Made by a program: the position numbers and the translations under genes. The notes under the pieces are model-generated. The model was given only the letters and a program-made list of their open reading frames with translations, made no database searches and was not told the DNA's origin. From positions 6,510,001-6,574,000 of the forward strand of contig NZ_FNSV01000005.1 in NCBI RefSeq assembly GCF_900105905.1: a DNA stretch of 64,000 nt. Direction: 5' to 3'. Every line of letters begins with the position of its first letter. Position 1 is the stretch's first letter. Positions 1-64,000 of this stretch are shown piece after piece. This stretch comes from Rhodococcus koreensis. Lineage in GTDB: Bacteria > Actinomycetota > Actinomycetes > Mycobacteriales > Mycobacteriaceae.

Positions 1-183
1 GACGACGAGTTTCACGTCAATCATCCCGATTCTGAACAGTTCTGGTCACACGGGTCCACAGGGACTGCGCGGCGCACGGCCGTCCGATCGCGTCGGGCGG
101 AGACCTCCACCCGGAAACCAGTATTCCGGAATGGCCGGTCTGCTCGGTTTCGATCCGCTGTTCTGGAGCCATTCAGAAATGCG

Positions 184-666
184 CTATTCGGTCAACGGGA
201 AGGCGTGCGACACGTGGATCTTCCAGCTGCCGTCCGGCTGGCGGCGGAACACGTCGACACCCGATTCGCGGACACTCTCGAGTACAGTGCCCGAAGCGTC
301 GGTGACGGTGAGCGGCCACACCAGGCGCACCGCGGCGAGGTCGCCGTCGACGAGCACTTCGGCGATCTCGGGCGCCGCATAGGTGAACGTCCGGTCGGGG
401 ACGGTGAGTACCCGCTGAAACTGCGCGCACGTGGCGTCGTAGTTGCGGTCCTCGGTGCCGGGGTAGATCACGACGACGTCCGGGGCGAACAGCGAGCAGA
501 CCGCAGCCACGTCCTTGTTCGCGAAGTCGCGCGGCCACTGATTCAGGGCGTCCACGATCGATGCCTCGTCTCGGCCTGGTTCCGGCGACGCGGCGTATTC
601 GTCGGCGCAACCCGAGGCCGCCGCGAGGACGAGAACGGCGACCACAGGAAAGCGCCGTGCGCCCAT
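184..666 (-). CDS. SnoaL/NTF2-like lipoprotein
   Basis: Predicted 160-residue exported lipoprotein of unknown substrate. An N-terminal hydrophobic stretch (residues 7-18) ends in a lipobox, AASGC, with the lipidated Cys at residue 20. The rest reads like a SnoaL/NTF2-like fold: an early helix (ALNQWPRDFANKD), then alternating strands ending in DGSWKIHVSH, the usual last strand of this superfamily. The reading frame stays open upstream to 852, but the ATG at 666 is chosen because it directly precedes the signal peptide. NTF2-like lipoproteins act as binding or accessory proteins; no catalytic residue can be assigned. It stands alone, with a divergent neighbour. Confidence 0.75.
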   Translation of the reverse strand: MGARRFPVVAVLVLAAASGCADEYAASPEPGRDEASIVDALNQWPRDFANKDVAAVCSLFAPDVVVIYPGTEDRNYDATCAQFQRVLTVPDRTFTYAAPEIAEVLVDGDLAAVRLVWPLTVTDASGTVLESVRESGVDVFRRQPDGSWKIHVSHAFPLTE

Positions 667-883
667 CCGGCCTCCGTTCGGTGGCACCGTCCGTCCCCTA
701 CCGACGGGTAGAACCAGGGAGTAGTAACGAGAGTTACAAGTATCTTGCCGGAGTTCGTATCCTCCTGTCGAGAAACAACTTTCGGACACGGTCTCGATTC
801 GGCAACGTAGACCACCGGATCGTGATGTGATGTGGTCACACCAGACCGGCAACGCCCAGTGGCGACACCTCAGAGGCGGAATA

Positions 884-1156
884 TTGACGATCGAAGCTCA
901 CCGCGACACCCGCGCGACACGGCACCTGTCCGCATTGGACGCTGCAATTCAGATCCTGACCACCGCGCGCGGAAGCTCGTACAGCGCGGACCAGGCCTTC
1001 GACGAACTCCTCGACTCCTCCATGCGGCATCAGGTCGATGTCGGCGATCTGGCCGAAGCCCTCGCCGACCTCGCCGACGGCATCCGTCCCGAGGCCGACG
1101 ACCACCGCCGGGCCCGCGACGTGGCTGCGCGCGAGTGGGGAGCCTTCCTGCCCTAA
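884..1156 (+). CDS. Stand-alone ANTAR-domain protein
   Basis: About 90 residues. The pattern AIQILTT..G.S...AFDELLDSSMRHQVDVGDLAEAL matches the three-helix ANTAR RNA-binding domain, which acts as a transcription antiterminator by binding twin hairpins. No receiver, GAF or PAS sensor domain is attached, so signal input must come from a partner or from its expression level. The frame is open from ATG at 827, but TTG at 884 is preferred: it has a GAGGCGGA ribosome site just upstream and begins where the conserved region starts. Its stop overlaps that of the opposing zinc-finger gene (CTAA at 1153-1156). Confidence 0.65.
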   Translation: MTIEAHRDTRATRHLSALDAAIQILTTARGSSYSADQAFDELLDSSMRHQVDVGDLAEALADLADGIRPEADDHRRARDVAAREWGAFLP

Positions 1157-1494
1157 CCGGCGCAGTCGATACACGTCAGGGCGGCGGGGAGCGCGTCGAG
1201 CCGAACCTCGGCGATCGGCCGGCCGCACCGGATGCAGAGGCCGTACGTCCCGCTGTCGAGCCGCTGCTGCGCCGCCGCCAGATCCTCGACCTCGCGCCGG
1301 GCGTCGGCCAGCAGCGCCGACACCTGGGCCCGTTCGAACGCGATGGTCGAGCCCTCCGGATCGTGTTCGTCGTCGTCCGTGGTGAATTCCGAACCCTCCA
1401 CGATCGCGGTGAAACGCCCGGTCAGCGACGCGATGCGACGCTCGGCGTCGGCGCGTTCCTCGGCGATTCGGGTGCGCTGCTCCGGGACGGTCAT
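1153..1494 (-). CDS. DksA/TraR-type C4 zinc-finger protein
   Basis: A 113-residue protein with a long amphipathic helical N-terminal part (residues 1-80) and a C-terminal C4 zinc finger: Cys87, Cys90, Cys108, Cys111 (CIRCG and CIDC). TraR/DksA proteins insert a coiled coil into the RNA polymerase secondary channel and modulate initiation. The short length and acidic loop (residues 36-48, rich in D and E) suit the TraR-like actinobacterial branch. Whether it binds polymerase here is inference from family. ATG at 1494. Confidence 0.85.
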   Translation of the reverse strand: MTVPEQRTRIAEERADAERRIASLTGRFTAIVEGSEFTTDDDEHDPEGSTIAFERAQVSALLADARREVEDLAAAQQRLDSGTYGLCIRCGRPIAEVRLDALPAALTCIDCAG

Positions 1495-1577
1495 GTCTGG
1501 GTCAACATCGATGACTGCCCGGTGCTTCCCCGATAATCCGCTCGATCGATCCGGATCTTTCTGTCAGGCTTCCCGGC

Positions 1578-2339
1578 ATGGCGCGCACATTCGAGGATCT
1601 GGTGGCCGAGGCGGAATCCGTCTCGGTGGACGGCTGGGATTTCTCCTGGCTCGACGGCCGGGCCACCGAACAGCGGCCGTCGTGGGGGTATCAGCGCCTG
1701 ATGGGTGAACGGCTCGCGCGGGCGAAGGCTGCTCTGGACATCCAGACCGGCGGTGGGGAGGTCCTCGCCGGCGCCGCGACGATGCCTCGCGTGATGGTGG
1801 CGACGGAATCGTGGCCGCCGAACGTCGCGAAGGCCACGGCACTACTGCATCCGCTCGGCGCGGTTGTCGTGGCCGACGCGGACGAGCCGCCGCTGCCGTT
1901 CGCCGACGGCGCGTTCGACCTGGTGACCAGCAGGCACCCCGCCACGGTGTGGTGGGACGAGATCGCCCGCGTCCTGCAACCCGGAGGCACGTACCTCTCC
2001 CAGCACGTCGGGCACGCGAGCGTCTTCGAACTCGTCGAATACTTCCTGGGGCCGCAACCCGAGAACGTGCGCCGCGGCCGCCACTACGAGGACGAGAGCG
2101 CGGATGCCGAAGCCGCGGGACTCGAGGTCGTCGATCTCCGTTTCGAATCTCTGCGGATCGAGTTCTTCGACATCGGCGCCGTCGTCTACTTCCTGCGCAA
2201 GGTGATCTGGATGGTGCCCGGCTTCACCGCCGCGCAGTACCGCGACCGACTGCGGGAACTCCACGACCGGATCGAGGCGGACGGCCCGTTCGTGGCCCAC
2301 TCGACCCGCTTCCTCATCGACGCCCGCAAACGCGGCTGA
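1578..2339 (+). CDS. Class I SAM-dependent methyltransferase
   Basis: A 253-residue methyltransferase-like protein. The central part has the class I order: a degenerate motif I region (LDIQTGGGEVL), an acidic strand end near VVVADAD, then PLPFADGAFDLVTSRH (motif II/post-I) and IARVLQPGGTYLSQHVG (motif III), all typical of the Methyltransf_11 fold. The C-terminus (RFLIDARKRG) is normal. The substrate is unknown; family members methylate small molecules. The start is the ATG at 1578, with a weak ribosome site. It converges on the next gene with 1 bp between the stop codons. Confidence 0.8.
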   Translation: MARTFEDLVAEAESVSVDGWDFSWLDGRATEQRPSWGYQRLMGERLARAKAALDIQTGGGEVLAGAATMPRVMVATESWPPNVAKATALLHPLGAVVVADADEPPLPFADGAFDLVTSRHPATVWWDEIARVLQPGGTYLSQHVGHASVFELVEYFLGPQPENVRRGRHYEDESADAEAAGLEVVDLRFESLRIEFFDIGAVVYFLRKVIWMVPGFTAAQYRDRLRELHDRIEADGPFVAHSTRFLIDARKRG

Positions 2340-2340
2340 C

Positions 2341-2871
2341 TCAGCTCGTCGCCATCGACTTGTCGAGGGATTCCCGGATGATGTCGGCGTGCCCGGCGTG
2401 CTGGGCCGTTTCACCGATGATGTGGAGCAGCACCCGGCGCGCGGACCAGCGCGATCCCGGTTCGAACCACGGCGCCTTCGGCAGCGGATGCGAGATGTCG
2501 AGGTCGGGCAGCGCGGCCACGATCTCGTCGGTCCGGTGCGCCACCTTCGCGTAACGGTCGAGGACGCCGGCCAGGGTCTCGTCGGCGCGAAGGGTGAATT
2601 CCTTCTCGCGATTGCCGGTGCCGGTGCCGTCCACGGGGCCGCCGCGGACGGCGTCCGTGCCGCGCACGATGAAATCGGCCCACACCCGTTCGGTGTCCGA
2701 CACGTGTTTGACGAGTCCGCCCAGGCACAGCACGCTCGCCGTCGGGCGCCGGGCCGCCTGCTCGTCGGTGAGGTCGCGGACGGTGTGGCGGAGCAGGTAC
2801 CGGTGCTTCGCCAGCGACTCCAGCAAGTCGGCACGCTCGCCGGTAGTCGACGTTTTCGCGGTAGAGGTCAC
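2341..2871 (-). CDS. DinB-like (DUF664) protein
   Basis: A 176-residue protein of the DinB/YfiT four-helix superfamily, DUF664 branch. His residues sit in the expected places for the metal triad: KHVSDTE in the second helix region and the C-terminal GETAQHAGHADIIRE, the family hallmark. Members include thiol-dependent transferases that use mycothiol or bacillithiol, and metal-dependent hydrolases; Rhodococcus makes mycothiol, so a mycothiol-dependent detoxification role is possible but inferred. GTG start at 2871. Confidence 0.8.
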   Translation of the reverse strand: MTSTAKTSTTGERADLLESLAKHRYLLRHTVRDLTDEQAARRPTASVLCLGGLVKHVSDTERVWADFIVRGTDAVRGGPVDGTGTGNREKEFTLRADETLAGVLDRYAKVAHRTDEIVAALPDLDISHPLPKAPWFEPGSRWSARRVLLHIIGETAQHAGHADIIRESLDKSMATS

Positions 2872-2923
2872 GGGGGATCACCTGCTCCAGCCGGTCCGAT
2901 GATGGCGCATTCGACCGTAGCGG

Positions 2924-3943
2924 TCAGCCGCCATGCGCGGTGACATAACCGGTCGCTCGGCCGTGGGTGTCGAGTTCCCACCCCATCCGCTTCCGGGACC
3001 GGAGCGTCACCGAGGAGTCGATGATCTCGAGGCTGGGGGCGCGGGTCTCCAGCCACTCCTGCACCCGCAGCAGGTCGGGCAGTGAAGACACCCACATGCT
3101 GACGAGGAAGTTCGCGGGTCCGGTCATCGACATGCACAAGCGCAGTTCGGGGCGGGTGTTGACGACCTCCACGACGTCGCGGTGCGCGCGCACGGGCAGG
3201 CGGCACCACCACGTGACGGTGATGGGCCACCGCGTCGCGTTCTGGGCGACGTCGCAGCGCAGCACCACCGTGCGGGAGCGCAGCAACCCGGCGAGTTGCC
3301 TGCGCACCGAGGACGCGGGCCGGTCGATCACCGCGGCGATCTCGCGCGCGGACGCCCGGCCGTTCCGGGTGAGTTCGCGGACGAGCGCGCGGGCGACCTC
3401 GTCCGTCAGGCTCTCCGGCCGGCTCGATCCGGACTGCAGAGGGGTGTTCTCCAGTGCCGCGATCGCGGCGGACTGCGCCGTGTCCAGGGAGTCGAGGCGC
3501 CACCGGCTGCCCTCCGCGTGGAGTGCGGTGCACGTGTGCGTCCGGGTCGAATTGACGCTCGGGTGGCGGGGCAACTCCTCGAGCACCAGGTCCGACAACT
3601 CGTGCAACGACCCCGTCTGCACGGTCAGGATGAGGTCCCGGCCACGCGCCGCATGCTCGATCGACGACACCCGCGGGTCCCGGGTGAGCGCCTCGACCAG
3701 TGCCTTCGTGCCGGCGAGGTCGCACGTCACCTCGATCATCGCGGTGAACGCCCCCGCACCCGTCATCGGTGCGGGATAGGCGGTGATCCAGGCCAGTCCG
3801 CGCTCGGTGACCGATTCCCACCGCCGTGCGAGGGTCGCGGACGTCGCGCGGAGGATCGGGGCCAGCTCGGCCCACGTCGCCCGGGGACGGATTTGCAGGG
3901 CGTGAATGAGCGAAAGCTCGGATTCGGTCAGCATCTCGCTCAT
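2924..3943 (-). CDS. Lrp/AsnC-type regulator with two tandem units
   Basis: 339 residues, about twice a normal Lrp (150-160). Two AsnC helix-turn-helix units are seen: residues 8-60 (ESELSLIHALQIRPRATWAELAPIL) and about 165-215 (ARALVRELTRNGRASAREIAAVI), each followed by a ligand-binding-like segment (AGTKALVEALTRDPRV; PANFLVSMWVSSLPDLL). Such doubled Lrp proteins are common in actinobacteria. It is divergent from the amidohydrolase/transporter operon, and the 128-bp gap holds three GACCACCGA half-sites, so it most likely controls that operon and itself in response to an amino acid or acyl amino acid. Confidence 0.85.
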   Translation of the reverse strand: MSEMLTESELSLIHALQIRPRATWAELAPILRATSATLARRWESVTERGLAWITAYPAPMTGAGAFTAMIEVTCDLAGTKALVEALTRDPRVSSIEHAARGRDLILTVQTGSLHELSDLVLEELPRHPSVNSTRTHTCTALHAEGSRWRLDSLDTAQSAAIAALENTPLQSGSSRPESLTDEVARALVRELTRNGRASAREIAAVIDRPASSVRRQLAGLLRSRTVVLRCDVAQNATRWPITVTWWCRLPVRAHRDVVEVVNTRPELRLCMSMTGPANFLVSMWVSSLPDLLRVQEWLETRAPSLEIIDSSVTLRSRKRMGWELDTHGRATGYVTAHGG

Positions 3944-3986
3944 AAAGCTCTTTCTGATTCGGTGAGAATGATCGTTTTCGACGTTA

Positions 3987-4057
3987 TCGGTGGTCCGTCG
4001 TTCCGTGGCTCACAGCATATGACCACCGACGCATTCGGTCCCGAACGTGACCACCGA
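3987..4057. promoter_or_regulatory. Candidate Lrp operator: three GACCACCGA half-sites
   Basis: The 9-mer GACCACCGA occurs at 4021-4029 and 4049-4057, and in inverted orientation (TCGGTGGTC) at 3987-3995, all inside the 128-bp divergent space between the Lrp-type regulator and the amidohydrolase. The two direct copies are 28 bp apart. Lrp-family regulators bind multiple spaced sites, so this is a natural candidate array. Seen by eye; no binding evidence. Confidence 0.45.
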
Positions 4058-4071
4058 CATAAGGGAGAGCA

Positions 4072-5325
4072 ATGGATCTCTTGGACGACGCCCGCGCTCT
4101 GCAGGGCGACCTCGCGCAGTTGCGGCGTGTACTGCACCGCGAACCCGAGGTCGGTCTGGACCTGCCGCGCACGCAGGAAACGGTCCTCGCGGCGTTGGAC
4201 GGACTGCCGCTCGAGATCTCGACGGGAACCCGCACGACGTCCGTGACCGCGGTGCTCCGGGGTGGCCGACGCTCGGCGGGCGCCGCGCCGACGGTGCTGC
4301 TGCGCGCCGACATGGACGGACTGCCGGTCACCGAACAGACCGGACTCGACTTCGCGGCGCAGAACGGCGCCATGCACGGATGCGGGCACGACCTGCACAC
4401 CGCGGCGCTCGTCGGGGCCGCGCAACTGCTCAGCCGGCACCGCGACCGGTTGGCGGGCGACGTCGTCCTGATGTTCCAGCCCGGCGAGGAGGGGTGGGAC
4501 GGCGCCAAGGTGATGGTCGACGAGGGCGTCCTCGACGCGTCCGGTCGGCGCGCGAACACCGCGTACGGCATGCACGTCTTCTCCTGCCAGAAGCCGCAGG
4601 GCCGCTTCTTCTCCAAGGCGGGCACCCTGCTCGCGGCGTCGTACAAACTGACCGTGACGGTGCGCGGGGCGGGTGGCCACGGCTCGTCCCCGTCGACCGC
4701 CCGGGATCCGATCACCGCGATGGCCGAGATGATCACGTCGCTGCAGACCATGATCACCCGGACGTTTGACGTGTTCGACCCCGTCGTCGTGACCGTCGCG
4801 AACGTGCGGGCCGGATCGCGGCACAACATCATTCCCGACGATGCGCGGTTCGAGGCGACCGTCCGGTGCTATTCGCCCGCCACGTACGAGAAGGTGCCGG
4901 GAGCGCTGCGCAGGGTGCTCGAGGGGGTCGCGTCCGCGCAACGCGTCGACGTCGAGGTCGACGTGGCCCCGGAGTTCCCGATGACGATCAACGACGTGGA
5001 CGAGGTCGCGTTCGGCGCCGAAGTCGTCAGCGACCTCATGGGCGAGGACCGCTACGAGACGGTCACGCATCCGATGGCCGGGTCCGAGGACTTCTCCTAC
5101 GTCCTGCAGGAGGTGCCCGGCGCGTTCATCGGGCTGGGCGCGTGCATGCCCGGCGCCGATCCCGCTGCGGCTCCCATGAACCATTCGCCGCGGGCGCAAT
5201 TCGACGACGCGGTGCTCGCGGACGCCGCCACCATCTACGCTGGGCTGGCCGTTCGACGTCTGGAAAAGGCGCAGTCCGGCGATGCCCGGCTCGAGAATGC
5301 CGCGGCCGGAGGTGACGCACGATGA
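4072..5325 (+). CDS. M20 family amidohydrolase (hippurate/N-acyl amino acid hydrolase type)
   Basis: 417-residue M20D metallopeptidase-family amidohydrolase that would release an amino acid from an N-acyl or related amide. Visible signatures: RADMDGLPV, then HGCGHDLHTA (metal-binding Cys/His), QPGEEGWDGAKVM (Glu pair), a dimerisation domain starting GAGGHGSSP, and MAGSEDFSY near the C-terminus. There is no signal peptide, so it is cytoplasmic. AGGGAGAG precedes the ATG by a few bases. Its stop overlaps the transporter start (ATGA, 5322-5325), so the pair is translationally coupled: uptake plus hydrolysis of the same substrate class. Confidence 0.9.
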   Translation: MDLLDDARALQGDLAQLRRVLHREPEVGLDLPRTQETVLAALDGLPLEISTGTRTTSVTAVLRGGRRSAGAAPTVLLRADMDGLPVTEQTGLDFAAQNGAMHGCGHDLHTAALVGAAQLLSRHRDRLAGDVVLMFQPGEEGWDGAKVMVDEGVLDASGRRANTAYGMHVFSCQKPQGRFFSKAGTLLAASYKLTVTVRGAGGHGSSPSTARDPITAMAEMITSLQTMITRTFDVFDPVVVTVANVRAGSRHNIIPDDARFEATVRCYSPATYEKVPGALRRVLEGVASAQRVDVEVDVAPEFPMTINDVDEVAFGAEVVSDLMGEDRYETVTHPMAGSEDFSYVLQEVPGAFIGLGACMPGADPAAAPMNHSPRAQFDDAVLADAATIYAGLAVRRLEKAQSGDARLENAAAGGDAR

Positions 5326-6650
5326 CCGGGATCGCTACCGAAAGCGGGTCCGTAAACGCAGGCCAGCCCACCGTCCGTCAGCGGTCCGAGCGCTGGGAGA
5401 AGGCTCGCGCGATCGTCGGCGTGGGCACGGGCAACGGGATCGAGTACTTCGACTGGACCGTCTACGCCACGTTCGCCGCGTTCTTCGCCCCGCAGTTCTT
5501 CCACACCGGGTCCGCCGTCTCCGACCTGCTGGCGTCGTTCGGCGTCTTCGCCGTCGGATTCGTTGCCAGGCCGTTCGGCGGTCTGCTGTTCGGCTGGCTG
5601 TCGGACCGCCGGGGACGCAAGCTGTCCATGACGCTCGCCGTCGGCCTCGCCGCGATCGGCAGCCTGGTCATCGGCCTGACCCCGACCCATCAGACGATCG
5701 GTGTCGCGGCGGCGGTGGTCCTCGTCGTGGCGCGTCTCGCGCAGGGCGTCGCGCACGGCGGCGAATTACCGTCCGCACAGACCTACATCGTGGAATTCGC
5801 GCCGACGGCGCGGCGCGGACTCTGGTCCAGCCTCATCTACATCTCCAACACCACCGGAGTAGTGGTGGGCACGCTGCTCGGCGCATTGCTCACGACAACA
5901 CTGAGTTCGGAGCAGATGGCCGACTGGGGTTGGCGGGTGCCGTTCCTGCTAGGCGGCGTGCTCGGCCTGTTCGTGCTGTGGATGCGGTCCCGGATGAGCG
6001 AGACCGAGGTCTACGAGGAGTCGGGTGAGGACACCGCGAGGCAGTCGATGTGGCAACTGTTCGTGGCGCATCGGCGGCAGGTGTTCCAAATCCTGTTCTT
6101 CACGGTCGGCGGCACCGTCGTCTACTACGTGTGGGCGGTGTCGGCGCCGGCGTACGCGATCACGGTCCGGGGTATCGATCCGTCCGGCGCACTGTGGGCG
6201 GGGGTCGGCGCGAACCTCGTACTGATTGCGTCGCTGCCCTTCTGGGGTGCGGTGTCGGACCGGATCGGACGCAAACCGGTGCTGTACATCGGCAACCTCG
6301 GCATCGCGGCCCTGCTGTTTCCGCTCAACGCCATGATCGGGCACAGTGCGCTCACCCTGTTCTTCGCGATGGCGATCGCCCTGTTCGTGATGGGCGCGCT
6401 CCTGGCAGTCATGCCGGCGATGATGGCCGAACTCTTCCCGACCGGGCTGCGCGCCGCCGGTGTCGGGGTGCCGTACTCGATCGGGGTGGCGGCGTTCGGC
6501 GGGACGGCGGCGTACGTCCAGACGTTCTTCGCCGACCGTGGGTCGCCGGAACTGTTCGAGTGGTACGCCCTCGCGCTCATCGCGGTCTCGACCGTCGCGC
6601 TGGTCACGATCCCGGAAACCAGGGGACGGGATCTGGCCGCCCAGCACTAG
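5322..6650 (+). CDS. MHS-family MFS transporter
   Basis: 442 residues, 12 predicted membrane helices. It opens with NGIEYFDWTVYATFAAFFAPQFF, the hallmark of the metabolite:H+ symporter (MHS) branch (the WYDF-like motif), followed by the loop 2-3 signature GWLSDRRGRKLSM and a second copy, GAVSDRIGRKPVL, at mid-protein. MHS members carry small organic acids and zwitterions. Four-base overlap with the amidohydrolase puts it in the same operon, so an acylated amino acid is a reasonable guess. A strong hairpin follows the stop. Confidence 0.9.
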   Translation: MTGIATESGSVNAGQPTVRQRSERWEKARAIVGVGTGNGIEYFDWTVYATFAAFFAPQFFHTGSAVSDLLASFGVFAVGFVARPFGGLLFGWLSDRRGRKLSMTLAVGLAAIGSLVIGLTPTHQTIGVAAAVVLVVARLAQGVAHGGELPSAQTYIVEFAPTARRGLWSSLIYISNTTGVVVGTLLGALLTTTLSSEQMADWGWRVPFLLGGVLGLFVLWMRSRMSETEVYEESGEDTARQSMWQLFVAHRRQVFQILFFTVGGTVVYYVWAVSAPAYAITVRGIDPSGALWAGVGANLVLIASLPFWGAVSDRIGRKPVLYIGNLGIAALLFPLNAMIGHSALTLFFAMAIALFVMGALLAVMPAMMAELFPTGLRAAGVGVPYSIGVAAFGGTAAYVQTFFADRGSPELFEWYALALIAVSTVALVTIPETRGRDLAAQH

Positions 6651-6652
6651 CC

Positions 6653-6698
6653 CACGTGAGCGGCAAAGAGTGCTCCGGCACGCTTTGCCGCTCACGTG
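6653..6698 (+). terminator. Hairpin terminator after MHS transporter
   Basis: Perfect 16-bp stem: CACGTGAGCGGCAAAG at 6653-6668 and its complement at 6683-6698, with a 14-base loop. It starts 3 bp after the transporter stop. There is no U-tract, as is usual for actinobacterial terminators. It ends 15 bp before the lipase start, so it separates the two units. Confidence 0.75.
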
Positions 6699-6713
6699 TG
6701 GGATCTTGAAGCG

Positions 6714-7877
6714 GTGAAGACACACTCGGTACGTATGGCGCGAGCCGCCGCATCCGTCGCGATCGCCTCCCTGACGGTCGGCGGCACGTGCCTCGTCTCC
6801 CCGGCCGCGTTCGCCGACGAGGCCGACCGCACGCCGGGGAGCGTCGTGGACGTCGAGCCGCTGCCCGCCGACCTCTGGATCCCCGGTACCGCCGACGCAC
6901 AGCGAATCACGTACTGGTCGATCGGGTCCGACGGAGGTCCCGCACTCAGCAGCGGTGCCGTGTACGTGCCACCGGGGGACGCGCCCGACGGGGGCTGGCC
7001 GGTGGTCGCGTGGGCGCACGGCACGTCCGGACTCGCGGACGACTGCGCGCCCTCGCTCGTCGGTCCTGCGCTCCCCGAGCGTGACTACCCGTACCTCGGA
7101 CGGTGGCTCGAGCAGGGATACGCCGTCGTCTCCACCGATTACGTCGGCCTCGGCACACCCGGTGTGATGCCCTATCTCGACGGAAAGGTCGAGGCGCACA
7201 GCGTCGTCGACTCGGTGAAGGCCGCACGCGCCGTCGACGAGTCGCTGTCGAACAAGTGGGTGGTCGTCGGGCAGTCGCAGGGTGGCGGGGCCGCGATCAC
7301 GACCGCCCGCTACGCCACCGAGTTCGGCGGGGAGACGCTGGACTACCGCGGGGCCGTGGGAACGGGCGTTCCCGCGAACATCGAACTGACACTGCTGCCG
7401 CTCGGCCCAGGGGTGCCACCCACGGCGATCCCCGCCGGCCTCACGTCGTACCTGTTCTACATCCTCGCGGGACTGCGGTCGGCGCACCCCGAGATCGACC
7501 TCGACTCGTACCTCACACCCCTCGGCGCGCACTACGTGGACGCTGCGGAACAGCTGTGCGTCAACGAACTTCACGATGCTGCGGAGGGTGTGGTGGTCGG
7601 TGACCTGTTCAGCAAGCCGTTGAACACGATTCCGAACTTCCACGGCATGCTCGTGGACTACATGGGCGTCCCGACGAGCGGATACGACCGTCCCCTGTTC
7701 ATCGGGCAGGGGCTCACCGACATCGACGTGCCCGCGCCGTCGGCGTTCTCGCTGGTCGCCGCGCTCACCGCGAACGGTGAGCCGGTCACGTTCACGACGT
7801 ATCCCACCGACCACAGCGGCACGCTCGTCGGTTCGCAGGCCGACACCATCCCGTTCGTGCGGGGCCTGTTCGGCTGA
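6714..7877 (+). CDS. Secreted lipase/esterase, LIP family
   Basis: 387-residue exported alpha/beta hydrolase of the secretory lipase (PF03583-like) type. The N-terminus (KTHSVRMARAAASVAIASLTV...AAFADE) is a Sec signal peptide with probable cleavage after AAFA. Hydrolase marks: WAHGTSGLADDC (oxyanion region), GQSQGG (nucleophile elbow Ser), and a late TDHSG that could supply the catalytic His. GTG at 6714 is preferred, because a GTG at 6696 lies inside the terminator hairpin; ATG at 6735 is another option. The family hydrolyses triglycerides and short esters outside the cell. Monocistronic. Confidence 0.82.
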   Translation: MKTHSVRMARAAASVAIASLTVGGTCLVSPAAFADEADRTPGSVVDVEPLPADLWIPGTADAQRITYWSIGSDGGPALSSGAVYVPPGDAPDGGWPVVAWAHGTSGLADDCAPSLVGPALPERDYPYLGRWLEQGYAVVSTDYVGLGTPGVMPYLDGKVEAHSVVDSVKAARAVDESLSNKWVVVGQSQGGGAAITTARYATEFGGETLDYRGAVGTGVPANIELTLLPLGPGVPPTAIPAGLTSYLFYILAGLRSAHPEIDLDSYLTPLGAHYVDAAEQLCVNELHDAAEGVVVGDLFSKPLNTIPNFHGMLVDYMGVPTSGYDRPLFIGQGLTDIDVPAPSAFSLVAALTANGEPVTFTTYPTDHSGTLVGSQADTIPFVRGLFG

Positions 7878-7889
7878 CCGATCGGGGAC

Positions 7890-7906
7890 TGTCCAGAATC
7901 CGGACA
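7890..7906. promoter_or_regulatory. TGTCC-N7-GGACA element (copy 1)
   Basis: Inverted repeat TGTCC-AGAATCC-GGACA, extending to ACTGTCC/GGACAGT (7888-7908), between the lipase stop and the AcoR-like gene. The same layout recurs at 9728-9744 before the aldehyde dehydrogenase; both copies continue as GGACAGTT. Candidate binding site of the AcoR-like activator. Confidence 0.55.
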
Positions 7907-7971
7907 GTTGCTCGCCGCGTCCCGCGGGCACTATGGCGTGGGTCACACGGTGTGGGTACGTTCGGATGTGA

Positions 7972-7991
7972 GTCGTGCACCGGTGCACGAC
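7972..7991. promoter_or_regulatory. 20-bp perfect palindrome before the AcoR-like gene
   Basis: GTCGTGCAC followed by CGGTGCACGAC reads identically on both strands over 20 bp. It lies 28 bp upstream of the preferred TTG start (8020) and overlaps an alternative in-frame GTG (7975), so it could be an autoregulatory operator. It is unlike the TGTCC-N7-GGACA element. Confidence 0.45.
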
Positions 7992-8019
7992 CGGATCCGC
8001 GCGCGGCAAGGAGTCGAGG

Positions 8020-9690
8020 TTGGAGTTTGGCGGCACGACCGGGCACGCGGCGATGCGGCCGGAGATCGCGTTGTCCTGGAAGCGTTCGGCGCTCAGCGGG
8101 CTGGAACCGACGTCGACGCCGAGCGATGATCCCTGTCCCGACCTGGACAAGTCCAGTCGGCTGCTGCAGGCGGCCCGGCCCGTCCTCGACGAGATGGAAC
8201 AGCAGATCCAGGGCACCGGTTTCTGTGTCCTGCTCGCCGACCGCGACTGCCGCATCGTCGCCCGGCTGTTCGACGGCGGCAAACTCGAGCGCCTGATCGA
8301 CGGCGCCGGGGCGGTGCTGGGATCGAGGTTCGGCGAGGACTGCGTCGGGACCACCGCGCTGGGGACGCCGCTGGAAGTCCGGCGCGGAGTCGTGATCCAC
8401 GGCGAGGAGCACTACCTCGACCGGTTCAAGGACCTCAGCTGTTACGGACACCCGATCGTGCATCCGGTGACGCGCCGCGTCGAGGGCATCCTCGACATGA
8501 CGGGCGTCGCGTCGCGGGCCAACCCGCTGTTCGCCCCGTTCCTGGCCCGCGCGGCCGGCGACATCGAGCGACGGCTGCTCGAGGGGTCCCGGGTGTCGCA
8601 GCAGCGGCTCGTGGACGCGTTCCAGCGGGTGTCGCCGCAGAATCAGATGGCGGTCACCGCGATCGGCGAGGACATCCTGCTCAGCAACCGGGTCGCCCTC
8701 GATCTGCTCCAGGTGTCCGATCACGCGACGCTGCGGGGGCTTGCCGCGGATCTGCGCCCGGAGCAGTCGAAGACGGTGCGGATCCGATTGTCCTCGGGCG
8801 AACCGGCGTTGGTCCGGGCCGACCACGTGGCGGGCACCGACGGCGGCGCGGTGTTCGTCGTCCGCCCGGACCGCCGGACGAGCACCCCCATCCGGCGCGG
8901 CAAGTCGCCGTCGAGTTCCGTCGTCGAACGCAGCAGGTCGGAGTTGTCGCGGCTGCGCGAGACCCGGGATCCGGTGGTGATCAGCGGCGAACCGGGAACC
9001 GGCAGGACCACGGCGGTCCGCGATCTGGCCGGCGACCGGTCGCTCGTATGTATGGACGCTGCCACGATCGCTCTCGACGGTGCCGAGGCCTGGATCGATC
9101 GACTGCTCGCCCTGGTGGCGGGACCCTCCGCGGTCCTGGCGATCGAAGAGGTGCAGTTGCTGCCCGAATCGATGCTGCCGCTGGTCGTGAAGATGCTGGC
9201 GGCCGACGCGGGTCCCCGGATCGTGATGACCAGTTCGCCGCTCGGTGACCTGCCGCCGGGAGTGGCCGGTCTGGCAGGCCGGTGCCCCGGACAGGTGGTG
9301 CTGCCGCCGCTGCGGCAACGCACCCGCGAGTTCGCGGACATCGCGCAGGCGGTCCTCGACTCCGTCGAACCGGGCCTCCGGCTCTCGGCGAGCGCGCTGG
9401 ACGCTCTGATCGCCCGCGACTGGCCGGGCAACATCGCGGAACTGTCCGTCGTGTTGCAGGCGGCCGCGCGCGGGCGCACCAGTGCGCACCTCGCTGTCGC
9501 GGATCTGCCCGACCAGTATCGGACGCCGCCGCGGGTGTCCCGGCTGGCGGGCCGCGAACGCGCCGAACGCCAGGCCATCGTCGACGCACTGCAGGAAAGT
9601 GGCGGCAACAAGGTGCACGCCGCGGCCGCGCTGGGCATCAGCCGCAGCACGCTCTACGTCCGGATGCGGGCCCTCGATATCACCGTCTAG
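8020..9690 (+). CDS. AcoR-like GAF/AAA+/Fis activator
   Basis: About 556 residues. N-terminal RPEIALSWKRSALSGL is the usual opening of AcoR-type regulators. A GAF-like sensor follows (around residues 60-170). A degenerate AAA+ core has a Walker A-like GEPGTGRTT near residue 322 and VLAIEEVQLL where Walker B should be. A Fis-type helix-turn-helix ends the protein (GNKVHAAAALGISRSTLYVRMRAL). The sigma-54 contact motif GAFTGA is absent, so it should act with ordinary polymerase. TTG at 8020 has AAGGAG six bases upstream; GTG 7975 lies in a palindrome. It probably activates the downstream aldehyde and alcohol dehydrogenase genes. Confidence 0.82.
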   Translation: MEFGGTTGHAAMRPEIALSWKRSALSGLEPTSTPSDDPCPDLDKSSRLLQAARPVLDEMEQQIQGTGFCVLLADRDCRIVARLFDGGKLERLIDGAGAVLGSRFGEDCVGTTALGTPLEVRRGVVIHGEEHYLDRFKDLSCYGHPIVHPVTRRVEGILDMTGVASRANPLFAPFLARAAGDIERRLLEGSRVSQQRLVDAFQRVSPQNQMAVTAIGEDILLSNRVALDLLQVSDHATLRGLAADLRPEQSKTVRIRLSSGEPALVRADHVAGTDGGAVFVVRPDRRTSTPIRRGKSPSSSVVERSRSELSRLRETRDPVVISGEPGTGRTTAVRDLAGDRSLVCMDAATIALDGAEAWIDRLLALVAGPSAVLAIEEVQLLPESMLPLVVKMLAADAGPRIVMTSSPLGDLPPGVAGLAGRCPGQVVLPPLRQRTREFADIAQAVLDSVEPGLRLSASALDALIARDWPGNIAELSVVLQAAARGRTSAHLAVADLPDQYRTPPRVSRLAGRERAERQAIVDALQESGGNKVHAAAALGISRSTLYVRMRALDITV

Positions 9691-9727
9691 CTGCAGTTTC
9701 ATCCACCGATCCGCGACCGTCCGGAGG

Positions 9728-9744
9728 TGTCCGAAGTCAGGACA
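9728..9744. promoter_or_regulatory. TGTCC-N7-GGACA element (copy 2)
   Basis: TGTCC-GAAGTCA-GGACA between the AcoR-like gene and the aldehyde dehydrogenase, 62 bp before the dehydrogenase ATG. Same arms, same 7-base spacer and same trailing GTT as copy 1 at 7890-7906. It is well placed as an activator site for the dehydrogenase operon. Confidence 0.6.
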
Positions 9745-9806
9745 GTTAGTGATATGGCAATCAGTGCACTATGAGCCACGTCACATTCACAACTTCGGAG
9801 GTTTTG

Positions 9807-11315
9807 ATGACAGCGACGATCGAACCCAGCCAAGCGGAACTCTTGCCGTCGGTACGGAACTTTCTGTCCGGCACCAAGCGATTCCTCGTCGGCGGGCAGT
9901 GGGTGGAATCGGCCAGCGGCGAGACGTTCGAGACCATCGACCCCGCCAACGGGCAGGTGCTGACCACCGTCGCACGCGGTGGCGCCGAGGACGTCGACCG
10001 TGCAGTCCGGGCCGCACGCACGGCGTTCGACGAGGGCCCGTGGTCCACCATGAAGCCCAACGAGCGCGAACGCCTCATCTGGCGGGTCGGCGACATCCTC
10101 TCCGAGCGCGCCGAGGAATTCGGTCAGCTCGAGGCGCTGGACAACGGCAAGTCGGCGGGCATCGCCGCGGCCGTCGACGTCGCCTGGTCGGCCGACATCT
10201 TCCGCTACTTCGCGGGCTGGGCCACCAAGATCGAGGGCAGCACGGTCAACGTGAGCATGCCGTTCGTCCCCGGCGGCCAGTTCCACGCGTACACGCTTCG
10301 TGAACCCGTCGGCGTCTGTGGACTGATCGTTCCCTGGAACTTCCCGCTGCTGATGGCCGCGTTCAAGCTGGCCCCCGCGCTCGCGGCGGGCAACACGGTG
10401 ATCCTCAAGCCCGCGGAGCAGACCCCGCTCACCGCGATCCTGCTCGGTGAGGTGTTCGAGGAGGCCGGCTTCCCGCCCGGCGTCGTCAACATCGTCACCG
10501 GCTTCGGCGACGCCGGGGCCGCGCTGTCGGCTCACGACGACGTCGACAAGATCGCGTTCACCGGCTCCACCGAGGTCGGGAAGAAGATCGTCGACGCCGC
10601 CCGCGGCAACCTGAAGAAGGTGTCGCTCGAACTCGGCGGCAAGAGCGCCAACGTCGTGTTCGCGGACGCGGACTTCGACGCCGCCGTCACCGGATCGCTC
10701 AACGCCTGGCTGTTCAACCACGGCCAGTGCTGCGTCGCAGGAACCCGGATGTTCGTCGAGGACAGCATCTTCGACGACTTCACCGCCGCGGTCGCCGAGG
10801 CCGCGAGCCAGGTCAAGATCGGCCCCGGACTCGACCCCACCACCCAGCTCGGACCGCTCGTGTCGCAGGAACAGTTCGACAAGGTCACTGGCTATCTGGC
10901 CGCCGGACTCGCCGACGGCGCCCGCGCCCTCACCGGCGGAAAGCGCTGGGGCGACACCGGCTTCTACGTCGAGCCGACGGTGTTCGTCGACGTGAAGCCC
11001 GAATTCAGCATCGTCGAGGAAGAGATCTTCGGCCCGGTCGTCGCCGCGCTGCCCTTCAACGCGGAGGAGGGCGTCGCGAAGGCGGCGAACAGCAGCATCT
11101 ACGGCCTCGCCGCCGGAATCTGGACCAAGGACCTGTCCAAGGCGCACCTCACGGCCCGCCAGCTCAAGGCCGGTTCGGTGTGGATCAACCAGTACAACGG
11201 GTTCGACACCGCCATGCCGTTCGGTGGCTACAAGCAGTCCGGGTGGGGGCGTGAGCTCGGGGCCACCGCCATCGACCTCTACACCCAGACCAAAGCCGTC
11301 AACATCGCACTCTGA
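9807..11315 (+). CDS. Aldehyde dehydrogenase (NAD+)
   Basis: 502 residues, normal length for the family, oxidising an aldehyde to the acid. Signatures: PWNFPLLMAAFKLAPALAAGN (cofactor binding), FTGSTEVGKKI, ELGGKSANVV with the general-base Glu, and GQCCVAGTRMF with the catalytic Cys. The ATG at 9807 follows a CGGAGG ribosome site; the in-frame ATG at 9771 lacks one. Adjacent to an alcohol dehydrogenase 24 bp downstream and an AcoR-like activator upstream, it fits the second step of alcohol to aldehyde to acid oxidation (acetaldehyde or a similar short aldehyde; substrate inferred). Confidence 0.93.
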   Translation: MTATIEPSQAELLPSVRNFLSGTKRFLVGGQWVESASGETFETIDPANGQVLTTVARGGAEDVDRAVRAARTAFDEGPWSTMKPNERERLIWRVGDILSERAEEFGQLEALDNGKSAGIAAAVDVAWSADIFRYFAGWATKIEGSTVNVSMPFVPGGQFHAYTLREPVGVCGLIVPWNFPLLMAAFKLAPALAAGNTVILKPAEQTPLTAILLGEVFEEAGFPPGVVNIVTGFGDAGAALSAHDDVDKIAFTGSTEVGKKIVDAARGNLKKVSLELGGKSANVVFADADFDAAVTGSLNAWLFNHGQCCVAGTRMFVEDSIFDDFTAAVAEAASQVKIGPGLDPTTQLGPLVSQEQFDKVTGYLAAGLADGARALTGGKRWGDTGFYVEPTVFVDVKPEFSIVEEEIFGPVVAALPFNAEEGVAKAANSSIYGLAAGIWTKDLSKAHLTARQLKAGSVWINQYNGFDTAMPFGGYKQSGWGRELGATAIDLYTQTKAVNIAL

Positions 11316-11339
11316 CCGTCACTCAACGAGGAGAAAGAC

Positions 11340-12452
11340 ATGAAGACCAAAGCAGCGGTTCTGTTCGAAACGCACAAGCCGTTCGAAATCGTGGAACTCG
11401 AGCTCGACGGTCCGGGTCCCGGCGAAGTGCTCATCAAGTATGTCGCGGCAGGCCTCTGCCACTCGGACCTGCACCTCACCGACGGCGATCTGCCGCCGCG
11501 GTTCCCCATCGTCGGTGGGCACGAGGGTTCCGGCATCATCGAGGAAGTCGGCCCCGGTGTCACCAAGGTGAAGCCCGGCGATCACGTGGTCTGCAGCTTC
11601 ATCCCGAACTGCGGCACGTGTCGTTACTGCGCCACGGGCCGTCAGAACCTGTGCGACATGGGTGCCACCATCCTCGAGGGTTCGATGCCGGACGGTTCGT
11701 TCCGGTTCCACTCGGGCAAGCAGGATTTCGGCGCCATGTGCATGCTCGGCACGTTCGCGGAGCGGGCCACGATCTCGCAGCACTCGGTGGTCAAGGTGGA
11801 CGACTGGCTTCCGCTGGAGACCGCCGTCCTCGTCGGCTGCGGTGTGCCGTCCGGTTGGGGCACCGCGGTGTACGCCGGCGGCGTGCGCGCCGGTGACACC
11901 GTCGTCATCTACGGCATCGGCGGACTCGGCATCAACGCCGTGCAGGGCGCGGTCAGCGCCGGCGCCAAGTACGTCGTGGTGGTGGACCCGGTGGCGATGA
12001 AGCGGGAGGCCGCCCTGAAGTTCGGCGCCACCCACGCGTTCGCCGACGCCGCAACCGCGGCGGAGAAGGTCAACGAACTGACCTGGGGCCAGGGCGCCGA
12101 TCAGGCCCTCATCCTGGTGGGCACCGTCGACGAAGAGGTGGTGCAGAACGCGACCGCCGTCATCGGTAAGGGCGGCACCGTCGTCATCACCGGCCTCGCC
12201 GACCCCGCGAAGCTCACGGTGCACATCTCGGGAACCGACCTGACCCTGAACCAGAAGACGATCAAGGGTTCGCTGTTCGGCTCGGCCAATCCGCAGTACG
12301 ACATCGTCCGCCTGCTGCGGCTGTACGACGCGGGTCAGCTCAAGCTCGACGAGCTGATCACCACCAAGTACACGCTCGAGCAGGTGAACGAGGGCTACCA
12401 GGATCTGCGGGACGGAAAGAACCTGCGTGGCGTGATCGTCCACCAGCAGTAG
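11340..12452 (+). CDS. Zinc alcohol dehydrogenase, NDMA-dependent type
   Basis: 370-residue medium-chain dehydrogenase. It has the catalytic-zinc region GLCHSDLHL and GGHEGSG, four structural-zinc Cys in CGTCRYCATGRQNLC, and the nucleotide loop YGIGGLGINAVQ followed by an acidic strand end (VVVVDP), indicating an NAD(H)-type cofactor. The wording is closest to the actinobacterial NDMA-dependent alcohol dehydrogenases, which hold NAD tightly and need an electron carrier such as mycofactocin to recycle it; that assignment is by resemblance. AACGAGGAG precedes the ATG. Cotranscribed with the aldehyde dehydrogenase. Confidence 0.88.
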   Translation: MKTKAAVLFETHKPFEIVELELDGPGPGEVLIKYVAAGLCHSDLHLTDGDLPPRFPIVGGHEGSGIIEEVGPGVTKVKPGDHVVCSFIPNCGTCRYCATGRQNLCDMGATILEGSMPDGSFRFHSGKQDFGAMCMLGTFAERATISQHSVVKVDDWLPLETAVLVGCGVPSGWGTAVYAGGVRAGDTVVIYGIGGLGINAVQGAVSAGAKYVVVVDPVAMKREAALKFGATHAFADAATAAEKVNELTWGQGADQALILVGTVDEEVVQNATAVIGKGGTVVITGLADPAKLTVHISGTDLTLNQKTIKGSLFGSANPQYDIVRLLRLYDAGQLKLDELITTKYTLEQVNEGYQDLRDGKNLRGVIVHQQ

Positions 12453-12464
12453 GCGGCTTCGCCG

Positions 12465-12510
12465 CCCGTGCGCCTTTCTGGTTGTGCTAGCTACCAGAAA
12501 GGCGCACGGG
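12465..12510. terminator. Bidirectional hairpin between convergent genes
   Basis: Perfect 18-bp stem: CCCGTGCGCCTTTCTGGT at 12465-12482 and its complement at 12493-12510, with a 10-base loop. The stop codon of the minus-strand oxidoreductase (12487-12489) lies in the loop, and the alcohol dehydrogenase stops 12 bp before the stem. It can serve both strands. Confidence 0.8.
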
Positions 12511-13503
12511 TGCGGAGCGCCACACGTCGGCGAGCAGGTCGTACGTCTTCAGCCAGGACTCGGTGTTCTCGGCGTGGGAGGCGACGATCAGTTCGTCGGC
12601 CTGTGCGTGCTCGGCGAACTCGTCGAGGTACGTCTTGACCTCGGTGGGTGTGCCGACCGCCGAGTACCGCACCATCTGCGCGACCTGCTGACCCGCCGGG
12701 GACGTCATGATGAGGTCGACCTCCTCGGGTGTGAACTTCTGACCGCGTCCAACCATTTGCACCACCCGTCGCCGCAGCGAGGCCTCGAACTGCCGGTGCG
12801 CGTCCTCGGTGGTGTCCGCGGCGATGGCGTTGACGCCGGCGATCACGTACGGCTCGGACAGCTCCTCGGACGGTTCGAACCGTTCCCGGTACAGCGTGAC
12901 GGCGTCCACGAGCGAGTCGGGGGAGAAGTGGGACGCGTTGGCGTAGGGCAGGCCGAATTTCGCGGCGAGCTGCGCGCCGAACAGCGAGGATCCGAGGATG
13001 TACAGGGGAACGTTGGTGCCCTTGCCGGGAATCGCATCGACGCCGGGCACCCGTGACACGCCTTTGAGGTACGCCTGGAGTTCCAGCACGTCCTGCGGGA
13101 ACCGGTCCGCGGACGCCGCGTCGCGGCGCAGTGCGTACATCGTCTTCTGGTCGCTGCCGGGGGCGCGGCCGAGTCCGAGGTCGATGCGGCCGGGGTGCAG
13201 GGTCGCGAGGGTGCCGAACTGCTCGGCGATCGTCAGCGGCGCGTGGTTGGGCAGCATGATGCCACCGGCGCCGAGCCGGATGTTCTGGGTGTGCGCGGCG
13301 ACGTGCGCGATGAGGACGCTCGTCGCCGAGGAGCCGATCGACGGCATGTTGTGGTGCTCGGCGTACCAGATGCGGCGGTACCCGCGGGTCTCCGCGAGTT
13401 GCGCCAGTTTCACGCTCGCGTCGAAACTGTCCCGCGCCGTGTCGCCCTCGCGGATGTAGGCCAGATCCAGAATCGACAGAACAGCACTCACGGGCTTCTT
13501 CAC
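12487..13503 (-). CDS. LLM class flavin-dependent oxidoreductase
   Basis: 338-residue luciferase-like monooxygenase of the single-domain MsnO8-type group. Marks: [43 protein letters not shown] at the N-terminus (shown here only for its EHHN end), [23 protein letters not shown] in the middle, and [11 protein letters not shown]. These enzymes are TIM barrels that use reduced FMN to oxygenate small carbonyls or degrade xenobiotics; the substrate is not readable. GTG start at 13503. Followed upstream by a second luciferase-like gene on the same strand. Confidence 0.85.
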
Positions 13504-13589
13504 CTTTCGTCACCGAGGTGCGAGAGGTTAGCCTCGCGCACTACCTCCGGGTACAACCGCGGAGGCAGTGCGCGTATTCCTGGCCGGTG

Positions 13590-14573
13590 TCAGGCCTCGA
13601 CGAGTGGTCGCAACGTGCGGCCGGTGAGTTCCACGATGCCGGGTTCGTGCCCGTTGGCGACGAGATTGAGGACGACGCCGTCGATTCCCGGATCGAGGAC
13701 CCGGGTCTTCAGCTGCTCGGCCACCTCGTCGGGGGCACCGCAGAACTGCCGGTCGGTGGCGGCGGCGCGTTCCTCGTCCGACGCCTTCGACAGGTCGACG
13801 CCCCGCGCGAGCAGGAACTCGTGCTGGAGTTGGCGGGCGCGGTCGCCGTCCTCGTCGATGATGACGAAGGCCAGATAGCTGGTCTCCAGCGTGGACCGGT
13901 CGCGGCCGATCTCCGAACAGCGCGCGTCGAGGGCTTCGAGCTTGCGCGGCAACTCGCTCGCGTTGCAGATGATGTTCAGGTGATCGGCGAACCGGGCGGC
14001 GAGACCGAACGTCTTCTTCTCCCCGCCACCACCGAGCATGATCGGCAGGTCGTCGCGGATCCGCGGCTCGTTGATCGCGTTCTCGACGTGGTACCACTTG
14101 CCGTCGAACGTCGGGCGCTGACCGTGCAGCATCGGCGCGATGATCTGAAGCGCCTCGTCGAGCCGTTCGAACCGGTCGGTGAACGTGCCGAACTCGTAGC
14201 CGTACTGCTGGTGCTCGAGTTCGAACCAGCCGGCCCCGATCCCGAGGACGGCGCGTCCGCCGCTGGCGACGTCCAGGGTGGTCACCGCCTTCGCGAGCAT
14301 GGGTGGGTTGCGGTACGTGTTGCCGGTGACGAGGGCGGACAGCTGAATGTTCTCGGTGGCCGTGGCGAGGGCGCCGAGCGCGGTGTACGCCTCGAGCATC
14401 GGTTCGTCGGGCTCACCGAGGCCGGGCAGCTGATAGAAGTGATCCATCACGAATGCGGTGTCGAAGCCCGCGGATTCGGCCTCACGGGCCTGTGCGATCA
14501 CGGTCGGGAACAGGTCCGCGACCGGGGTGGAGTAACTGAAATTCGGCATCTGGTATCCAAGGCGAATAGTCAC
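13590..14573 (-). CDS. LLM class F420-dependent oxidoreductase
   Basis: 327 residues, TIM-barrel luciferase-like fold, more like the F420-using group: RLGYQMPNFSY at the start, AREAESAGFDTAFVMDHFYQLP, LSALVTGNTYRNPPMLAKAVTTLD, GRAVLGIGAGWFELEH and PIMLGGGGEKKTF. F420-dependent members perform hydride transfer from reduced F420 and are abundant in mycobacteria and rhodococci. GTG start at 14573. It is separated from the other luciferase-like gene by 86 bp, so it may or may not share a transcript with it. Confidence 0.85.
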   Translation of the reverse strand: MTIRLGYQMPNFSYSTPVADLFPTVIAQAREAESAGFDTAFVMDHFYQLPGLGEPDEPMLEAYTALGALATATENIQLSALVTGNTYRNPPMLAKAVTTLDVASGGRAVLGIGAGWFELEHQQYGYEFGTFTDRFERLDEALQIIAPMLHGQRPTFDGKWYHVENAINEPRIRDDLPIMLGGGGEKKTFGLAARFADHLNIICNASELPRKLEALDARCSEIGRDRSTLETSYLAFVIIDEDGDRARQLQHEFLLARGVDLSKASDEERAAATDRQFCGAPDEVAEQLKTRVLDPGIDGVVLNLVANGHEPGIVELTGRTLRPLVEA

Positions 14574-14777
14574 CCGATCGACGCTACTCGGATGGCGGCT
14601 GGGGCACCTCCTTTATTTCGAGGGTAGGAAGTGATCACCCTGGGGTCCCTGTTGCGCCACCTGTGGGTGGTGCACGCTAACGGTAGTGCCGTATCCGTCG
14701 CCGATCCGCCATCCGCGACAACTCTGCGCGGTGGGGAGGCGGAGTACGCAGAGCAGAGCCCGAGGGGGGAGTTGAAC

Positions 14778-17700
14778 ATGTATTTCGATTCGCAGCAATC
14801 CGGTGGCACGGCATGCGCCTGTCCGGAGAGGCCCACGCCCGTCCGGCCGCACGTGGCCGTCCTGGAACGTCTGCTCGCGCAGCCGACGCGTTCGACCGTC
14901 GGCGCCTTTCCGCTGACCGCAGCGCAGCGATCCATCTGGTTCGCGCAACAGCTCACGCCGGAGGTCCCGTACGTCATCGCCCACTACGTCGAGCTGGACG
15001 GGCAGGTCGAACTGGGTGCTCTCCGCGACGCCACCCGTCGCGCGAACCGCGAATTCGGCTGGGGATCGGTGCGCCTGGTGGACATCGACGGACAGCCGCA
15101 TCAGGTCGTGGATCCGACCGGCGACGATCGGGTGCCCGTCACCGACCTGCGCGGCGAGGTGGATCCCGTCGAGGCCGCGCACCGCTGGATGCGGAACGAC
15201 CGGACCGCACGCACCGACATGTACGACGGCCCGCTCCTGGTCTCGCACATTCTGCGGCTGGGCGACGATCACTACTACTGGTATTCCCGCGCCCACCACA
15301 TCGTGTCGGACGGGTACGCCGCGATGATGCTGATGAGCCGCACGGCCGAACTGTACGTCGCCGCGGTCGAGGGCAGAGAGCCCCCGGATTGCCGGATCGA
15401 GGGACCGGAACGTCTCGTGCGGGAAGACGCGACCTACCGTGCTTCCACGCGGTTCGCCCGCGACCGCGACTATTGGCGAGAACAGGGCGGCGGGCCGGCT
15501 TCGGTCCTCAGCCTGAGCGGCCGCGCCGCGCGACCGGTTGTCGACGCCCGGACAGCGACCGGGCACACGCCTGCGAGCGGCGGTGTGCGGAATCCGACGG
15601 CCGTGACCGTCGCCGCCTTCGCGTCCTATCTCGCCAGGATGACCGGCGCCGACGACGTGGTCCTGTCCCTGCCCGTGTCGGCGCGGACGACGGCCTGCCT
15701 CAGGCACGCCGGCGGCTCGGTCTCCAATGTGATCCCGTTGCGGCTGAACGGAATCGGCTCTTCCACCGTGAGCCGCGCGGTCGACACCGCCGAGGCGGCG
15801 TTGACGGCGGCACTGCGCCGTCAACGCTACCGCCGCGAGGACATCGGCCGGGACCTCGCCTCGGGAGGGGTCGAACTCCTGCATTTCGGGCCGGTGGTCA
15901 ACGTCATGATGTTCACCAAGGAGATCACGCTGGGCGCCGTCCACGGGACGGTCCGGGTACTCACCACCGGTCCCGTCGCGGACCTCGCCGTCAACATCTA
16001 TCCCGGGGCCGAGGGCAGTGCCCCCCGGATCGACTTCGAGGGACACCCGGCACTGTACGACCACGCCGAACTGACCGGACACCACTCGCGTTTCCTCGCG
16101 TTCCTCGACCGCTTCACCGCATCGGCCGAGTCGGATGCACCGGTTGCCGATCTCGACGTCTTCTTCGCGGGCGAACGCGCGGAATTCGCTCCCGCGCGGG
16201 GTCGTCCGGATACGGACGCCGTCACGCTCGACCGTCTCCTGACGGGAACCGTCGCGAACGACCGGGCGGCGATTGCGATCACCGACCGGGGACGCGCACT
16301 GTCCTACGGCGACCTGGACCGACTCGCCACCCGGTTGGCCCGCCTTCTGGCAGTTCGGGGCATCGGACCCGAGGACGTCGTCGCGGTCTCCATCCCACGG
16401 TCGATCGAGTCGGTGCTGGCGCTGTGGGCGGTCGCGAAGGCCGGCGCGGCCTATGTCCCGATCGACCCCTCACACCCGAGCGCTCGCATCGCGTACACCC
16501 TGGACGATTGCGGCGCGACGGTCGGGCTGACCGTCCGCTCGGAGCGGTCCCGGCTGCCCGGCACCGTCGCATGGCTGACCGCCGATATCGACGACCTCGA
16601 CAGCCTCTGTGAAGAAACCCTCCCCGATGCGGAACGGACCCGTCCGCTGCTCGTGGATCATCCCGCGTATCTGATCTACACGTCCGGCTCGACCGGAACA
16701 CCGAAGGGGGTCGTCGTCACCCACCGGGGTCTCGCCAACCTGGCACAGGAGATCCGGGACAAGTACGCGGTGTCCTCGCGTTCTCGTGTCCTGCATTTCG
16801 CCTCACCGAGTTTCGACACGGCGCTGGTCGAAGTACTCGCGGCCAGTATCGGCGGCGCGACGCTCGTCGTGACCCCGCCCGGCGTGTTCGGCGGTGACGA
16901 GCTGTCGCGACTGTTGCGCGACGAACACGTCACGCACCTCCTGACGACGCCGTCCGCACTGGCCGCGATCGACCCCGGCGCGACGAACGACCTGGAGTTG
17001 GTGCTGGTCGGAGGGGAAGCGTGCCCGCAGGAGTTGGTGCGGCGGTGGGCCGGCAGACAGGACATGCGCAACGCGTACGGTCCGACGGAGACGACGTGCA
17101 GCGTCACCCTCACCGATCCGATCTCACCGGACGCGCGACTGACGATCGGCTCCCTGATGCGCGGCGTGGACGCGGTGGTTCTGGATCACCGCCTGCGTCC
17201 GCTTCCTGTGGGCGCCGTCGGTGAGCTCTACCTCGCCACCTCGGCACTCGCACGGGGCTATCACCGGCGCCACGGTCTGACCGCCGCACGGTTCGTGGCC
17301 AACCCGTTCGGCCGCCGAGGATCCCGGATGTTCCGCACCGGGGACGTCGTCCGGTGGACGGCGACCGGGACACTCGAGTTCCTGGACAGGGCGGACGACC
17401 AGATCAAGATCCGCGGATTCCGTGTCGAGCTCGGCGAGATCGACGCCACGCTGACCGCGCAACCGGGCGTCACGTTCGCGGCGACGGTGCTGCACCGGAC
17501 CTCGGCCGGAAACCCGAACCTGGTGTCCTACATCATGGCCGAGCCGGACGCCTCGATCGATCGTGACATGCTGACAGCGCAGCTGGCACGATTCCTGCCC
17601 GACTACATGGTTCCGAAATCGATCATGCTTCTGAATTCGATCCCGTTGACACCGACGGGGAAACTCGACCGGGCAGCGCTGCCGCTGCCGGAGTTCGGCT

Positions 17701-19298
17701 CGGACTCGGTGCCTCATCGTGACCCCGAGACGCCGGCCGAGCGTCGGGTCGCGCGAGTGTTCGCCCAGGTTCTCGGTGTGGACGCAGTAGGCGCCGACGA
17801 TTCGTTCTTCGACCTCAGCGGCGACTCGCTGTCGGCGATCAGGGTGGTCGCGCGGATCAACGCCGAGCTCGGCACAAGCATGGGTGTGCGCGACCTCTTC
17901 GACGCACCGACGGTCGCTGCACTGGCAGTGACGGTCGCGGAGGCCTGCGCACACTCGCCGGCCATCCGCCCGCAGCGCGGACCGAAGCTGGGTGCCACAC
18001 CGCTGCCCGCCCTCGTGCCGCTGTCCCCGTCACAAGTCTTCATCGACCGCACCGTCGTGGAACCCGCTCTCCACAACATCCCCTTCACCGTGCGCGTGCG
18101 CGGCGAATTCGACGTCGATGCCCTGCGCTCGGCGATGGCGGACGTCCTCGGCAGGCACCGGTCACTGAGGACCGTGTTCCCCGACTCGCCGTCGGGGCCG
18201 TACCAGTACGTGCTCGACGTGGCCGACGCGATGCCCGACCTCAGGCCGGTGGTGATCGGCGCGGCGGAAGCGGAAGCCCGGACGTCGAACCTGCTGTCCG
18301 CCGGATTCGACGTGCGGCGGGACCCGCCGCTGCGCGCCCGGCTGTTCCGGCTCGGCGACCGAGACCACCTGCTGGCGTGCGTCGTCCACCACATCGCCGC
18401 GGACGGCTGGTCGCTCGCGCCGCTGGCACGGGATCTCGCGGACGCCTACGGTGCCCGGTCTGCGGGCGGGGCGCCCGGCTGGGAGCCGCCGACCGCGACG
18501 TACGCGGACTACACCGTGTGGCGGCGGGCGCTGCTGGGCGACGAGGACGACCCGGCGAGTGTCGCGTCGAAGCAGATCGCCCACTGGGCGAAGGAACTGT
18601 CGGGGCTGCGCGGGGAGCTTGCGCTGCCCACCGATCGCCCCCGGCCGGAGCGGTGGACCTACCGGGCGGGGCGGCTTCCGTTCTCGCTCGACGAGCATGC
18701 GCATCGAGGCCTGCTGGCCACCGCGCACGAGCATCATGCCAGCCTGTTCACGGCGCTCAGGGCGGCAGTGGCGATCCTGCTCGCCCGCCTCAGCGGAGAT
18801 CCCGACATCGCGATCGGCACTCCGATCGCGGGTCGGGGAGACCCGGCGCTCGACGACGTGGTGGGCATGTTCGTCAACACGCTGGTTCTGCGTACCCGGG
18901 TCGACCCGAGCATGACGCTGTGCGACATCGTCGAAGGATCCCGCGGCGTGGAGCTTCGCGCTCTGGCGAATGCCGATGTGCAGTTCGAACGACTCGTGCA
19001 GGTACTCGACCCGCCCCGGTCGCCCTCCCTGCACCCGCTGTTCCAGGTTGCGCTGTCGCTGAACAACTTCGCTCCCGCCGCCCTGAACGTGTCCGGGCTC
19101 GACTTCGAGGTCACTCCGCGTCCGCTCGACATCGCCAAGTGCGATCTGCACTTCCACTTCACCGAACGTCACGACGTCGACGGGAGGCCCGCCGGAATCG
19201 ACGCCGAACTGGTGTATTCCGCCGACCTCTACGATGCATCCACCGCACAGGGTTTCGTCGAACTGCTGCACACCGTCGTCGACCCGATCGGTAGGTGA
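14778..19298 (+). CDS. Orphan NRPS, order C-A-T-C, no thioesterase
   Basis: 1506 residues. Condensation domain 1, residues about 44-475, active-site HHIVSDG at 173-179. Adenylation domain about 490-965: LIYTSGSTGTPKGV near 632, NAYGPTE near 765, RTGDVVRW near 853, PTGKLDRAALP near 960. Carrier domain with DLSGDSLSA, phosphopantetheine Ser near 1017. Condensation domain 2, about 1063-1506, HHIAADG near 1205. No thioesterase, reductase or second carrier follows, so release must be by the terminal condensation domain or in trans. Start at ATG 14778 with a GAGGGGGGA site; the frame is open from 14631. No MbtH, PPTase or tailoring gene adjoins it. A hand-read binding-pocket code (roughly D-T-V-L-V-G-A-C-S) does not identify a substrate. 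Confidence 0.9.
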   Translation: MYFDSQQSGGTACACPERPTPVRPHVAVLERLLAQPTRSTVGAFPLTAAQRSIWFAQQLTPEVPYVIAHYVELDGQVELGALRDATRRANREFGWGSVRLVDIDGQPHQVVDPTGDDRVPVTDLRGEVDPVEAAHRWMRNDRTARTDMYDGPLLVSHILRLGDDHYYWYSRAHHIVSDGYAAMMLMSRTAELYVAAVEGREPPDCRIEGPERLVREDATYRASTRFARDRDYWREQGGGPASVLSLSGRAARPVVDARTATGHTPASGGVRNPTAVTVAAFASYLARMTGADDVVLSLPVSARTTACLRHAGGSVSNVIPLRLNGIGSSTVSRAVDTAEAALTAALRRQRYRREDIGRDLASGGVELLHFGPVVNVMMFTKEITLGAVHGTVRVLTTGPVADLAVNIYPGAEGSAPRIDFEGHPALYDHAELTGHHSRFLAFLDRFTASAESDAPVADLDVFFAGERAEFAPARGRPDTDAVTLDRLLTGTVANDRAAIAITDRGRALSYGDLDRLATRLARLLAVRGIGPEDVVAVSIPRSIESVLALWAVAKAGAAYVPIDPSHPSARIAYTLDDCGATVGLTVRSERSRLPGTVAWLTADIDDLDSLCEETLPDAERTRPLLVDHPAYLIYTSGSTGTPKGVVVTHRGLANLAQEIRDKYAVSSRSRVLHFASPSFDTALVEVLAASIGGATLVVTPPGVFGGDELSRLLRDEHVTHLLTTPSALAAIDPGATNDLELVLVGGEACPQELVRRWAGRQDMRNAYGPTETTCSVTLTDPISPDARLTIGSLMRGVDAVVLDHRLRPLPVGAVGELYLATSALARGYHRRHGLTAARFVANPFGRRGSRMFRTGDVVRWTATGTLEFLDRADDQIKIRGFRVELGEIDATLTAQPGVTFAATVLHRTSAGNPNLVSYIMAEPDASIDRDMLTAQLARFLPDYMVPKSIMLLNSIPLTPTGKLDRAALPLPEFGSDSVPHRDPETPAERRVARVFAQVLGVDAVGADDSFFDLSGDSLSAIRVVARINAELGTSMGVRDLFDAPTVAALAVTVAEACAHSPAIRPQRGPKLGATPLPALVPLSPSQVFIDRTVVEPALHNIPFTVRVRGEFDVDALRSAMADVLGRHRSLRTVFPDSPSGPYQYVLDVADAMPDLRPVVIGAAEAEARTSNLLSAGFDVRRDPPLRARLFRLGDRDHLLACVVHHIAADGWSLAPLARDLADAYGARSAGGAPGWEPPTATYADYTVWRRALLGDEDDPASVASKQIAHWAKELSGLRGELALPTDRPRPERWTYRAGRLPFSLDEHAHRGLLATAHEHHASLFTALRAAVAILLARLSGDPDIAIGTPIAGRGDPALDDVVGMFVNTLVLRTRVDPSMTLCDIVEGSRGVELRALANADVQFERLVQVLDPPRSPSLHPLFQVALSLNNFAPAALNVSGLDFEVTPRPLDIAKCDLHFHFTERHDVDGRPAGIDAELVYSADLYDASTAQGFVELLHTVVDPIGR

Positions 19299-19327
19299 CC
19301 GGGCATCGGACGTGGTAGAGATGCCTG

Positions 19328-20110
19328 ATGAGAGGCTTCCGGAGATCGATTCTGGTGTCATTGCTCGGTGGCGCGGTGCTCCTCGCGCCCGCCGCCTGCT
19401 CCGACCCGTCGGGCACGGCGGTGAGCGAGCCGTCGACCGTGTCCGACGCGGGTCCGTCCATGACCGACCCGGCGACCGGTCCGGCGACACCCGCGGGGGT
19501 GCCCTACACGGAGTCCGAACTGCAGGTCACCGGTTCCACCGGACGCGTCCGCTACGACGTGCTCATCCCGCAGATCGAGGGCGGCGACCCGGCGGTCACC
19601 GCCGAGTTCAACGAATCGATGCGCGCCGCGCTCCAGGACCAGATCGACGGCTGGGACACCGACGCGTTCACGCTGAGCAGCCAGGAACACAGCGTGGCGC
19701 ACATCGGTGAGCACGTGATCAGCGGGCTGCTCGTGACGTCCTGGAACGCCGATCCGCCCGGGGCGCATCCCACGCCGATCGTCGCGACGGTGGTGGTGAA
19801 TGCCGATACGGCCGCACCGATCACGCTCGGCGACCTCTTCCCAGACCTGCCTGCCGGGCTGCAGGCGCTGTCGGACAGTTCCGCGCGCCTCCTCCCCGAG
19901 ACGGTCGCCGGACCGGACTTCGAGCGATCGGGCATCGAGCCGACCGAGGCGAACTTCGCCAACTGGCTGGCCACCCCGGCGGGCATGGAGATCCACTTCA
20001 ACGACTACCAGGTGGGGCCGCACGCCATCGGGCTCGTCACCGTCACCGTGCCGTGGGAGGACCTGGCGGACGTGATCGACCCCGAACTGGCTCCCGTCGT
20101 GTCGAGTTAG
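19328..20110 (+). CDS. Lipoprotein, RsiV/DUF3298-like
   Basis: 260 residues. Signal peptide with lipobox (APAAC, Cys24), a low-complexity Ser/Thr/Pro linker (residues 25-58), then a domain with paired strands VRYDVLIPQIEGGDPAVTAEFNESM and a C-terminal ITLGDLFPD...FNDYQVGPHAIGLVTVTVPW. That last pattern is typical of the DUF3298/RsiV C-terminal fold found in mycobacterial secreted proteins. Function unknown; the family includes lysozyme-sensing anti-sigma domains and deacetylase-associated domains. It follows the NRPS by 29 bp but is probably unrelated to it. Confidence 0.7.
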   Translation: MRGFRRSILVSLLGGAVLLAPAACSDPSGTAVSEPSTVSDAGPSMTDPATGPATPAGVPYTESELQVTGSTGRVRYDVLIPQIEGGDPAVTAEFNESMRAALQDQIDGWDTDAFTLSSQEHSVAHIGEHVISGLLVTSWNADPPGAHPTPIVATVVVNADTAAPITLGDLFPDLPAGLQALSDSSARLLPETVAGPDFERSGIEPTEANFANWLATPAGMEIHFNDYQVGPHAIGLVTVTVPWEDLADVIDPELAPVVSS

Positions 20111-21600
20111 ACATCCCAGGGCCGTAGGACGTCAAGCCGCCCGGATGGTGCGGTGATCCCAGGCGATGTGTTCGTCGTAGTGGGTGTGGTGGCGGAGGCA
20201 GCCGTGGAGGAGGCCGACGAGGCGGTTGCCGAGGGCGCGGAGCGCTTGGTGGTGCAGGTCGCCGGCGTCGCGTCGCTGGTCGTAGAACTCCCGGGCACCG
20301 GGACTGGACGATAAAGCGCAGAACGCCCACTGGTCGATAGCGTCGTAGAGACGCCGGTTGCGGACGTGGCGGGCGAGTACCGCACGTTTCTTGCCGGACG
20401 CGATCGTCAGCGGGGAGGTGCCGGCGTAGTTTCTGCGAGACTTGCTGGTGGTGTAGCGGTCGGGGTCGTCCCCGAACTCACCGAGCACCCGGGCGCCGAG
20501 CACAACACCAAGTCCTGGCAGGGAACGGTAGATGTCGGCGTCCGGGTGTGACTCAAAATGGTCGGCCAGTGTGGACTCAAGTTCGATGATCTGCCGGTTC
20601 AACTCGACGATGAGACCGACCGCCGCGCGGGTGGTGGCGGCGAACGCGGCGACGACCGGCGCCGGCGCGGCGAGCTGCTCGACCCGCAACCCGGCCCGGA
20701 TTTCGCGGGCCCGGGTATCGAGATTTCGTTGCCGACCAGCCCTTTTGAGCGCGGATCGGATCGCCGGCAGGGTCAGGTGCGCGGCCTCGGCGGGAGTCGG
20801 GGCGCGACCGAGTACGGCGAGGGTGTCGCGGTCGTGCAGGTCGTCGAACACCTCCAGCGCGGCCGGGTAGTACTCGCGCAGCGCCGAGCGCAGCGCGTTG
20901 GTTTGCCGGGTCCGGGCCCAGATCAGGTTCTGGTGTCCGCGGGCGAGGACCTTGATCGCCTCCACGTCCGGGCTGTCGCCGGCGATCGGGCGATGATTGT
21001 GCCGGTCCGTGCGTACCAGGTCCGCGAGCAGTTTGGCGTCACCGGCGTCGGACTTCGCGCCCGAGACGTGGTGACGGTCGCGGTAGCGGGCGACCGCGAG
21101 GGGGTTGACCGGGTACACCTGATAGCCGGCGGCGGTCAGCGCCTGTACCCACAGACCGCGGTCGGTTTCGATGCCGATCACGACCTGACCCGGCTCGTCG
21201 GCGTGGCCGGCTATCAGTTCGTGCAATGTGCGGATGCCGGCGAGTCCTTCCGGCAGCCGACGCGACGACAGTCGCCTGCCCGTGTCGTCCATCAAATGGA
21301 CATCGTGATGTTGTTCGGCCCAGTCGTCTCCGACGAAGATCATCGATCGCCTCCTTTGGTCTCCTATTCTTGATGAAACCTGTTCGAGCCCAGAGGCACC
21401 CGGCATCGACCTAATGGATCAGTGCTCATACGGCACGACATCCCATCAGCGCTATAGGCGACCTCACCGACCGGCCGGGGCACAATCTAACTCTAGGAGT
21501 CAACCTCACTCCAGGCGAGAGCAGTGCTCACCGGCCGGCGGCTCAGTGATCAGCTTGTCGTGGACGGGCAGTCACCTGTCGAAGGCTCGCCGATCGACTC
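20111..21600 (-). mobile_element. IS110-family insertion sequence (ends approximate)
   Basis: Defined by the intact transposase and its long upstream non-coding side. IS110 elements lack clear terminal inverted repeats and target duplications, so both ends given here are estimates. It sits between the NRPS/lipoprotein region and the Baeyer-Villiger monooxygenase gene, a boundary between functional blocks. Confidence 0.6.
20132..21343 (-). CDS. IS110-family transposase
   Basis: 403 residues. N-terminal RuvC-like half with acidic residues in FVGDDWAEQHHD, IGIETDRG and SGAKSDAGDAKLLADL (DEDD type). C-terminal Transposase_20 half contains SLPGLGVVLGARVLGEFGD (helix-hairpin-helix-like) and YAGTSPLTIASGKK with the conserved Ser. 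The frame is intact and full length, so the element may be active. The ATG at 21343 has AAAGGAGG just upstream; the longer frame to 21406 lacks a site. Only 21 bp separate its stop from the lipoprotein gene, while about 380 bp without genes lie upstream, which fits the IS110 rather than the IS1111 arrangement. Confidence 0.93.
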   Translation of the reverse strand: MIFVGDDWAEQHHDVHLMDDTGRRLSSRRLPEGLAGIRTLHELIAGHADEPGQVVIGIETDRGLWVQALTAAGYQVYPVNPLAVARYRDRHHVSGAKSDAGDAKLLADLVRTDRHNHRPIAGDSPDVEAIKVLARGHQNLIWARTRQTNALRSALREYYPAALEVFDDLHDRDTLAVLGRAPTPAEAAHLTLPAIRSALKRAGRQRNLDTRAREIRAGLRVEQLAAPAPVVAAFAATTRAAVGLIVELNRQIIELESTLADHFESHPDADIYRSLPGLGVVLGARVLGEFGDDPDRYTTSKSRRNYAGTSPLTIASGKKRAVLARHVRNRRLYDAIDQWAFCALSSSPGAREFYDQRRDAGDLHHQALRALGNRLVGLLHGCLRHHTHYDEHIAWDHRTIRAA

Positions 21601-21723
21601 CCATTAGGCGCTGCCCGACCGCTCACCGGGAACGAACCTGTAGCTGCCCGGGTGCTCCGACCTACCGTCCCAGACAGGCCTTGCTGCCGGAATGTGTCTG
21701 TCGAATGGGAGAGGAGCGCGCCC
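21344..21723. other. 380-bp gene-free stretch upstream of the IS110 transposase
   Basis: No supported gene. It should contain the non-coding end of the IS110 element, the place where IS110-group elements encode their bridge RNA, followed by the promoter of the monooxygenase gene. Two short direct repeats are visible: CAGTGCTCA at 21420-21428 and 21522-21530, and CCGGCCGG at 21471-21478 and 21531-21538. The exact element end cannot be placed by eye. Confidence 0.4.
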
Positions 21724-23385
21724 GTGAGTGCACGCACCGAAGTTGATGCTCGGGCGAATCGGATCGGCGACGTGGACGCGGTCGTCGTCGGCGCGGGATT
21801 CGCGGGTCTGTACGCCGTCCACAAACTGCGGAGCCTGGGTCTGACGGTCCAGGGTGTCGAGGCCGCGGACGGAGTCGGCGGAACGTGGTTCTGGAACCGC
21901 TACCCCGGCGCCCGGTGCGACGTGGAAAGCGTCGACTACTCGTACTCGTTCTCGCGGGAACTCGAGCAGGAGTGGGACTGGAGCGAGAAGTACGCCACCC
22001 AGCCCGAGATCCTGGCGTATATCGATCACGTCGCCGACCGGTTCGATCTCCGCGACCGTTTCCTGTTCGGCACCCGCGTGACGTCCGCGGAACTGGACGA
22101 GGACACGCTGCGGTGGGAGGTGCGCACCGACCGCGGTGACGTCCTGTCCGCCCGGTACTGCATCTTCGCGACCGGTGCCTTGTCCACCGCGAACATGCCG
22201 AACATCCCGGGACGCGAATCCTTCACCGGCGACACGCATCACACCGGCCACTGGCCGCACGAGGGGGTCGACTTCACCGGCCGCCGGGTCGGGATCATCG
22301 GCACCGGTTCCTCGGGAATCCAGTCGATTCCCGTCATCGCCGAGCAGGCGGATCACCTGTACGTGTTCCAGCGCAGCGCCAATTACAGCGTCCCCGCGGG
22401 CAACGAGATGTGGGACGACGAGATGCGGCGCGCGATCAAGGCGGGATACGACGAGCGCAGGCGGCTGTCGCGGGAGAGCGGGGGCGGGTCGCCGTACAAC
22501 GCGCACCCGAAGTCGGCGTTGGAGGTGTCCGAGGAGGAACGCCGCGACGCCTACGAGACGCGATGGAAGCTCGGCGGGGTGCTGTTCGCGAAAACCTTTC
22601 CGGACCAGACGAAGACCGAGGCCGCGAACGCGACCGCGCGGGAGTTCGCGGAGAACAAGATCCGCCGCCTCGTCGACGACCCCGCGGTCGCGGACAAGCT
22701 GATCCCGAACGATCACCCCATCGGGACCAAGCGGATCGTCACCGACACCCACTATTTCGAAACGTACAACCGGCCGAACGTCACCCTGGTGGATCTGAAG
22801 GCGGCGCCGATCGAGTCGATCACCCCGTCGGGGATCACCACCGCCGACGCCGACTACGGCCTCGACACGCTGGTGTTCGCCACCGGATTCGACGCCATGA
22901 CCGGAGCCCTCGACCGCATGCGGATCGTCGGCCGGGACGGCGTCTCCCTCGCCGAGTACTGGAGTGAGGGACCGAAAACCTATCTGGGTGTAGGTGTTCC
23001 GGGGTTCCCGAACCTGTTCGTCGTGACCGGGCCGGGCAGCCCATCGGTGCTGGCAAACATGGTGCTCGGCGCCGAGCAGCACGTCGACTGGATCGCGGAC
23101 TGCATCGAGCACCTGTGGGAGAAGGACTACGACGCGGTCGAGGCATCGGTCCCGGCCACCGAGCAGTGGGTGGAGCACTGCCGCGAGCTTGCCGCGCAAA
23201 CCCTGTTCCCGCTGGCGAACTCCTGGTACATGGGCGCCAACATTCCGGGCAAACCCCGCGTGTTCATGCCGTACATCGGGGGCTTCGGCGCGTATGGGCG
23301 GATCTGCGCGGACGTCGCGGAGGAGGGGTTCCGCGGGTTCGAGTTCAGCCGGTCCCGGACGCGGCTGGCAGACCCGGTGGGGTAG
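21724..23385 (+). CDS. Type I Baeyer-Villiger monooxygenase
   Basis: 553 residues, the size of cyclohexanone- and steroid-type enzymes, which insert oxygen next to a ketone using FAD and NADPH. The FAD Rossmann motif GAGFAGL is near residue 23. The family fingerprint F-x-G-x3-H-x3-W-P runs from Phe167 to Pro178. The NADPH motif GTGSSGIQS follows. The C-terminus contains NIPGKPRVFMPYIGG, typical of this group. GTG at 21724 has GAGAGGAG upstream; the frame is open from 21652. It lies beside the steroid genes and may act on a steroid or terpenoid ketone, which is inference. A palindromic terminator follows. Confidence 0.92.
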   Translation: MSARTEVDARANRIGDVDAVVVGAGFAGLYAVHKLRSLGLTVQGVEAADGVGGTWFWNRYPGARCDVESVDYSYSFSRELEQEWDWSEKYATQPEILAYIDHVADRFDLRDRFLFGTRVTSAELDEDTLRWEVRTDRGDVLSARYCIFATGALSTANMPNIPGRESFTGDTHHTGHWPHEGVDFTGRRVGIIGTGSSGIQSIPVIAEQADHLYVFQRSANYSVPAGNEMWDDEMRRAIKAGYDERRRLSRESGGGSPYNAHPKSALEVSEEERRDAYETRWKLGGVLFAKTFPDQTKTEAANATAREFAENKIRRLVDDPAVADKLIPNDHPIGTKRIVTDTHYFETYNRPNVTLVDLKAAPIESITPSGITTADADYGLDTLVFATGFDAMTGALDRMRIVGRDGVSLAEYWSEGPKTYLGVGVPGFPNLFVVTGPGSPSVLANMVLGAEQHVDWIADCIEHLWEKDYDAVEASVPATEQWVEHCRELAAQTLFPLANSWYMGANIPGKPRVFMPYIGGFGAYGRICADVAEEGFRGFEFSRSRTRLADPVG

Positions 23386-23395
23386 TTGCCCAGAT

Positions 23396-23437
23396 ATTGG
23401 TCAGCCGCACAGGCAATTGCCTGTGCGGCTGACCAAT
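23396..23437. terminator. 42-bp perfect palindrome, bidirectional terminator
   Basis: Positions 23396-23416 (starting ATTGGTCAGCC, ending CAGGCAA) are exactly complementary to 23417-23437, with no loop other than the hairpin tip. It lies between the stop of the plus-strand monooxygenase (23385) and the stop of the minus-strand unknown gene (23457), so it can end both transcripts. Confidence 0.8.
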
Positions 23438-23456
23438 TCGTGGGAAAATGAGCAGC

Positions 23457-23963
23457 TCAGTCGGGCAGCGCGTACGTGGCCCAGGCCCGGGCGAGCACGT
23501 CGCCGTCGAGCGTGCAGGTGACGGTGACGTCGGTCATGCGCACGCCGTCCTGGACGTACGTCTGCTGCAGCGAGGACGTGAAGTCCGCATCGGACGGCAC
23601 GGCCCGCCGGATGCGGGTGCGGAACCTGCGGAGCGTTCCGGGGAACTGCTCGGCGCAGTGGCGCTCGAGCAGATCTGCCGACCGGTCGTCCGGTGTCGCG
23701 GCGCCGGTGAAGCTGTTCGTCCAGAACTCGAAGACCAACTGCTCGTCGCGGTTGTGGAAGCGGACCAGCAGGTCGTGGTCGCCCACCCTGCGGACCTGTG
23801 CCGTCAGCGCGTCGTCCGGCGTCCGGCGCGGTCGCAGGAGGAGGAAGTCCTGCTCGACGGCCGCCCCCGGCTGGGGTGCGACGATCACCCCGCTCGGGAC
23901 GGCGTCGGCGCACAGCCGGCGAATCTCTGCTGTGTGCGGCTGCGAAGAGATGAGTGCGGCCAT
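23457..23963 (-). CDS. Protein of unknown function next to kshA
   Basis: 168 residues, not recognised. No signal peptide or membrane helix. The sequence alternates strands and helices and ends TYVQDGVRMTDVTVTCTLDGDVLARAWATYALPD, which resembles an acyl-CoA thioesterase-like or NTF2-like strand pattern but without a clear motif. GGGAGGA precedes the ATG at 23963 by six bases; the frame continues upstream to 24254 without another good site. Divergent from kshA, so it may belong to the steroid regulon. Confidence 0.7.
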   Translation of the reverse strand: MAALISSQPHTAEIRRLCADAVPSGVIVAPQPGAAVEQDFLLLRPRRTPDDALTAQVRRVGDHDLLVRFHNRDEQLVFEFWTNSFTGAATPDDRSADLLERHCAEQFPGTLRRFRTRIRRAVPSDADFTSSLQQTYVQDGVRMTDVTVTCTLDGDVLARAWATYALPD

Positions 23964-24146
23964 CGGTCCTCCCAATTTCCGGGTATGTGATCCGCACGGT
24001 AGTCGCCGCGGCGGGGAAACGGGGGGTGTGGGTCCCTGTGATCGGGACGCGGAAGTTCTGCCGCGATGCGTGGATACGAAAGCCTCTCGCTGAGTGGGAG
24101 AGTCGGGTACCGGAACGGACCGCGTGCGCCGACTATGAGCTACACC

Positions 24147-24161
24147 ACACCCCGAGGGTGT
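24147..24161. promoter_or_regulatory. ACACC-N5-GGTGT operator before kshA
   Basis: Inverted repeat ACACC-CCGAG-GGTGT. The last base is 29 bp before the kshA ATG (24191). The kstD gene has ACACC-GGCAG-GGTGT at exactly the same distance from its ATG. The two copies match at 12 of 15 positions. Likely site of a steroid-cluster regulator such as the IclR or PadR protein encoded between them. Confidence 0.7.
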
Positions 24162-24190
24162 TCTTGACGTACAGCGAGGCGGAGGTAGAC

Positions 24191-25351
24191 ATGGCGCGCA
24201 ACAGTGCCGTTGACGGCGACGAAGTCCGGATGATCGAAGTGGGATCGGCACCAACGCGTTTCGCGCGCGGGTGGCATTGCCTGGGTCTGGCGAAGACCTT
24301 CAGGGACGGCGCCCCGCATCAGATCGATGCGTTCGGCACGTCGCTGGTGGTGTTCGAGACGTCGGACGGCACCCTGAGCGTGCTCGACGCCTACTGCCGC
24401 CACATGGGTGGCAACCTGGCGCACGGCACCGTGAAGGGCGACTCCATCGCCTGCCCGTTCCACGACTGGCGCTGGGGCGGCAACGGCAAGTGCACGGGAA
24501 TCCCGTATGCGCGGCGCGTCCCGCCGCTGGCGCGGACCCGGGCCTGGACGACCATCGAGCGCAACGGCCAGCTCTACGTCTGGAACGACCCGCAGGGCAA
24601 CCCGCCGCCCGCCGACGTGACGATTCCCGAGATCGAGGGATTCGGTTCTTCGGAATGGACCGACTGGACCTGGAATTCGCTGCTCGTCGAGGGTTCGCAC
24701 TGCCGCGAGATCGTCGACAACGTGGTCGACATGGCGCACTTCTACTACGTCCACTTCTCGTTCCCGCGCTACTTCAAGAACGTGTTCGAGGGGCACGTGG
24801 CCACCCAGTACATGCAGTCGACGCCCCGCCACGACATCTCAGTGGGCACCAGCTACGACGACCCCAACTCGACGCTGCGCTCGGACGCGTCGTACTTCGG
24901 CCCGTCCTACATGATCGACAAGCTGTGGAGCGAGGCGAACGGCATGATGATCGAGACGGTGCTGATCAACTGCCACTACCCGGTCAGCGCCGATTCATTC
25001 GTCCTGCAGTGGGGCGCCATGGTGAAGAAGCCCGAGGGGCTGTCGGACGAGGTGGCGAACGGCATGGCGGCCCAGTTCGCGGAGGGCGTGGAGCTCGGGT
25101 TCAAGCAGGACGTCGACATCTGGCTGAACAAGTCGCGCATCGACAACCCGCTGCTGTCGGAGGAGGACGGGCCGGTGTACCAGCTGCGCCGCTGGTACCA
25201 GCAGTTCTACGTCGACGTCGAGGACATCACCGAAGACATGACCAAGCGCTTCGAATTCGAGATCGACACCACCAGGGCAGTGCAGAGCTGGGAGGCGGAG
25301 GTTGCCGACAACCTCGCCAACGGCGTCGTGCCGCTCGACACCAACGCCTGA
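24191..25351 (+). CDS. kshA: 3-ketosteroid 9-alpha-hydroxylase oxygenase (KshA)
   Basis: 386-residue Rieske oxygenase. Rieske ligands Cys69-x-His71 (CRHMGGNLAHG) and Cys88-x2-His91 (CPFHDW); mononuclear iron ligands in NVVDMAHFYYVHF (Asp180, His183, His188). Length and motifs match KshA, which hydroxylates C9 of 3-ketosteroids; with KstD this opens ring B. The reductase partner KshB is not in the window and must be supplied elsewhere. ATG 24191 with a GGCGGAGGT site; the frame extends upstream without one. First gene of a run kshA-hsaA-hsaC with short gaps. Confidence 0.92.
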   Translation: MARNSAVDGDEVRMIEVGSAPTRFARGWHCLGLAKTFRDGAPHQIDAFGTSLVVFETSDGTLSVLDAYCRHMGGNLAHGTVKGDSIACPFHDWRWGGNGKCTGIPYARRVPPLARTRAWTTIERNGQLYVWNDPQGNPPPADVTIPEIEGFGSSEWTDWTWNSLLVEGSHCREIVDNVVDMAHFYYVHFSFPRYFKNVFEGHVATQYMQSTPRHDISVGTSYDDPNSTLRSDASYFGPSYMIDKLWSEANGMMIETVLINCHYPVSADSFVLQWGAMVKKPEGLSDEVANGMAAQFAEGVELGFKQDVDIWLNKSRIDNPLLSEEDGPVYQLRRWYQQFYVDVEDITEDMTKRFEFEIDTTRAVQSWEAEVADNLANGVVPLDTNA

Positions 25352-25379
25352 GCCGGCTCAGAGAAGAAGGACACGACAG

Positions 25380-26561
25380 ATGACCCACGAGGTTCTCGAC
25401 AACATCATGGCGATCGCGGACCAGCTCCGTGATCAGGCGCCCGAGGCCGAGCGGATCGGCAGGCTGCCCGACGACACGGCGAAGAAGCTCCGCGAGGCCG
25501 GACCGATCAAGCTGCTTCAGCCCGGCAAGTACGGCGGCCACGAGGCTCACCCGCGCGAGTTCGCGGAGACGGTGATGGCCGCGGCCTCCCTCGATCCGGC
25601 AACGGGATGGGTGTGCGGCATCGTCGGAGTGCACCCCTGGCAGCTGGCATTCGCCGACCCGAAGGTGCAGGACGAGGTGTGGGCGGCCGACAACGACACC
25701 TGGATGGCCTCGCCGTACGCGCCGACCGGGATCGCGACCCCAGTCGACGGCGGCTACCTCTTCAGCGGCCGCTGGCAGTTCTCCTCGGGCACCGATCACT
25801 GCGACTGGATCTTCCTCGGCGCCATGCTCGGCGACAAGGACGGCGCCATGGCGCTGCCGCCGAAGATGCTGCACATGATCCTGCCGCGCAGCGACTACGA
25901 GATCGTCGAGGACTCGTGGAACGTCGTCGGGCTCAAGGGCACCGGGTCCAAGGACATCATCGTCCGGAACGCCTTCGTCCCCGACTACCGGGTGATGGAC
26001 GCCGACGAGGTCATGAACGGCACCGCGGTGCAGAAGTTCGGGCGCACCGAGACGCTGTACAACATGCCGTGGTCGACGATGTTCCCGCTCGGAATCTCCT
26101 CCGCCGTGGTGGGAATCGCCGAGGGCGCCCTGGCCGCCCACCTCGACTACCAGCGCGACCGCGTCGGCGCGCAGGGCACCGCGATCAAGGACGACCCCTA
26201 CGTCCTGTTCGCCGTCGGTGAGGCCGCGGCCGACATCAACGCCGCCCGCCAGGAACTGCTCGCCAACGTCGACAGGATCTGGGACCTCGTCGAGTCGGGC
26301 AAGGAGGTCACGTTCGAGGACCGCGCCGCCGGACGCCGCACTCAGGTGCGGGCCGCGTGGCGGGCGGTCACCGCCGTCGACCAGATCTTCGCCCGCTCCG
26401 GCGGCAACGCGCTGCGCATGGACAAGCCCCTGCAGCGGTACTGGCGGGACGCGCACGCCGGCCTCGCGCACGCGATCCACGTGCCGAGCACCGTGTACCA
26501 CGCATCGGCGCTCAGTTCCCTCGGCCTCGACCCGGCCGACAACCTCAAGTCGATGATCTGA
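25380..26561 (+). CDS. hsaA: HsaA-like flavin-dependent 3-HSA monooxygenase, oxygenase part
   Basis: 393 residues, acyl-CoA-dehydrogenase-like fold used by two-component flavin monooxygenases. Visible: DPATGWVCGIVGVHPWQLAF, GRWQFSSGTDHCDWIFLGAM, DSWNVVGLKGTGSKDI and the C-terminal SGGNALRMDKPLQRYWRDAHAGLAHAI. This matches HsaA, which hydroxylates 3-HSA to the catechol 3,4-DHSA using reduced flavin from HsaB. The hsaB gene is in the same region. Begins 28 bp after kshA with an AGAAGAAGG site. A paralogue acting on a related phenol cannot be excluded. Confidence 0.9.
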   Translation: MTHEVLDNIMAIADQLRDQAPEAERIGRLPDDTAKKLREAGPIKLLQPGKYGGHEAHPREFAETVMAAASLDPATGWVCGIVGVHPWQLAFADPKVQDEVWAADNDTWMASPYAPTGIATPVDGGYLFSGRWQFSSGTDHCDWIFLGAMLGDKDGAMALPPKMLHMILPRSDYEIVEDSWNVVGLKGTGSKDIIVRNAFVPDYRVMDADEVMNGTAVQKFGRTETLYNMPWSTMFPLGISSAVVGIAEGALAAHLDYQRDRVGAQGTAIKDDPYVLFAVGEAAADINAARQELLANVDRIWDLVESGKEVTFEDRAAGRRTQVRAAWRAVTAVDQIFARSGGNALRMDKPLQRYWRDAHAGLAHAIHVPSTVYHASALSSLGLDPADNLKSMI

Positions 26562-26598
26562 CCGCCGTCCGAACACGAAAACACCAGAAGGACAACAC

Positions 26599-27504
26599 AT
26601 GACAGACATCAAGGGCCTGGGCTACGTCAAGATCCAGACCAACGACCTGGAGCGGTGGCGCACGTTCGCGTTCGACGTCCTCGGATTCGCCGAGGGGTCG
26701 GGCCCGGACGAGGATGCCCTGTACCTGCGCATGGACGAGCGCGCTGCCCGCATCGTGATCGTGCCGGGCGAGACGGACGAGGTGGTCACCATCGGGTGGG
26801 AGGTCCGCGATCACGCCGGCCTGGTCCGCGTCCAGGAGGCGGTCGAGGGCGCGGGGATCGCCGTCAAGCCGCTGTCGGTGGAAGAGGCCGACGCGCGCCG
26901 CGTCGAGGAGGTCGTCACGTTCCAGGATCCGACGGGCGCGACGATCGAGATCTTCCACGGCGCCGTCCTCGACCACAGCCCGGTGGTCACCCCGTTCGGC
27001 GCGAAGTTCGTGACGGGGGCGCAGGGCCTCGGCCACGTCGTGCTGCCGGTGATGGATTTCAGCGGGGCGTTCGACTTCTACACCGAGGTGCTCGGCTTCC
27101 TGCCGCGCGGCGCGTTCCGCATCCCGGCGCCGCCGGAGTTCGGTCCGATGCGGGTGCGCTTCATGGGCGTCAACGAGCGGCACCACAGCCTGGCCCTGTG
27201 CCCCGCGCCGCACGGCGGGGCACCGGGTCTGGTGCACATCATGGTGGAGGTCGACACGCTCGACGCCGTCGGGCAGGCTCTCGACCGCGTCGTCAAGGAC
27301 GGGTTCTCCGTCTCCTCGACGCTCGGCCGCCACACCAACGACAAGATGGTGTCGTTCTACGTGCGTGCTCCCGGCGGCTGGGACATCGAGTTCGGCACCG
27401 ACGGCATGAAGGTGGACGAGACGTACTACTCCGCGGAGGAGATCACCGCCGACAGCTACTGGGGCCACGACTGGTCGGGAAGCGAGCCGCTGGCGGCCAT
27501 GTAA
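26599..27504 (+). CDS. hsaC: HsaC-like extradiol dioxygenase
   Basis: 301 residues, two-domain type I extradiol dioxygenase. Iron ligands are visible as His146 (GLGHVVLP), His213 (LVHIMVEV) and Glu264 (WDIEFGTDG), with catalytic His196 and Tyr254 (SFYVRAPGG) around them. It would cleave ring A of 3,4-DHSA to 4,9-DSHA. Normal length for BphC/HsaC. Separated from hsaA by 37 bp with an AGAAGGA ribosome site. The matching hydrolase HsaD is not next to it, unlike in the main cholesterol cluster. Confidence 0.9.
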   Translation: MTDIKGLGYVKIQTNDLERWRTFAFDVLGFAEGSGPDEDALYLRMDERAARIVIVPGETDEVVTIGWEVRDHAGLVRVQEAVEGAGIAVKPLSVEEADARRVEEVVTFQDPTGATIEIFHGAVLDHSPVVTPFGAKFVTGAQGLGHVVLPVMDFSGAFDFYTEVLGFLPRGAFRIPAPPEFGPMRVRFMGVNERHHSLALCPAPHGGAPGLVHIMVEVDTLDAVGQALDRVVKDGFSVSSTLGRHTNDKMVSFYVRAPGGWDIEFGTDGMKVDETYYSAEEITADSYWGHDWSGSEPLAAM

Positions 27505-27589
27505 ACGGGGTGTCCGGGCCCGGTGTGCGTATCCACTCGATGCGTGCACCGGGCCTTTGGGCTGTTCGGGGTCGTTCAGCCAGCCGCTA

Positions 27590-27618
27590 TTGCAAATAGG
27601 TATATGCCTATTTATAGT
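27590..27618 (+). promoter_or_regulatory. Promoter with embedded operator for the IclR gene
   Basis: A near-consensus promoter: -35 TTGCAA at 27590-27595, 17-bp spacer, -10 TATAGT at 27613-27618. The spacer is almost filled by an inverted repeat AAATAGG-TATATG-CCTATTT (27594-27613), AT-rich in a GC-rich background. A protein bound there would block polymerase, so negative autoregulation of the downstream IclR gene is predicted. Confidence 0.65.
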
Positions 27619-27678
27619 AAGTGTCGCCAGTCACACAGCGCGGCGCCGCACCGAGCAGCGCCGTTACGGAGGTCCCCC

Positions 27679-28470
27679 ATGACGACGACACTCAGCCCCA
27701 CACCCACCGCCGGCCTCGATCGCGCCGCCCTTCTCCTCGACGCCTTCGACGGCCCGGGCAGGCTCACGCTCGCGCAGATCGTGCGCCGCACGGGGCTCCC
27801 GCGATCCTCCGCGCACCGGATGCTCGAACGACTCGTCCAGCTGCGATGGCTCCGCCGGGAGGGCCGGGACTACGAACTCGGCATGCGGCTGTTCGAACTC
27901 GGGTCGCTGGCCGTGCACCAGGACCGTCTGCACCGGGCCGCGCTGCCGTTCCTGCACGAACTGCACCGGCTCACCGGGCACGCCGTGCACCTCGCGGTGC
28001 TCGAGGGAATCGACGTCGTCTACCTGGAGAAGATCGCCGGACGGTTCGGCGTCGGGCTGCCGTCCCGCGTCGGCGGCCGCCAGCCCGCGCACTGCACGAG
28101 CGTCGGCAAGGTGCTGCTGGCCCATTCGCCCGAGTCGGTGGTCGACCGTGTCGTCGAGGCCGGTCTGCCCCGCAGCACACGATTCAGCATCGACTCACCT
28201 GCCGCGTTCCGCGCCGAGTTGCAGAAGACCCGCGAACGCGGGGCGGCCTACGACCGGGAAGAGGATCTCGTGGGCGTCAGCTGCGTCGCCGTGCCGGTGG
28301 GCACCGAGGACAACGTGGTGGCGGCCATCTCCGTGTGCGGTCCGAGCAGTCAGATCAAGCTCGATCACCGTCTGACCGCACCGATTCGCATGTCCGCCAA
28401 GGGCGCCTGGCGCAACTACATGTCGACCGCGACACCGGGCGCCGGACGCGCCGACCGATACTCCGCCTGA
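27679..28470 (+). CDS. IclR-family regulator of the steroid cluster
   Basis: 263 residues. N-terminal winged helix-turn-helix (RLTLAQIVRRTGLPRSSAHRMLERL, residues about 30-55), then an IclR effector domain with LHRLTGHAVHLAVLEGIDVVYLEKI and HCTSVGKVLLAH. The ATG at 27679 follows CGGAGG. The in-frame upstream ATG region overlaps the promoter and is rejected. Located between hsaC and a hydrolase gene in the same direction, with its own promoter. Candidate effector: a steroid ring intermediate. It may bind the AAATAGG repeat at its own promoter. Confidence 0.88.
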   Translation: MTTTLSPTPTAGLDRAALLLDAFDGPGRLTLAQIVRRTGLPRSSAHRMLERLVQLRWLRREGRDYELGMRLFELGSLAVHQDRLHRAALPFLHELHRLTGHAVHLAVLEGIDVVYLEKIAGRFGVGLPSRVGGRQPAHCTSVGKVLLAHSPESVVDRVVEAGLPRSTRFSIDSPAAFRAELQKTRERGAAYDREEDLVGVSCVAVPVGTEDNVVAAISVCGPSSQIKLDHRLTAPIRMSAKGAWRNYMSTATPGAGRADRYSA

Positions 28471-28490
28471 GGCGGGACGAAGGAGCACGA

Positions 28491-29444
28491 ATGCCGCTCG
28501 ACGAGCAGGCCGAGACCATCCTGCGGGGACTGAACGAGAACTTTCCCCGGGTGGAAACCATGACGGGCGCCCAGGCGCGGGCGGAGACGAAGGCGGGACG
28601 TAAGGCCGTCGCCGACCCCGAACCGGTCGGTGAGGTGCGCGACCGGGAGATCCCCGGCGGTGCCGGATCGATTGCGGTACGGATCTATTCGCCCGCGGGG
28701 AACTCCGCGGGACCCCTTCCTGTCGTCGTCTTCTTCCACGGCGGCGGGTTCGTGATCTGCGACCTCGACAGTCACGACGGCTTCTGCCGCGCCATGTGCA
28801 ACGGGATCGGCGCCGTCGTCGTCTCCGTCGACTACCGCCTGGCCCCGGAATCGCAATGGCCCGCCGCGGCGGACGACGCCTACGCTGCGACGCGCTGGGT
28901 CGCGCAGCACGCCCACGAGTTCGGCGCCGATCCGGACCGTCTGCTCGTCGCCGGCGACAGCAGCGGCGGCAACCTCGCGGCCGTCGCCGCGCTGATGGCC
29001 CGAGACCGGCAGGGCCCTGCCGTCGCCGGACAGCTCCTGATCTACCCCGTCATCGAACCGGCCTTCGACACCGAGTCCTACGACGAGTTCGCGGAGGATC
29101 ACTTCCTCACCCGCGCTGCGATGCAATGGTATTGGGATCAGTACCTGCCGACGCACCGCGAGGCCGTACCCGCCTACGCCGCCCCGGTCCGGGCCGAGGA
29201 CCTCGGCGGGCTCCCACCCGCAATCGTGATCACCGCCGAACGCGATCCGCTGCGGTACGAGGGGGAGAAGTACGCCGCGGCGCTCGCCGACGCCGGTGTT
29301 CCGGTACAGCTCGAGCGGGTCCGGGGAATGTTCCACGGATTCCTGACGATCGACGCGATGACCGCGGCGCAGACCGAACGCCGGGCGCTGTGGCCCCGGC
29401 TCCGGAATCTGGTGGCCGAACGCGTGCGCACCCCGTCCGACTAG
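28491..29444 (+). CDS. Alpha/beta hydrolase, hormone-sensitive lipase family
   Basis: 317 residues. HSL-family marks: FFHGGGFVICDLDSHD (oxyanion HGGG), VDYRLAPE, nucleophile GDSSGGN, ERDPLRYEG (acid) and GMFHGFLT (His). These are esterases for hydrophobic acyl esters. It is not a HsaD-type C-C hydrolase, whose nucleophile motif and lid differ, so it does not obviously complete ring A cleavage; a steroid ester or lactone ester is a reasonable guess. AAGGAG lies seven bases before the ATG. It ends in a CTAG stop overlap with the convergent PadR gene. Confidence 0.88.
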   Translation: MPLDEQAETILRGLNENFPRVETMTGAQARAETKAGRKAVADPEPVGEVRDREIPGGAGSIAVRIYSPAGNSAGPLPVVVFFHGGGFVICDLDSHDGFCRAMCNGIGAVVVSVDYRLAPESQWPAAADDAYAATRWVAQHAHEFGADPDRLLVAGDSSGGNLAAVAALMARDRQGPAVAGQLLIYPVIEPAFDTESYDEFAEDHFLTRAAMQWYWDQYLPTHREAVPAYAAPVRAEDLGGLPPAIVITAERDPLRYEGEKYAAALADAGVPVQLERVRGMFHGFLTIDAMTAAQTERRALWPRLRNLVAERVRTPSD

Positions 29445-30178
29445 TTCTCCGTCTCGGCCTCGTCGCCGGAGTCCCGCGCCGCCTTCATGGCGGCCTGGTA
29501 CTCCTGCTGCGCCTCGCGGGAGCGCCGGATCGACGGTGATGCGGTGGGTTTCGGCACACCGGGATGTTCCGGCGTCCCTTCTCCGTGCATCCGCTCGACG
29601 GCCTCGTCGATGTCGGCGAGCATCTGCTTCGCGAGTTCGCTCTCGGCGGCGTAGTAGCGCTCGGACCACTTGTTGACCATGTGTGCGAATGCCCACGTGG
29701 GTTCGACATCGGAATCGCGGGCGTCGAGTGCGGCCTGCCTGCTCATCCCCTCCACATACGAGATGTGCTCCTTCAGGGCATCTTTGAGCTGCTCCGGCTC
29801 GGTGAGATGGCCGAGCCACATGCGCAGCATCACGCCGTGCTTGAGGACGGGCGGATCGATCGGCGCCTCCCGCGCCCAGCTGCGCATGACGGCCATGCCC
29901 GCGTCCGTGATCTTGTACAGGCGCTTGGGTTTCACCCGCGCCTCGTCGTCCACGACTGTCCGCGACGTCACGTATCCCACGTCTTCCAGCTTCTTCAGCT
30001 CCGAGTACACCTGACTGAACGACGGGCTCCAGTAGAAGAAGCGAACGCTGTACGAGGCCCACTTCTTGAGGTCGTAGCCGGACAGTTCCTCGCCGAACGA
30101 CAGGATGCCGAGCACCGGCCAGCTCGTGGATCGGAGGCCGGCGAACCCGGAGCTCTGGGTGGGGTCGGACGAAGGCAT
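29441..30178 (-). CDS. PadR-family regulator
   Basis: 245 residues. N-terminal winged helix: WPVLGILSFGEELSGYDLKKW, FSQVYSELKKLEDVGYVTSRTV, KPKRLYKITDAGMAVM, the PadR core. A helical C-terminal part (Vir-like, residues 100-190) mediates dimerisation, followed by a charged tail. PadR proteins repress detoxification or aromatic genes and are released by small phenols. It is the only minus-strand gene inside the steroid block and is divergent from hsaB, so it probably controls hsaB and/or kstD. Confidence 0.88.
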   Translation of the reverse strand: MPSSDPTQSSGFAGLRSTSWPVLGILSFGEELSGYDLKKWASYSVRFFYWSPSFSQVYSELKKLEDVGYVTSRTVVDDEARVKPKRLYKITDAGMAVMRSWAREAPIDPPVLKHGVMLRMWLGHLTEPEQLKDALKEHISYVEGMSRQAALDARDSDVEPTWAFAHMVNKWSERYYAAESELAKQMLADIDEAVERMHGEGTPEHPGVPKPTASPSIRRSREAQQEYQAAMKAARDSGDEAETEN

Positions 30179-30307
30179 TTCCCGAGCCTATCAACCGTGC
30201 GCCGCCGGTCGGACACGTGAAACCCTGCCGCTGGGCGGGACGGGGCATTTCCCGCCTGCAGGAGCCGCGGCCAGGCTGAACGCAACCCGTCGATCCGAGG
30301 AGACACG

Positions 30308-30826
30308 ATGACCCGAACCGAAGAACCCGTGCCGCCGGTGGCACGTCGCATCGACCCTGCCGACCTCAAGTCGGTGCTCGGGCACTTCTGCACCGGCGTC
30401 ACGGTGATCACCGCACACGACGGCGAGAATCCGCACGGCTTCACATGCCAGTCGTTCGTGTCGCTGTCGCTGGACCCGCCGTACGTGTCGTTCAGCCCCG
30501 CACGGACGTCGACCAGCTGGCCGCGGCTGCGGGCGAGCGAACACGTCTGCGTCAACGTCCTCGCTCACGATCAGCGGGACGTCTGCGGCACGTTCGCGAC
30601 CAGCGGCGCCGACAAGTTCGCCGGAGTCGGGTGGTCGCACGCCGGCAACGGCGCCCCGGCGCTGGACGGAGTGCTGGCCCGGGTGCAGGCTACCGTCGAA
30701 TTCGAGCACGACGCCGGAGACCACACGATCGTCGTCGCACGCGTGACCGGACTGGACGTGCTCAGGGATGTGCCGCCGCTCCTGGTGTACCGCGGCGGGC
30801 TCGGCATCTTCACCGCCGCCACCTAG
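30308..30826 (+). CDS. hsaB: HsaB-like flavin reductase
   Basis: 172 residues, flavin reductase (FMN-binding split barrel) that supplies reduced flavin to the HsaA oxygenase. Signatures: LGHFCTGVTVITAHD, GFTCQSFVSLSLDPPYVSFSPA and CVNVLAHDQRDVCGTFA. GAGGAG precedes the ATG. Placement 2.8 kb from hsaA rather than adjacent is unusual but inside the same block. Some relatives serve other two-component monooxygenases, so the pairing is inferred from context. Confidence 0.88.
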   Translation: MTRTEEPVPPVARRIDPADLKSVLGHFCTGVTVITAHDGENPHGFTCQSFVSLSLDPPYVSFSPARTSTSWPRLRASEHVCVNVLAHDQRDVCGTFATSGADKFAGVGWSHAGNGAPALDGVLARVQATVEFEHDAGDHTIVVARVTGLDVLRDVPPLLVYRGGLGIFTAAT

Positions 30827-30897
30827 CTCTGTCTCCCGCGCGGCGGCGGTGCCGCTGTCTCCCGCTCCGCGGGAAGGGCTGTGGGAAAAAGCAATTG

Positions 30898-30912
30898 ACA
30901 CCGGCAGGGTGT
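30898..30912. promoter_or_regulatory. ACACC-N5-GGTGT operator before kstD
   Basis: Inverted repeat ACACC-GGCAG-GGTGT, overlapping a TTGACA hexamer (30895-30900) that could be a -35 element. Distance from its last base to the kstD ATG (30942) is 29 bp, identical to the copy before kshA. Confidence 0.7.
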
Positions 30913-30941
30913 GATCGAGACCACTTCGGAAGGTGTGCACG

Positions 30942-32618
30942 ATGAGCGTAGACGAGCAGAACTGGGACCGGGAGGTCGATCTCCTGGTGATCGGCAGCGG
31001 TGCGGGCGGCATGACCGCCGCACTTGCCGGCGCCGAGCGGGGGCTCGACACCCTCGTCGTCGAAAAGTCCGCGGTGTACGGCGGTTCGACGGCACTGTCC
31101 GGCGGCGCCCTGTGGATCCCCAACTCGCCGATCCTCGTCCGTGAAGGCCGCGCCGACGACCCCGGCGACGTCCGGAAATACCTGGATTCGATCGTCGGCG
31201 ACAGCGTGCCGTCCGAACGCCTCGACGCGTACATCGAGCAGGGGCCGGCCATGATGCAGTTCTTCGAACAGAATTGCCCGCATCTCCGGTTCTCCTGGTG
31301 CGAGGACTATTCCGACTACCACCCGGAGAACGTGGGCGGACGGCCGAAGGGGCGGACGGTCGAACCGCTGCCGTTCGACATGAACCAGCTCGGCGCCGAC
31401 CGCGAGCTGCAGCGCCCGAACTCCCTCGCTATGCCGGGCGGGCTCTACATGACGTCCACCGAGTTCCGGCACCTCAACATGTTCTTCCGCACCTGGGCCG
31501 GACGCCGGACCGCGTTGGGCGTCGGCTGGCGTTCGGTGGTGGCGATGGTGCGGCGCAGGCGGATGGAGACCCTGGGGCAGGCCCTCGTCGGCAGGCTGCG
31601 GCTCAGCCTTCAGGAGGCCGGCGTCCCGCTGTGGCTGAACTCCCCACTGAAGGGGCTGATCACGGACGAGTCCGGGGCCGTCACGGGCGCGGTCGTCGAG
31701 TCCGGGACGCGGGAACTGCGCATCCGCGCCCGCCGCGGCGTCATGATGGCCACCGGCGGATTCGAGCAGAGCGAGGAGATGCGGAAGCGGTACCTCCGGG
31801 AGGGCGGCAAGGACAATTACAGCGCCGGCTCGCCCGACAACACCGGTGACGGAATCGTGGCGGGTGAGCAGGTCGGCGCCGCCGTCGACCTGATGGACGA
31901 CGCCTGGTGGATGCCGTCGTTCCGGCGTCCGGACGGAATCATGCACGTCCTGGTGTCGGAGCGGTCGATCCCGCCGTCGCTGATCGTCGACCAGAACGGC
32001 AAGCGGTTCACCAACGAGGCATCCCCGTACGTGTCGTTCGTCCACGACCAGATCGCAGGCGGTCACGACCCGGTGTGGTTCGTATTCGACTCGAAGGCGA
32101 AGAGCCGCTACCAGTTCGGCGGGGTGATGCCCGGGCAGAAGTTCCCGGCGGAATGGTTCGAGACGGGCCTGATGCTGCGTGCGGAGACCCTCGGGGAACT
32201 GGCGCAACAGATGAGCGTGCCCGCCGACGCGCTGTCCGCCGAGATCACAAGGTTCAACGGGTTCGCCCGGGCAGGTGTCGACGCCGATTTCGGTCGCGGC
32301 GACAGCGCCTACGACCGCTACTACGGCGACCCGCGACTGCCCAACCCGACCCTGGACGAGGTGGACAAGGCCCCGTACTACGCGGTGCGGATGGAGGCCG
32401 GCGACCTCGGTACCAAGGGCGGGCTCGTGTGCAATGAGCACAGCCAGGTGCTGAGCGGCAACGGCGAACCGATCCCCGGGCTGTACGCCACCGGAAACAC
32501 GTCGGCGTCCGTGATGGGCAACGATTACGCGGGCGCCGGCGCGACGATCGGCCCCGCGATGGTGTTCGGCTGGGTCGGGGCACGCCACGCCGCAGCCAGT
32601 GCAGGGGCGGTGAGCTGA
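30942..32618 (+). CDS. kstD: 3-ketosteroid delta-1-dehydrogenase (KstD)
   Basis: 558-residue FAD flavoprotein that introduces the C1-C2 double bond in ring A of 3-ketosteroids. It has the dinucleotide motif VIGSGAGGMTAAL near residue 18, EKSAVYGGSTALSGGALWIPN typical of KstD, and GLYATGNTSASVMGNDYAGAGATIGPAM at the C-terminus, matching the family. Length is standard (510-565). The ATG at 30942 is preferred over one three codons earlier, because of the GGAAGG spacing. With KshA it gives the 9-hydroxy-1,4-diene that spontaneously opens ring B. Confidence 0.92.
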   Translation: MSVDEQNWDREVDLLVIGSGAGGMTAALAGAERGLDTLVVEKSAVYGGSTALSGGALWIPNSPILVREGRADDPGDVRKYLDSIVGDSVPSERLDAYIEQGPAMMQFFEQNCPHLRFSWCEDYSDYHPENVGGRPKGRTVEPLPFDMNQLGADRELQRPNSLAMPGGLYMTSTEFRHLNMFFRTWAGRRTALGVGWRSVVAMVRRRRMETLGQALVGRLRLSLQEAGVPLWLNSPLKGLITDESGAVTGAVVESGTRELRIRARRGVMMATGGFEQSEEMRKRYLREGGKDNYSAGSPDNTGDGIVAGEQVGAAVDLMDDAWWMPSFRRPDGIMHVLVSERSIPPSLIVDQNGKRFTNEASPYVSFVHDQIAGGHDPVWFVFDSKAKSRYQFGGVMPGQKFPAEWFETGLMLRAETLGELAQQMSVPADALSAEITRFNGFARAGVDADFGRGDSAYDRYYGDPRLPNPTLDEVDKAPYYAVRMEAGDLGTKGGLVCNEHSQVLSGNGEPIPGLYATGNTSASVMGNDYAGAGATIGPAMVFGWVGARHAAASAGAVS

Positions 32619-32873
32619 GTGCTTCCCGTCGAATGCCGGCGCTGCGGTAACGCGGTGCTCGTGGAGAAATACAGCGAGGCGCACACGAGCGTGCAGTGGC
32701 TGGGCGACGCCGAGCAGACCTGCCCGGAATTCGCTCTGCGTGCGCAGGAGGGTGAGCACTCGATGTTCGTCCCCACCTGCGGTGCGCTGCGCGGATCGAT
32801 CGACGACGCGGTGGAGGACGGGCGGGTGGGGATCTCCCTGCGCAGCTACCCGACCCCCGGCCGCCTGGACTAG
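32619..32873 (+). CDS. Small Cys-containing protein following kstD
   Basis: 84 residues, starting with GTG directly after the kstD stop. Cys6-x2-Cys9 (ECRRCG) plus Cys35 (QTCPEF) and Cys54 (PTCGAL) could form a four-Cys metal site, a zinc ribbon or a small electron carrier, but no known ferredoxin pattern is present. The zero-base junction means translational coupling with kstD, so it may be a partner of that flavoprotein. Function not recognised. Confidence 0.65.
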   Translation: MLPVECRRCGNAVLVEKYSEAHTSVQWLGDAEQTCPEFALRAQEGEHSMFVPTCGALRGSIDDAVEDGRVGISLRSYPTPGRLD

Positions 32874-32885
32874 AGGGGACAACCG

Positions 32886-33686
32886 ATGTCACGGATGGCA
32901 GGCAAGGTCGCCTTCATCACCGGTGCCGGAAACGGCATGGGACGCAGTCACGCGGTCCGGCTCGCGGAGGAGGGCGCCGACGTGATCGCCGTCGACCTTC
33001 CGTCGGCCGCAGCCGATCTCGACGAAACCCGAAGGCTGGTCGTCGAACTCGGACGCCGAGCGGTCGTCGCCCACGCCGATGTGCGGGACCCGGCGGCGCT
33101 GCGGGCGGCCGTCGACGCCGGAGTCGCGGAGCTGGGACCCCTCGACGTCGTCGTCGCGAACGCGGGTGTCTGCGACAACCCCGGCCCGGCCTGGACGATC
33201 GACGACGAGATCTGGCACCGATCGCTCGACGTCAACCTCACCGGCGTCTGGAACACGGCGACCGCCGCGGTCCCGGCGATGCGCGACGGCGGCGGTTCCG
33301 TCGTGATCGTCAGTTCGACCGCAGGCATCAAGGCGGTGGCCGGGGCGGCCCACTATTCGGCGTCCAAGACCGCGGTGGTCGGGTTGGCCCGGACCCTCGC
33401 CACCGAACTCGGACCGCAGTTCATCCGGGTCAACGTGCTGCACCCCGGTGCCGTCGGCACCCGCATGACCCTGAACCCCGAGACGATGGCACGGCTGCGG
33501 CCGGACCTCGAGAACCCGTCCCGGGAGGACGTCGTCCCCGTCCTCGCGGCCAACCACATGCTGCCCGTTCCGTGGCTGGACTCGCGGGACGTCAGCAATG
33601 CGCTGCTGTTCCTGGCCTCGGACGAATCGCGATACATCACCGGCACACAACTCGTGGTCGACGCCGGACTGACCCAGAAGGTGTAG
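32886..33686 (+). CDS. SDR, mycofactocin-coupled type
   Basis: 266-residue short-chain dehydrogenase. Cofactor motif TGAGNGMG near residue 12, NAG motif, catalytic Ser in VSSTAG and YSASK (Tyr-x3-Lys). The insert before the C-terminus (LAANHMLPVPWLDSRDVSNALLFLASDESRYITGTQL) matches the mycofactocin-coupled SDR subfamily, which carries non-exchangeable NAD. Probably oxidises a hydroxyl on a steroid or terpenoid. AGGGGAC upstream of the ATG. In operon with kstD upstream and a second SDR 2 bp downstream. Confidence 0.85.
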   Translation: MSRMAGKVAFITGAGNGMGRSHAVRLAEEGADVIAVDLPSAAADLDETRRLVVELGRRAVVAHADVRDPAALRAAVDAGVAELGPLDVVVANAGVCDNPGPAWTIDDEIWHRSLDVNLTGVWNTATAAVPAMRDGGGSVVIVSSTAGIKAVAGAAHYSASKTAVVGLARTLATELGPQFIRVNVLHPGAVGTRMTLNPETMARLRPDLENPSREDVVPVLAANHMLPVPWLDSRDVSNALLFLASDESRYITGTQLVVDAGLTQKV

Positions 33687-33688
33687 AG

Positions 33689-34519
33689 ATGACAGGTCGA
33701 GTGAACGGAAGAGTCGTCCTGGTCACCGGTGCCGCACGCGGGATCGGCCGGGCGCAGGCACTGCGATTCGCACAGGAGGGCGCGGACGTCGTGGCCGTCG
33801 ACCTGTGCGGGCCGGTCGGCACGGTGGTGACGCCACCGGCGAGCCCGGAGGATCTCGAGGTGACCGCGAAACTGGTCCGGGACACGGGCCGCCGGATCGT
33901 GACTGCGCAGGTGGACGTGCGTGACGGAACGGCGCTCGCGGATGCGGTGACGGCGGCGGCCGCCGAACTGGGCGGGCTGGACTTCGTGTGCGCCACGGCG
34001 GGCATCACGTCCTCGGGCGCCGCGCTGGAGCTCGACTCCGAGACGTGGCAGACGATGCTCGACGTCAATCTGACGGGGGTGTGGCAGACGTGCAAGGCGG
34101 CGGCCCCGCACCTGATCGAGCGCGGCGGCGGGGCGATGGTCCTGACGAGTTCCATCGCCGGTCTGCGCGGTCTCGTCGGCGTCGCCCACTACACCGCGGC
34201 CAAGCACGGGGTGGTGGGACTGATGCGGTCGCTGGCCAAGGAACTCGCGCCGCACCGGGTGCGGGTCAACAGCGTGCATCCCACCAACGTCGACACGGAC
34301 ATGATCCAGAACGACATGGTGCGACGGGCGTTCCGGCCCGACCTCGAGCACCCCACCCGCGAAGAGTTCGCGGCGGCCGCGGTGACGATGAACATGCTGC
34401 CGATTCCCTGGATCGAACCGGTCGACGTGGCCAACGCCGCGCTGTTCCTGGCCTCGGACGAGGCGCGGTACATCACGGCGGTCGCCCTGCCGGTCGACGC
34501 GGGCAGCGTCAGCAGATGA
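33689..34519 (+). CDS. SDR, mycofactocin-coupled type (second copy)
   Basis: 276 residues, clearly paralogous to the preceding SDR: TGAARGIGRAQ, LTSSIAGLRG, YTAAK, and the subfamily insert NMLPIPWIEPVDVANAALFLASDEARYIT. Two bases separate it from the previous stop; the start ATG is at 33689, and the longer in-frame extension is discarded because it overlaps the first SDR. The pair may act on different hydroxyl positions of one substrate. A 16-bp direct repeat overlaps its end. Confidence 0.85.
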   Translation: MTGRVNGRVVLVTGAARGIGRAQALRFAQEGADVVAVDLCGPVGTVVTPPASPEDLEVTAKLVRDTGRRIVTAQVDVRDGTALADAVTAAAAELGGLDFVCATAGITSSGAALELDSETWQTMLDVNLTGVWQTCKAAAPHLIERGGGAMVLTSSIAGLRGLVGVAHYTAAKHGVVGLMRSLAKELAPHRVRVNSVHPTNVDTDMIQNDMVRRAFRPDLEHPTREEFAAAAVTMNMLPIPWIEPVDVANAALFLASDEARYITAVALPVDAGSVSR

Positions 34520-34539
34520 TTGTCGCGGGCAGCGTCAGC
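34498..34539. repeat. 16-bp direct repeat at the end of the SDR gene
   Basis: CGCGGGCAGCGTCAGC occurs at 34498-34513, inside the last codons of the SDR gene, and again at 34524-34539 just after its stop. It looks like a small local duplication. No function evident. Confidence 0.6.
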
Positions 34540-34585
34540 CGGTAACACTCAGTCGCGACGCCGGCCGAACCGGCGACCGGGATCG

Positions 34586-36085
34586 TCACCGACGAGGCGT
34601 TCGCCACGGCCGCCGGAACGGAGAACTCACATCCTTGTGGGGCGGAGCCGTGAATTCGGTCTGCACCGACGAGATGGCCTGCTGCGCCGGGCCCGACGGC
34701 GACCCGGTGCGGGGCAGGAACGTGGCCGCGACGAGCCCGACCAAGCCGACCGCCGCCAGGACGACCATGGCGAGCGCGTACGACCGCTCGGGGGTGGAGG
34801 TGATTCCGGCGACGAGGACAGTGCCGGCGATCGCGGCGCCGAGGGACGAGCCGAGATTCGACACGCTCCGTGACAGGCCGGAAATTTCGCCCTGCTGGTG
34901 CTCGCCGAAGGCCGACTGCACGATGTTGACCGACGGGGTGAGCATGACACCGAGACCCAGTCCGATCAGCAGCAGTCCCGGCGCGAACGCCCAGACGTTC
35001 GGGGTGCGACTCACCAGGGCCAGCAGCACGGTTGTCCCGCCGATCACGACGAGGAAGCCGGCGAGGATCAGGGTGCGCTGCGCGTGCCGCTTCGCGAACC
35101 GTTCGGCAGCGAGGGAGGCCGCCAGCAGACCGGCCGTTTCCGCGGTGAAGATGACGCCGGTCTCGACCGCGTCGTAGTCGCGCACGACCTGGAGGTAGGC
35201 CGCGACCACGAATGACACCCCGGTGAGCAGCAGCCACTGAGTGTTCTGGGTGACCAGGCCCAGATTGGAAGTGCGGTTGCGGAACAGCGCCGTCGACAGC
35301 ATCGGTTCCGTGCCGGCGCGTTCCTTGGCCCGCACCGAGCGTAAGAACCACACCAGCACCAGGGCGCCCGCAATGATGAGGGTGATCATCAACCAGGCGT
35401 TGTTGTCCGCGGCGAGGATTCCGGTGACGATCAGGACGAGGCCGACCGCCGAGAGGATCGCCCCGCCGGTGTCGAACGGACGTGTGCGGTCCGGCGGTAG
35501 CGGATCGGTGATGTTCCGCGCCAGCACCACGATGATCGCGATGACCAGGGCCTGGAACACGAATGCCGCCCGCCAGCTGATCGCCGAGGTGATGAGGCCG
35601 CCGATCAGCGGCCCGGCGGCCGCGCCGATGCCTCCCATCGCGCTGATCGCACCGAAGGCGCGGGCTCGCGAGGTGACCTCGGTGAACAACAGCGTGGTGA
35701 GGATGTAGACGGGTGGGATCAGCAGGGCCGTGCCCACTCCTTCGAGGATCGAATTGCCGAGGATGAGAATGCCCAGGCCGGGGGCTGCTGCGCTCATCAC
35801 GGCACCGACTCCGTAGATGACCAGGCCGACGGTGAAACAACGCTTCCGCCCGTACTTGTCGGTCAGCTTGCCGCCGGGGATCATCAGTGCCGCCATCACC
35901 AACAGGAAGATGGTGATCGCAACCTGCACACCTTGCACGCTGGTGTCCAGGTCTTCGCTGATGTCGTTGATCATCACGTTCATGTTGGAGCCGGCGAAGC
36001 TGCAGATGAACTGGGCCAGCGCCAGCGGGATCAGAACCCGGCGGAGAGCGGCCGAGCGGTGACCTGCCTCGTTTCGTGGAGCCAT
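34586..36085 (-). CDS. DHA2-family MFS multidrug-type exporter
   Basis: 499 residues, 14 predicted membrane helices, EmrB/QacA type. Motifs: ALMIPGGKLTDKYGRKRCF (loop 2-3), GIGAAAGPLIGGLITSAISWRAAF (motif C, antiporter), and a 40-residue polar C-terminal tail. ATG at 36085 is preferred over 36133, which lies inside an inverted repeat. Such antiporters expel drugs or metabolites in exchange for protons. Convergent with the steroid SDR genes; no regulator gene is adjacent. Confidence 0.88.
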   Translation of the reverse strand: MAPRNEAGHRSAALRRVLIPLALAQFICSFAGSNMNVMINDISEDLDTSVQGVQVAITIFLLVMAALMIPGGKLTDKYGRKRCFTVGLVIYGVGAVMSAAAPGLGILILGNSILEGVGTALLIPPVYILTTLLFTEVTSRARAFGAISAMGGIGAAAGPLIGGLITSAISWRAAFVFQALVIAIIVVLARNITDPLPPDRTRPFDTGGAILSAVGLVLIVTGILAADNNAWLMITLIIAGALVLVWFLRSVRAKERAGTEPMLSTALFRNRTSNLGLVTQNTQWLLLTGVSFVVAAYLQVVRDYDAVETGVIFTAETAGLLAASLAAERFAKRHAQRTLILAGFLVVIGGTTVLLALVSRTPNVWAFAPGLLLIGLGLGVMLTPSVNIVQSAFGEHQQGEISGLSRSVSNLGSSLGAAIAGTVLVAGITSTPERSYALAMVVLAAVGLVGLVAATFLPRTGSPSGPAQQAISSVQTEFTAPPHKDVSSPFRRPWRTPRR

Positions 36086-36126
36086 CTCGCACCTGTTCCG
36101 GGTTGGCGGCCGTGACTTCGTCTCCC

Positions 36127-36153
36127 GGCGCACAGCCTCATGCAGTGTGCGCC
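36127..36153. promoter_or_regulatory. Interrupted inverted repeat upstream of the exporter
   Basis: GGCGCACA (36127-36134) and TGTGCGCC (36146-36153), 8-bp perfect arms with an 11-base spacer, 41 bp upstream of the exporter ATG. Candidate operator or a leader hairpin. Confidence 0.4.
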
Positions 36154-36385
36154 TACGCGTGAATACGCGCCGTGCTCAGGGAATCAGACGTTGAGTGATG
36201 GAGTGATGTTACCGCCGGACGAGTTGGTCGGCCAGTGAAAGCGACGCCGGCGGCCCAGCGACCGTTGTTCCCGGGTTCGGCCCCGCAACAATGTTGCGGG
36301 GTGGTGAATTCACCTCCATTGCCTACTCGTTCGGAGGACACTTGCCCCGAAGGCCATTTCTCGCTCGTCCTGGGAAGGGAACTCC
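36154..36385. other. Intergenic region without recognised genes
   Basis: Divergent space between the exporter and the tiny ORF at 36386. Slightly lower GC than its surroundings. It presumably holds the promoter of the glycosidase operon, but no convincing -35/-10 pair could be picked by eye. Confidence 0.4.
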
Positions 36386-36511
36386 ATGTCCGAGGAGTTG
36401 TCGGTCAAACAAGTTGTGGCACAAGGGACCGCGATGGCTCTGGGCCGCGTCGAGGTCGAATCCGGCGGACCTTTCATGAGTGTCGCGACCGTGTCGATGA
36501 ACACCAAGTAA
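36386..36511 (+). CDS. Tiny ORF, 41 residues, before the glycosidase operon
   Basis: Reads MSEELSVKQVVAQGTAMALG at the start and ends SVATVSMNTK. GGAAGGGA lies five bases before the ATG, a better ribosome site than most genes here. No hydrophobic segment and no known family recognised. It ends 58 bp before the GH15 start. It may be a small regulator or stress protein, or a chance ORF. Confidence 0.4.
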   Translation: MSEELSVKQVVAQGTAMALGRVEVESGGPFMSVATVSMNTK

Positions 36512-36569
36512 ACAGTACGGCAACTCTTTTCGACCATGCAGGAAACATCTGAGGATGGGGAGATCGGTT

Positions 36570-38393
36570 ATGCGTATCGAGGATTACGGACTCATCGGAG
36601 ATCTACAGACAGCCGCTCTGGTGGGCCGCGATGGCGCCATCGACTGGCTGTGTCTGCCTCGCTTCGATTCCGCGTCGTGCTTCGCCGCCCTGGTCGGGGA
36701 CGAACGGCACGGCCGCTGGAGCCTGTCCCCGGTCGGCGAGGCGCGGGTCAGTGCTCGCCGCTACCGTCCGGGGACGCTGGTGCTCGAATCGGATTTCGAG
36801 ACCGCCGACGGCATGGTGCGCATCATCGACTTCATGCCGCGGCGCGGCGACGGTCCACCCCGGGTGATGCGAATCGTCCAAGGTGTGCGCGGCCGGGTGC
36901 CGATGAAGATGGAACTGGTGATTCGCCCCGACTACGGGACCATTGCCCCGTGGGTGGAGCCGGAACCGGACGGAATCCGCGCCACCGCAGGACCGGACGC
37001 CTTCCGCCTCTGCACACCCGTGCCCCTGCAGATCAACAAGGGGACGGTCGGCGCCAGGTTCGTCGTCACCGAGGGTGGCCGTGCCCGGTTCGCTCTGTGC
37101 TGGCACTCCTCCTTCGAAGACGCGCCGACGATGGAGGACGCCGACTCGGCGCTGGCCCGCACCGAGGCGTGGTGGCGAGAGTGGAGTGGGCGCTGCGTGT
37201 ACTCGGGCCCCTACCGCGATCAGGTGCTGACCTCCCTGATCGCGCTCAAGGCCATGACCTACGAAAAAACCGGCGGTATGGTCGCCGCGCCCACGACCTC
37301 CCTGCCCGAGGACGTCGGGGGAGTGCGCAACTGGGACTACCGCTACTGCTGGCTGCGTGACTCCGCGCTCGCCCTCGAGGCGTTGCTCGCCGCCGGGTAT
37401 ACCGACGAGGCGCTCGCCTTCCGGGATTTCCTCACGCGCGTCGGCACCGGCGATCCGACGAAGATTCAGATCATGTACGGAATCAGCGGGGAGCGGCGCC
37501 TCACCGAATTCGAACTCGTCGGCTTCCCCGGCTATGAAGACTCCCGGCCGGTCCGAGTCGGCAACGCGGCATCCGAGCAGTTCCAGCTCGACGTCTACGG
37601 CGAGGTCGTCGGCATGCTCTTCGCCGGTGCGGAGATCCTCGGCCGGATCGACCCCCGGCGGTGGCCGCGCTGGCAAAAGCTCATCGAGCACATCGAAACC
37701 ATTTGGCGCGAACCCGACGACGGCATCTGGGAGACCCGCGGGCCTCGCCGGCATTTCACCCACTCCAAAGTGATGGCCTGGGTGGTCTTCGACCGAGCCG
37801 TGCGCCTGGCCGAACGGTTCGAACTCCCTGCCCCCATCGAGCGTTGGAGGCAGGTACGCGACGAAATTCACCGCGACGTCTGCGCCCATGGGTTCGACAG
37901 GCAGCGAAACACTTTCACGCAGTATTACGGGTCCGAGGAGCTCGACGCGAGCGTGCTCACCATTCCGCTGGTCGGCTTCCTGCCCGGTTCGGATGCCCGC
38001 GTGAGCGGAACGATCGACGCGATCACCCGTGGGCTCGGCCGCGACGGGTTCGTCTCGCGCTACTCGACGGCGCAGACCGACGACGGATTGGCCGGCGACG
38101 AAGGGCAGTTCCTGGCATGCTCGTTCTGGTTGGTCAGCGCGCTGGCCTTGAACGGGCGGACCGAACACGCCCGGGCCCTGTTCGAGCGGCTCATTGCCCT
38201 GTGCAACGACCTGGGCCTGCTTGCGGAGGAGTACGACGTCCGCCGGCGCCGGCAGGTCGGCAACTTTCCCCAGGCGTTCAGCCATCTCACGCTCATCGGC
38301 GCGGCGTATGCCATTGCCGGTGCCGAAGGCGGCGCACAAGTGGCCGATTCCGATCCACTAGGTGTTTCGACGCGCAGGATGACACCGGCATGA
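36570..38393 (+). CDS. GH15 family glucoamylase/trehalase-like hydrolase
   Basis: 607 residues. N-terminal beta domain begins RIEDYGLIGDLQTAALVGRDGAIDWLCLPRFDS, standard for the actinobacterial GH15 group that includes mycobacterial trehalase. The (alpha/alpha)6 barrel contains GGVRNWDYRYCWLRDS, the conserved substrate loop, and the C-terminal AEEYD holds a likely catalytic Glu. Inverting hydrolysis of alpha-glucosidic bonds (trehalose or short maltodextrins). No signal peptide. GGGGAG precedes the ATG at 36570; the ATG at 36555 lacks spacing. First gene of a three-gene operon with ATGA overlaps. Confidence 0.9.
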   Translation: MRIEDYGLIGDLQTAALVGRDGAIDWLCLPRFDSASCFAALVGDERHGRWSLSPVGEARVSARRYRPGTLVLESDFETADGMVRIIDFMPRRGDGPPRVMRIVQGVRGRVPMKMELVIRPDYGTIAPWVEPEPDGIRATAGPDAFRLCTPVPLQINKGTVGARFVVTEGGRARFALCWHSSFEDAPTMEDADSALARTEAWWREWSGRCVYSGPYRDQVLTSLIALKAMTYEKTGGMVAAPTTSLPEDVGGVRNWDYRYCWLRDSALALEALLAAGYTDEALAFRDFLTRVGTGDPTKIQIMYGISGERRLTEFELVGFPGYEDSRPVRVGNAASEQFQLDVYGEVVGMLFAGAEILGRIDPRRWPRWQKLIEHIETIWREPDDGIWETRGPRRHFTHSKVMAWVVFDRAVRLAERFELPAPIERWRQVRDEIHRDVCAHGFDRQRNTFTQYYGSEELDASVLTIPLVGFLPGSDARVSGTIDAITRGLGRDGFVSRYSTAQTDDGLAGDEGQFLACSFWLVSALALNGRTEHARALFERLIALCNDLGLLAEEYDVRRRRQVGNFPQAFSHLTLIGAAYAIAGAEGGAQVADSDPLGVSTRRMTPA

Positions 38394-39919
38394 TCGTGAA
38401 TGTCACACACGAGGAAGGCGGGCCCGCGGCTTCGCGCTGGCGATCGGCGACTCATCCCTTCCTGTACGAGATCAACACCTGGCCGTGGTTGAACCGGTTG
38501 AGCACCGACACCGGTCGTCGCATCGACCTCGGGAGCGTGCCCGACGAGCACTGGGACGCCATCGCGGACCTCGGTTTCGACGCGGTGTGGCTGATGGGCG
38601 TATGGGAGCGCAGCCCGGCGGGTGTGACCATCGCGTTGGCCGACGGCGAACTCGTTTCCGCATTCGAGGCGACGCTCGACGACTACACACCGTCCGACGT
38701 CGTCGGATCGCCGTACTGCATCCGTGACTACGAGGTCGACTCGAATCTGGGCGGTCGGGCGGGTCTCGCGGCGGCGCGGGCAGCCCTCGCGAGGCGGGGA
38801 CTCGGCCTGATCCTGGACTTCGTCCCGAACCATGTGGCACCCGACCACCCCTGGACGACAACTCATCCCGAGCGTTTCGTCCAGGGCACCGCGGCGGATC
38901 TCCGACACGACGCCACGTCGTTCGTCGATGTCGCCGGCCGGGTGCTGGCCAACGGGCGGGATCCCTACTTCCCGGCGTGGCCCGATGTCGTGCAGCTCAA
39001 CGCCTTCTCCCCGGACCTGCGGTCGGCGGTGGTGGACACGCTCCGCCGGATCGCAGAGCAGTGCGACGGCGTCCGATGCGACATGGCGATGCTCATGATG
39101 AACGACACGTTCGGCCGAACGTGGGGCGCCCGGGCAGGCGACGCTCCCGCCGACGACTACTGGCCGACTGTGATTCCCGCGGTGCGCGAGAGCCATCCGA
39201 CGTTCCATTTCATCGCCGAAGCGTACTGGGACCTGGAGTGGGCGCTGCAACAGCAGGGCTTCGACTTCTGCTACGACAAGCGCCTCTACGACCGCCTGGT
39301 CCAGGGGGATGCCGAGCAGGTGGGCGGCCATCTCCTCGCCGACCGCGACTACCAGGAGAAGCTGGTGCGGTTCATCGAAAATCATGACGAGCCAAGGGCA
39401 GCGACGGTATTCGACCCGGCACGGGAGAACGCTGCAGCGGTGGCGACACTCACCCAGACCGGGGCGCGTCTCGTGCACGACGGCCAGATGGAGGGCCGAC
39501 GCGCACGGCTGCCGGTCTTCCTCGGGCGCTTCCCCACGGAGCCCGTCGACACCGACCGGTCCCTGTTCTACCGCTCGCTGCTGACGGCACTCGGCGACAA
39601 CACGTTCCGCACCGGCGTGTGGCAGCTGTGCGACCGCTCGGGCAGCCCTGGCAACGACCGCACCGAGGATCTGGTCGCGTGGTGCTGGGACGGCGACCGT
39701 CGATGGCTGGTCGTGGTGAACCTGGGCCCCGACACCGCGATCGGCTACGTGCGCGTGCCGTGGCACGACCTGCGCGGCGTGCCTTGCCGGCTCGTCGACC
39801 CCACCCACGACGCGGTCTTCGACCGTGCCGGCACCGACCTCTGCGACGGTCTGTACGTCGAGCTCGGTCCGTGGCAGTGGCACCTTTTCCGTATCGACTC
39901 CGCAGAGGAGCACACATGA
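38390..39919 (+). CDS. GH13 family alpha-amylase-type enzyme
   Basis: 509 residues. All four GH13 regions are visible: DFVPNH (I), GVRCDMAML with the nucleophile Asp (II), FIAEAYWDLEW with the acid/base Glu (III) and FIENHDEPRAA with the transition-state Asp (IV). No signal peptide, so it works on intracellular glucan, trehalose or maltose derivatives. ATG overlaps the GH15 stop (ATGA at 38390-38393); the long upstream frame is a shadow of GH15. A hydrolase or transglucosidase cannot be told apart by reading. Confidence 0.9.
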   Translation: MIVNVTHEEGGPAASRWRSATHPFLYEINTWPWLNRLSTDTGRRIDLGSVPDEHWDAIADLGFDAVWLMGVWERSPAGVTIALADGELVSAFEATLDDYTPSDVVGSPYCIRDYEVDSNLGGRAGLAAARAALARRGLGLILDFVPNHVAPDHPWTTTHPERFVQGTAADLRHDATSFVDVAGRVLANGRDPYFPAWPDVVQLNAFSPDLRSAVVDTLRRIAEQCDGVRCDMAMLMMNDTFGRTWGARAGDAPADDYWPTVIPAVRESHPTFHFIAEAYWDLEWALQQQGFDFCYDKRLYDRLVQGDAEQVGGHLLADRDYQEKLVRFIENHDEPRAATVFDPARENAAAVATLTQTGARLVHDGQMEGRRARLPVFLGRFPTEPVDTDRSLFYRSLLTALGDNTFRTGVWQLCDRSGSPGNDRTEDLVAWCWDGDRRWLVVVNLGPDTAIGYVRVPWHDLRGVPCRLVDPTHDAVFDRAGTDLCDGLYVELGPWQWHLFRIDSAEEHT

Positions 39920-42630
39920 GCAAGCATGCATCCGACGGACGCACCACGGCGGAACACGCCCGCCTCGCCGAGGCCACCGGCCGTGCCGAGGACGACCTGT
40001 TCGCGGCGAACCCGTGGTATGAGTGGGGTCCCTACCTGTCGGAGAGGGCGTGGGGCACCGTGCGCGAGGACTACAGCGACAGCGGCGACGCCTGGGAGTA
40101 TTTCCCCCACGACCACGCCCGTTCACGCGCCTACCGATGGAACGAGGACGGCATGGCCGGGCTGTCCGACATCCACCACGACCTGTGCCTGGCGCTCACG
40201 CTGTGGAACGGCGCCGATCCGATCCTCAAGGAACGGATGTTCGGTCTCACGGGCCCGCAGGGCAACCACGGTGAGGACGCCAAGGAGTACTGGTGGTACC
40301 TCGAGGGCCTTCCGAGTCACGCACTCCTGCAGTGGCGATACCACTATCCGCAGGCCGAGTTCCCCTATCAGCAGCTGGTCGACGAGAACGCACGCCGCGG
40401 CCGCGGCGAATTCGAGTTCGAACTGCTCGACACCGGGGTGTTCGACGACGGTCGCTTCTGGGTCGTCGACGTCACGTACGCGAAGGCCGGTCCCACCGAA
40501 GTGCTGGCCCGCATCACTGTCCGGAACCACGGACCCGAAGAGGCCGACATCGACGTCCTCCCCACGGCATGGTTCCGCAACACGTGGCGTTCGTCCGGGA
40601 GCGCCGAGATCCCCGGCCTGTCCCTCGACGGGGACGCCGTCGTCGTCGATCACCCGCGCCTGCGCGGCTATCGGCTCGAGGCGGCCCCCGCGAGCGACGG
40701 GACGCGGCCCGAACCCTTGTTCTGCGACAACGAAACCAACACCGCCCGGCTGTTCGGTGCGGCACCGATCACCCCGTTCCCGAAGGACGGCATCAACGAC
40801 CACATCGTCGCCGGCGCAGACACCGTCAACCCCGACCTACGGGGAACGAAGGCGGCGTGGCGCTATCACCTGACGGTTGCCGCCGGGGAAACCGTGGAGC
40901 TGCGACTGCGCCTGTGGCGGCCCGAGCCGACCGGCTCTGCACCACAATCGACGATATGGTCGACGACTGCGTTCGACAACGTCCTCGCCCGCCGGCACGC
41001 GGACGCCGACGAGTTCTACCGCACCCTCGCCCCGAGCGACATCGATCCCGAACGCATGCGGATCCTCCGGCAGTCGTGCGCCGGTCTGATCTGGAGCAAG
41101 CAGATGTACCCGTATCGGATGACGACCTGGCTCGACGGCGATCCCGCCGAACCGGCTCCACCGCCGGGACACCGCAGCGGTCGCAACACCGGGTGGCGGC
41201 ACCTCGACTCGTTCGACCTCCTGGCGATGCCCGACCCGTGGGAATACCCCTGGTTCGCCGCGTGGGACCTCGCATTCCACACGGTCCCCTGGGCACATCT
41301 CGATCCCGCCTTCGCCAAGTACCAGCTCATCGTGCTGCTCAAAGAGTGGTTCCTCCACCCCAACGGCGCCCTCCCCGCCTACGAATGGAGCTTCGACGAC
41401 GTGAACCCGCCGGTGCACGCCCTGGCCGCACTGCGGGTATTCCTCATCGACGGCGGTGAGGACGTCGAGTTCCTCGAACGTGTCTTCCAGAAACTCCTGC
41501 TCAACTTCACGTGGTGGCTCAACCGCCAGGACCCCGACGGGAACAACCTCATCGGCGGCGGCTTCCTCGGGCTCGACAACATCAGTCCCCTGGACCGCTC
41601 CCACCTCCCTCCGGGGGTACGGCTGGAACAGGCCGACGGGACGGGGTGGCTGGCCTATTACTCCGCCGCCATGCTCGTTCTCGCCCTGACCCTGGCCGAC
41701 GACAACGACGTCTACGAGGACATGGTCGTCAAGTTCCTGGAGCAGTTCGCGTTGATCACGGCGGCGCTCGACGAGTCGGGGCTGTACGACCCGAACGATG
41801 GATTCTTCTACGATCGGCTCGTCGACGCCGGTGGTAACGCCACGCCGATCCGGGTGCAGACTCTGGTCGGCGTGATACCGGTCCTGGTGGCTGTGTCTGT
41901 TCCCGAGCGCAATTCGGAACGGGCGCAACGGCTGAGCAAGCGCTTCGCTCGTATGGTGCGCGCGAAGGGAACGGGCTCGGATCAGTCGTGGCGGGTGCGG
42001 ACCGCCGACACCGAGCGCCGACTGCTGCTGTCGCTGCTGACGGAGCAGCAGCTTCGAACCGTGCTCGCGACACTCTTCGACGAGGACGCCTTCCTCTCAC
42101 CGCACGGGCTGCGCTCGCTGTCCAAGCAGTTCGAGTCGCCATACACCCTGCCGGGCACACCGGACGCGGTGATCGACTACCAGCCGGCCGAGTCCCGCAC
42201 TTCGATGTACGGCGGCAACTCGAACTGGCGGGGCCCCGTCTGGTTCCCCGTCAACTACCTCGTGATCCGGGCGTTGCTGCAGTACGCACAGTTCTTCGGT
42301 GACGACTTCACCATCGACTACCCCACCGGTTCGGGGCGACGCCTCACCCTCCGGCAGGTCGCCGACGACCTAGCCGACCGCCTCGTCGGCATCTGGCTGC
42401 CGGACGCCGAAGGGAACCGGCCGGTGAACGGCGGCGAGAAACTACTCCAGACCGACCCCGCATGGAAGTACAACCATCTGTTCTACGAGTACTTCCACGG
42501 CGACAACGGTGCCGGTCTCGGCGCGTCCCACCAAACCGGCTGGACTGCGCTTGTGGCCGATCTGATCCTCGACCCGCCCGGTCGTAGCGCATGGATCGTC
42601 GGATCCGACGCCAATCCTGCCGATCCGTGA
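39916..42630 (+). CDS. GH63 family glucosidase
   Basis: 904 residues, a very large cytoplasmic glycosidase of the GH63 type (processing-glucosidase-like, (alpha/alpha)6 barrel in the C-terminal two thirds). Visible: NPWYEWGPYLSERAWGTVREDY at the start, PWFAAWDLAFHTVPWAHLDPAFAKYQL, LPAYEWSFDDVNPPVHALA, and SMYGGNSNWRGPVWFPVNYL, blocks typical of bacterial GH63/mannosylglycerate-hydrolase-like proteins. Substrates in this family are alpha-glucosides such as glucosylglycerate. ATG overlaps the GH13 stop (39916-39919). No transporter is in the operon, so an endogenous glucoside is likely. Confidence 0.9.
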   Translation: MSKHASDGRTTAEHARLAEATGRAEDDLFAANPWYEWGPYLSERAWGTVREDYSDSGDAWEYFPHDHARSRAYRWNEDGMAGLSDIHHDLCLALTLWNGADPILKERMFGLTGPQGNHGEDAKEYWWYLEGLPSHALLQWRYHYPQAEFPYQQLVDENARRGRGEFEFELLDTGVFDDGRFWVVDVTYAKAGPTEVLARITVRNHGPEEADIDVLPTAWFRNTWRSSGSAEIPGLSLDGDAVVVDHPRLRGYRLEAAPASDGTRPEPLFCDNETNTARLFGAAPITPFPKDGINDHIVAGADTVNPDLRGTKAAWRYHLTVAAGETVELRLRLWRPEPTGSAPQSTIWSTTAFDNVLARRHADADEFYRTLAPSDIDPERMRILRQSCAGLIWSKQMYPYRMTTWLDGDPAEPAPPPGHRSGRNTGWRHLDSFDLLAMPDPWEYPWFAAWDLAFHTVPWAHLDPAFAKYQLIVLLKEWFLHPNGALPAYEWSFDDVNPPVHALAALRVFLIDGGEDVEFLERVFQKLLLNFTWWLNRQDPDGNNLIGGGFLGLDNISPLDRSHLPPGVRLEQADGTGWLAYYSAAMLVLALTLADDNDVYEDMVVKFLEQFALITAALDESGLYDPNDGFFYDRLVDAGGNATPIRVQTLVGVIPVLVAVSVPERNSERAQRLSKRFARMVRAKGTGSDQSWRVRTADTERRLLLSLLTEQQLRTVLATLFDEDAFLSPHGLRSLSKQFESPYTLPGTPDAVIDYQPAESRTSMYGGNSNWRGPVWFPVNYLVIRALLQYAQFFGDDFTIDYPTGSGRRLTLRQVADDLADRLVGIWLPDAEGNRPVNGGEKLLQTDPAWKYNHLFYEYFHGDNGAGLGASHQTGWTALVADLILDPPGRSAWIVGSDANPADP

Positions 42631-42664
42631 TAGAACAGGTGTCAGTTTCGGGGGTGGACGAAGG

Positions 42665-43156
42665 GTGAATGCCGTGGATCTCGAGGCCGTCGCCGCGATC
42701 AGCAGGCTCAAGTACACGTATCTGCGGGCCCTGGACACGAAGTGCTGGGACGAGTTCGCCGACACGCTCCTTCCCGACGCGACCGCGAACTACGGCGAGC
42801 ATCTCGCGTTCGAGTCGCGGGACGCCCTGGTCGCGTTCATGAAGTCGAATCTGGGGCCGCAGACCATCACCGAGCATCACTGCGGTCACCCGGAGATCGA
42901 CGTCGACGGCGACACGGCGACGGGGCGGTGGTTCCTCTCCGACACCGTGCTGATCCCGGAGCACGACATGGTGCTGCGGGGGGCGGCGTTCTACTCCGAC
43001 CGCTACGTCCGCGGGCCGGACGGTCGATGGCGGATCGCCCACACCGGATACGAGCGGACGTACGAGGCGGTGATGTCGCTGTCCGACATTCCCAGCTTCC
43101 GGCTGACGGCCAACCGGTGGGCAGCCGACGCGCAATCGGACCGAGGGGACTCGTGA
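42665..43156 (+). CDS. SnoaL-like (bile-acid dehydratase-type) protein
   Basis: 163 residues, SnoaL_4/NTF2-like fold, with ISRLKYTYLRALDTKCWDEFADTLLPDATANYG and a C-terminal GRWRIAHTGYERTYE. This group includes 7-alpha-dehydratases and steroid isomerase-like enzymes; the Tyr/Asp pocket residues are present but no activity can be assigned. GTG start at 42665. Its stop overlaps the start of the SDR (TGATG), so the two are coupled and likely act on the same substrate. Confidence 0.78.
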   Translation: MNAVDLEAVAAISRLKYTYLRALDTKCWDEFADTLLPDATANYGEHLAFESRDALVAFMKSNLGPQTITEHHCGHPEIDVDGDTATGRWFLSDTVLIPEHDMVLRGAAFYSDRYVRGPDGRWRIAHTGYERTYEAVMSLSDIPSFRLTANRWAADAQSDRGDS

Positions 43157-43917
43157 TGGGGACATTGGACGGCAAGGTCGCACTGATCACCGGCGCCGGG
43201 CAGGGCGTGGGCGCCGGGATGGCGTTCGCGCTGGCCAAGGAGGGTGCGCGGATCGCGGTGGTCGGGCGCACGGAGGCGAAACTCGTCGACACGTGCGCCG
43301 CCATCGCCGACTTTGGCGGCGTGGCCGAGCCGATCGTCTGCGACGTCAGCAAACGCGATCAGCTGGCACCGATGGTCGACCGCGTCGTGGAGGTGTTCGG
43401 CGGGATCGACATCCTCGTCAACAACGCCAACGCGAGCGCGCTCGGACCGCTCCTGGAGATCACGCCGAAGCTTCTCGACCGCGCGATGGCCGTCGGCCCG
43501 GTGGCCACCCTGTTCCTGATGCAGCTGTGTTACCCGCACCTGAAGGCGCGCGGCGGCGGCTCGATCATCAATCTCGTCAGCTCGTCGGCGGTGCGCTGGG
43601 ACACGAGCGGTTACGGGCTGTACGCGGCCACCAAGGAGGCGATGCGCTCGCTCACCCGGACCGCGGCCAGCGAATGGGGCCCGGACGGCATCCGCGTCAA
43701 CGCCATTGCGCCGCACGCGCTGTCCCCGGGGCTGAAGTGGTGGACGGAGACCAATCCGGAGGAGGCCGCCGAGTTCGTGAAGTCGATTCCGCTCGGCCGG
43801 ATCGGTGATTGCGAACGCGACATCGGGCGCGCCGTCGTCTTCCTCGTGGGTCCCGACGCCGGTTACCTGTCGGGGGCCACCATCCCGCTCGACGGCGGTC
43901 AGGCGCGCTGGAGCTGA
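43156..43917 (+). CDS. Short-chain dehydrogenase/reductase
   Basis: 253 residues. TGAGQGVGAGMA (cofactor), NNAN (a variant of NNAG), LVSSSAV with the catalytic Ser, YAATK with Tyr and Lys, and the C-terminal GYLSGATIPLDGGQ. The residue after the second strand is Arg (VVGRTE), favouring NADP(H). Coupled to the SnoaL-like gene. A steroid or terpenoid alcohol is possible given nearby steroid genes, but this is only context. Confidence 0.88.
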   Translation: MGTLDGKVALITGAGQGVGAGMAFALAKEGARIAVVGRTEAKLVDTCAAIADFGGVAEPIVCDVSKRDQLAPMVDRVVEVFGGIDILVNNANASALGPLLEITPKLLDRAMAVGPVATLFLMQLCYPHLKARGGGSIINLVSSSAVRWDTSGYGLYAATKEAMRSLTRTAASEWGPDGIRVNAIAPHALSPGLKWWTETNPEEAAEFVKSIPLGRIGDCERDIGRAVVFLVGPDAGYLSGATIPLDGGQARWS

Positions 43918-43961
43918 TCGCACGCGATTGCCGCGAGCTTGCTCATTTCCCTCCCATCCGG

Positions 43962-43967
43962 TAGGAA
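43962..43967 (+). promoter_or_regulatory. Putative -10 element for a leaderless leader peptide
   Basis: TAGGAA, TA-initial like actinobacterial -10 elements, with its last base 7 bp before the GTG at 43975. This spacing puts transcription start at or next to the GTG, so the leader peptide would be translated from a leaderless message. Confidence 0.4.
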
Positions 43968-43974
43968 TTGCTTC

Positions 43975-44049
43975 GTGCATACGACTCACCTGGTGCGACG
44001 CCTGACCGTCGACCTGTGCCGTACGTGCGCCAACATCTGTTGTTGCTGA
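43975..44049 (+). CDS. Cysteine-rich leader peptide (attenuator) upstream of tauD
   Basis: 24 codons starting with GTG: begins MHTTHLVRRLTVDLC and ends CRTCANICCC, with five Cys, three of them consecutive immediately before the stop. This is the pattern of polycysteine leader peptides, which have been shown in mycobacteria to attenuate sulfur genes: ribosomes stall at Cys codons when Cys-tRNA is low and expose the downstream gene. There is no ribosome site, fitting leaderless translation. A second 19-codon ORF (44049-44108) starts on the overlapping TGATG and would be translationally coupled. The target gene, a sulfonate-type dioxygenase 140 bp downstream, makes sense. Confidence 0.75.
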   Translation: MHTTHLVRRLTVDLCRTCANICCC

Positions 44050-44189
44050 TGGCCCCGGCGCGCGTACCGCGTGCTGTCCATTCCTCGGTAGGCTCCGGCA
44101 TCCGGTAATTCCTCACGCATCCTCCGCGTTCGCAGGTCCGGGCCGGTGCTCCCGTACCCAGGCACGATCCACCTTCGCGGAAAGACATC

Positions 44190-45056
44190 ATGAGCACTGC
44201 ATTCGAAACCAGGACAGCGTCGCTGACGCTCGACAAGTTCGGCCCCTCGTTCGGGGCCGAGATCATCGGACTGGACGTCGCGTCCGCCACCGACGCCGAG
44301 GTGGCCGCGATCCGTTCGGCGCTGACCGAGCACAAGGTGCTGGTCCTGCGGGGCCAGTCGCTCGACGACTCGGGCCACATCGAGTTCGGTCGCCGGCTCG
44401 GTCGGCTTACCGCGGGCCACCCCGTCCACGACAGCGGCAACGTGGCCCGGGAGGTGTACGCGCTCGACAGCCAGGACAACGGTTTCGCCGACGTGTGGCA
44501 CACCGACGTCACGTTCATGAAGCGGCCGCCGCTCGGGTCGATCCTCCGTCCCGTCGTCCTCCCACCGCACGGCGGCGACACCAACTGGGCCGACAGCCAA
44601 CTGGCGTACGAGTCGCTGTCGCTGCCGATCCGGCAGATGATCGACCAGCTGACCGCGGTCCACGACGGCAACCGCGAATTCGGGTACTACCTCGCGCAGA
44701 AGCGCGGCGGCAAGGGAAACGTCTGGGACGGTGAGGAAGTCACCGCACTCGTGCCCGTCGAGCATCCCGTCGTGCGGGTTCACCCGGAAACGGGCCGCAA
44801 GGGCATCTTCGTGAACCCGGGCTTCACGTCCCACATCGCCGGAGTCTCCGAGGCGGAGAGCCGGGGGATCCTCGACTTCCTGTACGCCCACCTCACCAAA
44901 CCGGAGCACGTCGTGCGGCACCGCTGGCGCCTCGGCGACCTCGTGCTGTGGGACAACCGCAGTACCGCGCACTACGCGAACCGCGACTACGGAACCCAGC
45001 ACCGCGTCATGCACCGCATCACGCTGGAAGGCGATGTGCCGGTGGGCCCGCAGTAG
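44190..45056 (+). CDS. tauD: TauD/TfdA-family Fe(II)/2-oxoglutarate dioxygenase
   Basis: 288 residues, taurine-dioxygenase family. Iron ligands His104-x-Asp106 (WHTDVTF) and a distal His in [13 protein letters not shown]; the 2-oxoglutarate Arg is expected in the following RVMHR. It would oxidise taurine, an alkylsulfonate or a sulfate ester and release sulfite for cysteine synthesis. The cysteine leader upstream supports a sulfur-scavenging role over herbicide-type degradation (TfdA). Length matches TauD. Exact substrate unknown. Start ATG 44190 with GCGGAAAG upstream. Confidence 0.85.
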
Positions 45057-45112
45057 GGCAACGTGCGCATTCACCGGGCGGGCGGCGTCCGCAGCGACTA
45101 GCGTCACGATCC

Positions 45113-46648
45113 GTGACCCCGGCATCGGACATCTCACGACGCAAGTTCCTCGCCTCCGCCGCAGCGGCAGGCGGCGCCGCATTCCTCAGTTCGTGGGCGG
45201 GCCCGGTGATCGACCGGGCGTACGCGCAGGATCCGGGTGGCAGCGGGTCGCTGAACGACATCGAGCACTTCGTCTACCTCATGCAGGAGAACCGCTCGTT
45301 CGACCACTATTACGGCACGCTGTCGGGGGTGCGCGGCTTCGACGACCCGTCGCCGGCGTGGCAGCAGTACGGCTGGACGCCGGGCGTCGGGCCGACGCCG
45401 ACCGGGTTTCTCAACCCGTTCCGGCTCGACACCACGCAGGGCACGCACCTCGACGGCGAATGCATCAACGACCCCACCCATTCGTGGGGTCCGCAGCACG
45501 ACGCGTGGAACGGCGGCGCGATGGACCGGTGGATGCCGGTGCACATCGCGCACGAGGGGCCGCTCAACGGTCCCGCCACGATGGGCTACTACACGCGGGC
45601 CGACATCCCCGTGCACTACGACCTCGCCGACGCCTTCACGATCTGCGACCACTACTTCTGCTCCGTGCTCGGGCCGACGGACCCGAACCGGCTCTACTGG
45701 ATGACGGGAACGATCGACCCGGACGGGCTGGCGGGCGGTCCGCTCGTCGAGACGCCGACCGTGATCCCGAGGTTCGCCTACTCCTGGCGCACCTATCCGG
45801 AGAACCTGCAGGAGGCCGGCGTCAGCTGGAAGGTGTACGCGAACAAGGACCTCGGGCCGGTGTCGAGTGTCGCGCTCGACGGGATGCTCGGCTGCTTCAC
45901 GCAATATAGCGACCCGAATTCGGAACTCGCTCGCCGCGGCCTCGATCCGACGTACCCGAACGACTTCCGGGCCGACGTCGCGAACGGCACCCTGCCCGCG
46001 GTGTCCTGGATCGTCCCCAACATCTTCACGTGCGAGCACCCGGCGCTGCCCCCGGCCGCGGGCGCGGTCGGGATCGTCGAGGTGCTCGACATCCTCACGT
46101 CCAACCCGGCGATCTGGGAGAAGACGGCGCTGATCATCAGTTACGACGAGAACGGCGGCTTCTTCGACCACGTCACCCCGCCCACACCGCCGCCGGGCAC
46201 CCCGGGCGAATACCTGACGGTCCCGTTGAACACGGTGTCGGAGAGCGAGAACAATCCGGGTCCGATCGGCCTCGGTTTCCGGGTACCGTCGCTGATCATC
46301 TCGCCGTACAGCCGCGGCGGCCTCGTCGCGTCCGACACGTTCGACCACACGTCGCAGCTGCGGCTGCTGGAGAAGCGGTTCGGCGTGCCCGTCCCCAACC
46401 TCACCGACTGGCGCCGCGGCGCCGTCGGCGACATGACGTCCGCGTTCGACTTCTCGTCGGCACCGAACGCCGGTGTTCCCGCGATGACCGACCCCGGGCC
46501 ACGCCTGCAGGCGGCGATCGCGCAGTGCGGGCCGAACGTGGCCGCGGGGACGCTCAACGCCGGTGCGCCCTACCCGGTTCCGCCGAATTCGATGCCCGTG
46601 CAGGAACCGTCGCCGCTGCGGCGTCGGCCCAGCGGGCTCATCATGTAG
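45113..46648 (+). CDS. Tat-exported phospholipase C
   Basis: 511 residues, same length as the mycobacterial PlcA-D family. The N-terminus has a twin-arginine signal [17 protein letters not shown] with cleavage after AYA. The catalytic domain shows [38 protein letters not shown] and [16 protein letters not shown], the metal and substrate motifs of the AcpA/PLC family, which hydrolyse phosphatidylcholine. GTG at 45113 is the start adjoining the Tat signal. It lies 56 bp after tauD and converges with the Gfo/Idh gene. In a soil saprophyte it likely serves phosphate or lipid acquisition. Confidence 0.92.
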
Positions 46649-46658
46649 CGACCTGCGC

Positions 46659-47636
46659 TCAGAGTCGGACCGTCCGGCCCTCGTCGATCGACTGCAGGAT
46701 CGCCAGCGCGGCGGTCACCGAACGCAGTCCGTCGTGTCCCGTCGCCACGGGTTCACCGTCCCCGCGGACGGCGTCGACGAACGCCCGGATCCCCGGTGCG
46801 TAGAGGTTGTCGACGGCCTCGAGCGGGACGGCCGTGTCCTGCCCGTTCGTGATCATGCGCAGCGTCCCGGTGGGATCGGGGCGCATGCAGTCGGTGGCGA
46901 CGAGAGTGCCCGACTTCCCGTGGATCTCGAATCCCGTGACGCCACCGGGGACCGTGTACGCGTCGTGGAGGGAGAACAGGGTGTTCGTGCCGAGGACGCC
47001 GCTCGTCATCGCGGCATCCGCCGGACCGTCACTGAGCCCCTGGCACACCCCCACCGCCGTCACCGTGGTCGGTTCCATCCCGGTCACGAAGCGGAGCGTG
47101 TCGATGTCGTGCACCGCGAGGTCGAGGACGACGCCGCCGCCCACGCCGTCGAGGCGCCACCCACGCAGGGCCTGGCGCAGCAGGATCGTGTTGCTCACGC
47201 GCACGGAGAGGATGTCGCCGATCGCGCCCTCCGCCAGCATCTTCCGCGCCGCTCGATGAACGGGGTGGGTGCGGAGGTGATGGTTCGTCGCGAACACGAC
47301 CCCCGCGGCCGCGGCCGCGTCGACCATCTTCTGTGCCTGAGTGACGTCGAACGAGAGCGGCTTCTCGCACAGCACGTGCAGACCCGCGTCGATCGCGGCC
47401 ATGGCGTGGTCGAAGTGCTTGTCGTTCGTGGAGGAGATGTAGGCGGCCTGGACGTCCCCGCCCACCGCCTCGCGCAGGTCGTCGGTGGCGGACTCGATGT
47501 CGTGGGTCCGCCGGTAGTCCTCTGCGCGCGCCGCGTCACCGCTGAGCACGACTGCCGCGGTCTCCCCGCACTCGCGCAGCGCGGGGAGCACGCGGGTGGC
47601 AGCGATGTTGCTCGCGCCGAGAATCGCCCACCTCAT
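46659..47636 (-). CDS. Gfo/Idh/MocA-family oxidoreductase
   Basis: 325 residues. N-terminal Rossmann domain RWAILGASNIAATRVLPALREC, then the EKPLSFD motif carrying the conserved catalytic Lys, and a C-terminal beta-sheet domain; HDIDTLRF supplies the usual His/Asp. These enzymes oxidise or reduce sugars, cyclitols and related ring compounds with NAD(P). The ATG at 47636 has AGGAAGGA upstream. A GTTCG-N5-CGAAC repeat sits 79 bp upstream and is shared with the shikimate-type transporter, so the substrate may be a cyclitol or quinate relative. Confidence 0.87.
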   Translation of the reverse strand: MRWAILGASNIAATRVLPALRECGETAAVVLSGDAARAEDYRRTHDIESATDDLREAVGGDVQAAYISSTNDKHFDHAMAAIDAGLHVLCEKPLSFDVTQAQKMVDAAAAAGVVFATNHHLRTHPVHRAARKMLAEGAIGDILSVRVSNTILLRQALRGWRLDGVGGGVVLDLAVHDIDTLRFVTGMEPTTVTAVGVCQGLSDGPADAAMTSGVLGTNTLFSLHDAYTVPGGVTGFEIHGKSGTLVATDCMRPDPTGTLRMITNGQDTAVPLEAVDNLYAPGIRAFVDAVRGDGEPVATGHDGLRSVTAALAILQSIDEGRTVRL

Positions 47637-47714
47637 GAGCTTCGGTCCTTCCTGGGGCCGGTGGGTCCGGCCTTCCCTCGGCGGACTGTACGCCGAGTTC
47701 AGTGAGCGCACTAC

Positions 47715-47731
47715 TGTTCGTTATACGAACA
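47715..47731. promoter_or_regulatory. TGTTCG-N5-CGAACA operator (copy 1)
   Basis: TGTTCG-TTATA-CGAACA, 6-bp perfect arms, between the permease stop (47745) and the Gfo/Idh start (47636). Copy 2 at 49369-49383 lies before the ShiA-like gene; the two share GTTCGnTATACGAACA. Candidate site for the IclR regulator at 51685. Confidence 0.6.
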
Positions 47732-47744
47732 TGCGGGACCGGGC

Positions 47745-49163
47745 TCAGGGGCGGAGGGCGTCGACCGTTTCTTCGCCGGAGGTCGTGGGATCCGGAGCCG
47801 CGTCGCCGGCCTGACGGGTCCGCTGACGGTAGATCCCGATTCCGACCACCACGACGGCGAGGCCCATCGAGACGTACATCTGGCTCCTGGTCTCCGGCAG
47901 CACGAGCATGCCGATGCAGAGCGCGATGATGGCGGCGATGGTGCACCACGTCAGATACGGGAACAGCCACATCTTCAGCGTGAGGTCCTTGCCCTCGGCC
48001 TCGAGCCGGCGCCGCATGCGCAGCTGCGACACCGAGATCGCCAGCCACACGAACAGGGCGATCGCGCCCGAGGAGTTGACGAGGAACAGGAACACGGTGT
48101 CCGGGTACAGGAAGTTGAGGCCCACTGTCAGGAACCCCACGACCGTCGAGACGAGCACGGCCTGGCGCGGAACGCCGGACGAGCCGATCTCCGACAACGA
48201 GGCCGGGGCGTCGCCGCGGCGGGAGAGCGAGAAGATCATGCGGCTCGCCGTGTACAGGCCGGAGTTCAGGCAGGACAGCACGGACGTGAGCACGACGACG
48301 TCCATGATGTTGCCTGCCGCCGGGATGCCGAACGAATCCATGACCGCGACGTATGGGCTCAGCGCGACGGAGGCGTCGTCCCAGGGGAGCAGCGTCACGA
48401 CGATGGCGATGGACCCGATGTAGAAGATGAGGATGCGCCACACGACGGACCGCACGGCGTTGCGCACCGCCGCGACGGGGTTCGCGGATTCACCGGCCGC
48501 GATGGTGGCGATCTCGGCGCCGAAGAAGGAGAACACGACCACGAGTACCGCCGCGAAGACGGCACCTGCCCCGTTGGGGAAGAACCCGCCGTGACCGGTG
48601 AGGTTGGTGAGTCCGGGTGCTTCGACACCGGGCAGGAATCCGCAGATCGCGAGGATGCCGAGTCCCAGGAAGATGACGATCGCCGCGACCTTGATCGACG
48701 CGAACCAGAATTCGAACTCGCCGAACGACTTCACGGACGCGATGTTCGTCAGCGTGAGCAGCACCATCAGGATCAGTGCCCAACTCCACTGCGGGACGTC
48801 GGGGATCCACCGGTTCATGATGACGGCGCCCGCTGTCGCCTCGATGCCGAGGACGATGATCCAGAACCACGCGTAGAGCCAGCCGATGCTGAATCCCGCC
48901 CATCGGCCGATCGCCTGGTCCGCGTACGCGGAGAACGAACCGGTCTCGGGGTTGGCGGTCGACATCTCGCCGAGCATGCGCATCACGAGGATGACGACGA
49001 TGCCTGCGAGTGCGTAGGCGACCAGAACGCCGGGGCCCGTCTCGCGGATCGCGACCCCGGAGCCCACGAAGAGGCCTGCTCCGATCACCCCCGCGATAGC
49101 GATCATCGAGAGGTGCCGCTTCTTCAGTGTGTGCTGAAGTTGCGGATCGGTGGTTCCTGACAT
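47745..49163 (-). CDS. APC-family amino acid permease
   Basis: 472 residues, about 12 membrane helices, amino acid transporter (AAT) branch like GABA and lysine permeases. N-terminal LKKRHLSMIAIAGVIGAGLFVGSGVAIRETGPG is the classic signature of this branch, with the GxG loop in helix 1. Substrate: an amino acid, possibly GABA, asparagine or an aromatic one; not resolvable. Divergent from the ShiA-like transporter. The operator copy 2 in the shared 257-bp gap could affect both. Confidence 0.9.
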   Translation of the reverse strand: MSGTTDPQLQHTLKKRHLSMIAIAGVIGAGLFVGSGVAIRETGPGVLVAYALAGIVVILVMRMLGEMSTANPETGSFSAYADQAIGRWAGFSIGWLYAWFWIIVLGIEATAGAVIMNRWIPDVPQWSWALILMVLLTLTNIASVKSFGEFEFWFASIKVAAIVIFLGLGILAICGFLPGVEAPGLTNLTGHGGFFPNGAGAVFAAVLVVVFSFFGAEIATIAAGESANPVAAVRNAVRSVVWRILIFYIGSIAIVVTLLPWDDASVALSPYVAVMDSFGIPAAGNIMDVVVLTSVLSCLNSGLYTASRMIFSLSRRGDAPASLSEIGSSGVPRQAVLVSTVVGFLTVGLNFLYPDTVFLFLVNSSGAIALFVWLAISVSQLRMRRRLEAEGKDLTLKMWLFPYLTWCTIAAIIALCIGMLVLPETRSQMYVSMGLAVVVVGIGIYRQRTRQAGDAAPDPTTSGEETVDALRP

Positions 49164-49368
49164 GGAGAAATCCCTTCGGCGCTACTCCGGATGTGATGTG
49201 GGTCGCTGATTCGAGAAAGTGTGGACGAGTCGCGACGGCCGCGGAACCGCCGATTCGGTGAATTTGGAGCGGCCGGGATAGACGAATCGGCAGTACCACG
49301 CATCTATGCGGCCTTGACAAGGCGGAAACGCTATGGCTACCGTCACATTATTCAACCAGCGGACACGC

Positions 49369-49383
49369 GTTCGGTATACGAAC
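49369..49383. promoter_or_regulatory. GTTCG-N5-CGAAC operator (copy 2)
   Basis: GTTCG-GTATA-CGAAC, ending 37 bp before the ShiA-like ATG (49421), in the divergent space with the amino acid permease. It matches copy 1 (47715-47731) at every arm position and in the TATA of the spacer. Confidence 0.6.
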
Positions 49384-49420
49384 ACACTGGGTCCGGCATC
49401 AACGTAGACGGGACTTCGGA

Positions 49421-50776
49421 ATGAGCGATCACGCCTTCACCCCGGCGGCCGAGAAGCAGGCGCGAAGAGCAGCGCTGAGCAGCTTCGTCGGCGCGGTCAT
49501 CGACTGGTACGACTTCCTGCTCTACGGGCTGGTCGCGGCACTGGTGTTCAACTCGGAGTTCTTCCCGAACGTCAGCCCGGCGATCGGAACCCTCGCCGCG
49601 TTCGCGACGTTCGGCGTCGGATTCCTGTTCCGCCCGCTCGGCGGCGTGGTGTTCGGCCACTACGGCGACCGCATCGGACGCAAGCGGATGCTGATCCTCA
49701 CCGTGCTGATCATGGGCACGAGTACCGCGCTGATCGGACTGCTGCCGTCCTTCGCGTCGATCGGCTGGTGGGCGCCGGTGCTGCTCGTCACGCTGCGCGC
49801 CATCCAGGGCTTCGCCGTCGGCGGCGAGTGGGGTGGGGCCGCGCTGATGGCCGTCGAGAGCGCGCCGCCGAAGAAGAAGGCGTTCTACAGCAGCGGAGTG
49901 CAGGTCGGGTACTCGGTCGGACTCATCCTCGCCACCGGATTCGTCATGCTCATGAGCAACCTGACCACCGAGGACGCGTTCAGCCAGTGGGGTTGGCGTG
50001 TTCCGTTCGTCGCCAGCGTCGTCCTGGTCGGAATCGGTCTGTGGATCCGCGCTGGAGTGCAGGAGAGCCCCGAATTCGTCGAGAAGGTCGAGAAGGTCGA
50101 AGAGGAGAGCCCGGAGGAGAAGAAGCGGATCCCGCTCGTGGAGGCACTGCGTAACCACCCGAAGGCGTTCCTCCAGATCATCGGCCTGCGTTTCGCCGAA
50201 CTGTTCTCCATGTACATCGTCACCACGTTCGCGCTCAGCTACTCCACGCAGGAACTGGGGATGGAGCGCAACTTCATGCTCAACGTCGGTCTGCTCGTCG
50301 GCGCCGTGGGTATCGGCACCATCCCGCTGTTCGCCTGGCTGTCCGACAAGCACGGCCGGCGCCGCGTCTACATCCTCGGCGCACTGATCGGCGCGGTGTG
50401 CGCGTTCCCGTTCTTCATCTTCCTCGAGCACGGGTCGATGATCGGCACCGTCATCCTGGCCGTGCTGCTGGTCAACATCTCCCACGACATGGTCGTCAGC
50501 GTGCAGCAGCCGCTGTTCACCGAGATGTTCGGAGCGGAGTACCGGTACAGCGGTGCGGGCGTCGGGTACCAGGTGGCCAGCGCGATCGGCGGCGGCTTCA
50601 CCCCGTTCATCGCGGCGGCCCTGGTCACCGCGAGCGGCGGGTCCTGGCACCTGGTGGCCGTGTACCTGGCAGGCGGCTGCGTCGCCAGCGCCCTGATCGC
50701 GTGGCGACTGCAACCCGATTCGGCTGCTGACGTGGCGGACGCCGCCACGGCCGCGAAGCTCGAGAACGCGCACTGA
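49421..50776 (+). CDS. MHS-family transporter, shikimate/quinate type
   Basis: 451 residues, 12 membrane helices, MHS branch of the MFS. VIDWYDFLLYGLVAALVFNSEFFP gives the branch hallmark; GHYGDRIGRKRMLILT and WLSDKHGRRRVYI are the two MFS loop motifs; RAIQGFAVGGEWGGAALMAVE is typical of ShiA. A charged central loop (EFVEKVEKVEEESPEEKKR) separates the halves. The adjacent shikimate-dehydrogenase gene 25 bp downstream favours shikimate or quinate as substrate. Confidence 0.9.
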   Translation: MSDHAFTPAAEKQARRAALSSFVGAVIDWYDFLLYGLVAALVFNSEFFPNVSPAIGTLAAFATFGVGFLFRPLGGVVFGHYGDRIGRKRMLILTVLIMGTSTALIGLLPSFASIGWWAPVLLVTLRAIQGFAVGGEWGGAALMAVESAPPKKKAFYSSGVQVGYSVGLILATGFVMLMSNLTTEDAFSQWGWRVPFVASVVLVGIGLWIRAGVQESPEFVEKVEKVEEESPEEKKRIPLVEALRNHPKAFLQIIGLRFAELFSMYIVTTFALSYSTQELGMERNFMLNVGLLVGAVGIGTIPLFAWLSDKHGRRRVYILGALIGAVCAFPFFIFLEHGSMIGTVILAVLLVNISHDMVVSVQQPLFTEMFGAEYRYSGAGVGYQVASAIGGGFTPFIAAALVTASGGSWHLVAVYLAGGCVASALIAWRLQPDSAADVADAATAAKLENAH

Positions 50777-50801
50777 GCCGGTAGACGAGGAGACGACGGT
50801 C

Positions 50802-51680
50802 ATGGCTGCACAGTCGGTGCTCTGCGGACTCATCGGAGACGGGATCGACGGTTCGTTCTCGCCCGCACTGCACGAGGCCGAGGGGCACGCGCAGGGGATG
50901 AACTACGTGTACCGGCTCCTCGACCTCGAGCGTCTGCACGGGGCGGCGGCCACCGTCGAGGGCATCATCGACCTGGCACGGCAGTGGGGGTTCGACGGGC
51001 TCAACGTCACCCACCCGTACAAGCAGCAGGTGATGGCGTACCTCGACGAATTGTCGCCGGACGCCGCGCGACTCGAGGCCGTCAACACGGTGGTGTTCAC
51101 CGCGGGCAGGGCCGTCGGGCACAACACGGACTGGACCGGGTTCGGCAGCAGCCTGGGCCGCGAACTGCCGGGTGCGAGCCTCGACCGGGTTGTGCAGATC
51201 GGGGCGGGCGGCGCCGGGGTCGCCGTCGCCTACTCGGCGCTGTCCCGGGGCGCCGGGCACCTCACCGTGACGGATGTCGATCCCGATCGTGCCGAGCACT
51301 GCCGGGACACGATGCGAAAGTTGTTTCCCGGCAGCGTCGTCGACGCGGTTCCGGCGTCGGAGATCGCCGGGCCGCTCGCGGAGGCGTCCGGTCTGATCAA
51401 CGCCACACCAATCGGCATGGTCGGATTCCCCGGCACCCCCGTGCCCGTGGAACTGCTGCGCCCCGACCTCTGGGTCGCCGACGTGATCTACCGGCCGATC
51501 GAGACGCCGTTGATCCGGGCGGCCCGCGCGCTCGGTGCGCCCACCCTCGGCGGCGCCGGTATGAACGTCTTTCAGGCCGCCGACGCGTTCCAGCTGTTCA
51601 CCGGTGTCACACCGGATTTCGAGCGCATGTACGCGCACGTGCTGATGCTCGTCGACCAGCAGTCCCGGCGCGCCGCGTAG
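50802..51680 (+). CDS. Quinate/shikimate dehydrogenase
   Basis: 292 residues, AroE fold. SFSPALHE at the N-terminus, NVTHPYK with catalytic Lys74, NTDWTGF with Asp110, IGAGGAGVAVAY for the cofactor. The strand after the glycine loop ends TDVDPDR, an acidic residue that favours NAD+ over NADP+, as in the catabolic QsuD-type enzymes rather than the biosynthetic AroE. It would oxidise quinate or shikimate to the 3-dehydro acid. Cotranscribed with the transporter. Downstream steps (dehydratase, protocatechuate) are not in the window. Confidence 0.88.
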   Translation: MAAQSVLCGLIGDGIDGSFSPALHEAEGHAQGMNYVYRLLDLERLHGAAATVEGIIDLARQWGFDGLNVTHPYKQQVMAYLDELSPDAARLEAVNTVVFTAGRAVGHNTDWTGFGSSLGRELPGASLDRVVQIGAGGAGVAVAYSALSRGAGHLTVTDVDPDRAEHCRDTMRKLFPGSVVDAVPASEIAGPLAEASGLINATPIGMVGFPGTPVPVELLRPDLWVADVIYRPIETPLIRAARALGAPTLGGAGMNVFQAADAFQLFTGVTPDFERMYAHVLMLVDQQSRRAA

Positions 51681-51684
51681 GCGG

Positions 51685-52497
51685 TCAGCCCAGCGACAGG
51701 TCGGAACCGATCCGCTCCGCCGTCGCGACGAGTTTCGGCACCACCGTCGCCTCGACGTCGGAGCGCGTGTACTGGGTGCCCTGCAGCGAGGAGTTGAGGG
51801 CGGCGACCACGGCGCCCGTCCGATCGCGGATGGGAACGGCCGCGCCGCGGATGCCGACCTCGAGTTCGTTCTCCGACATCGACCAGCCGTCCCTGGCGAC
51901 CTGCCCGACCGCGGTGCGCAGCTGGTCGACGTCCGAGATCGTCTGCGGGGTGAACGACTGGAACGTGGTGGTCTTCAGGTAGTCGCCGAGAGCGTCGGCC
52001 GACAGTCCCGCCAGCAGCACCCGCCCCGTGGACGTCGCGTACGCGGGGAACCGCATGCCCACCGTGATGGAGATGCGGATGATCCGGGGTGAGCGGACCC
52101 GCGCCACGTACACCACGTCGGGGCCGTCGAGGATGGTGACGGAGATGGTCTCGCCCAGTTCCTTCGCGAGAGCCTCGATGTGCGGATCGGCGACCTGCGG
52201 CAGTCGCAGCGCGGCAAGATACGAGAAACCGAACCGCAGCACCCGGGGCGTGAGCGAGAAGTTACGGCCGTCGAGACGCAGGAAACCCTTGTCCACCAAG
52301 GTGAGCAGAATGCGGCGCGCCGTGGAGCGGGTGATCCCGACGCTCTGCGCCACCTCGCTCAGCGTGCGCTCCCGGTGCTGCTCGTCGAAACATTCGAGGA
52401 CGCTCAGTCCGCGGTCCAGTGACTCGAGGAAGTACCGTTCACCCGATGCCGGCTGCTCGGCCACCTCAGCAGCCACCTGTTTCGCACACGCCGTCAT
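51685..52497 (-). CDS. IclR-family regulator of the shikimate-type operon
   Basis: 270 residues. N-terminal winged HTH (RTLSEVAQSVGITRSTARRILLTL), then the effector domain with LGETISVTILDGPDVVYVARVRSPRI. It resembles PcaR/PobR-type regulators of aromatic acid catabolism. Convergent with the dehydrogenase gene (4 bp between stops). An 18-bp palindrome (52501-52518) sits 3 bp before its ATG and overlaps the end of the DUF2252 gene. It is the obvious candidate regulator for the GTTCG-N5-CGAAC sites. Confidence 0.88.
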   Translation of the reverse strand: MTACAKQVAAEVAEQPASGERYFLESLDRGLSVLECFDEQHRERTLSEVAQSVGITRSTARRILLTLVDKGFLRLDGRNFSLTPRVLRFGFSYLAALRLPQVADPHIEALAKELGETISVTILDGPDVVYVARVRSPRIIRISITVGMRFPAYATSTGRVLLAGLSADALGDYLKTTTFQSFTPQTISDVDQLRTAVGQVARDGWSMSENELEVGIRGAAVPIRDRTGAVVAALNSSLQGTQYTRSDVEATVVPKLVATAERIGSDLSLG

Positions 52498-52500
52498 GGT

Positions 52501-52518
52501 ACCGGTCTACAGACCGGT
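52501..52518. promoter_or_regulatory. ACCGGTCT-AC-AGACCGGT inverted repeat
   Basis: 8-bp perfect arms with a 2-base centre, lying between the DUF2252 stop (inside the repeat) and the IclR ATG at 52497. Either an IclR autoregulatory operator or a weak terminator for the DUF2252 transcript. Confidence 0.4.
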
Positions 52519-53907
52519 CTCCGCGGGAAGCCGCCCCGACTTCACCGCCGCCCGCAGCGCGTCGTAATCCTTCTCGGACTGGTCCGCATACAGTCGGGCC
52601 CAGGCGGTGATCGCCAGGTCGAACGATTCCCCGTTGCCGAGATATCCCGCGACGAAGGCTGATCCGGGGCTCTGGCTGTGCGCACGGGCGAGCATCGTGC
52701 CGCACAGTGCTGCATATTTCATGGACTGCGCCGGTTCCAGGGTCTGCAGGTCGACGGACCCCTTCATGTCGCGGAACTGCCGCAGGTAGAAGTCGCGCCG
52801 AAGTCCGTCGTCGCCCTCGACGCCGCGCACCCACCCCAGAAACGGGTCCGACTGCGCCTGGAGGATGCGCTGCGCGCCGACGACCCGGGAACCCTGACCG
52901 TTCTTCGCGACCGCACGAATGATCGAGTCCGGTGCGGTCGCGACCTTCCCGTGCGTCTCCAGAACCGACCGCGGTGCTTCCTTGGCCTGCAGGAAGAGCG
53001 GCTCGCCGGCCGGCCCCTGCAGCAGCAGCAACCAGCAGCGGGTCCCGACGCTGCCCACGCCCACGATGCGCATCGCATAATCGACCACTTCGTACTGCGT
53101 CAGCAACAGTCGAATGTCCGCGCGCAGGGTGTCGAGGTACAGAAGGTACAACTCGGTGATGCGGCCCAGGTCGTACTTCGTCGAATGTCGGATGACGGGG
53201 AACTGGTCGACGATGTGGGGCTTGCCGTCCTCCTCCATGGTGGTCAGCTTCCGGAGGACCTGTTCGGACGTCCGTTTGCGTGCCTTCTCGGCGATCGCGC
53301 GGATCCGCTGCTTCTGCGCGCGCGGGTCGTGCTCGAGGACGTCGGTCTCCTCCTGGAAGTAGTACCGCTCCGTGGCGGTCAGCTGAAACAGTGCACTCAA
53401 AGTGTTGCGGTACGCGCGGACGGCTGCGCCCGTGGCGTCGGCGCACTGCGCCTCGGTGTACGAGTTGGCGCGTCCGTGGATCCACACGCTCGCGGCGAGG
53501 CGGCGCACATCCCACTCCCACGGCGCCGGGTAGGACTCGTCGAAGTCGTTGAGGTCGAACAGCATCCGGCGTTCCGGTGAGGCGAACAGCCCGAAGTTGG
53601 CAAGGTGCGCGTCGCCCGAGGCGATGACCTGGCAACCGGTGACCGGTGAGTCGGCGAGATCGTGTGCCATCATCGCGGCCGACCCGCGGTACAGCGCGAA
53701 CGGTGATTCGAGCATCCGTCCGACCCGGATCGGCACGAGGGTCTGCAGCCGGGTGGTGTTCTGCTCTTCGATCACCGCCACCGGGTCGCGCTCGGGAAGG
53801 GCGAATGCACCCTGCGCTTTGCGGGAGAGTGTTTCGCGTGCGGCCTTACCGGCCGAACGTCGGGCATCGATCACCGTGGTCCTACCGGCTCGGGAAGACG
53901 TGGCCAT
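52507..53907 (-). CDS. DUF2252 protein
   Basis: 466 residues, DUF2252 family. The conserved block SGDAHLANFGLFASPERRMLFDLNDFDES resembles the catalytic loop of aminoglycoside-phosphotransferase-like kinases (GDxHxxN with a later DFD-like metal motif), so a small-molecule kinase is plausible. The substrate is unknown. ATG at 53907. The family is widespread in actinobacteria. It ends 9 bp before the IclR gene on the same strand and may run into it. Confidence 0.88.
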   Translation of the reverse strand: MATSSRAGRTTVIDARRSAGKAARETLSRKAQGAFALPERDPVAVIEEQNTTRLQTLVPIRVGRMLESPFALYRGSAAMMAHDLADSPVTGCQVIASGDAHLANFGLFASPERRMLFDLNDFDESYPAPWEWDVRRLAASVWIHGRANSYTEAQCADATGAAVRAYRNTLSALFQLTATERYYFQEETDVLEHDPRAQKQRIRAIAEKARKRTSEQVLRKLTTMEEDGKPHIVDQFPVIRHSTKYDLGRITELYLLYLDTLRADIRLLLTQYEVVDYAMRIVGVGSVGTRCWLLLLQGPAGEPLFLQAKEAPRSVLETHGKVATAPDSIIRAVAKNGQGSRVVGAQRILQAQSDPFLGWVRGVEGDDGLRRDFYLRQFRDMKGSVDLQTLEPAQSMKYAALCGTMLARAHSQSPGSAFVAGYLGNGESFDLAITAWARLYADQSEKDYDALRAAVKSGRLPAETGL

Positions 53908-54004
53908 GGTTCGAGTCTAGGCACCGGACGCGCTCGGGAGGACGCTTTGCGCTGCGCGGTGGGGGAGTATGGACAGGGTGCGGTCGCGCGACGGGAGGAC
54001 ATCC

Positions 54005-55081
54005 ATGGGACAGCGACTTTTCGCGGCCACCGCGGCGCTGCTGGTTGTCGCGTGCGCGGCCTGCCAGTCCGAGGGGAGTTCGGCGCAGGTGTCGCCGACC
54101 AGCGCGGCCGCCGCGCCGTCCGCCGCCGCGCCGGCCGTCGTGGCGTCCGACCTCGACGTGCCGTGGGGGATAGCGTTTCTGCCGGACGGGACGGCGCTGA
54201 TCGCGGAACGGGACAGCGGCGCCATCCGGCACCTGCAGGCGGACGGGAGCGCCACCGTGATCGGCGAGGTGCCCGGTGTGTCGGCGCAGGGCGAATCGGG
54301 ACTGCTGGGCCTGGCCGTCTCGCCGAACTACGCGACGGATCGGACGATCTACGCGTACCTGACCACCGGTGACGACAACCGGGTGGTTTCCCTGCCCTTC
54401 GACGGCAACAGCCTCGGCGAGCCGGCCCCGATCCTCACCGGCATCCCCGCCGGATCGATCCACGACGGCGGCCGGATCGCGTTCGGCCCGGACGGCAAGC
54501 TGTACGTCGCCACCGGTGAAGCCGGCGACCGGCCGCGCGCCCAGGACCCGTCCTCGCTCGGCGGGAAGATCCTGCGCATCGACCCCGACGGATCGATCCC
54601 GGCCGACAATCCGACTCCCGGATCGCCCGTGTGGTCGCTCGGGCACCGCAACGTGCAGGGCCTGGCGTGGGACGACGCAGGCAGGCTGTGGGCCACCGAG
54701 TTCGGCGCGAACACCTGGGACGAGCTGAACCTGATCGAACCCGGCGGCAATTACGGATGGCCGGAGGTCGAGGGACGGGCCGGCGAGGCGGGCTTCGTCG
54801 ACCCGGTGATCCAGTGGTCCACCGGCGAGGCGTCCCCGTCCGGTCTCGCGTTCCACGACGGCGCGCTGTGGGTCGCGGCGCTGCGCGGCGAACGGCTGTG
54901 GCGGATCCCCGTGGGCGCAGACGGTGCGGTCGGTGAACCGCAGTCGCTGTTCGAGGGCGAATACGGGCGGCTGCGGACCGTCGTCGCGACACCGGACGGC
55001 ACCGTCTGGTTCAGCACCAGCAACCGCGACGGCCGCGGCGATCCGGGAGCGTCCGACGATCAAATACTGGAGATCCCGTGA
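54005..55081 (+). CDS. PQQ-type sugar dehydrogenase lipoprotein
   Basis: 358 residues, soluble aldose/sorbosone dehydrogenase family, six-bladed beta-propeller. Lipoprotein signal with Cys17 or Cys20 (VVACAAC). Motifs: VPWGIAFLPDGTALIAERDSG, ESGLLGLAVSPNY, GGRIAFGPDGKLYVATGEAGD, GHRNVQGLAWDDAGRLWATEFG. GGGAGGAC precedes the ATG at 54005. It would oxidise aldoses at the outer face of the membrane using PQQ or a related quinone; no PQQ synthesis genes are in view. A hairpin overlaps its stop. Confidence 0.88.
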   Translation: MGQRLFAATAALLVVACAACQSEGSSAQVSPTSAAAAPSAAAPAVVASDLDVPWGIAFLPDGTALIAERDSGAIRHLQADGSATVIGEVPGVSAQGESGLLGLAVSPNYATDRTIYAYLTTGDDNRVVSLPFDGNSLGEPAPILTGIPAGSIHDGGRIAFGPDGKLYVATGEAGDRPRAQDPSSLGGKILRIDPDGSIPADNPTPGSPVWSLGHRNVQGLAWDDAGRLWATEFGANTWDELNLIEPGGNYGWPEVEGRAGEAGFVDPVIQWSTGEASPSGLAFHDGALWVAALRGERLWRIPVGADGAVGEPQSLFEGEYGRLRTVVATPDGTVWFSTSNRDGRGDPGASDDQILEIP

Positions 55082-55117
55082 GTACTTGTCAACCGCAGGA
55101 CGTTGACAAGTACTCAC
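55078..55117. terminator. Bidirectional hairpin, PQQ dehydrogenase and TetR genes
   Basis: Perfect 16-bp stem GTGAGTACTTGTCAAC (55078-55093) and its complement (55102-55117), 8-base loop. The stop of the plus-strand gene (55079-55081) is in the first arm, and the stop of the minus-strand TetR gene (55114-55116) is in the second. Confidence 0.8.
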
Positions 55118-55779
55118 AGGCGGCGGAGCGCAAGACCGTCCAGCACGAGGGCGAGTTTGTCCTCCATCCAGCCGCGGTCCTGCCACGTCGATTCGTCGCC
55201 GAGGGCCTGCGCCAGCACCGGCGAGCCGCCCCAGCTGTCCTGATACGCCTCCCGGGCGGTCCGCGAATCGGTTGGGCTGACGGTGTCGTCCAGACCGCCC
55301 ATCATCGAGAACTGCGTCATGGTCAGTTCGGCGACGAAATCGACGACCAGCAACGCGTCCCGTGTGGAGAATCCCTGCCGGTGCAGCGACAGCACGAGTG
55401 TTTCGATGCAGTCCACCACCCCGGACGGTGTGCCGGGGACGGTCAACTCCACCTGCGCCAGCCCCGGGTACCGTTCGAAGCTCGCCCACAACCGGTCCGC
55501 GAACGCGAGAAGCAGTTCCCGCCAGTCCAACTCGGGGTCGGGCCAGTCCATCGACCGGGCCACGTGATCGACGCACGCCCGCAGCAGCGCCTCGCGGTCG
55601 GGAAAGTAGCGGTAGATCGTGGAGTGGCTGACCCCCAGCCGGCGCGCCACCGCGGGCATCGTCAGGGTGCTGAGGTTGTCGGCGAGGGCCGCCTGCACGA
55701 TGTCGTCCTCGGACAGCGATCGGGGACGCCCGGTGCGTTTTCCCACCCGGGCACCGCCGACCGAGTCCGAGGTGCTCAC
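55114..55779 (-). CDS. TetR-family regulator
   Basis: 221 residues. N-terminal HTH: ALADNLSTLTMPAVARRLGVSHSTIYRYFPDREALL (residues about 30-66), then a helical ligand-binding domain with no recognised partner. GTG start at 55779. The helix-turn-helix is standard; ligand unknown. The dehydrogenase lipoprotein is convergent, so its target is not obvious; autoregulation is likely. Confidence 0.88.
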   Translation of the reverse strand: MSTSDSVGGARVGKRTGRPRSLSEDDIVQAALADNLSTLTMPAVARRLGVSHSTIYRYFPDREALLRACVDHVARSMDWPDPELDWRELLLAFADRLWASFERYPGLAQVELTVPGTPSGVVDCIETLVLSLHRQGFSTRDALLVVDFVAELTMTQFSMMGGLDDTVSPTDSRTAREAYQDSWGGSPVLAQALGDESTWQDRGWMEDKLALVLDGLALRRL

Positions 55780-55825
55780 ACCTCTAGCCTGCCATCAACC
55801 TCCACCCAGCCGCCTTGCCCGCCGC

Positions 55826-55874
55826 GACGAACGGGACGCTCGTTGCGTTCGATCGAACGAGCGTCCCGTTCGTC
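55826..55874. terminator. 19-bp stem hairpin after the 108-residue gene
   Basis: GACGAACGGGACGCTCGTT (55826-55844) pairs perfectly with 55856-55874 around an 11-base loop. It lies 60 bp beyond the stop of the minus-strand gene at 55935, so it serves as its terminator; it also lies upstream of the TetR gene. Confidence 0.75.
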
Positions 55875-55934
55875 CGGGAGGGGAGGGGGAGGGGTGAGGT
55901 GAGGCAGGGGAAGGCCGGCGCGAGATCTAGCGGT

Positions 55935-56261
55935 TCAGGTCCAGGGTTGGACCGGCGGCGTGACCCACATGATCTTCTCGTCGCGGTGTGCCGGGGTGGC
56001 GGCGGGATGGTCGGGGTGGCGCTGCGCCCACGCCGTCTTCTGATCGAGCAGTTCGACGACGGTGAGCCAGGTTTCCATGGTGCTCGGCGGGTTCGTCTCG
56101 GCCGCCCGGGCGAGTTTGCGCAGCGTGCTGTCGGTCAGGTCGAGCAGTTCCTGACCGCTGATCCCGCGATCCCACACGTACCGCGCGAGTCCCATCGCCT
56201 TCTCTCGTCGCCGCTTCGCTGCGCCCTCGGTGTGCGCGAAGTCGACTTCCTGAGGTTCCAT
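55935..56261 (-). CDS. Conserved protein of unknown function
   Basis: 108 residues, soluble, charged. It contains EGAAKRRREKAMGLARYVWDRGIS and NPPSTMETWLTVVELLDQKTAWAQRHPDHP, helical; no recognised domain. ATG at 56261 with a GAAGGGAAG site. The long frame upstream of it is a shadow of the spermidine-synthase-like gene on the opposite strand. Monocistronic and divergent from that gene. Confidence 0.7.
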   Translation of the reverse strand: MEPQEVDFAHTEGAAKRRREKAMGLARYVWDRGISGQELLDLTDSTLRKLARAAETNPPSTMETWLTVVELLDQKTAWAQRHPDHPAATPAHRDEKIMWVTPPVQPWT

Positions 56262-56381
56262 CGTCTTCCCTTCTCGTGCGCGTCTCCACGGTAGGGCACC
56301 CGCGTGTCGGACCGGTATCGTGGGAGGACGATTCTCGCAGCAGACGCGAGCGGGCGGCGCGAGCAGTAGGGAAGACGGACG

Positions 56382-57233
56382 ATGGGGAGGCAGCGCGGCG
56401 GTCGGGCTGCCAGGACATCCGACGGGGGTCCGGTCCCCGGTGTGTACCCGATCGACACGGGGACGTGCGAACTCGCCGTGGACAACCTCAACCCGCACGG
56501 CTGGGTGCTGAAGGTGAACGGCGTCGAGAGTTCCCACATCGACCTGTCGGACCCCACGTATCTGGATTTCGAGTACATGCGGTGGATCGCCGAACTGGTC
56601 GCTTCGCACTGGGGAACGGATCGGCGGGTGCGTGCCCTGCACCTCGGGGGCGGCGCCTGCTCGCTCGCCCGACATCTCGCCGCCCGCTATCCGGATGTCC
56701 GGCAGGTGGTGGTCGAACTCGACGGCAAGCTCGCCGAACTGGTCCGTGAATGGTTCGACCTGCCGCGGGCCCCACTGCTGCGACTGCGGGTGGGGGAGGC
56801 GCGGGCGGTCACCGAGACGTTGACGGAGTCGAGCCGCGACCTGATCGTTCGCGACGTGTTCGCCGGCAACACGACTCCGGCACCGTTGACGACCACGGAG
56901 TTCACCGGGCACGTGCGGCGGGTGCTGGCACCCGGAGGGATCTACGTGGTGAACTGCGGCGACACCCGCGACCTCGTCCTCGCGCGCCGGGAGGCGGCGA
57001 CCATCGGCAGCGTGTTCCCGCACACCACGATCATCGCCGATCCGGCCATGCTCAAGGGACGCCGCTACGGCAACATCGTGATCGCGGGCAGCGACGTGCC
57101 GATCGGCGACGATCCCGCACTCGTCCGCACACTGCTGGGCGGCGGTGTACCCGCCCATGTGTGGGACGACGGGCAGGTGCGGACGTTCGCCGGAGCCGCC
57201 CGGGTGCTGCGCGACGCGGATTCCGGCACCTAG
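56382..57233 (+). CDS. Spermidine synthase-like protein
   Basis: 283 residues, class I methyltransferase fold of the spermidine-synthase type. RALHLGGGACSLARHLAARYPDVRQVVVELDGKL is the glycine-rich loop followed by the acidic strand end that binds the nucleoside. DLIVRDVFAGNTTPAPLTTTEF is the active-site loop; the aspartates needed for putrescine binding are only partly present, so true spermidine synthesis is doubtful. Such orphan relatives without the N-terminal membrane part are common in actinobacteria. It ends in a CTAG stop overlap with the convergent GntP gene. Confidence 0.82.
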   Translation: MGRQRGGRAARTSDGGPVPGVYPIDTGTCELAVDNLNPHGWVLKVNGVESSHIDLSDPTYLDFEYMRWIAELVASHWGTDRRVRALHLGGGACSLARHLAARYPDVRQVVVELDGKLAELVREWFDLPRAPLLRLRVGEARAVTETLTESSRDLIVRDVFAGNTTPAPLTTTEFTGHVRRVLAPGGIYVVNCGDTRDLVLARREAATIGSVFPHTTIIADPAMLKGRRYGNIVIAGSDVPIGDDPALVRTLLGGGVPAHVWDDGQVRTFAGAARVLRDADSGT

Positions 57234-58621
57234 ACGAACACCCAGATCAGCGAGGCCATCGCGAAGCCCACCACCGACAGGATGGTTTCGAGCACCGTCC
57301 ACGTCTTCAGGGTGTCTTTCACCGACATGTTGAAATACCGTGACACGATCCAGAATCCGCCGTCGTTGACGTGGCTGGCGATGATGGATCCGGCCGACAC
57401 GGCGATCACGATCAGGGCGATCTGCGCGGACGAGTAGTTCCCGGCCGCGACCGACGGTTCGATGACGCCTGCGGTGGTGACGATGGCGACGGTCGCCGAA
57501 CCCTGGGCGATGCGGAGTGCGCAGCTGATCAGGTACGCGGACAGGATGACCGGGAGACCGAGCGCGTCCATCGAGTCGGCCAGGGCCTGTCCGACTCCGG
57601 TGGCCCGCAGGACCGCGCCGAAGAACGCACCGGCACCGACGACCAGCAGGATCATGCCGACCGGCTTCAGCGCCGCCGCAGACATCGCACCGATCTCCTG
57701 CGCCGTGATCCCGCGCCGGGTCCCCAGCAGGTACAGCGCCAGCAGGACGGCGATGGTCAGCGCGATCGTGGGGGTGCCGAGGAAGATGAGGACCGACAGC
57801 AGCGTCGAGCCTTCCTCGAGGACCACGTTGCCGACCGTCGCGCCGAGGATCAGCACCATCGGCACCAGGATGATGAACGAGATCAGCCAGAGTGGCGGCG
57901 GGTTCTTGTCGGCTTCCTTCTCCTCCGGGATGAACTCGTCGGGGACCTCGATGATCACGCGCTTGCCGATCCAGCTACCCCAGACCACGCCGCTGACGAA
58001 CCAGGCGGGGATGCCACAGGCGAGGCCCATGATGATGATCCAGCCCATGTCGACGTGCAGCAGACCGGCCGCGGCGACGGGGCCCGGGTGCGGGGGCAGG
58101 AACGCGTGGGTCATGGACAGGCCGGCGAGCATCGGCATCGCGTACAGCACCAGCGACTTACCGCCGCGCTTGGCCGCCACGTACACCAGCGGGGCGAGGA
58201 TGAAGATGCCGATGTCGAAGAAGACGGGGATGCCGAGTACGAGACCGGTGACACCCATCGCCAGCGGTGCGCCCTTGGGCCCGAACAACTTCAGAAGACG
58301 CTCCGTCAGCACGTCGGCGCCACCCGAGCGTTCCATCATCGCGCCGAGGACGGTGCCGAGGCCGATGATCGGGGTGATGTGCCCGAGGATCCCGCCGAAG
58401 CCCTTCTCCAGAATGGAGTCGGCCGCCGACGTCGGGGTGCCCACCAGTTCGACCACCGACACTCCCGCGATGAGAGCGACGCCGACGCCGACGACGATCA
58501 GCGCGATGAACGGCTCGAGCTTGAGTTTGATGATGAGGACCAGCAGCACGGCGATGGATATCGCTGCGAGAGTGAGGAGTCCGGCTGTGTCGTGCTGCAG
58601 CCAGTCGACGAACGACGTCAT
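57230..58621 (-). CDS. GntP-family gluconate-type permease
   Basis: 463 residues, about 12 membrane helices, GntP branch (proton symport of gluconate and related sugar acids). Seen: GFGGILGHITPIIGLGTVLGAMMERSGG, HAFLPPHPGPVAAAGLLHVDMG, SATVAIVTTAGVIEP and SHVNDGGFWIVSRYF, signatures of the family. It is the last gene of the operon that starts at 62241. Here the cargo is predicted to be an amino sugar acid such as N-acetyl-D-glucosaminate or D-glucosaminate, based on the neighbours. The 29-bp gap to the aldolase holds its ribosome site. Confidence 0.9.
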   Translation of the reverse strand: MTSFVDWLQHDTAGLLTLAAISIAVLLVLIIKLKLEPFIALIVVGVGVALIAGVSVVELVGTPTSAADSILEKGFGGILGHITPIIGLGTVLGAMMERSGGADVLTERLLKLFGPKGAPLAMGVTGLVLGIPVFFDIGIFILAPLVYVAAKRGGKSLVLYAMPMLAGLSMTHAFLPPHPGPVAAAGLLHVDMGWIIIMGLACGIPAWFVSGVVWGSWIGKRVIIEVPDEFIPEEKEADKNPPPLWLISFIILVPMVLILGATVGNVVLEEGSTLLSVLIFLGTPTIALTIAVLLALYLLGTRRGITAQEIGAMSAAALKPVGMILLVVGAGAFFGAVLRATGVGQALADSMDALGLPVILSAYLISCALRIAQGSATVAIVTTAGVIEPSVAAGNYSSAQIALIVIAVSAGSIIASHVNDGGFWIVSRYFNMSVKDTLKTWTVLETILSVVGFAMASLIWVFV

Positions 58622-58650
58622 TGCGTCTCCAGGGAGAAGGGGAAGGGTGC

Positions 58651-59280
58651 TCAGGCCGAGAGCGCGGTGACGAACGCGCGGGCGCGGTCGGTGATGTCGG
58701 TCCAGTTGCCTGCCGCGACACTGGACGGTGGGACGACGCTGGTGCCCGCGCACACGGCGAGTGCGCCGGCGTCGAGGAACTCGCGGGCGTTGGAATCGTT
58801 GATCCCGCCCGACGGCAGGAGTTCCACGCCGGGATACGGGCCGTGCAGGTCGGAGAGGTAGCGGGGGCCGAGCCGCTTGGCGGGGAAGATCTTGACCGCG
58901 GCGGATCCGAGGTCGACGGCCATCGCCACCTCGGTGGGGGTGAACGCGCCGAGGAAGACGGGAATCGACCGTCCCGTAGCGACTTTCGCGACGTCCGGGC
59001 GGATACCGGGGGTGACGAGGAACCGGGCGCCGGCGTCGATCGCGGCCGCGGCCTGATCGCCCGTCATCACGGTCCCGACGCCGAGAATGCTGCCCGCCGC
59101 TGCGGCGGCGTCGGCGGCGCGGCCGAGGTGGTGGAGCACGTCGGGGGTGGTGAATGTCAACTCGACCGTCCGGATTCCGCCCTCGGCGAGCGCATGGCAC
59201 AGGTCGGTGGCGTCGGGGATGGTCTCCGCACGCACCACCGTCAGTGCCCGGTCGGCACGCAGGATGTCGATCTCGGTCAT
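58651..59280 (-). CDS. eda: KDPG aldolase (2-keto-3-deoxy-6-phosphogluconate aldolase)
   Basis: 209 residues, Eda family. Schiff-base Lys130 in VKIFPAK, Glu40 at the position of the catalytic Glu, GAFTPTE and PSGGIN phosphate-binding blocks. It splits 2-keto-3-deoxy-6-phosphogluconate into pyruvate and glyceraldehyde-3-phosphate. Length is typical (205-215). ATG at 59280 overlaps the deacylase stop by 4 bases (59277-59280). It complements the divergent PfkB-type kinase at 62462. Confidence 0.92.
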   Translation of the reverse strand: MTEIDILRADRALTVVRAETIPDATDLCHALAEGGIRTVELTFTTPDVLHHLGRAADAAAAAGSILGVGTVMTGDQAAAAIDAGARFLVTPGIRPDVAKVATGRSIPVFLGAFTPTEVAMAVDLGSAAVKIFPAKRLGPRYLSDLHGPYPGVELLPSGGINDSNAREFLDAGALAVCAGTSVVPPSSVAAGNWTDITDRARAFVTALSA

Positions 59281-60896
59281 CGGACTGCTCCTCCTTGTTC
59301 GCGGCGCAACGATCTTCCGGCGGTCGCGCCGGTGAGGCGGCCGTCCTCGAGGGCGAGGCGGCCACGAACGAATACGTGAGAGAAACCGGCCGCAGCCTGA
59401 CGCGGCCGGGCGTAGGTCGCGGTGTCGCCGACCGTGTCCGGATCGAAGAGCACGAGGTCGGCGGCGTAGCCGCGGCGGACGTATCCGCGGTCGACGAGCC
59501 GCAACCGGGTCGCGGCGCGGCCGCTGAGGTGACCGACGCATTCCTCGAGGGACATCAGGCCGAGGTCGCGGCTGTAGTGCCCGAGGTAGCGTGCGAACGT
59601 TCCCCACCCGCGGGGGTGCGGTTTCGCGCCGACCAGCAGTCCGTCGCTGCCGCCGGTGTGCCGGGGGTGCTGCATGATCGCGCGCACGTTCTCCTCGTGG
59701 CCGACGTGTTGCAGGATGCCGCTGCCGAGTTGGTCGCGGACCAGGATGTCGATGCACACGTCGAAGGGGTCGCGATTCTCGGCGACGGCGATGTCCGCGA
59801 CGGTCTTCCCGACGTAGGCGTCGAGTTCGGGATTCTGCACGCCGCTGATCTCGAGGGTGTGCCACTCGGCGATCACGCCGTGGCAGCCGTCGGATCCGGT
59901 GACCTCGAGATGCTCCCGGATGCGTTCGAGCGCAACCGGATCCCGGAGCCGGTCGAGGGTCTGCTCCATGCTGCCCGCCGACGCCCAGCTCGGCAGGATC
60001 GCCGACAGTGTGGTGGCGCCGGGAAGATACGGGTAGGTGTCGAGGCTGATGTCCGCACCGGCGGACTCGGCCGCGTCGAGCAGGGCGAGCAGTTCCGGGG
60101 CGCGGCCCTTGTTGGGTCCGAAGTTCAGCGTGGCGTGGGCGAGGTGCAGTGCGCACCCGGCCCGCGACGTCAGATCCACCATTTCGGCGTAGGCCTCCAT
60201 GGCACCGGCGCCGTACGACCGGTGGTGCGGGGAGAAGTAGCCGCCGTATTCGGCGACGGTCCGGCACAGTGCCAGCAACTCCTCGTTGTCCGCGTACATC
60301 CCCGGCGTGTAGGTCAGCCCCGCGGACAACCCGACGGCGCCCTCCACCATGGACTGCGCCACGATCCGCTGCATCTCCTCGATCTCGGGCCGTGTCGCCG
60401 GACGATCGTCCCAGCCCACCACCAGCGCCCGGACCACCCCGTGCGGGACGAGATACGCGACGTTGGTGGCGATCCCGCGATCGAGCCTGTCGAGGTACTC
60501 GCCCACGCTCCGCCAGGAGAAGTCGAAGCCCTCGGGATCGGTGTTCCATCCGGCGATCTTGCGCCGGACCACGGCGAGCACGTCGTCGGTGACGGGTGCG
60601 TAGGACAGTCCGTCCTGGCCGAGTACCTCGGTGGTGACCCCCTGCGTGATCCGCGACGGGTGCTCGGGATTCAGCAGGATCTGCAGGTCAGAGTGGGCGT
60701 GCATGTCGATGAAGCCGGGCGCGAGCACCAGGCCGTCGGCGTCGATCACACGATCCGCGGCGGGGAGTGCGGTCGCGGAGTGGTCTGCCTCGGGCCGGAT
60801 GTCGGCGATCCGGTCGCCGTCGACGAGCACGTCGGCGCGGTACCTCGGCGCCTCCGACCCGTCGACGACGGTGGCGGAACGGATCAGAGTGGTCAT
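59277..60896 (-). CDS. N-acyl-D-amino acid deacylase-like amidohydrolase
   Basis: 539 residues, amidohydrolase superfamily, D-aminoacylase branch. It has the metal site GFIDMHAHSD (His66, His68), later HHRSYG, and HLAHATLNFG, and a beta-sandwich made from the N- and C-termini (LVLAPG and AADLVLFDP). Family members remove the acyl group from N-acyl-D-amino acids. With a KDG-pathway operon and GntP permease, the predicted role is to deacetylate N-acetyl-D-glucosaminate; a D-amino acid substrate is the alternative. It starts 22 bp after the deaminase gene. Confidence 0.88.
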   Translation of the reverse strand: MTTLIRSATVVDGSEAPRYRADVLVDGDRIADIRPEADHSATALPAADRVIDADGLVLAPGFIDMHAHSDLQILLNPEHPSRITQGVTTEVLGQDGLSYAPVTDDVLAVVRRKIAGWNTDPEGFDFSWRSVGEYLDRLDRGIATNVAYLVPHGVVRALVVGWDDRPATRPEIEEMQRIVAQSMVEGAVGLSAGLTYTPGMYADNEELLALCRTVAEYGGYFSPHHRSYGAGAMEAYAEMVDLTSRAGCALHLAHATLNFGPNKGRAPELLALLDAAESAGADISLDTYPYLPGATTLSAILPSWASAGSMEQTLDRLRDPVALERIREHLEVTGSDGCHGVIAEWHTLEISGVQNPELDAYVGKTVADIAVAENRDPFDVCIDILVRDQLGSGILQHVGHEENVRAIMQHPRHTGGSDGLLVGAKPHPRGWGTFARYLGHYSRDLGLMSLEECVGHLSGRAATRLRLVDRGYVRRGYAADLVLFDPDTVGDTATYARPRQAAAGFSHVFVRGRLALEDGRLTGATAGRSLRREQGGAVR

Positions 60897-60918
60897 GGTG
60901 TGAGTCCTCGGCGGGGGA

Positions 60919-62241
60919 TCAGAAGAAGGTGCGGATCAGGTCGACGACGACGGGATCGTCGGAGTCGTCACCGACGACGGGTATCCACCGCCACTTGTCG
61001 AACGCGGTGCACGGGTGGGAGAGACCGAGCCGGACGACGTCGCCGACGCGCAGATCGTGTTCGGGCCGTGCGGGATCGAGCCGGAGGAACGCGTGCTGGT
61101 CGTTGACGGCGGTCACTTCGGCGCCGACGAGGGGTTGCGGCGCCGCCCCGAGCGCGCCGGCGACGGCCTGCGCGGTGGGGAGTCCCTCGTCGAACGGGAC
61201 GTCGCGCTTGCCTGCGTCGAGCAGGGCGAGGCCCGGCTCGGGGCGGGAGACGACCCGGGCCCACGTGTGCATCGCGGACGTGAGGCGGCGTTCCTGCTCG
61301 TCTCCGCCGCGGGCGAACGGGGTGATCCCGGTGTAGAAGCCGTCGTCGTGGATGATGTACGCGCCGGCGCGGACCACCACTTTGGTTCTGCCGCCCGCGA
61401 GTTCGGCGAGCACCTCGGCGACCACGTCGAAATAGGCACTGCCGCCTGCGGTCACGTAGACGTCCTGACCTTCCGGGTAGCGCCCCTCGTCCTCGAGCCG
61501 GCGGTGCAGTTCGGCCATCGACCGGAGGTACGCCCGGACCCGGGCGAGGGACTCCTCGGACGCGTCGTGGGCGAGCGCCCCCTCGTAACCGGAGACGCCG
61601 GCCAACCGCAGTGCGGGGCTTTCCCCGATACGTTCGGCGACCGCCACGGCCTCGGCCACCGACCGGGCGCCGGTGCGGCCTCCCGCTCCGCCGAGTTCGA
61701 CGAGCACGGGCAGCGGCCGGACCACGGTGACGCCGGCCAGCGCCGCGGTCATCGCGTCGACCGTCTGCGGGGAGTCGGCCCACATCAGGACTTCGAGTTC
61801 CGGGTCGGCTTCCATCTGCTCGGCCAGCCACAGCAGGGCGGTCGGGTCGACGAGCGAGTTCGCGATCTGCACCCGGCGCGCGCCGAATCGCACCGCCACC
61901 CGGAGCTGACCGAAGTTCGCCAGCGTGATCCCCCACGCACCGCCGCGGATCTGCCGGTCCCACAGCACCGGTGACATGGTCGTCTTCCCGTGCGGAGCGA
62001 GGTCGACTCCGTGCGCTCGGCACCACGCCGCCATGGTGTCGAGATTGCCGGCGATGGCCGTCTCGTCGAGCACCATCACCGGGGTGCTGAACGCGGACAG
62101 CCTCGGCCGGGTGGCGAGGAACTCGGCCTTGGTATGGCCGTTCGCCGCGGAGGGGAGGGCTTTGTCCACGTCGGACAGGCGCAGCTCGTCGAGCTCCGCC
62201 AAGGCACCGGAATCGAGTGCGTCCGTTCCGCTGATCGTCAT
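60919..62241 (-). CDS. Fold-type III PLP deaminase, D-glucosaminate dehydratase candidate
   Basis: 440 residues, alanine-racemase-like barrel of the D-threonine aldolase / D-serine deaminase family. PLP Lys86 in PHGKTT; phosphate and substrate regions ANFGQLRVAVRFGARRVQIAN and VSGYEGALAHD; C-terminal zinc-type residues in LRVGDVVRLGLSHPCTAFDKWRW. D-glucosaminate dehydratase, which converts D-glucosaminate to 2-keto-3-deoxygluconate plus ammonia, belongs to this family; so do D-serine deaminases. The operon (deacylase, KDPG aldolase, GntP, opposite kinase) favours the sugar acid. First gene of the operon. Confidence 0.86.
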   Translation of the reverse strand: MTISGTDALDSGALAELDELRLSDVDKALPSAANGHTKAEFLATRPRLSAFSTPVMVLDETAIAGNLDTMAAWCRAHGVDLAPHGKTTMSPVLWDRQIRGGAWGITLANFGQLRVAVRFGARRVQIANSLVDPTALLWLAEQMEADPELEVLMWADSPQTVDAMTAALAGVTVVRPLPVLVELGGAGGRTGARSVAEAVAVAERIGESPALRLAGVSGYEGALAHDASEESLARVRAYLRSMAELHRRLEDEGRYPEGQDVYVTAGGSAYFDVVAEVLAELAGGRTKVVVRAGAYIIHDDGFYTGITPFARGGDEQERRLTSAMHTWARVVSRPEPGLALLDAGKRDVPFDEGLPTAQAVAGALGAAPQPLVGAEVTAVNDQHAFLRLDPARPEHDLRVGDVVRLGLSHPCTAFDKWRWIPVVGDDSDDPVVVDLIRTFF

Positions 62242-62305
62242 CGTCGATCCTGTCGTTCGGGTTCTGTGGGGCTGGCCGTCATCAGAAGAAGGGCCGTGAA
62301 GTGCT

Positions 62306-62326
62306 ACGTTGCGCTGTATGCAACGT
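62306..62326. promoter_or_regulatory. ACGTTGC-N7-GCAACGT operator in the divergent promoter region
   Basis: 7-bp perfect arms and a 7-base spacer (GCTGTAT). It lies 64 bp upstream of the deaminase start and 135 bp upstream of the kinase start, so it can control both directions. The IclR protein encoded downstream of the kinase is the likely binder. Confidence 0.6.
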
Positions 62327-62461
62327 TGATTGCGTTTTTGCGTCTCCTATGTCTAGCATTGGCCTGGGTCATCGTCAACGGTCCGATGCGGCATGCATCA
62401 CCGCGGCGAGGGCTCTCGAAACCCAATCCCGTGCCGGTCCGAGCAGTCGCAGAGGTAAGAA

Positions 62462-63466
62462 GTGCAGGAATCGACCCCCACCCCCGAGTCCGGTGTCGCG
62501 TGCCTCGGTGAGGCGATGGTGCTGGTGGCCCCGGACTCGACACTCCACCTCGCAGGCGCGGAGGCGAACGTCGCTGCGGGTCTCGCCGCGCTCGGTGTCC
62601 CGGCCGCCTGGGTCGGACGACTCGGCGACGACGAGTTCGGCACCCTCATCCGCACCGAACTGCGGGCGCGGGGCGTCGACGTCCGCGCGATCGAGATCGA
62701 CCCCGAGCGGCCCACCGGTCACTACTCGAAGACCACCGCCCTCGACGAGCACGGTGAGCCGCGGACCGACAGCCTGTACTCCCGAGCGGGTTCGGCGGCG
62801 TCGGCGATGGACCCCGGATTCCTCGACCGGCCGGCGGTCGCGGAACTGTTCGGCCGCGCCGCCGTGGTCCACTGCAGCGGAATCACACCGGCCCTGTCCG
62901 ATTCGTGCCTCGCCCTGATGCGGAGACTGCTCCGCGACAGGCCGGGGATCTCCGGTGTCGTCAGCTTCGACGTCAACTGGCGTGAGCAACTGTGGCCGGA
63001 CGGCGATCCGCGGATGGTCGTGGAACTGGCGAATCTCGCCGATCTGGTGCTCGTCGGCGCCGACGAGGCCCTGCGCGTGCTGGGCACCGCGGATCCGCAC
63101 GAGTTGCGGCTGATCCTGCCCGCGCCCGCCACCGTCGTCGTCAAGGACGGCGCGCACCGGGCCCTGGCCGTCGACCGGAGTGGTCGCAGCATCGCCGTTC
63201 CCGCACTCCGCGTGGACGTCATCGAACCCGTCGGCGCGGGCGATGCCTTCGCCGCCGGATATCTCAGTGGTGTGGTGCGCGGCGAGGATCAGGCGCGCTG
63301 CCTGCGCCGCGGGCACATCGGTGCCGCCGCCACCCTGACCGTCGCCGCCGACTCGGCGCCCCCGCCGCCCGCCGCACTGCTCGACGCGATGCTGCGCTGT
63401 TCCGAATCGGACTGGGCGGCAACGAGCGTCACCGCCGACGGCTTCTCTCTCGTGAAAGTGGAGTGA
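62462..63466 (+). CDS. PfkB-family sugar kinase, 2-keto-3-deoxygluconate kinase candidate
   Basis: 334 residues, PfkB/ribokinase fold. N-terminal ACLGEAMVLVAPDSTLHLAGAEANVAAGLAALG, substrate loop GRLGDDEFGTLI, and the C-terminal anion hole and base PVGAGDAFAAGY. GTG start at 62462 with AGAGGTAAG upstream. KdgK members phosphorylate 2-keto-3-deoxygluconate at C6, giving the substrate of the aldolase encoded on the opposite strand of this divergon. The IclR gene follows after 3 bases. Confidence 0.88.
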   Translation: MQESTPTPESGVACLGEAMVLVAPDSTLHLAGAEANVAAGLAALGVPAAWVGRLGDDEFGTLIRTELRARGVDVRAIEIDPERPTGHYSKTTALDEHGEPRTDSLYSRAGSAASAMDPGFLDRPAVAELFGRAAVVHCSGITPALSDSCLALMRRLLRDRPGISGVVSFDVNWREQLWPDGDPRMVVELANLADLVLVGADEALRVLGTADPHELRLILPAPATVVVKDGAHRALAVDRSGRSIAVPALRVDVIEPVGAGDAFAAGYLSGVVRGEDQARCLRRGHIGAAATLTVAADSAPPPPAALLDAMLRCSESDWAATSVTADGFSLVKVE

Positions 63467-63469
63467 ACG

Positions 63470-64000
63470 ATGAGTCAGAGTGTCTCCCGCGCCCTGCACC
63501 TGCTGGTGCAACTCGGCAACGGCCCCGCCAACCTCGACCAGCTGGCCGAATCGACCGGAGTCCACAAGACCACCGTGCTGCGGCTGCTGCGGACGCTGTC
63601 CGACGAGCGGTTCACGTTCCGCGACAACAGCAACCAGTACCACCTCGGTTCCCGCATCTTCGAACTCGCCGCACAGGCCACCGATCAGCGGGAGGTGCGG
63701 CGCATCGCGTCACCGCACCTCGTCGCGTTCAACCGCGAGTACGGGCGCACCACGCACCTCGCGGCGATGGAGGGCGGCGACGTGGTGTACATCGACAAAC
63801 TCGAATCACACGATCAGATTCGGATGTACTCGCGAATCGGGCTGCGCGCCAATCTCAATTCGACCGCCGTCGCGAAGGTGATTCTCGCCGACCTGCCGGA
63901 TTCGGAACTGCGGACCGTCGTCGACTCGATGGACTTCTCCTCCCGCACCGCCAACACGATCACGACGCCCGAACGCTACCTCGACGAGATCCGTATGGTC
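63470..64000 (+). CDS. IclR-family regulator (cut by the window edge)
   Basis: 177 residues visible, no stop before the right edge. It begins MSQSVSRALHLLVQLGNG. N-terminal HTH with LDQLAESTGVHKTTVLRLLRTL, then the effector-domain opening EYGRTTHLAAMEGGDVVYIDKLES. ATG lies 3 bases after the kinase stop, so it is in the kinase operon. It probably represses both arms of the divergon through the ACGTTGC-N7-GCAACGT site, released by 2-keto-3-deoxygluconate or a related acid, as KdgR-type IclR proteins are. Confidence 0.88.
   Translation, partial: MSQSVSRALHLLVQLGNGPANLDQLAESTGVHKTTVLRLLRTLSDERFTFRDNSNQYHLGSRIFELAAQATDQREVRRIASPHLVAFNREYGRTTHLAAMEGGDVVYIDKLESHDQIRMYSRIGLRANLNSTAVAKVILADLPDSELRTVVDSMDFSSRTANTITTPERYLDEIRMV

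What the first reader, a model, noticed from the sequence alone, without database searches (positions are those of the whole stretch)
43975..44108. Cysteine-rich leader peptide ahead of a TauD-type dioxygenase
A 24-codon GTG ORF ends CRTCANICCC and stop, with a -10-like TAGGAA placed for leaderless transcription and a second short ORF coupled by TGATG. This is the architecture of mycobacterial polycysteine attenuators (established for sulfur-assimilation genes). Here it would make TauD expression rise when cysteine is short, and it supplies evidence that the dioxygenase scavenges sulfur.
Basis: partly seen in the sequence, partly recalled or inferred. Interest (0 to 1): 0.8.

Follow-up and report, generated by a model that had tools for sequence, protein, structure and literature searches.

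The report
Cysteine-sensing leader peptide before tauD
A tiny 24-codon reading frame ahead of a sulfur-scavenging enzyme gene belongs to a large family of leader peptides that sit before sulfur genes in many actinobacteria, and what marks the family is not a run of cysteines but one cysteine codon, nearly always spelled UGU, at an exact distance from a conserved peptide motif.

Summary
GTG ORF 43975-44049 (VHTTHLVRRLTVDLCRTCANICCC*) has a -10-like TAGGAA 7 nt upstream and precedes tauD. A related leader lies within 400 nt of 29 of 80 tauD orthologues. In six genomes read where tauD follows the transporter genes, the leader heads that operon, and three rhodococci keep a tauB remnant between leader and tauD. 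The window's genome has nine such leaders, mostly ahead of recognisable sulfur genes. A cysteine-responsive leader is therefore well supported by comparison, untested by experiment. A profile that stops at VDLCR found 99 leader-like ORFs in 59 other actinobacterial genomes. 97 of 99 have Cys exactly nine residues after the Asp, 55 have only one Cys from D+4 on, and that codon is TGT in 93 of 97, while Cys at D+2 in the same leaders is TGC in 42 of 47. This suggests a ribosome that stalls at one UGU codon, possibly helped by the nascent chain. A known kind of system, with a new rule.

The parts
43962..43967 (+). -10-like element TAGGAA, 7 nt before the leader GTG (leaderless spacing)
   Evidence: TA stands at -13 (23) or -12 (4) before the leader start in 27 of 27 distinct upstream sequences of tau-type leaders.
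43975..44049 (+). leader ORF VHTTHLVRRLTVDLCRTCANICCC*
   Evidence: relative within 400 nt of 29 of 80 tauD orthologues; pN/pS 0.40 over codons 2-24, 0.24 in codons 6-16, among 20 distinct 24-codon leaders.
43990..44022 (+). conserved core LVRRLTVDLCR (codons 6-16); Asp codon 44011-44013
   Evidence: L (D-7), R (D-4) and D in 99 of 99 and R at D+3 in 96 of 99 leader-like ORFs, with several synonymous codons in use. (The search profile itself contains these positions.)
44038..44040 (+). TGT cysteine codon at Asp+9, proposed decision codon
   Evidence: Cys at D+9 in 97 of 99 leaders found with a profile that ends at D+3; TGT 93, TGC 4. TGT in 21 of 24 distinct tau-type leaders and 8 of 9 own-genome leaders.
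43975..44030 (+). possible RNA hairpin over the first 19 codons of the leader
   Evidence: 89.6% of cells pair over 22 sequences; not beyond synonymous recoding for the window copy (z -0.58 and -1.28), z about -1.5 to -3 in most Rhodococcoides-type leaders, between -0.6 and +0.4 in the Streptomyces and Microbispora copies.
44049..44108 (+). second short ORF (TGATG overlap); judged incidental
   Evidence: start or frame not kept in close relatives.
44050..44189 (+). leader-tauD spacer; tauD Shine-Dalgarno GGAAAG at 44179-44184
   Evidence: fold no more stable than shuffles (z -0.58 and 0.74); one SD-masking pairing predicted in the window copy, not consistent across relatives.
44190..45056 (+). 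tauD, Fe(II)/2-oxoglutarate dioxygenase, 288 aa
   Evidence: PF02668 E 6.4e-65; best PDB sequence match E. coli TauD 1gqw E 2.6e-66, AtsK 5e-57, Rv3406 3.9e-52; NCBIfam taurine dioxygenase model 277 bits, cut-off 313.

Best explanation
The element is a cis-acting, cysteine-responsive leader peptide of the actinobacterial cis_reg_atten / Ms5788A type, controlling tauD. Transcription starts at or next to the GTG, so the leader is translated as a leaderless mRNA (inferred). When Cys-tRNA is short the ribosome halts with the UGU codon at Asp+9 in the A site, two to four codons before the stop in most of the family (inferred; in this copy two more Cys codons follow). The halted ribosome keeps the downstream mRNA in a state that lets tauD be expressed; when cysteine is plentiful the ribosome finishes and leaves and expression falls (inferred, by analogy with the published mycobacterial leaders). 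The conserved core, lying 8 to 12 residues from the P-site residue at that moment, probably strengthens or sets the stall (inferred). The leader came with the tauCAB-D sulfonate uptake operon, and the window's stand-alone leader-tauD arose by loss of the transporter genes (supported by comparison of gene orders).
For: Leader conserved ahead of tauD: 29 of 80 loci. Of the other 51, 46 have an ABC-ATPase motif within 1.5 kb upstream on the same strand; in 5 of the 10 ABC-type genomes searched the leader lies about 3 kb upstream of tauD, ahead of permease, binding protein and ATPase; a sixth genome (L011/L295) has the same order. tauB remnants lie between leader and tauD in L036, L037, L039 (E 3e-4 to 2e-3). 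Nine own-genome leaders precede rhodanese sets (2), sulfite reductase, OsmC plus O-acetylhomoserine sulfhydrylase, cystine-like ABC permease, family-5 binding protein, SDF symporter, a short flavin-monooxygenase-like protein, and tauD. Of 98 ORFs after leaders in other genomes: rhodanese 37, sulfite reductase 23, APS kinase 5, PAPS reductase 5, luciferase-like monooxygenase 5, SDF 4, PALP 2, TauE 2. D+9 Cys 97 of 99, TGT 93 of 97, against TGC 42 of 47 at D+2 in the same leaders. UGU is followed by 2-4 sense codons before the stop in 78 of 97 (D+9 Cys of either spelling). -10 spacing 27 of 27.
Against: No expression data. The leader scores below the curated cut-offs of both NCBIfam leader models. 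How a stalled ribosome would switch tauD on is not visible: no terminator, no general complementarity between any leader segment and the spacer (mean z +0.06 to -0.48 over up to 99 leaders), no consistent change of SD accessibility on modelled stalling (23 leaders), and the C-rich spacer is no argument for Rho, because tauB-tauD spacers are C-rich too (27 of 28). In 5 of the 10 ABC-type genomes searched no leader at E up to 0.01 lay near tauD. Three tau-type leaders (L036, L038, L039) and 4 of 97 others spell the D+9 codon TGC. The downstream ORFs were picked by a heuristic.
Confidence: 0.75

Rival explanations
1. Plain poly-cysteine codon-counting attenuator: only the number of Cys codons matters and the rest of the peptide is filler.
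For: The window copy has five Cys in its last ten codons, three in a row before the stop; mycobacterial leaders of this kind are described in print (passages).
Against: 55 of 99 leaders have one Cys from D+4 on and nearly all still keep D+9. The core is kept at the amino-acid level with free synonymous codons. Three tau-type leaders have only two Cys (L020, L026, L043) and one has a single Cys (L042).
Confidence: 0.2
2. RNA-structure switch: the leader RNA is conserved for its hairpin, and pairing alone (or pairing moved by the ribosome) controls tauD.
For: A long hairpin is predicted in each of the 11 leaders folded (shuffle z -1.2 to -4.7); 89.6% of cells pair over 22 sequences; z about -1.5 to -3 against synonymous recoding in most Rhodococcoides-type leaders.
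Against: Window copy z -0.58 and -1.28; Streptomyces and Microbispora copies between -0.6 and +0.4; covariation only slightly exceeds the shuffles; no common pairing with the spacer.
Confidence: 0.12
3. The small peptide is a functional product acting in trans (for example a thiol or metal binder), and regulation is incidental.
For: It is under purifying selection as a peptide (pN/pS 0.40 overall, 0.24 in the core) and is Cys-rich.
Against: Selection on the codon spelling TGT at one position (93 of 97) points to decoding rather than to the product; the leaders lie ahead of sulfur genes.
Confidence: 0.05

Closest known systems
NCBIfam NF042934 cis_reg_atten and NF042933 leader_Ms5788A (actinobacterial leader peptides)
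   Same: Core and tail align (residues 4-22 and 4-24); three own-genome paralogues reach the NF042934 cut-off (35.1, 29.4 and, with its frame neighbours, 27.2 bits; cut-off 27).
   Different: The window leader scores 8.8 (cut-off 27) and 16 bits (cut-off 45): a divergent tau-type branch with RRLTVDLCR.
Polycysteine leaderless short ORFs of mycobacteria (Canestrari et al. 2020; paper not held, known from passages)
   Same: Leaderless spacing, run of Cys codons before the stop, located ahead of sulfur genes.
   Different: Different target (tauD; I could not see that paper's list of targets); in the wider family the Cys run is optional while one TGT codon at D+9 is nearly constant.
TnaC of the E. 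coli tryptophanase operon
   Same: Short leader whose critical Trp12 and Asp16 lie 12 and 8 residues before Pro24 in the P site (PMC8429421 passages). Here Arg(D-4) and Asp lie 12 and 8 residues before the P-site residue if UGU is in the A site.
   Different: No sequence relationship claimed; TnaC senses free tryptophan at a stop codon. The parallel is one of geometry.
Classical amino-acid attenuators such as his and leu leaders (recalled)
   Same: Codons of the regulated amino acid near the end of a leader, here spelled with the rarer codon.
   Different: No terminator in the window copy and no general leader-spacer pairing.

Membership tests
NF042934 cis_reg_atten | score at or above the curated cut-off (27 bits) | tested here: not met
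   8.8 bits; the window leader is not in the own-genome hit list at E up to 10.
NF042933 leader_Ms5788A | score at or above the curated cut-off (45 bits) | tested here: not met
   16 bits, 15.1 bits in the genome search.
Polycysteine leaderless attenuator of mycobacteria | leaderless transcription of the leader | tested here: inconclusive
   -10-like element with leaderless spacing, kept in 27 of 27 distinct upstreams; RNA 5' end not measured.
Polycysteine leaderless attenuator of mycobacteria | contiguous Cys codons | tested here: met
   TGT TGT TGC TGA at 44038-44049.
Polycysteine leaderless attenuator of mycobacteria | located ahead of sulfur metabolism genes | tested here: met
   tauD, or the transporter operon with tauD, in relatives; own-genome and family-wide neighbours.
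Polycysteine leaderless attenuator of mycobacteria | downstream expression responds to cysteine through the Cys codons | not testable with these tools
   Needs reporter assays.
Classical hairpin attenuator | terminator or SD-masking structure alternative to a leader hairpin | tested here: not met
   No terminator; no general leader-spacer complementarity; SD accessibility inconsistent.
Nascent-chain arrest peptide (works like, not member of) | amino-acid motif at fixed distance from the stall codon | tested here: met
   Cys at D+9 in 97 of 99. Arrest itself not testable here.
TauD (PF02668) dioxygenase | gathering score; Fe and 2-oxoglutarate ligands | tested here: met
   220 bits against 27. 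By eye on the alignment the residues aligned with H99, D101, H255, R266 of E. coli TauD are kept (residue roles recalled).

The most novel reading that the evidence does not exclude
Across the actinobacteria, sulfur genes are controlled by a nascent-chain-gated single-codon sensor: the LxxRxxVDLxR peptide, seated in the exit tunnel with Arg and Asp 12 and 8 residues from the P-site residue, makes the ribosome hypersensitive to Cys-tRNA supply at one UGU codon placed exactly nine codons after the Asp codon. Poly-cysteine runs are a later local elaboration, and tauD in the window is one target.
Probability: 0.35. Interest if true: 0.85.

Novelty: new variant of a known kind. Interest (0 to 1): 0.7.

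Why it matters
It links an unassigned TauD to sulfur supply without any assay, and indicates that the regulatory element belonged to the tau transport operon and outlived the loss of the transporter genes in rhodococci. More broadly, it replaces 'poly-cysteine' by a sharper, testable rule (core, nine-residue spacing, UGU), which lets short leaders be found in GC-rich genomes, marks sulfur-responsive genes of unknown function, and raises a concrete question: does the nascent chain set which codon the ribosome waits at?

Tried and rejected
Second ORF at TGATG as coupling device: rejected, not conserved in close relatives. Intrinsic terminator: none. Rfam: no family at gathering level in L122, the locus that holds the window leader; sub-threshold hits are chance-like. 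SD masking relieved by stalling: the window copy goes from 0.32 to 0.50 accessibility with the A site at codon 22, but 23 leaders show no consistent direction. Long-range pairing of leader and spacer: no segment stands out over 99 leaders. Rho (rut) site after the leader stop: C exceeds G in 95 of 99 spacers against 49 of 99 upstream controls, but also in 27 of 28 tauB-tauD spacers (12 of 19 window upstream regions), so it is not specific. TGT explained by RNA stability: changing T to C is neutral on average (mean -0.22 kcal/mol over 93). RNA hairpin as the conserved object: see rival 2. Rows dropped before the D+9 count: 10 of 109 hits, by context only (no stop within 27 residues of the Asp or no start 5-25 codons upstream), listed; one of them (L240) also has Cys at D+9. 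Hits above E 0.0624 (order) and 0.0543 (class) were not examined. The two leaders without Cys at D+9 are L201 (ends before that position) and L213 (Cys at D+10). The binomial P assumes independent sequences and is not used. In one search the upstream stretch was shorter than 1.5 kb for four of the 29 leader loci (L027, L034, L036, L037), so an ABC gene further up was not excluded there. My first reading of L295 as lacking tauD (ORF list) was wrong: one search shows a WHTDVTF-coding frame after its tauB.

Searches for print (PubMed Central subset only). None of the listings showed a tauD leader, the D+9 rule, or the UGU preference; papers outside this library were not seen.

Full report
WHAT IS THERE. 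The window lies in a 10.3-Mb genome close to Rhodococcus opacus and R. wratislaviensis (TauD 97% identical in both). The leader ORF runs 43975-44049 and reads VHTTHLVRRLTVDLCRTCANICCC; TAGGAA (43962-43967) stands seven bases before its GTG; tauD (44190-45056) starts 140 nt after the stop. An ORF with at least five Cys in its last ten codons occurs once in the window and in none of 20 dinucleotide shuffles. The overlapping second ORF is not kept: the TGATG becomes TGACG in L007-L010 and L018, and the reading frame after it differs in L004-L006.

CONSERVATION AHEAD OF TAUD. Of 80 tauD orthologue loci, 29 have a leader of this pattern within 400 nt (Rhodococcus, Rhodococcoides, Antrihabitans, one Williamsia, one Gordonia), and in none of these 29 was an ABC-ATPase motif found in the upstream stretch held (up to 1.5 kb; shorter in four); 46 of the 51 others have one on the same strand, and 5 have neither. 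Among 20 distinct 24-codon leaders, T4, L6, R8, R9, D13, C15, R16 and C22 never change while the last Cys is Arg in 15; 17 start with GTG and 3 with ATG; pN/pS is 0.40 overall and 0.24 in the core. The -10-like TA is at -13 or -12 in 27 of 27 distinct upstream sequences, which fits leaderless transcription.

ORIGIN. I searched 14 genomes with the leader profile, 10 of them of the ABC type. Pfam names permease, binding protein and ATPase between them in L164 and L167, permease and binding protein in L165 and L168 (their ATPases were not submitted), and permease and ATPase in L166, where the binding-protein frame did not come out as a listed ORF; TauD follows. In the other five no leader at E up to 0.01 lay near tauD. 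A sixth genome, that of L011, has the leader ahead of permease, binding protein and ATPase, followed by a frame with the TauD motif WHTDVTF; in another (L294) leader and the three transporter genes stand without that motif in the remaining 1.4 kb. L036, L037 and L039 carry about 20 residues of a decayed ATPase between leader and tauD (60-68% identity, E 3e-4 to 2e-3). So the leader most likely belongs to the tau operon, and the window's arrangement is a shortened one.

THE OWN-GENOME REGULON. The profile finds nine leaders in the window's genome at E up to 2.7e-5. The genes behind them: two DUF4395-rhodanese sets, a sulfite reductase, OsmC plus O-acetylhomoserine sulfhydrylase, a permease nearest to cystine transporters (below that model's cut-off), a family-5 binding protein, an SDF symporter, a short protein with a partial match to a flavin monooxygenase model, and tauD. 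Two of the nine follow a SAM riboswitch directly.

THE RULE. In all these leaders a Cys falls nine residues after the Asp of the VD motif. To test this without bias I built a profile that ends three residues after the Asp and searched 41 genomes of the order and 40 of the class, three of them, including the window's own, in both sets. I took every listed hit outside the own genome down to E 0.0624 (order, 63 hits) and 0.0543 (class, 46 hits not already in the order set), 109 in all, fetched the DNA where no locus was held and kept those in a short-ORF context, with no condition on Cys: 99 hits in 59 genomes. Cys at D+9: 97 of 99. Elsewhere: D+2 47, D+7 30, D+8 6 of 99, D+10 8 of 96. Shuffling the tails of the 94 distinct sequences gives 15.9 on average and 29 at most, against 92 observed. 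55 of 99 have a single Cys from D+4 on, so poly-cysteine is not what defines the family.

THE CODON. At D+9 the codon is TGT 93 times and TGC 4 times; at D+2 of the same leaders TGT 5 and TGC 42; at D+7 TGT 7 and TGC 23; in coding-like ORFs of the same loci TGT 14 and TGC 149. The core, by contrast, uses many synonymous codons (CGC, CGG, CGT, CGA and AGG for the invariant Arg). TGT at D+9 is also the rule in the tau-type leaders (17 of the 20 of 24 codons, and all four of other length or register: 21 of 24) and in 8 of 9 own-genome leaders. The relatedness of the genomes is not corrected for; D+2 in the same molecules is the internal control. The third base is not explained by folding.

WHAT FOLLOWS THE LEADERS. 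Pfam on 98 downstream ORFs (heuristic choice of ORF; one of the 99 leaders had none in reach) gives rhodanese 37, sulfite reductase 23, APS kinase 5, PAPS reductase 5, luciferase-like monooxygenase 5, SDF 4, PALP 2, TauE 2 and smaller numbers of others, some of them not obviously sulfur genes.

HOW IT PROBABLY WORKS. Shown: conserved peptide core, constant spacing, constant codon, sulfur neighbours, leaderless-type promoter spacing. Inferred: a ribosome short of Cys-tRNA waits at UGU, and this lets the downstream gene be expressed. In TnaC, Trp12 and Asp16, 12 and 8 residues before the P-site Pro24, are critical (passages of PMC8429421); here Arg(D-4) and Asp would sit at the same two distances with UGU in the A site. 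That is a parallel of geometry, not homology. How the wait is converted into tauD expression is open: no terminator, no common pairing, no consistent SD unmasking, and the C-rich spacer does not distinguish Rho control from ordinary spacers. A leader hairpin is predicted in the tau-type leaders folded but exceeds synonymous recoding clearly only in Rhodococcoides-type leaders.

THE ENZYME. TauD family by Pfam and by PDB sequence search, nearest to E. coli taurine dioxygenase, with AtsK and Rv3406 behind. By eye on the printed alignment the metal and 2-oxoglutarate ligands and the residues aligned with H70 and R270 are kept, while the positions of Y73 and N95 are His and Ala (residue roles recalled). 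Taurine itself is therefore not assured; another sulfonate or a sulfate ester is possible. In R. qingshengii IGTS8 a TauD and a choline sulfatase are reported as uniquely present, and MetY as raised, in the sulfate-starved dibenzothiophene culture, and TauA, TauB and cystine-transport proteins stand in a table whose heading I did not see (passages of PMC8557817); I did not check that its TauD proteins are orthologues of this one. [quoted passage not shown]

COMPARISON WITH THE KNOWN. NCBIfam already holds two leader models that this peptide resembles but does not satisfy. Mycobacterial polycysteine leaders are in print; I saw that work only through passages of other papers, because the paper is not held. 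The element is a new variant of that kind. The D+9 UGU rule appeared in none of the listings of my paper searches, which cover open-licence papers only.

Noticed in passing
L129:1397-1600 (G000:C3 about 6865690+) and L123:1397-1560 (G000:C3 about 6858468+): A SAM riboswitch (RF00162, 54 bits) ends a few bases before a leader of this family, and the leader's likely Shine-Dalgarno lies at the aptamer's 3' end: a possible SAM gate on a cysteine leader. A leader with TGT at D+9 is present at all 12 loci read for the L129 type, the own copy included; 7 of 7 of these submitted to Rfam have the aptamer.
   Followed up: partly
L036, L037, L039 between leader and tauD: Decayed fragment of an ABC ATPase gene (about 20 residues), a trace of the lost tau transporter genes.
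   Followed up: yes
D+6 position of the leader family: Ser at D+6 is spelled AGC or AGT in 67 of 73 cases rather than TCN; unexplained second codon preference in the same leaders.
   Followed up: no
L236 (G051:C18:30445- and 30585+), L187/L237 (G062:C57:40392- and 40497+), L196/L248 (G052:C1:6931191- and 6931388+): Two leaders of the family back to back on opposite strands, with about 60-170 nt between the two core motifs, each ahead of its own gene set.
   Followed up: no
A3 alignment, columns 1-56 (Rhodococcoides-type leaders): The leader's first 19 codons can fold into a long hairpin that includes the start codon, more stable than synonymous re-codings in this clade.
   Followed up: partly
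L274:677-890: Ms_IGR-5 sRNA (RF02471, 82 bits) about 100 nt upstream of a leader.
   Followed up: no
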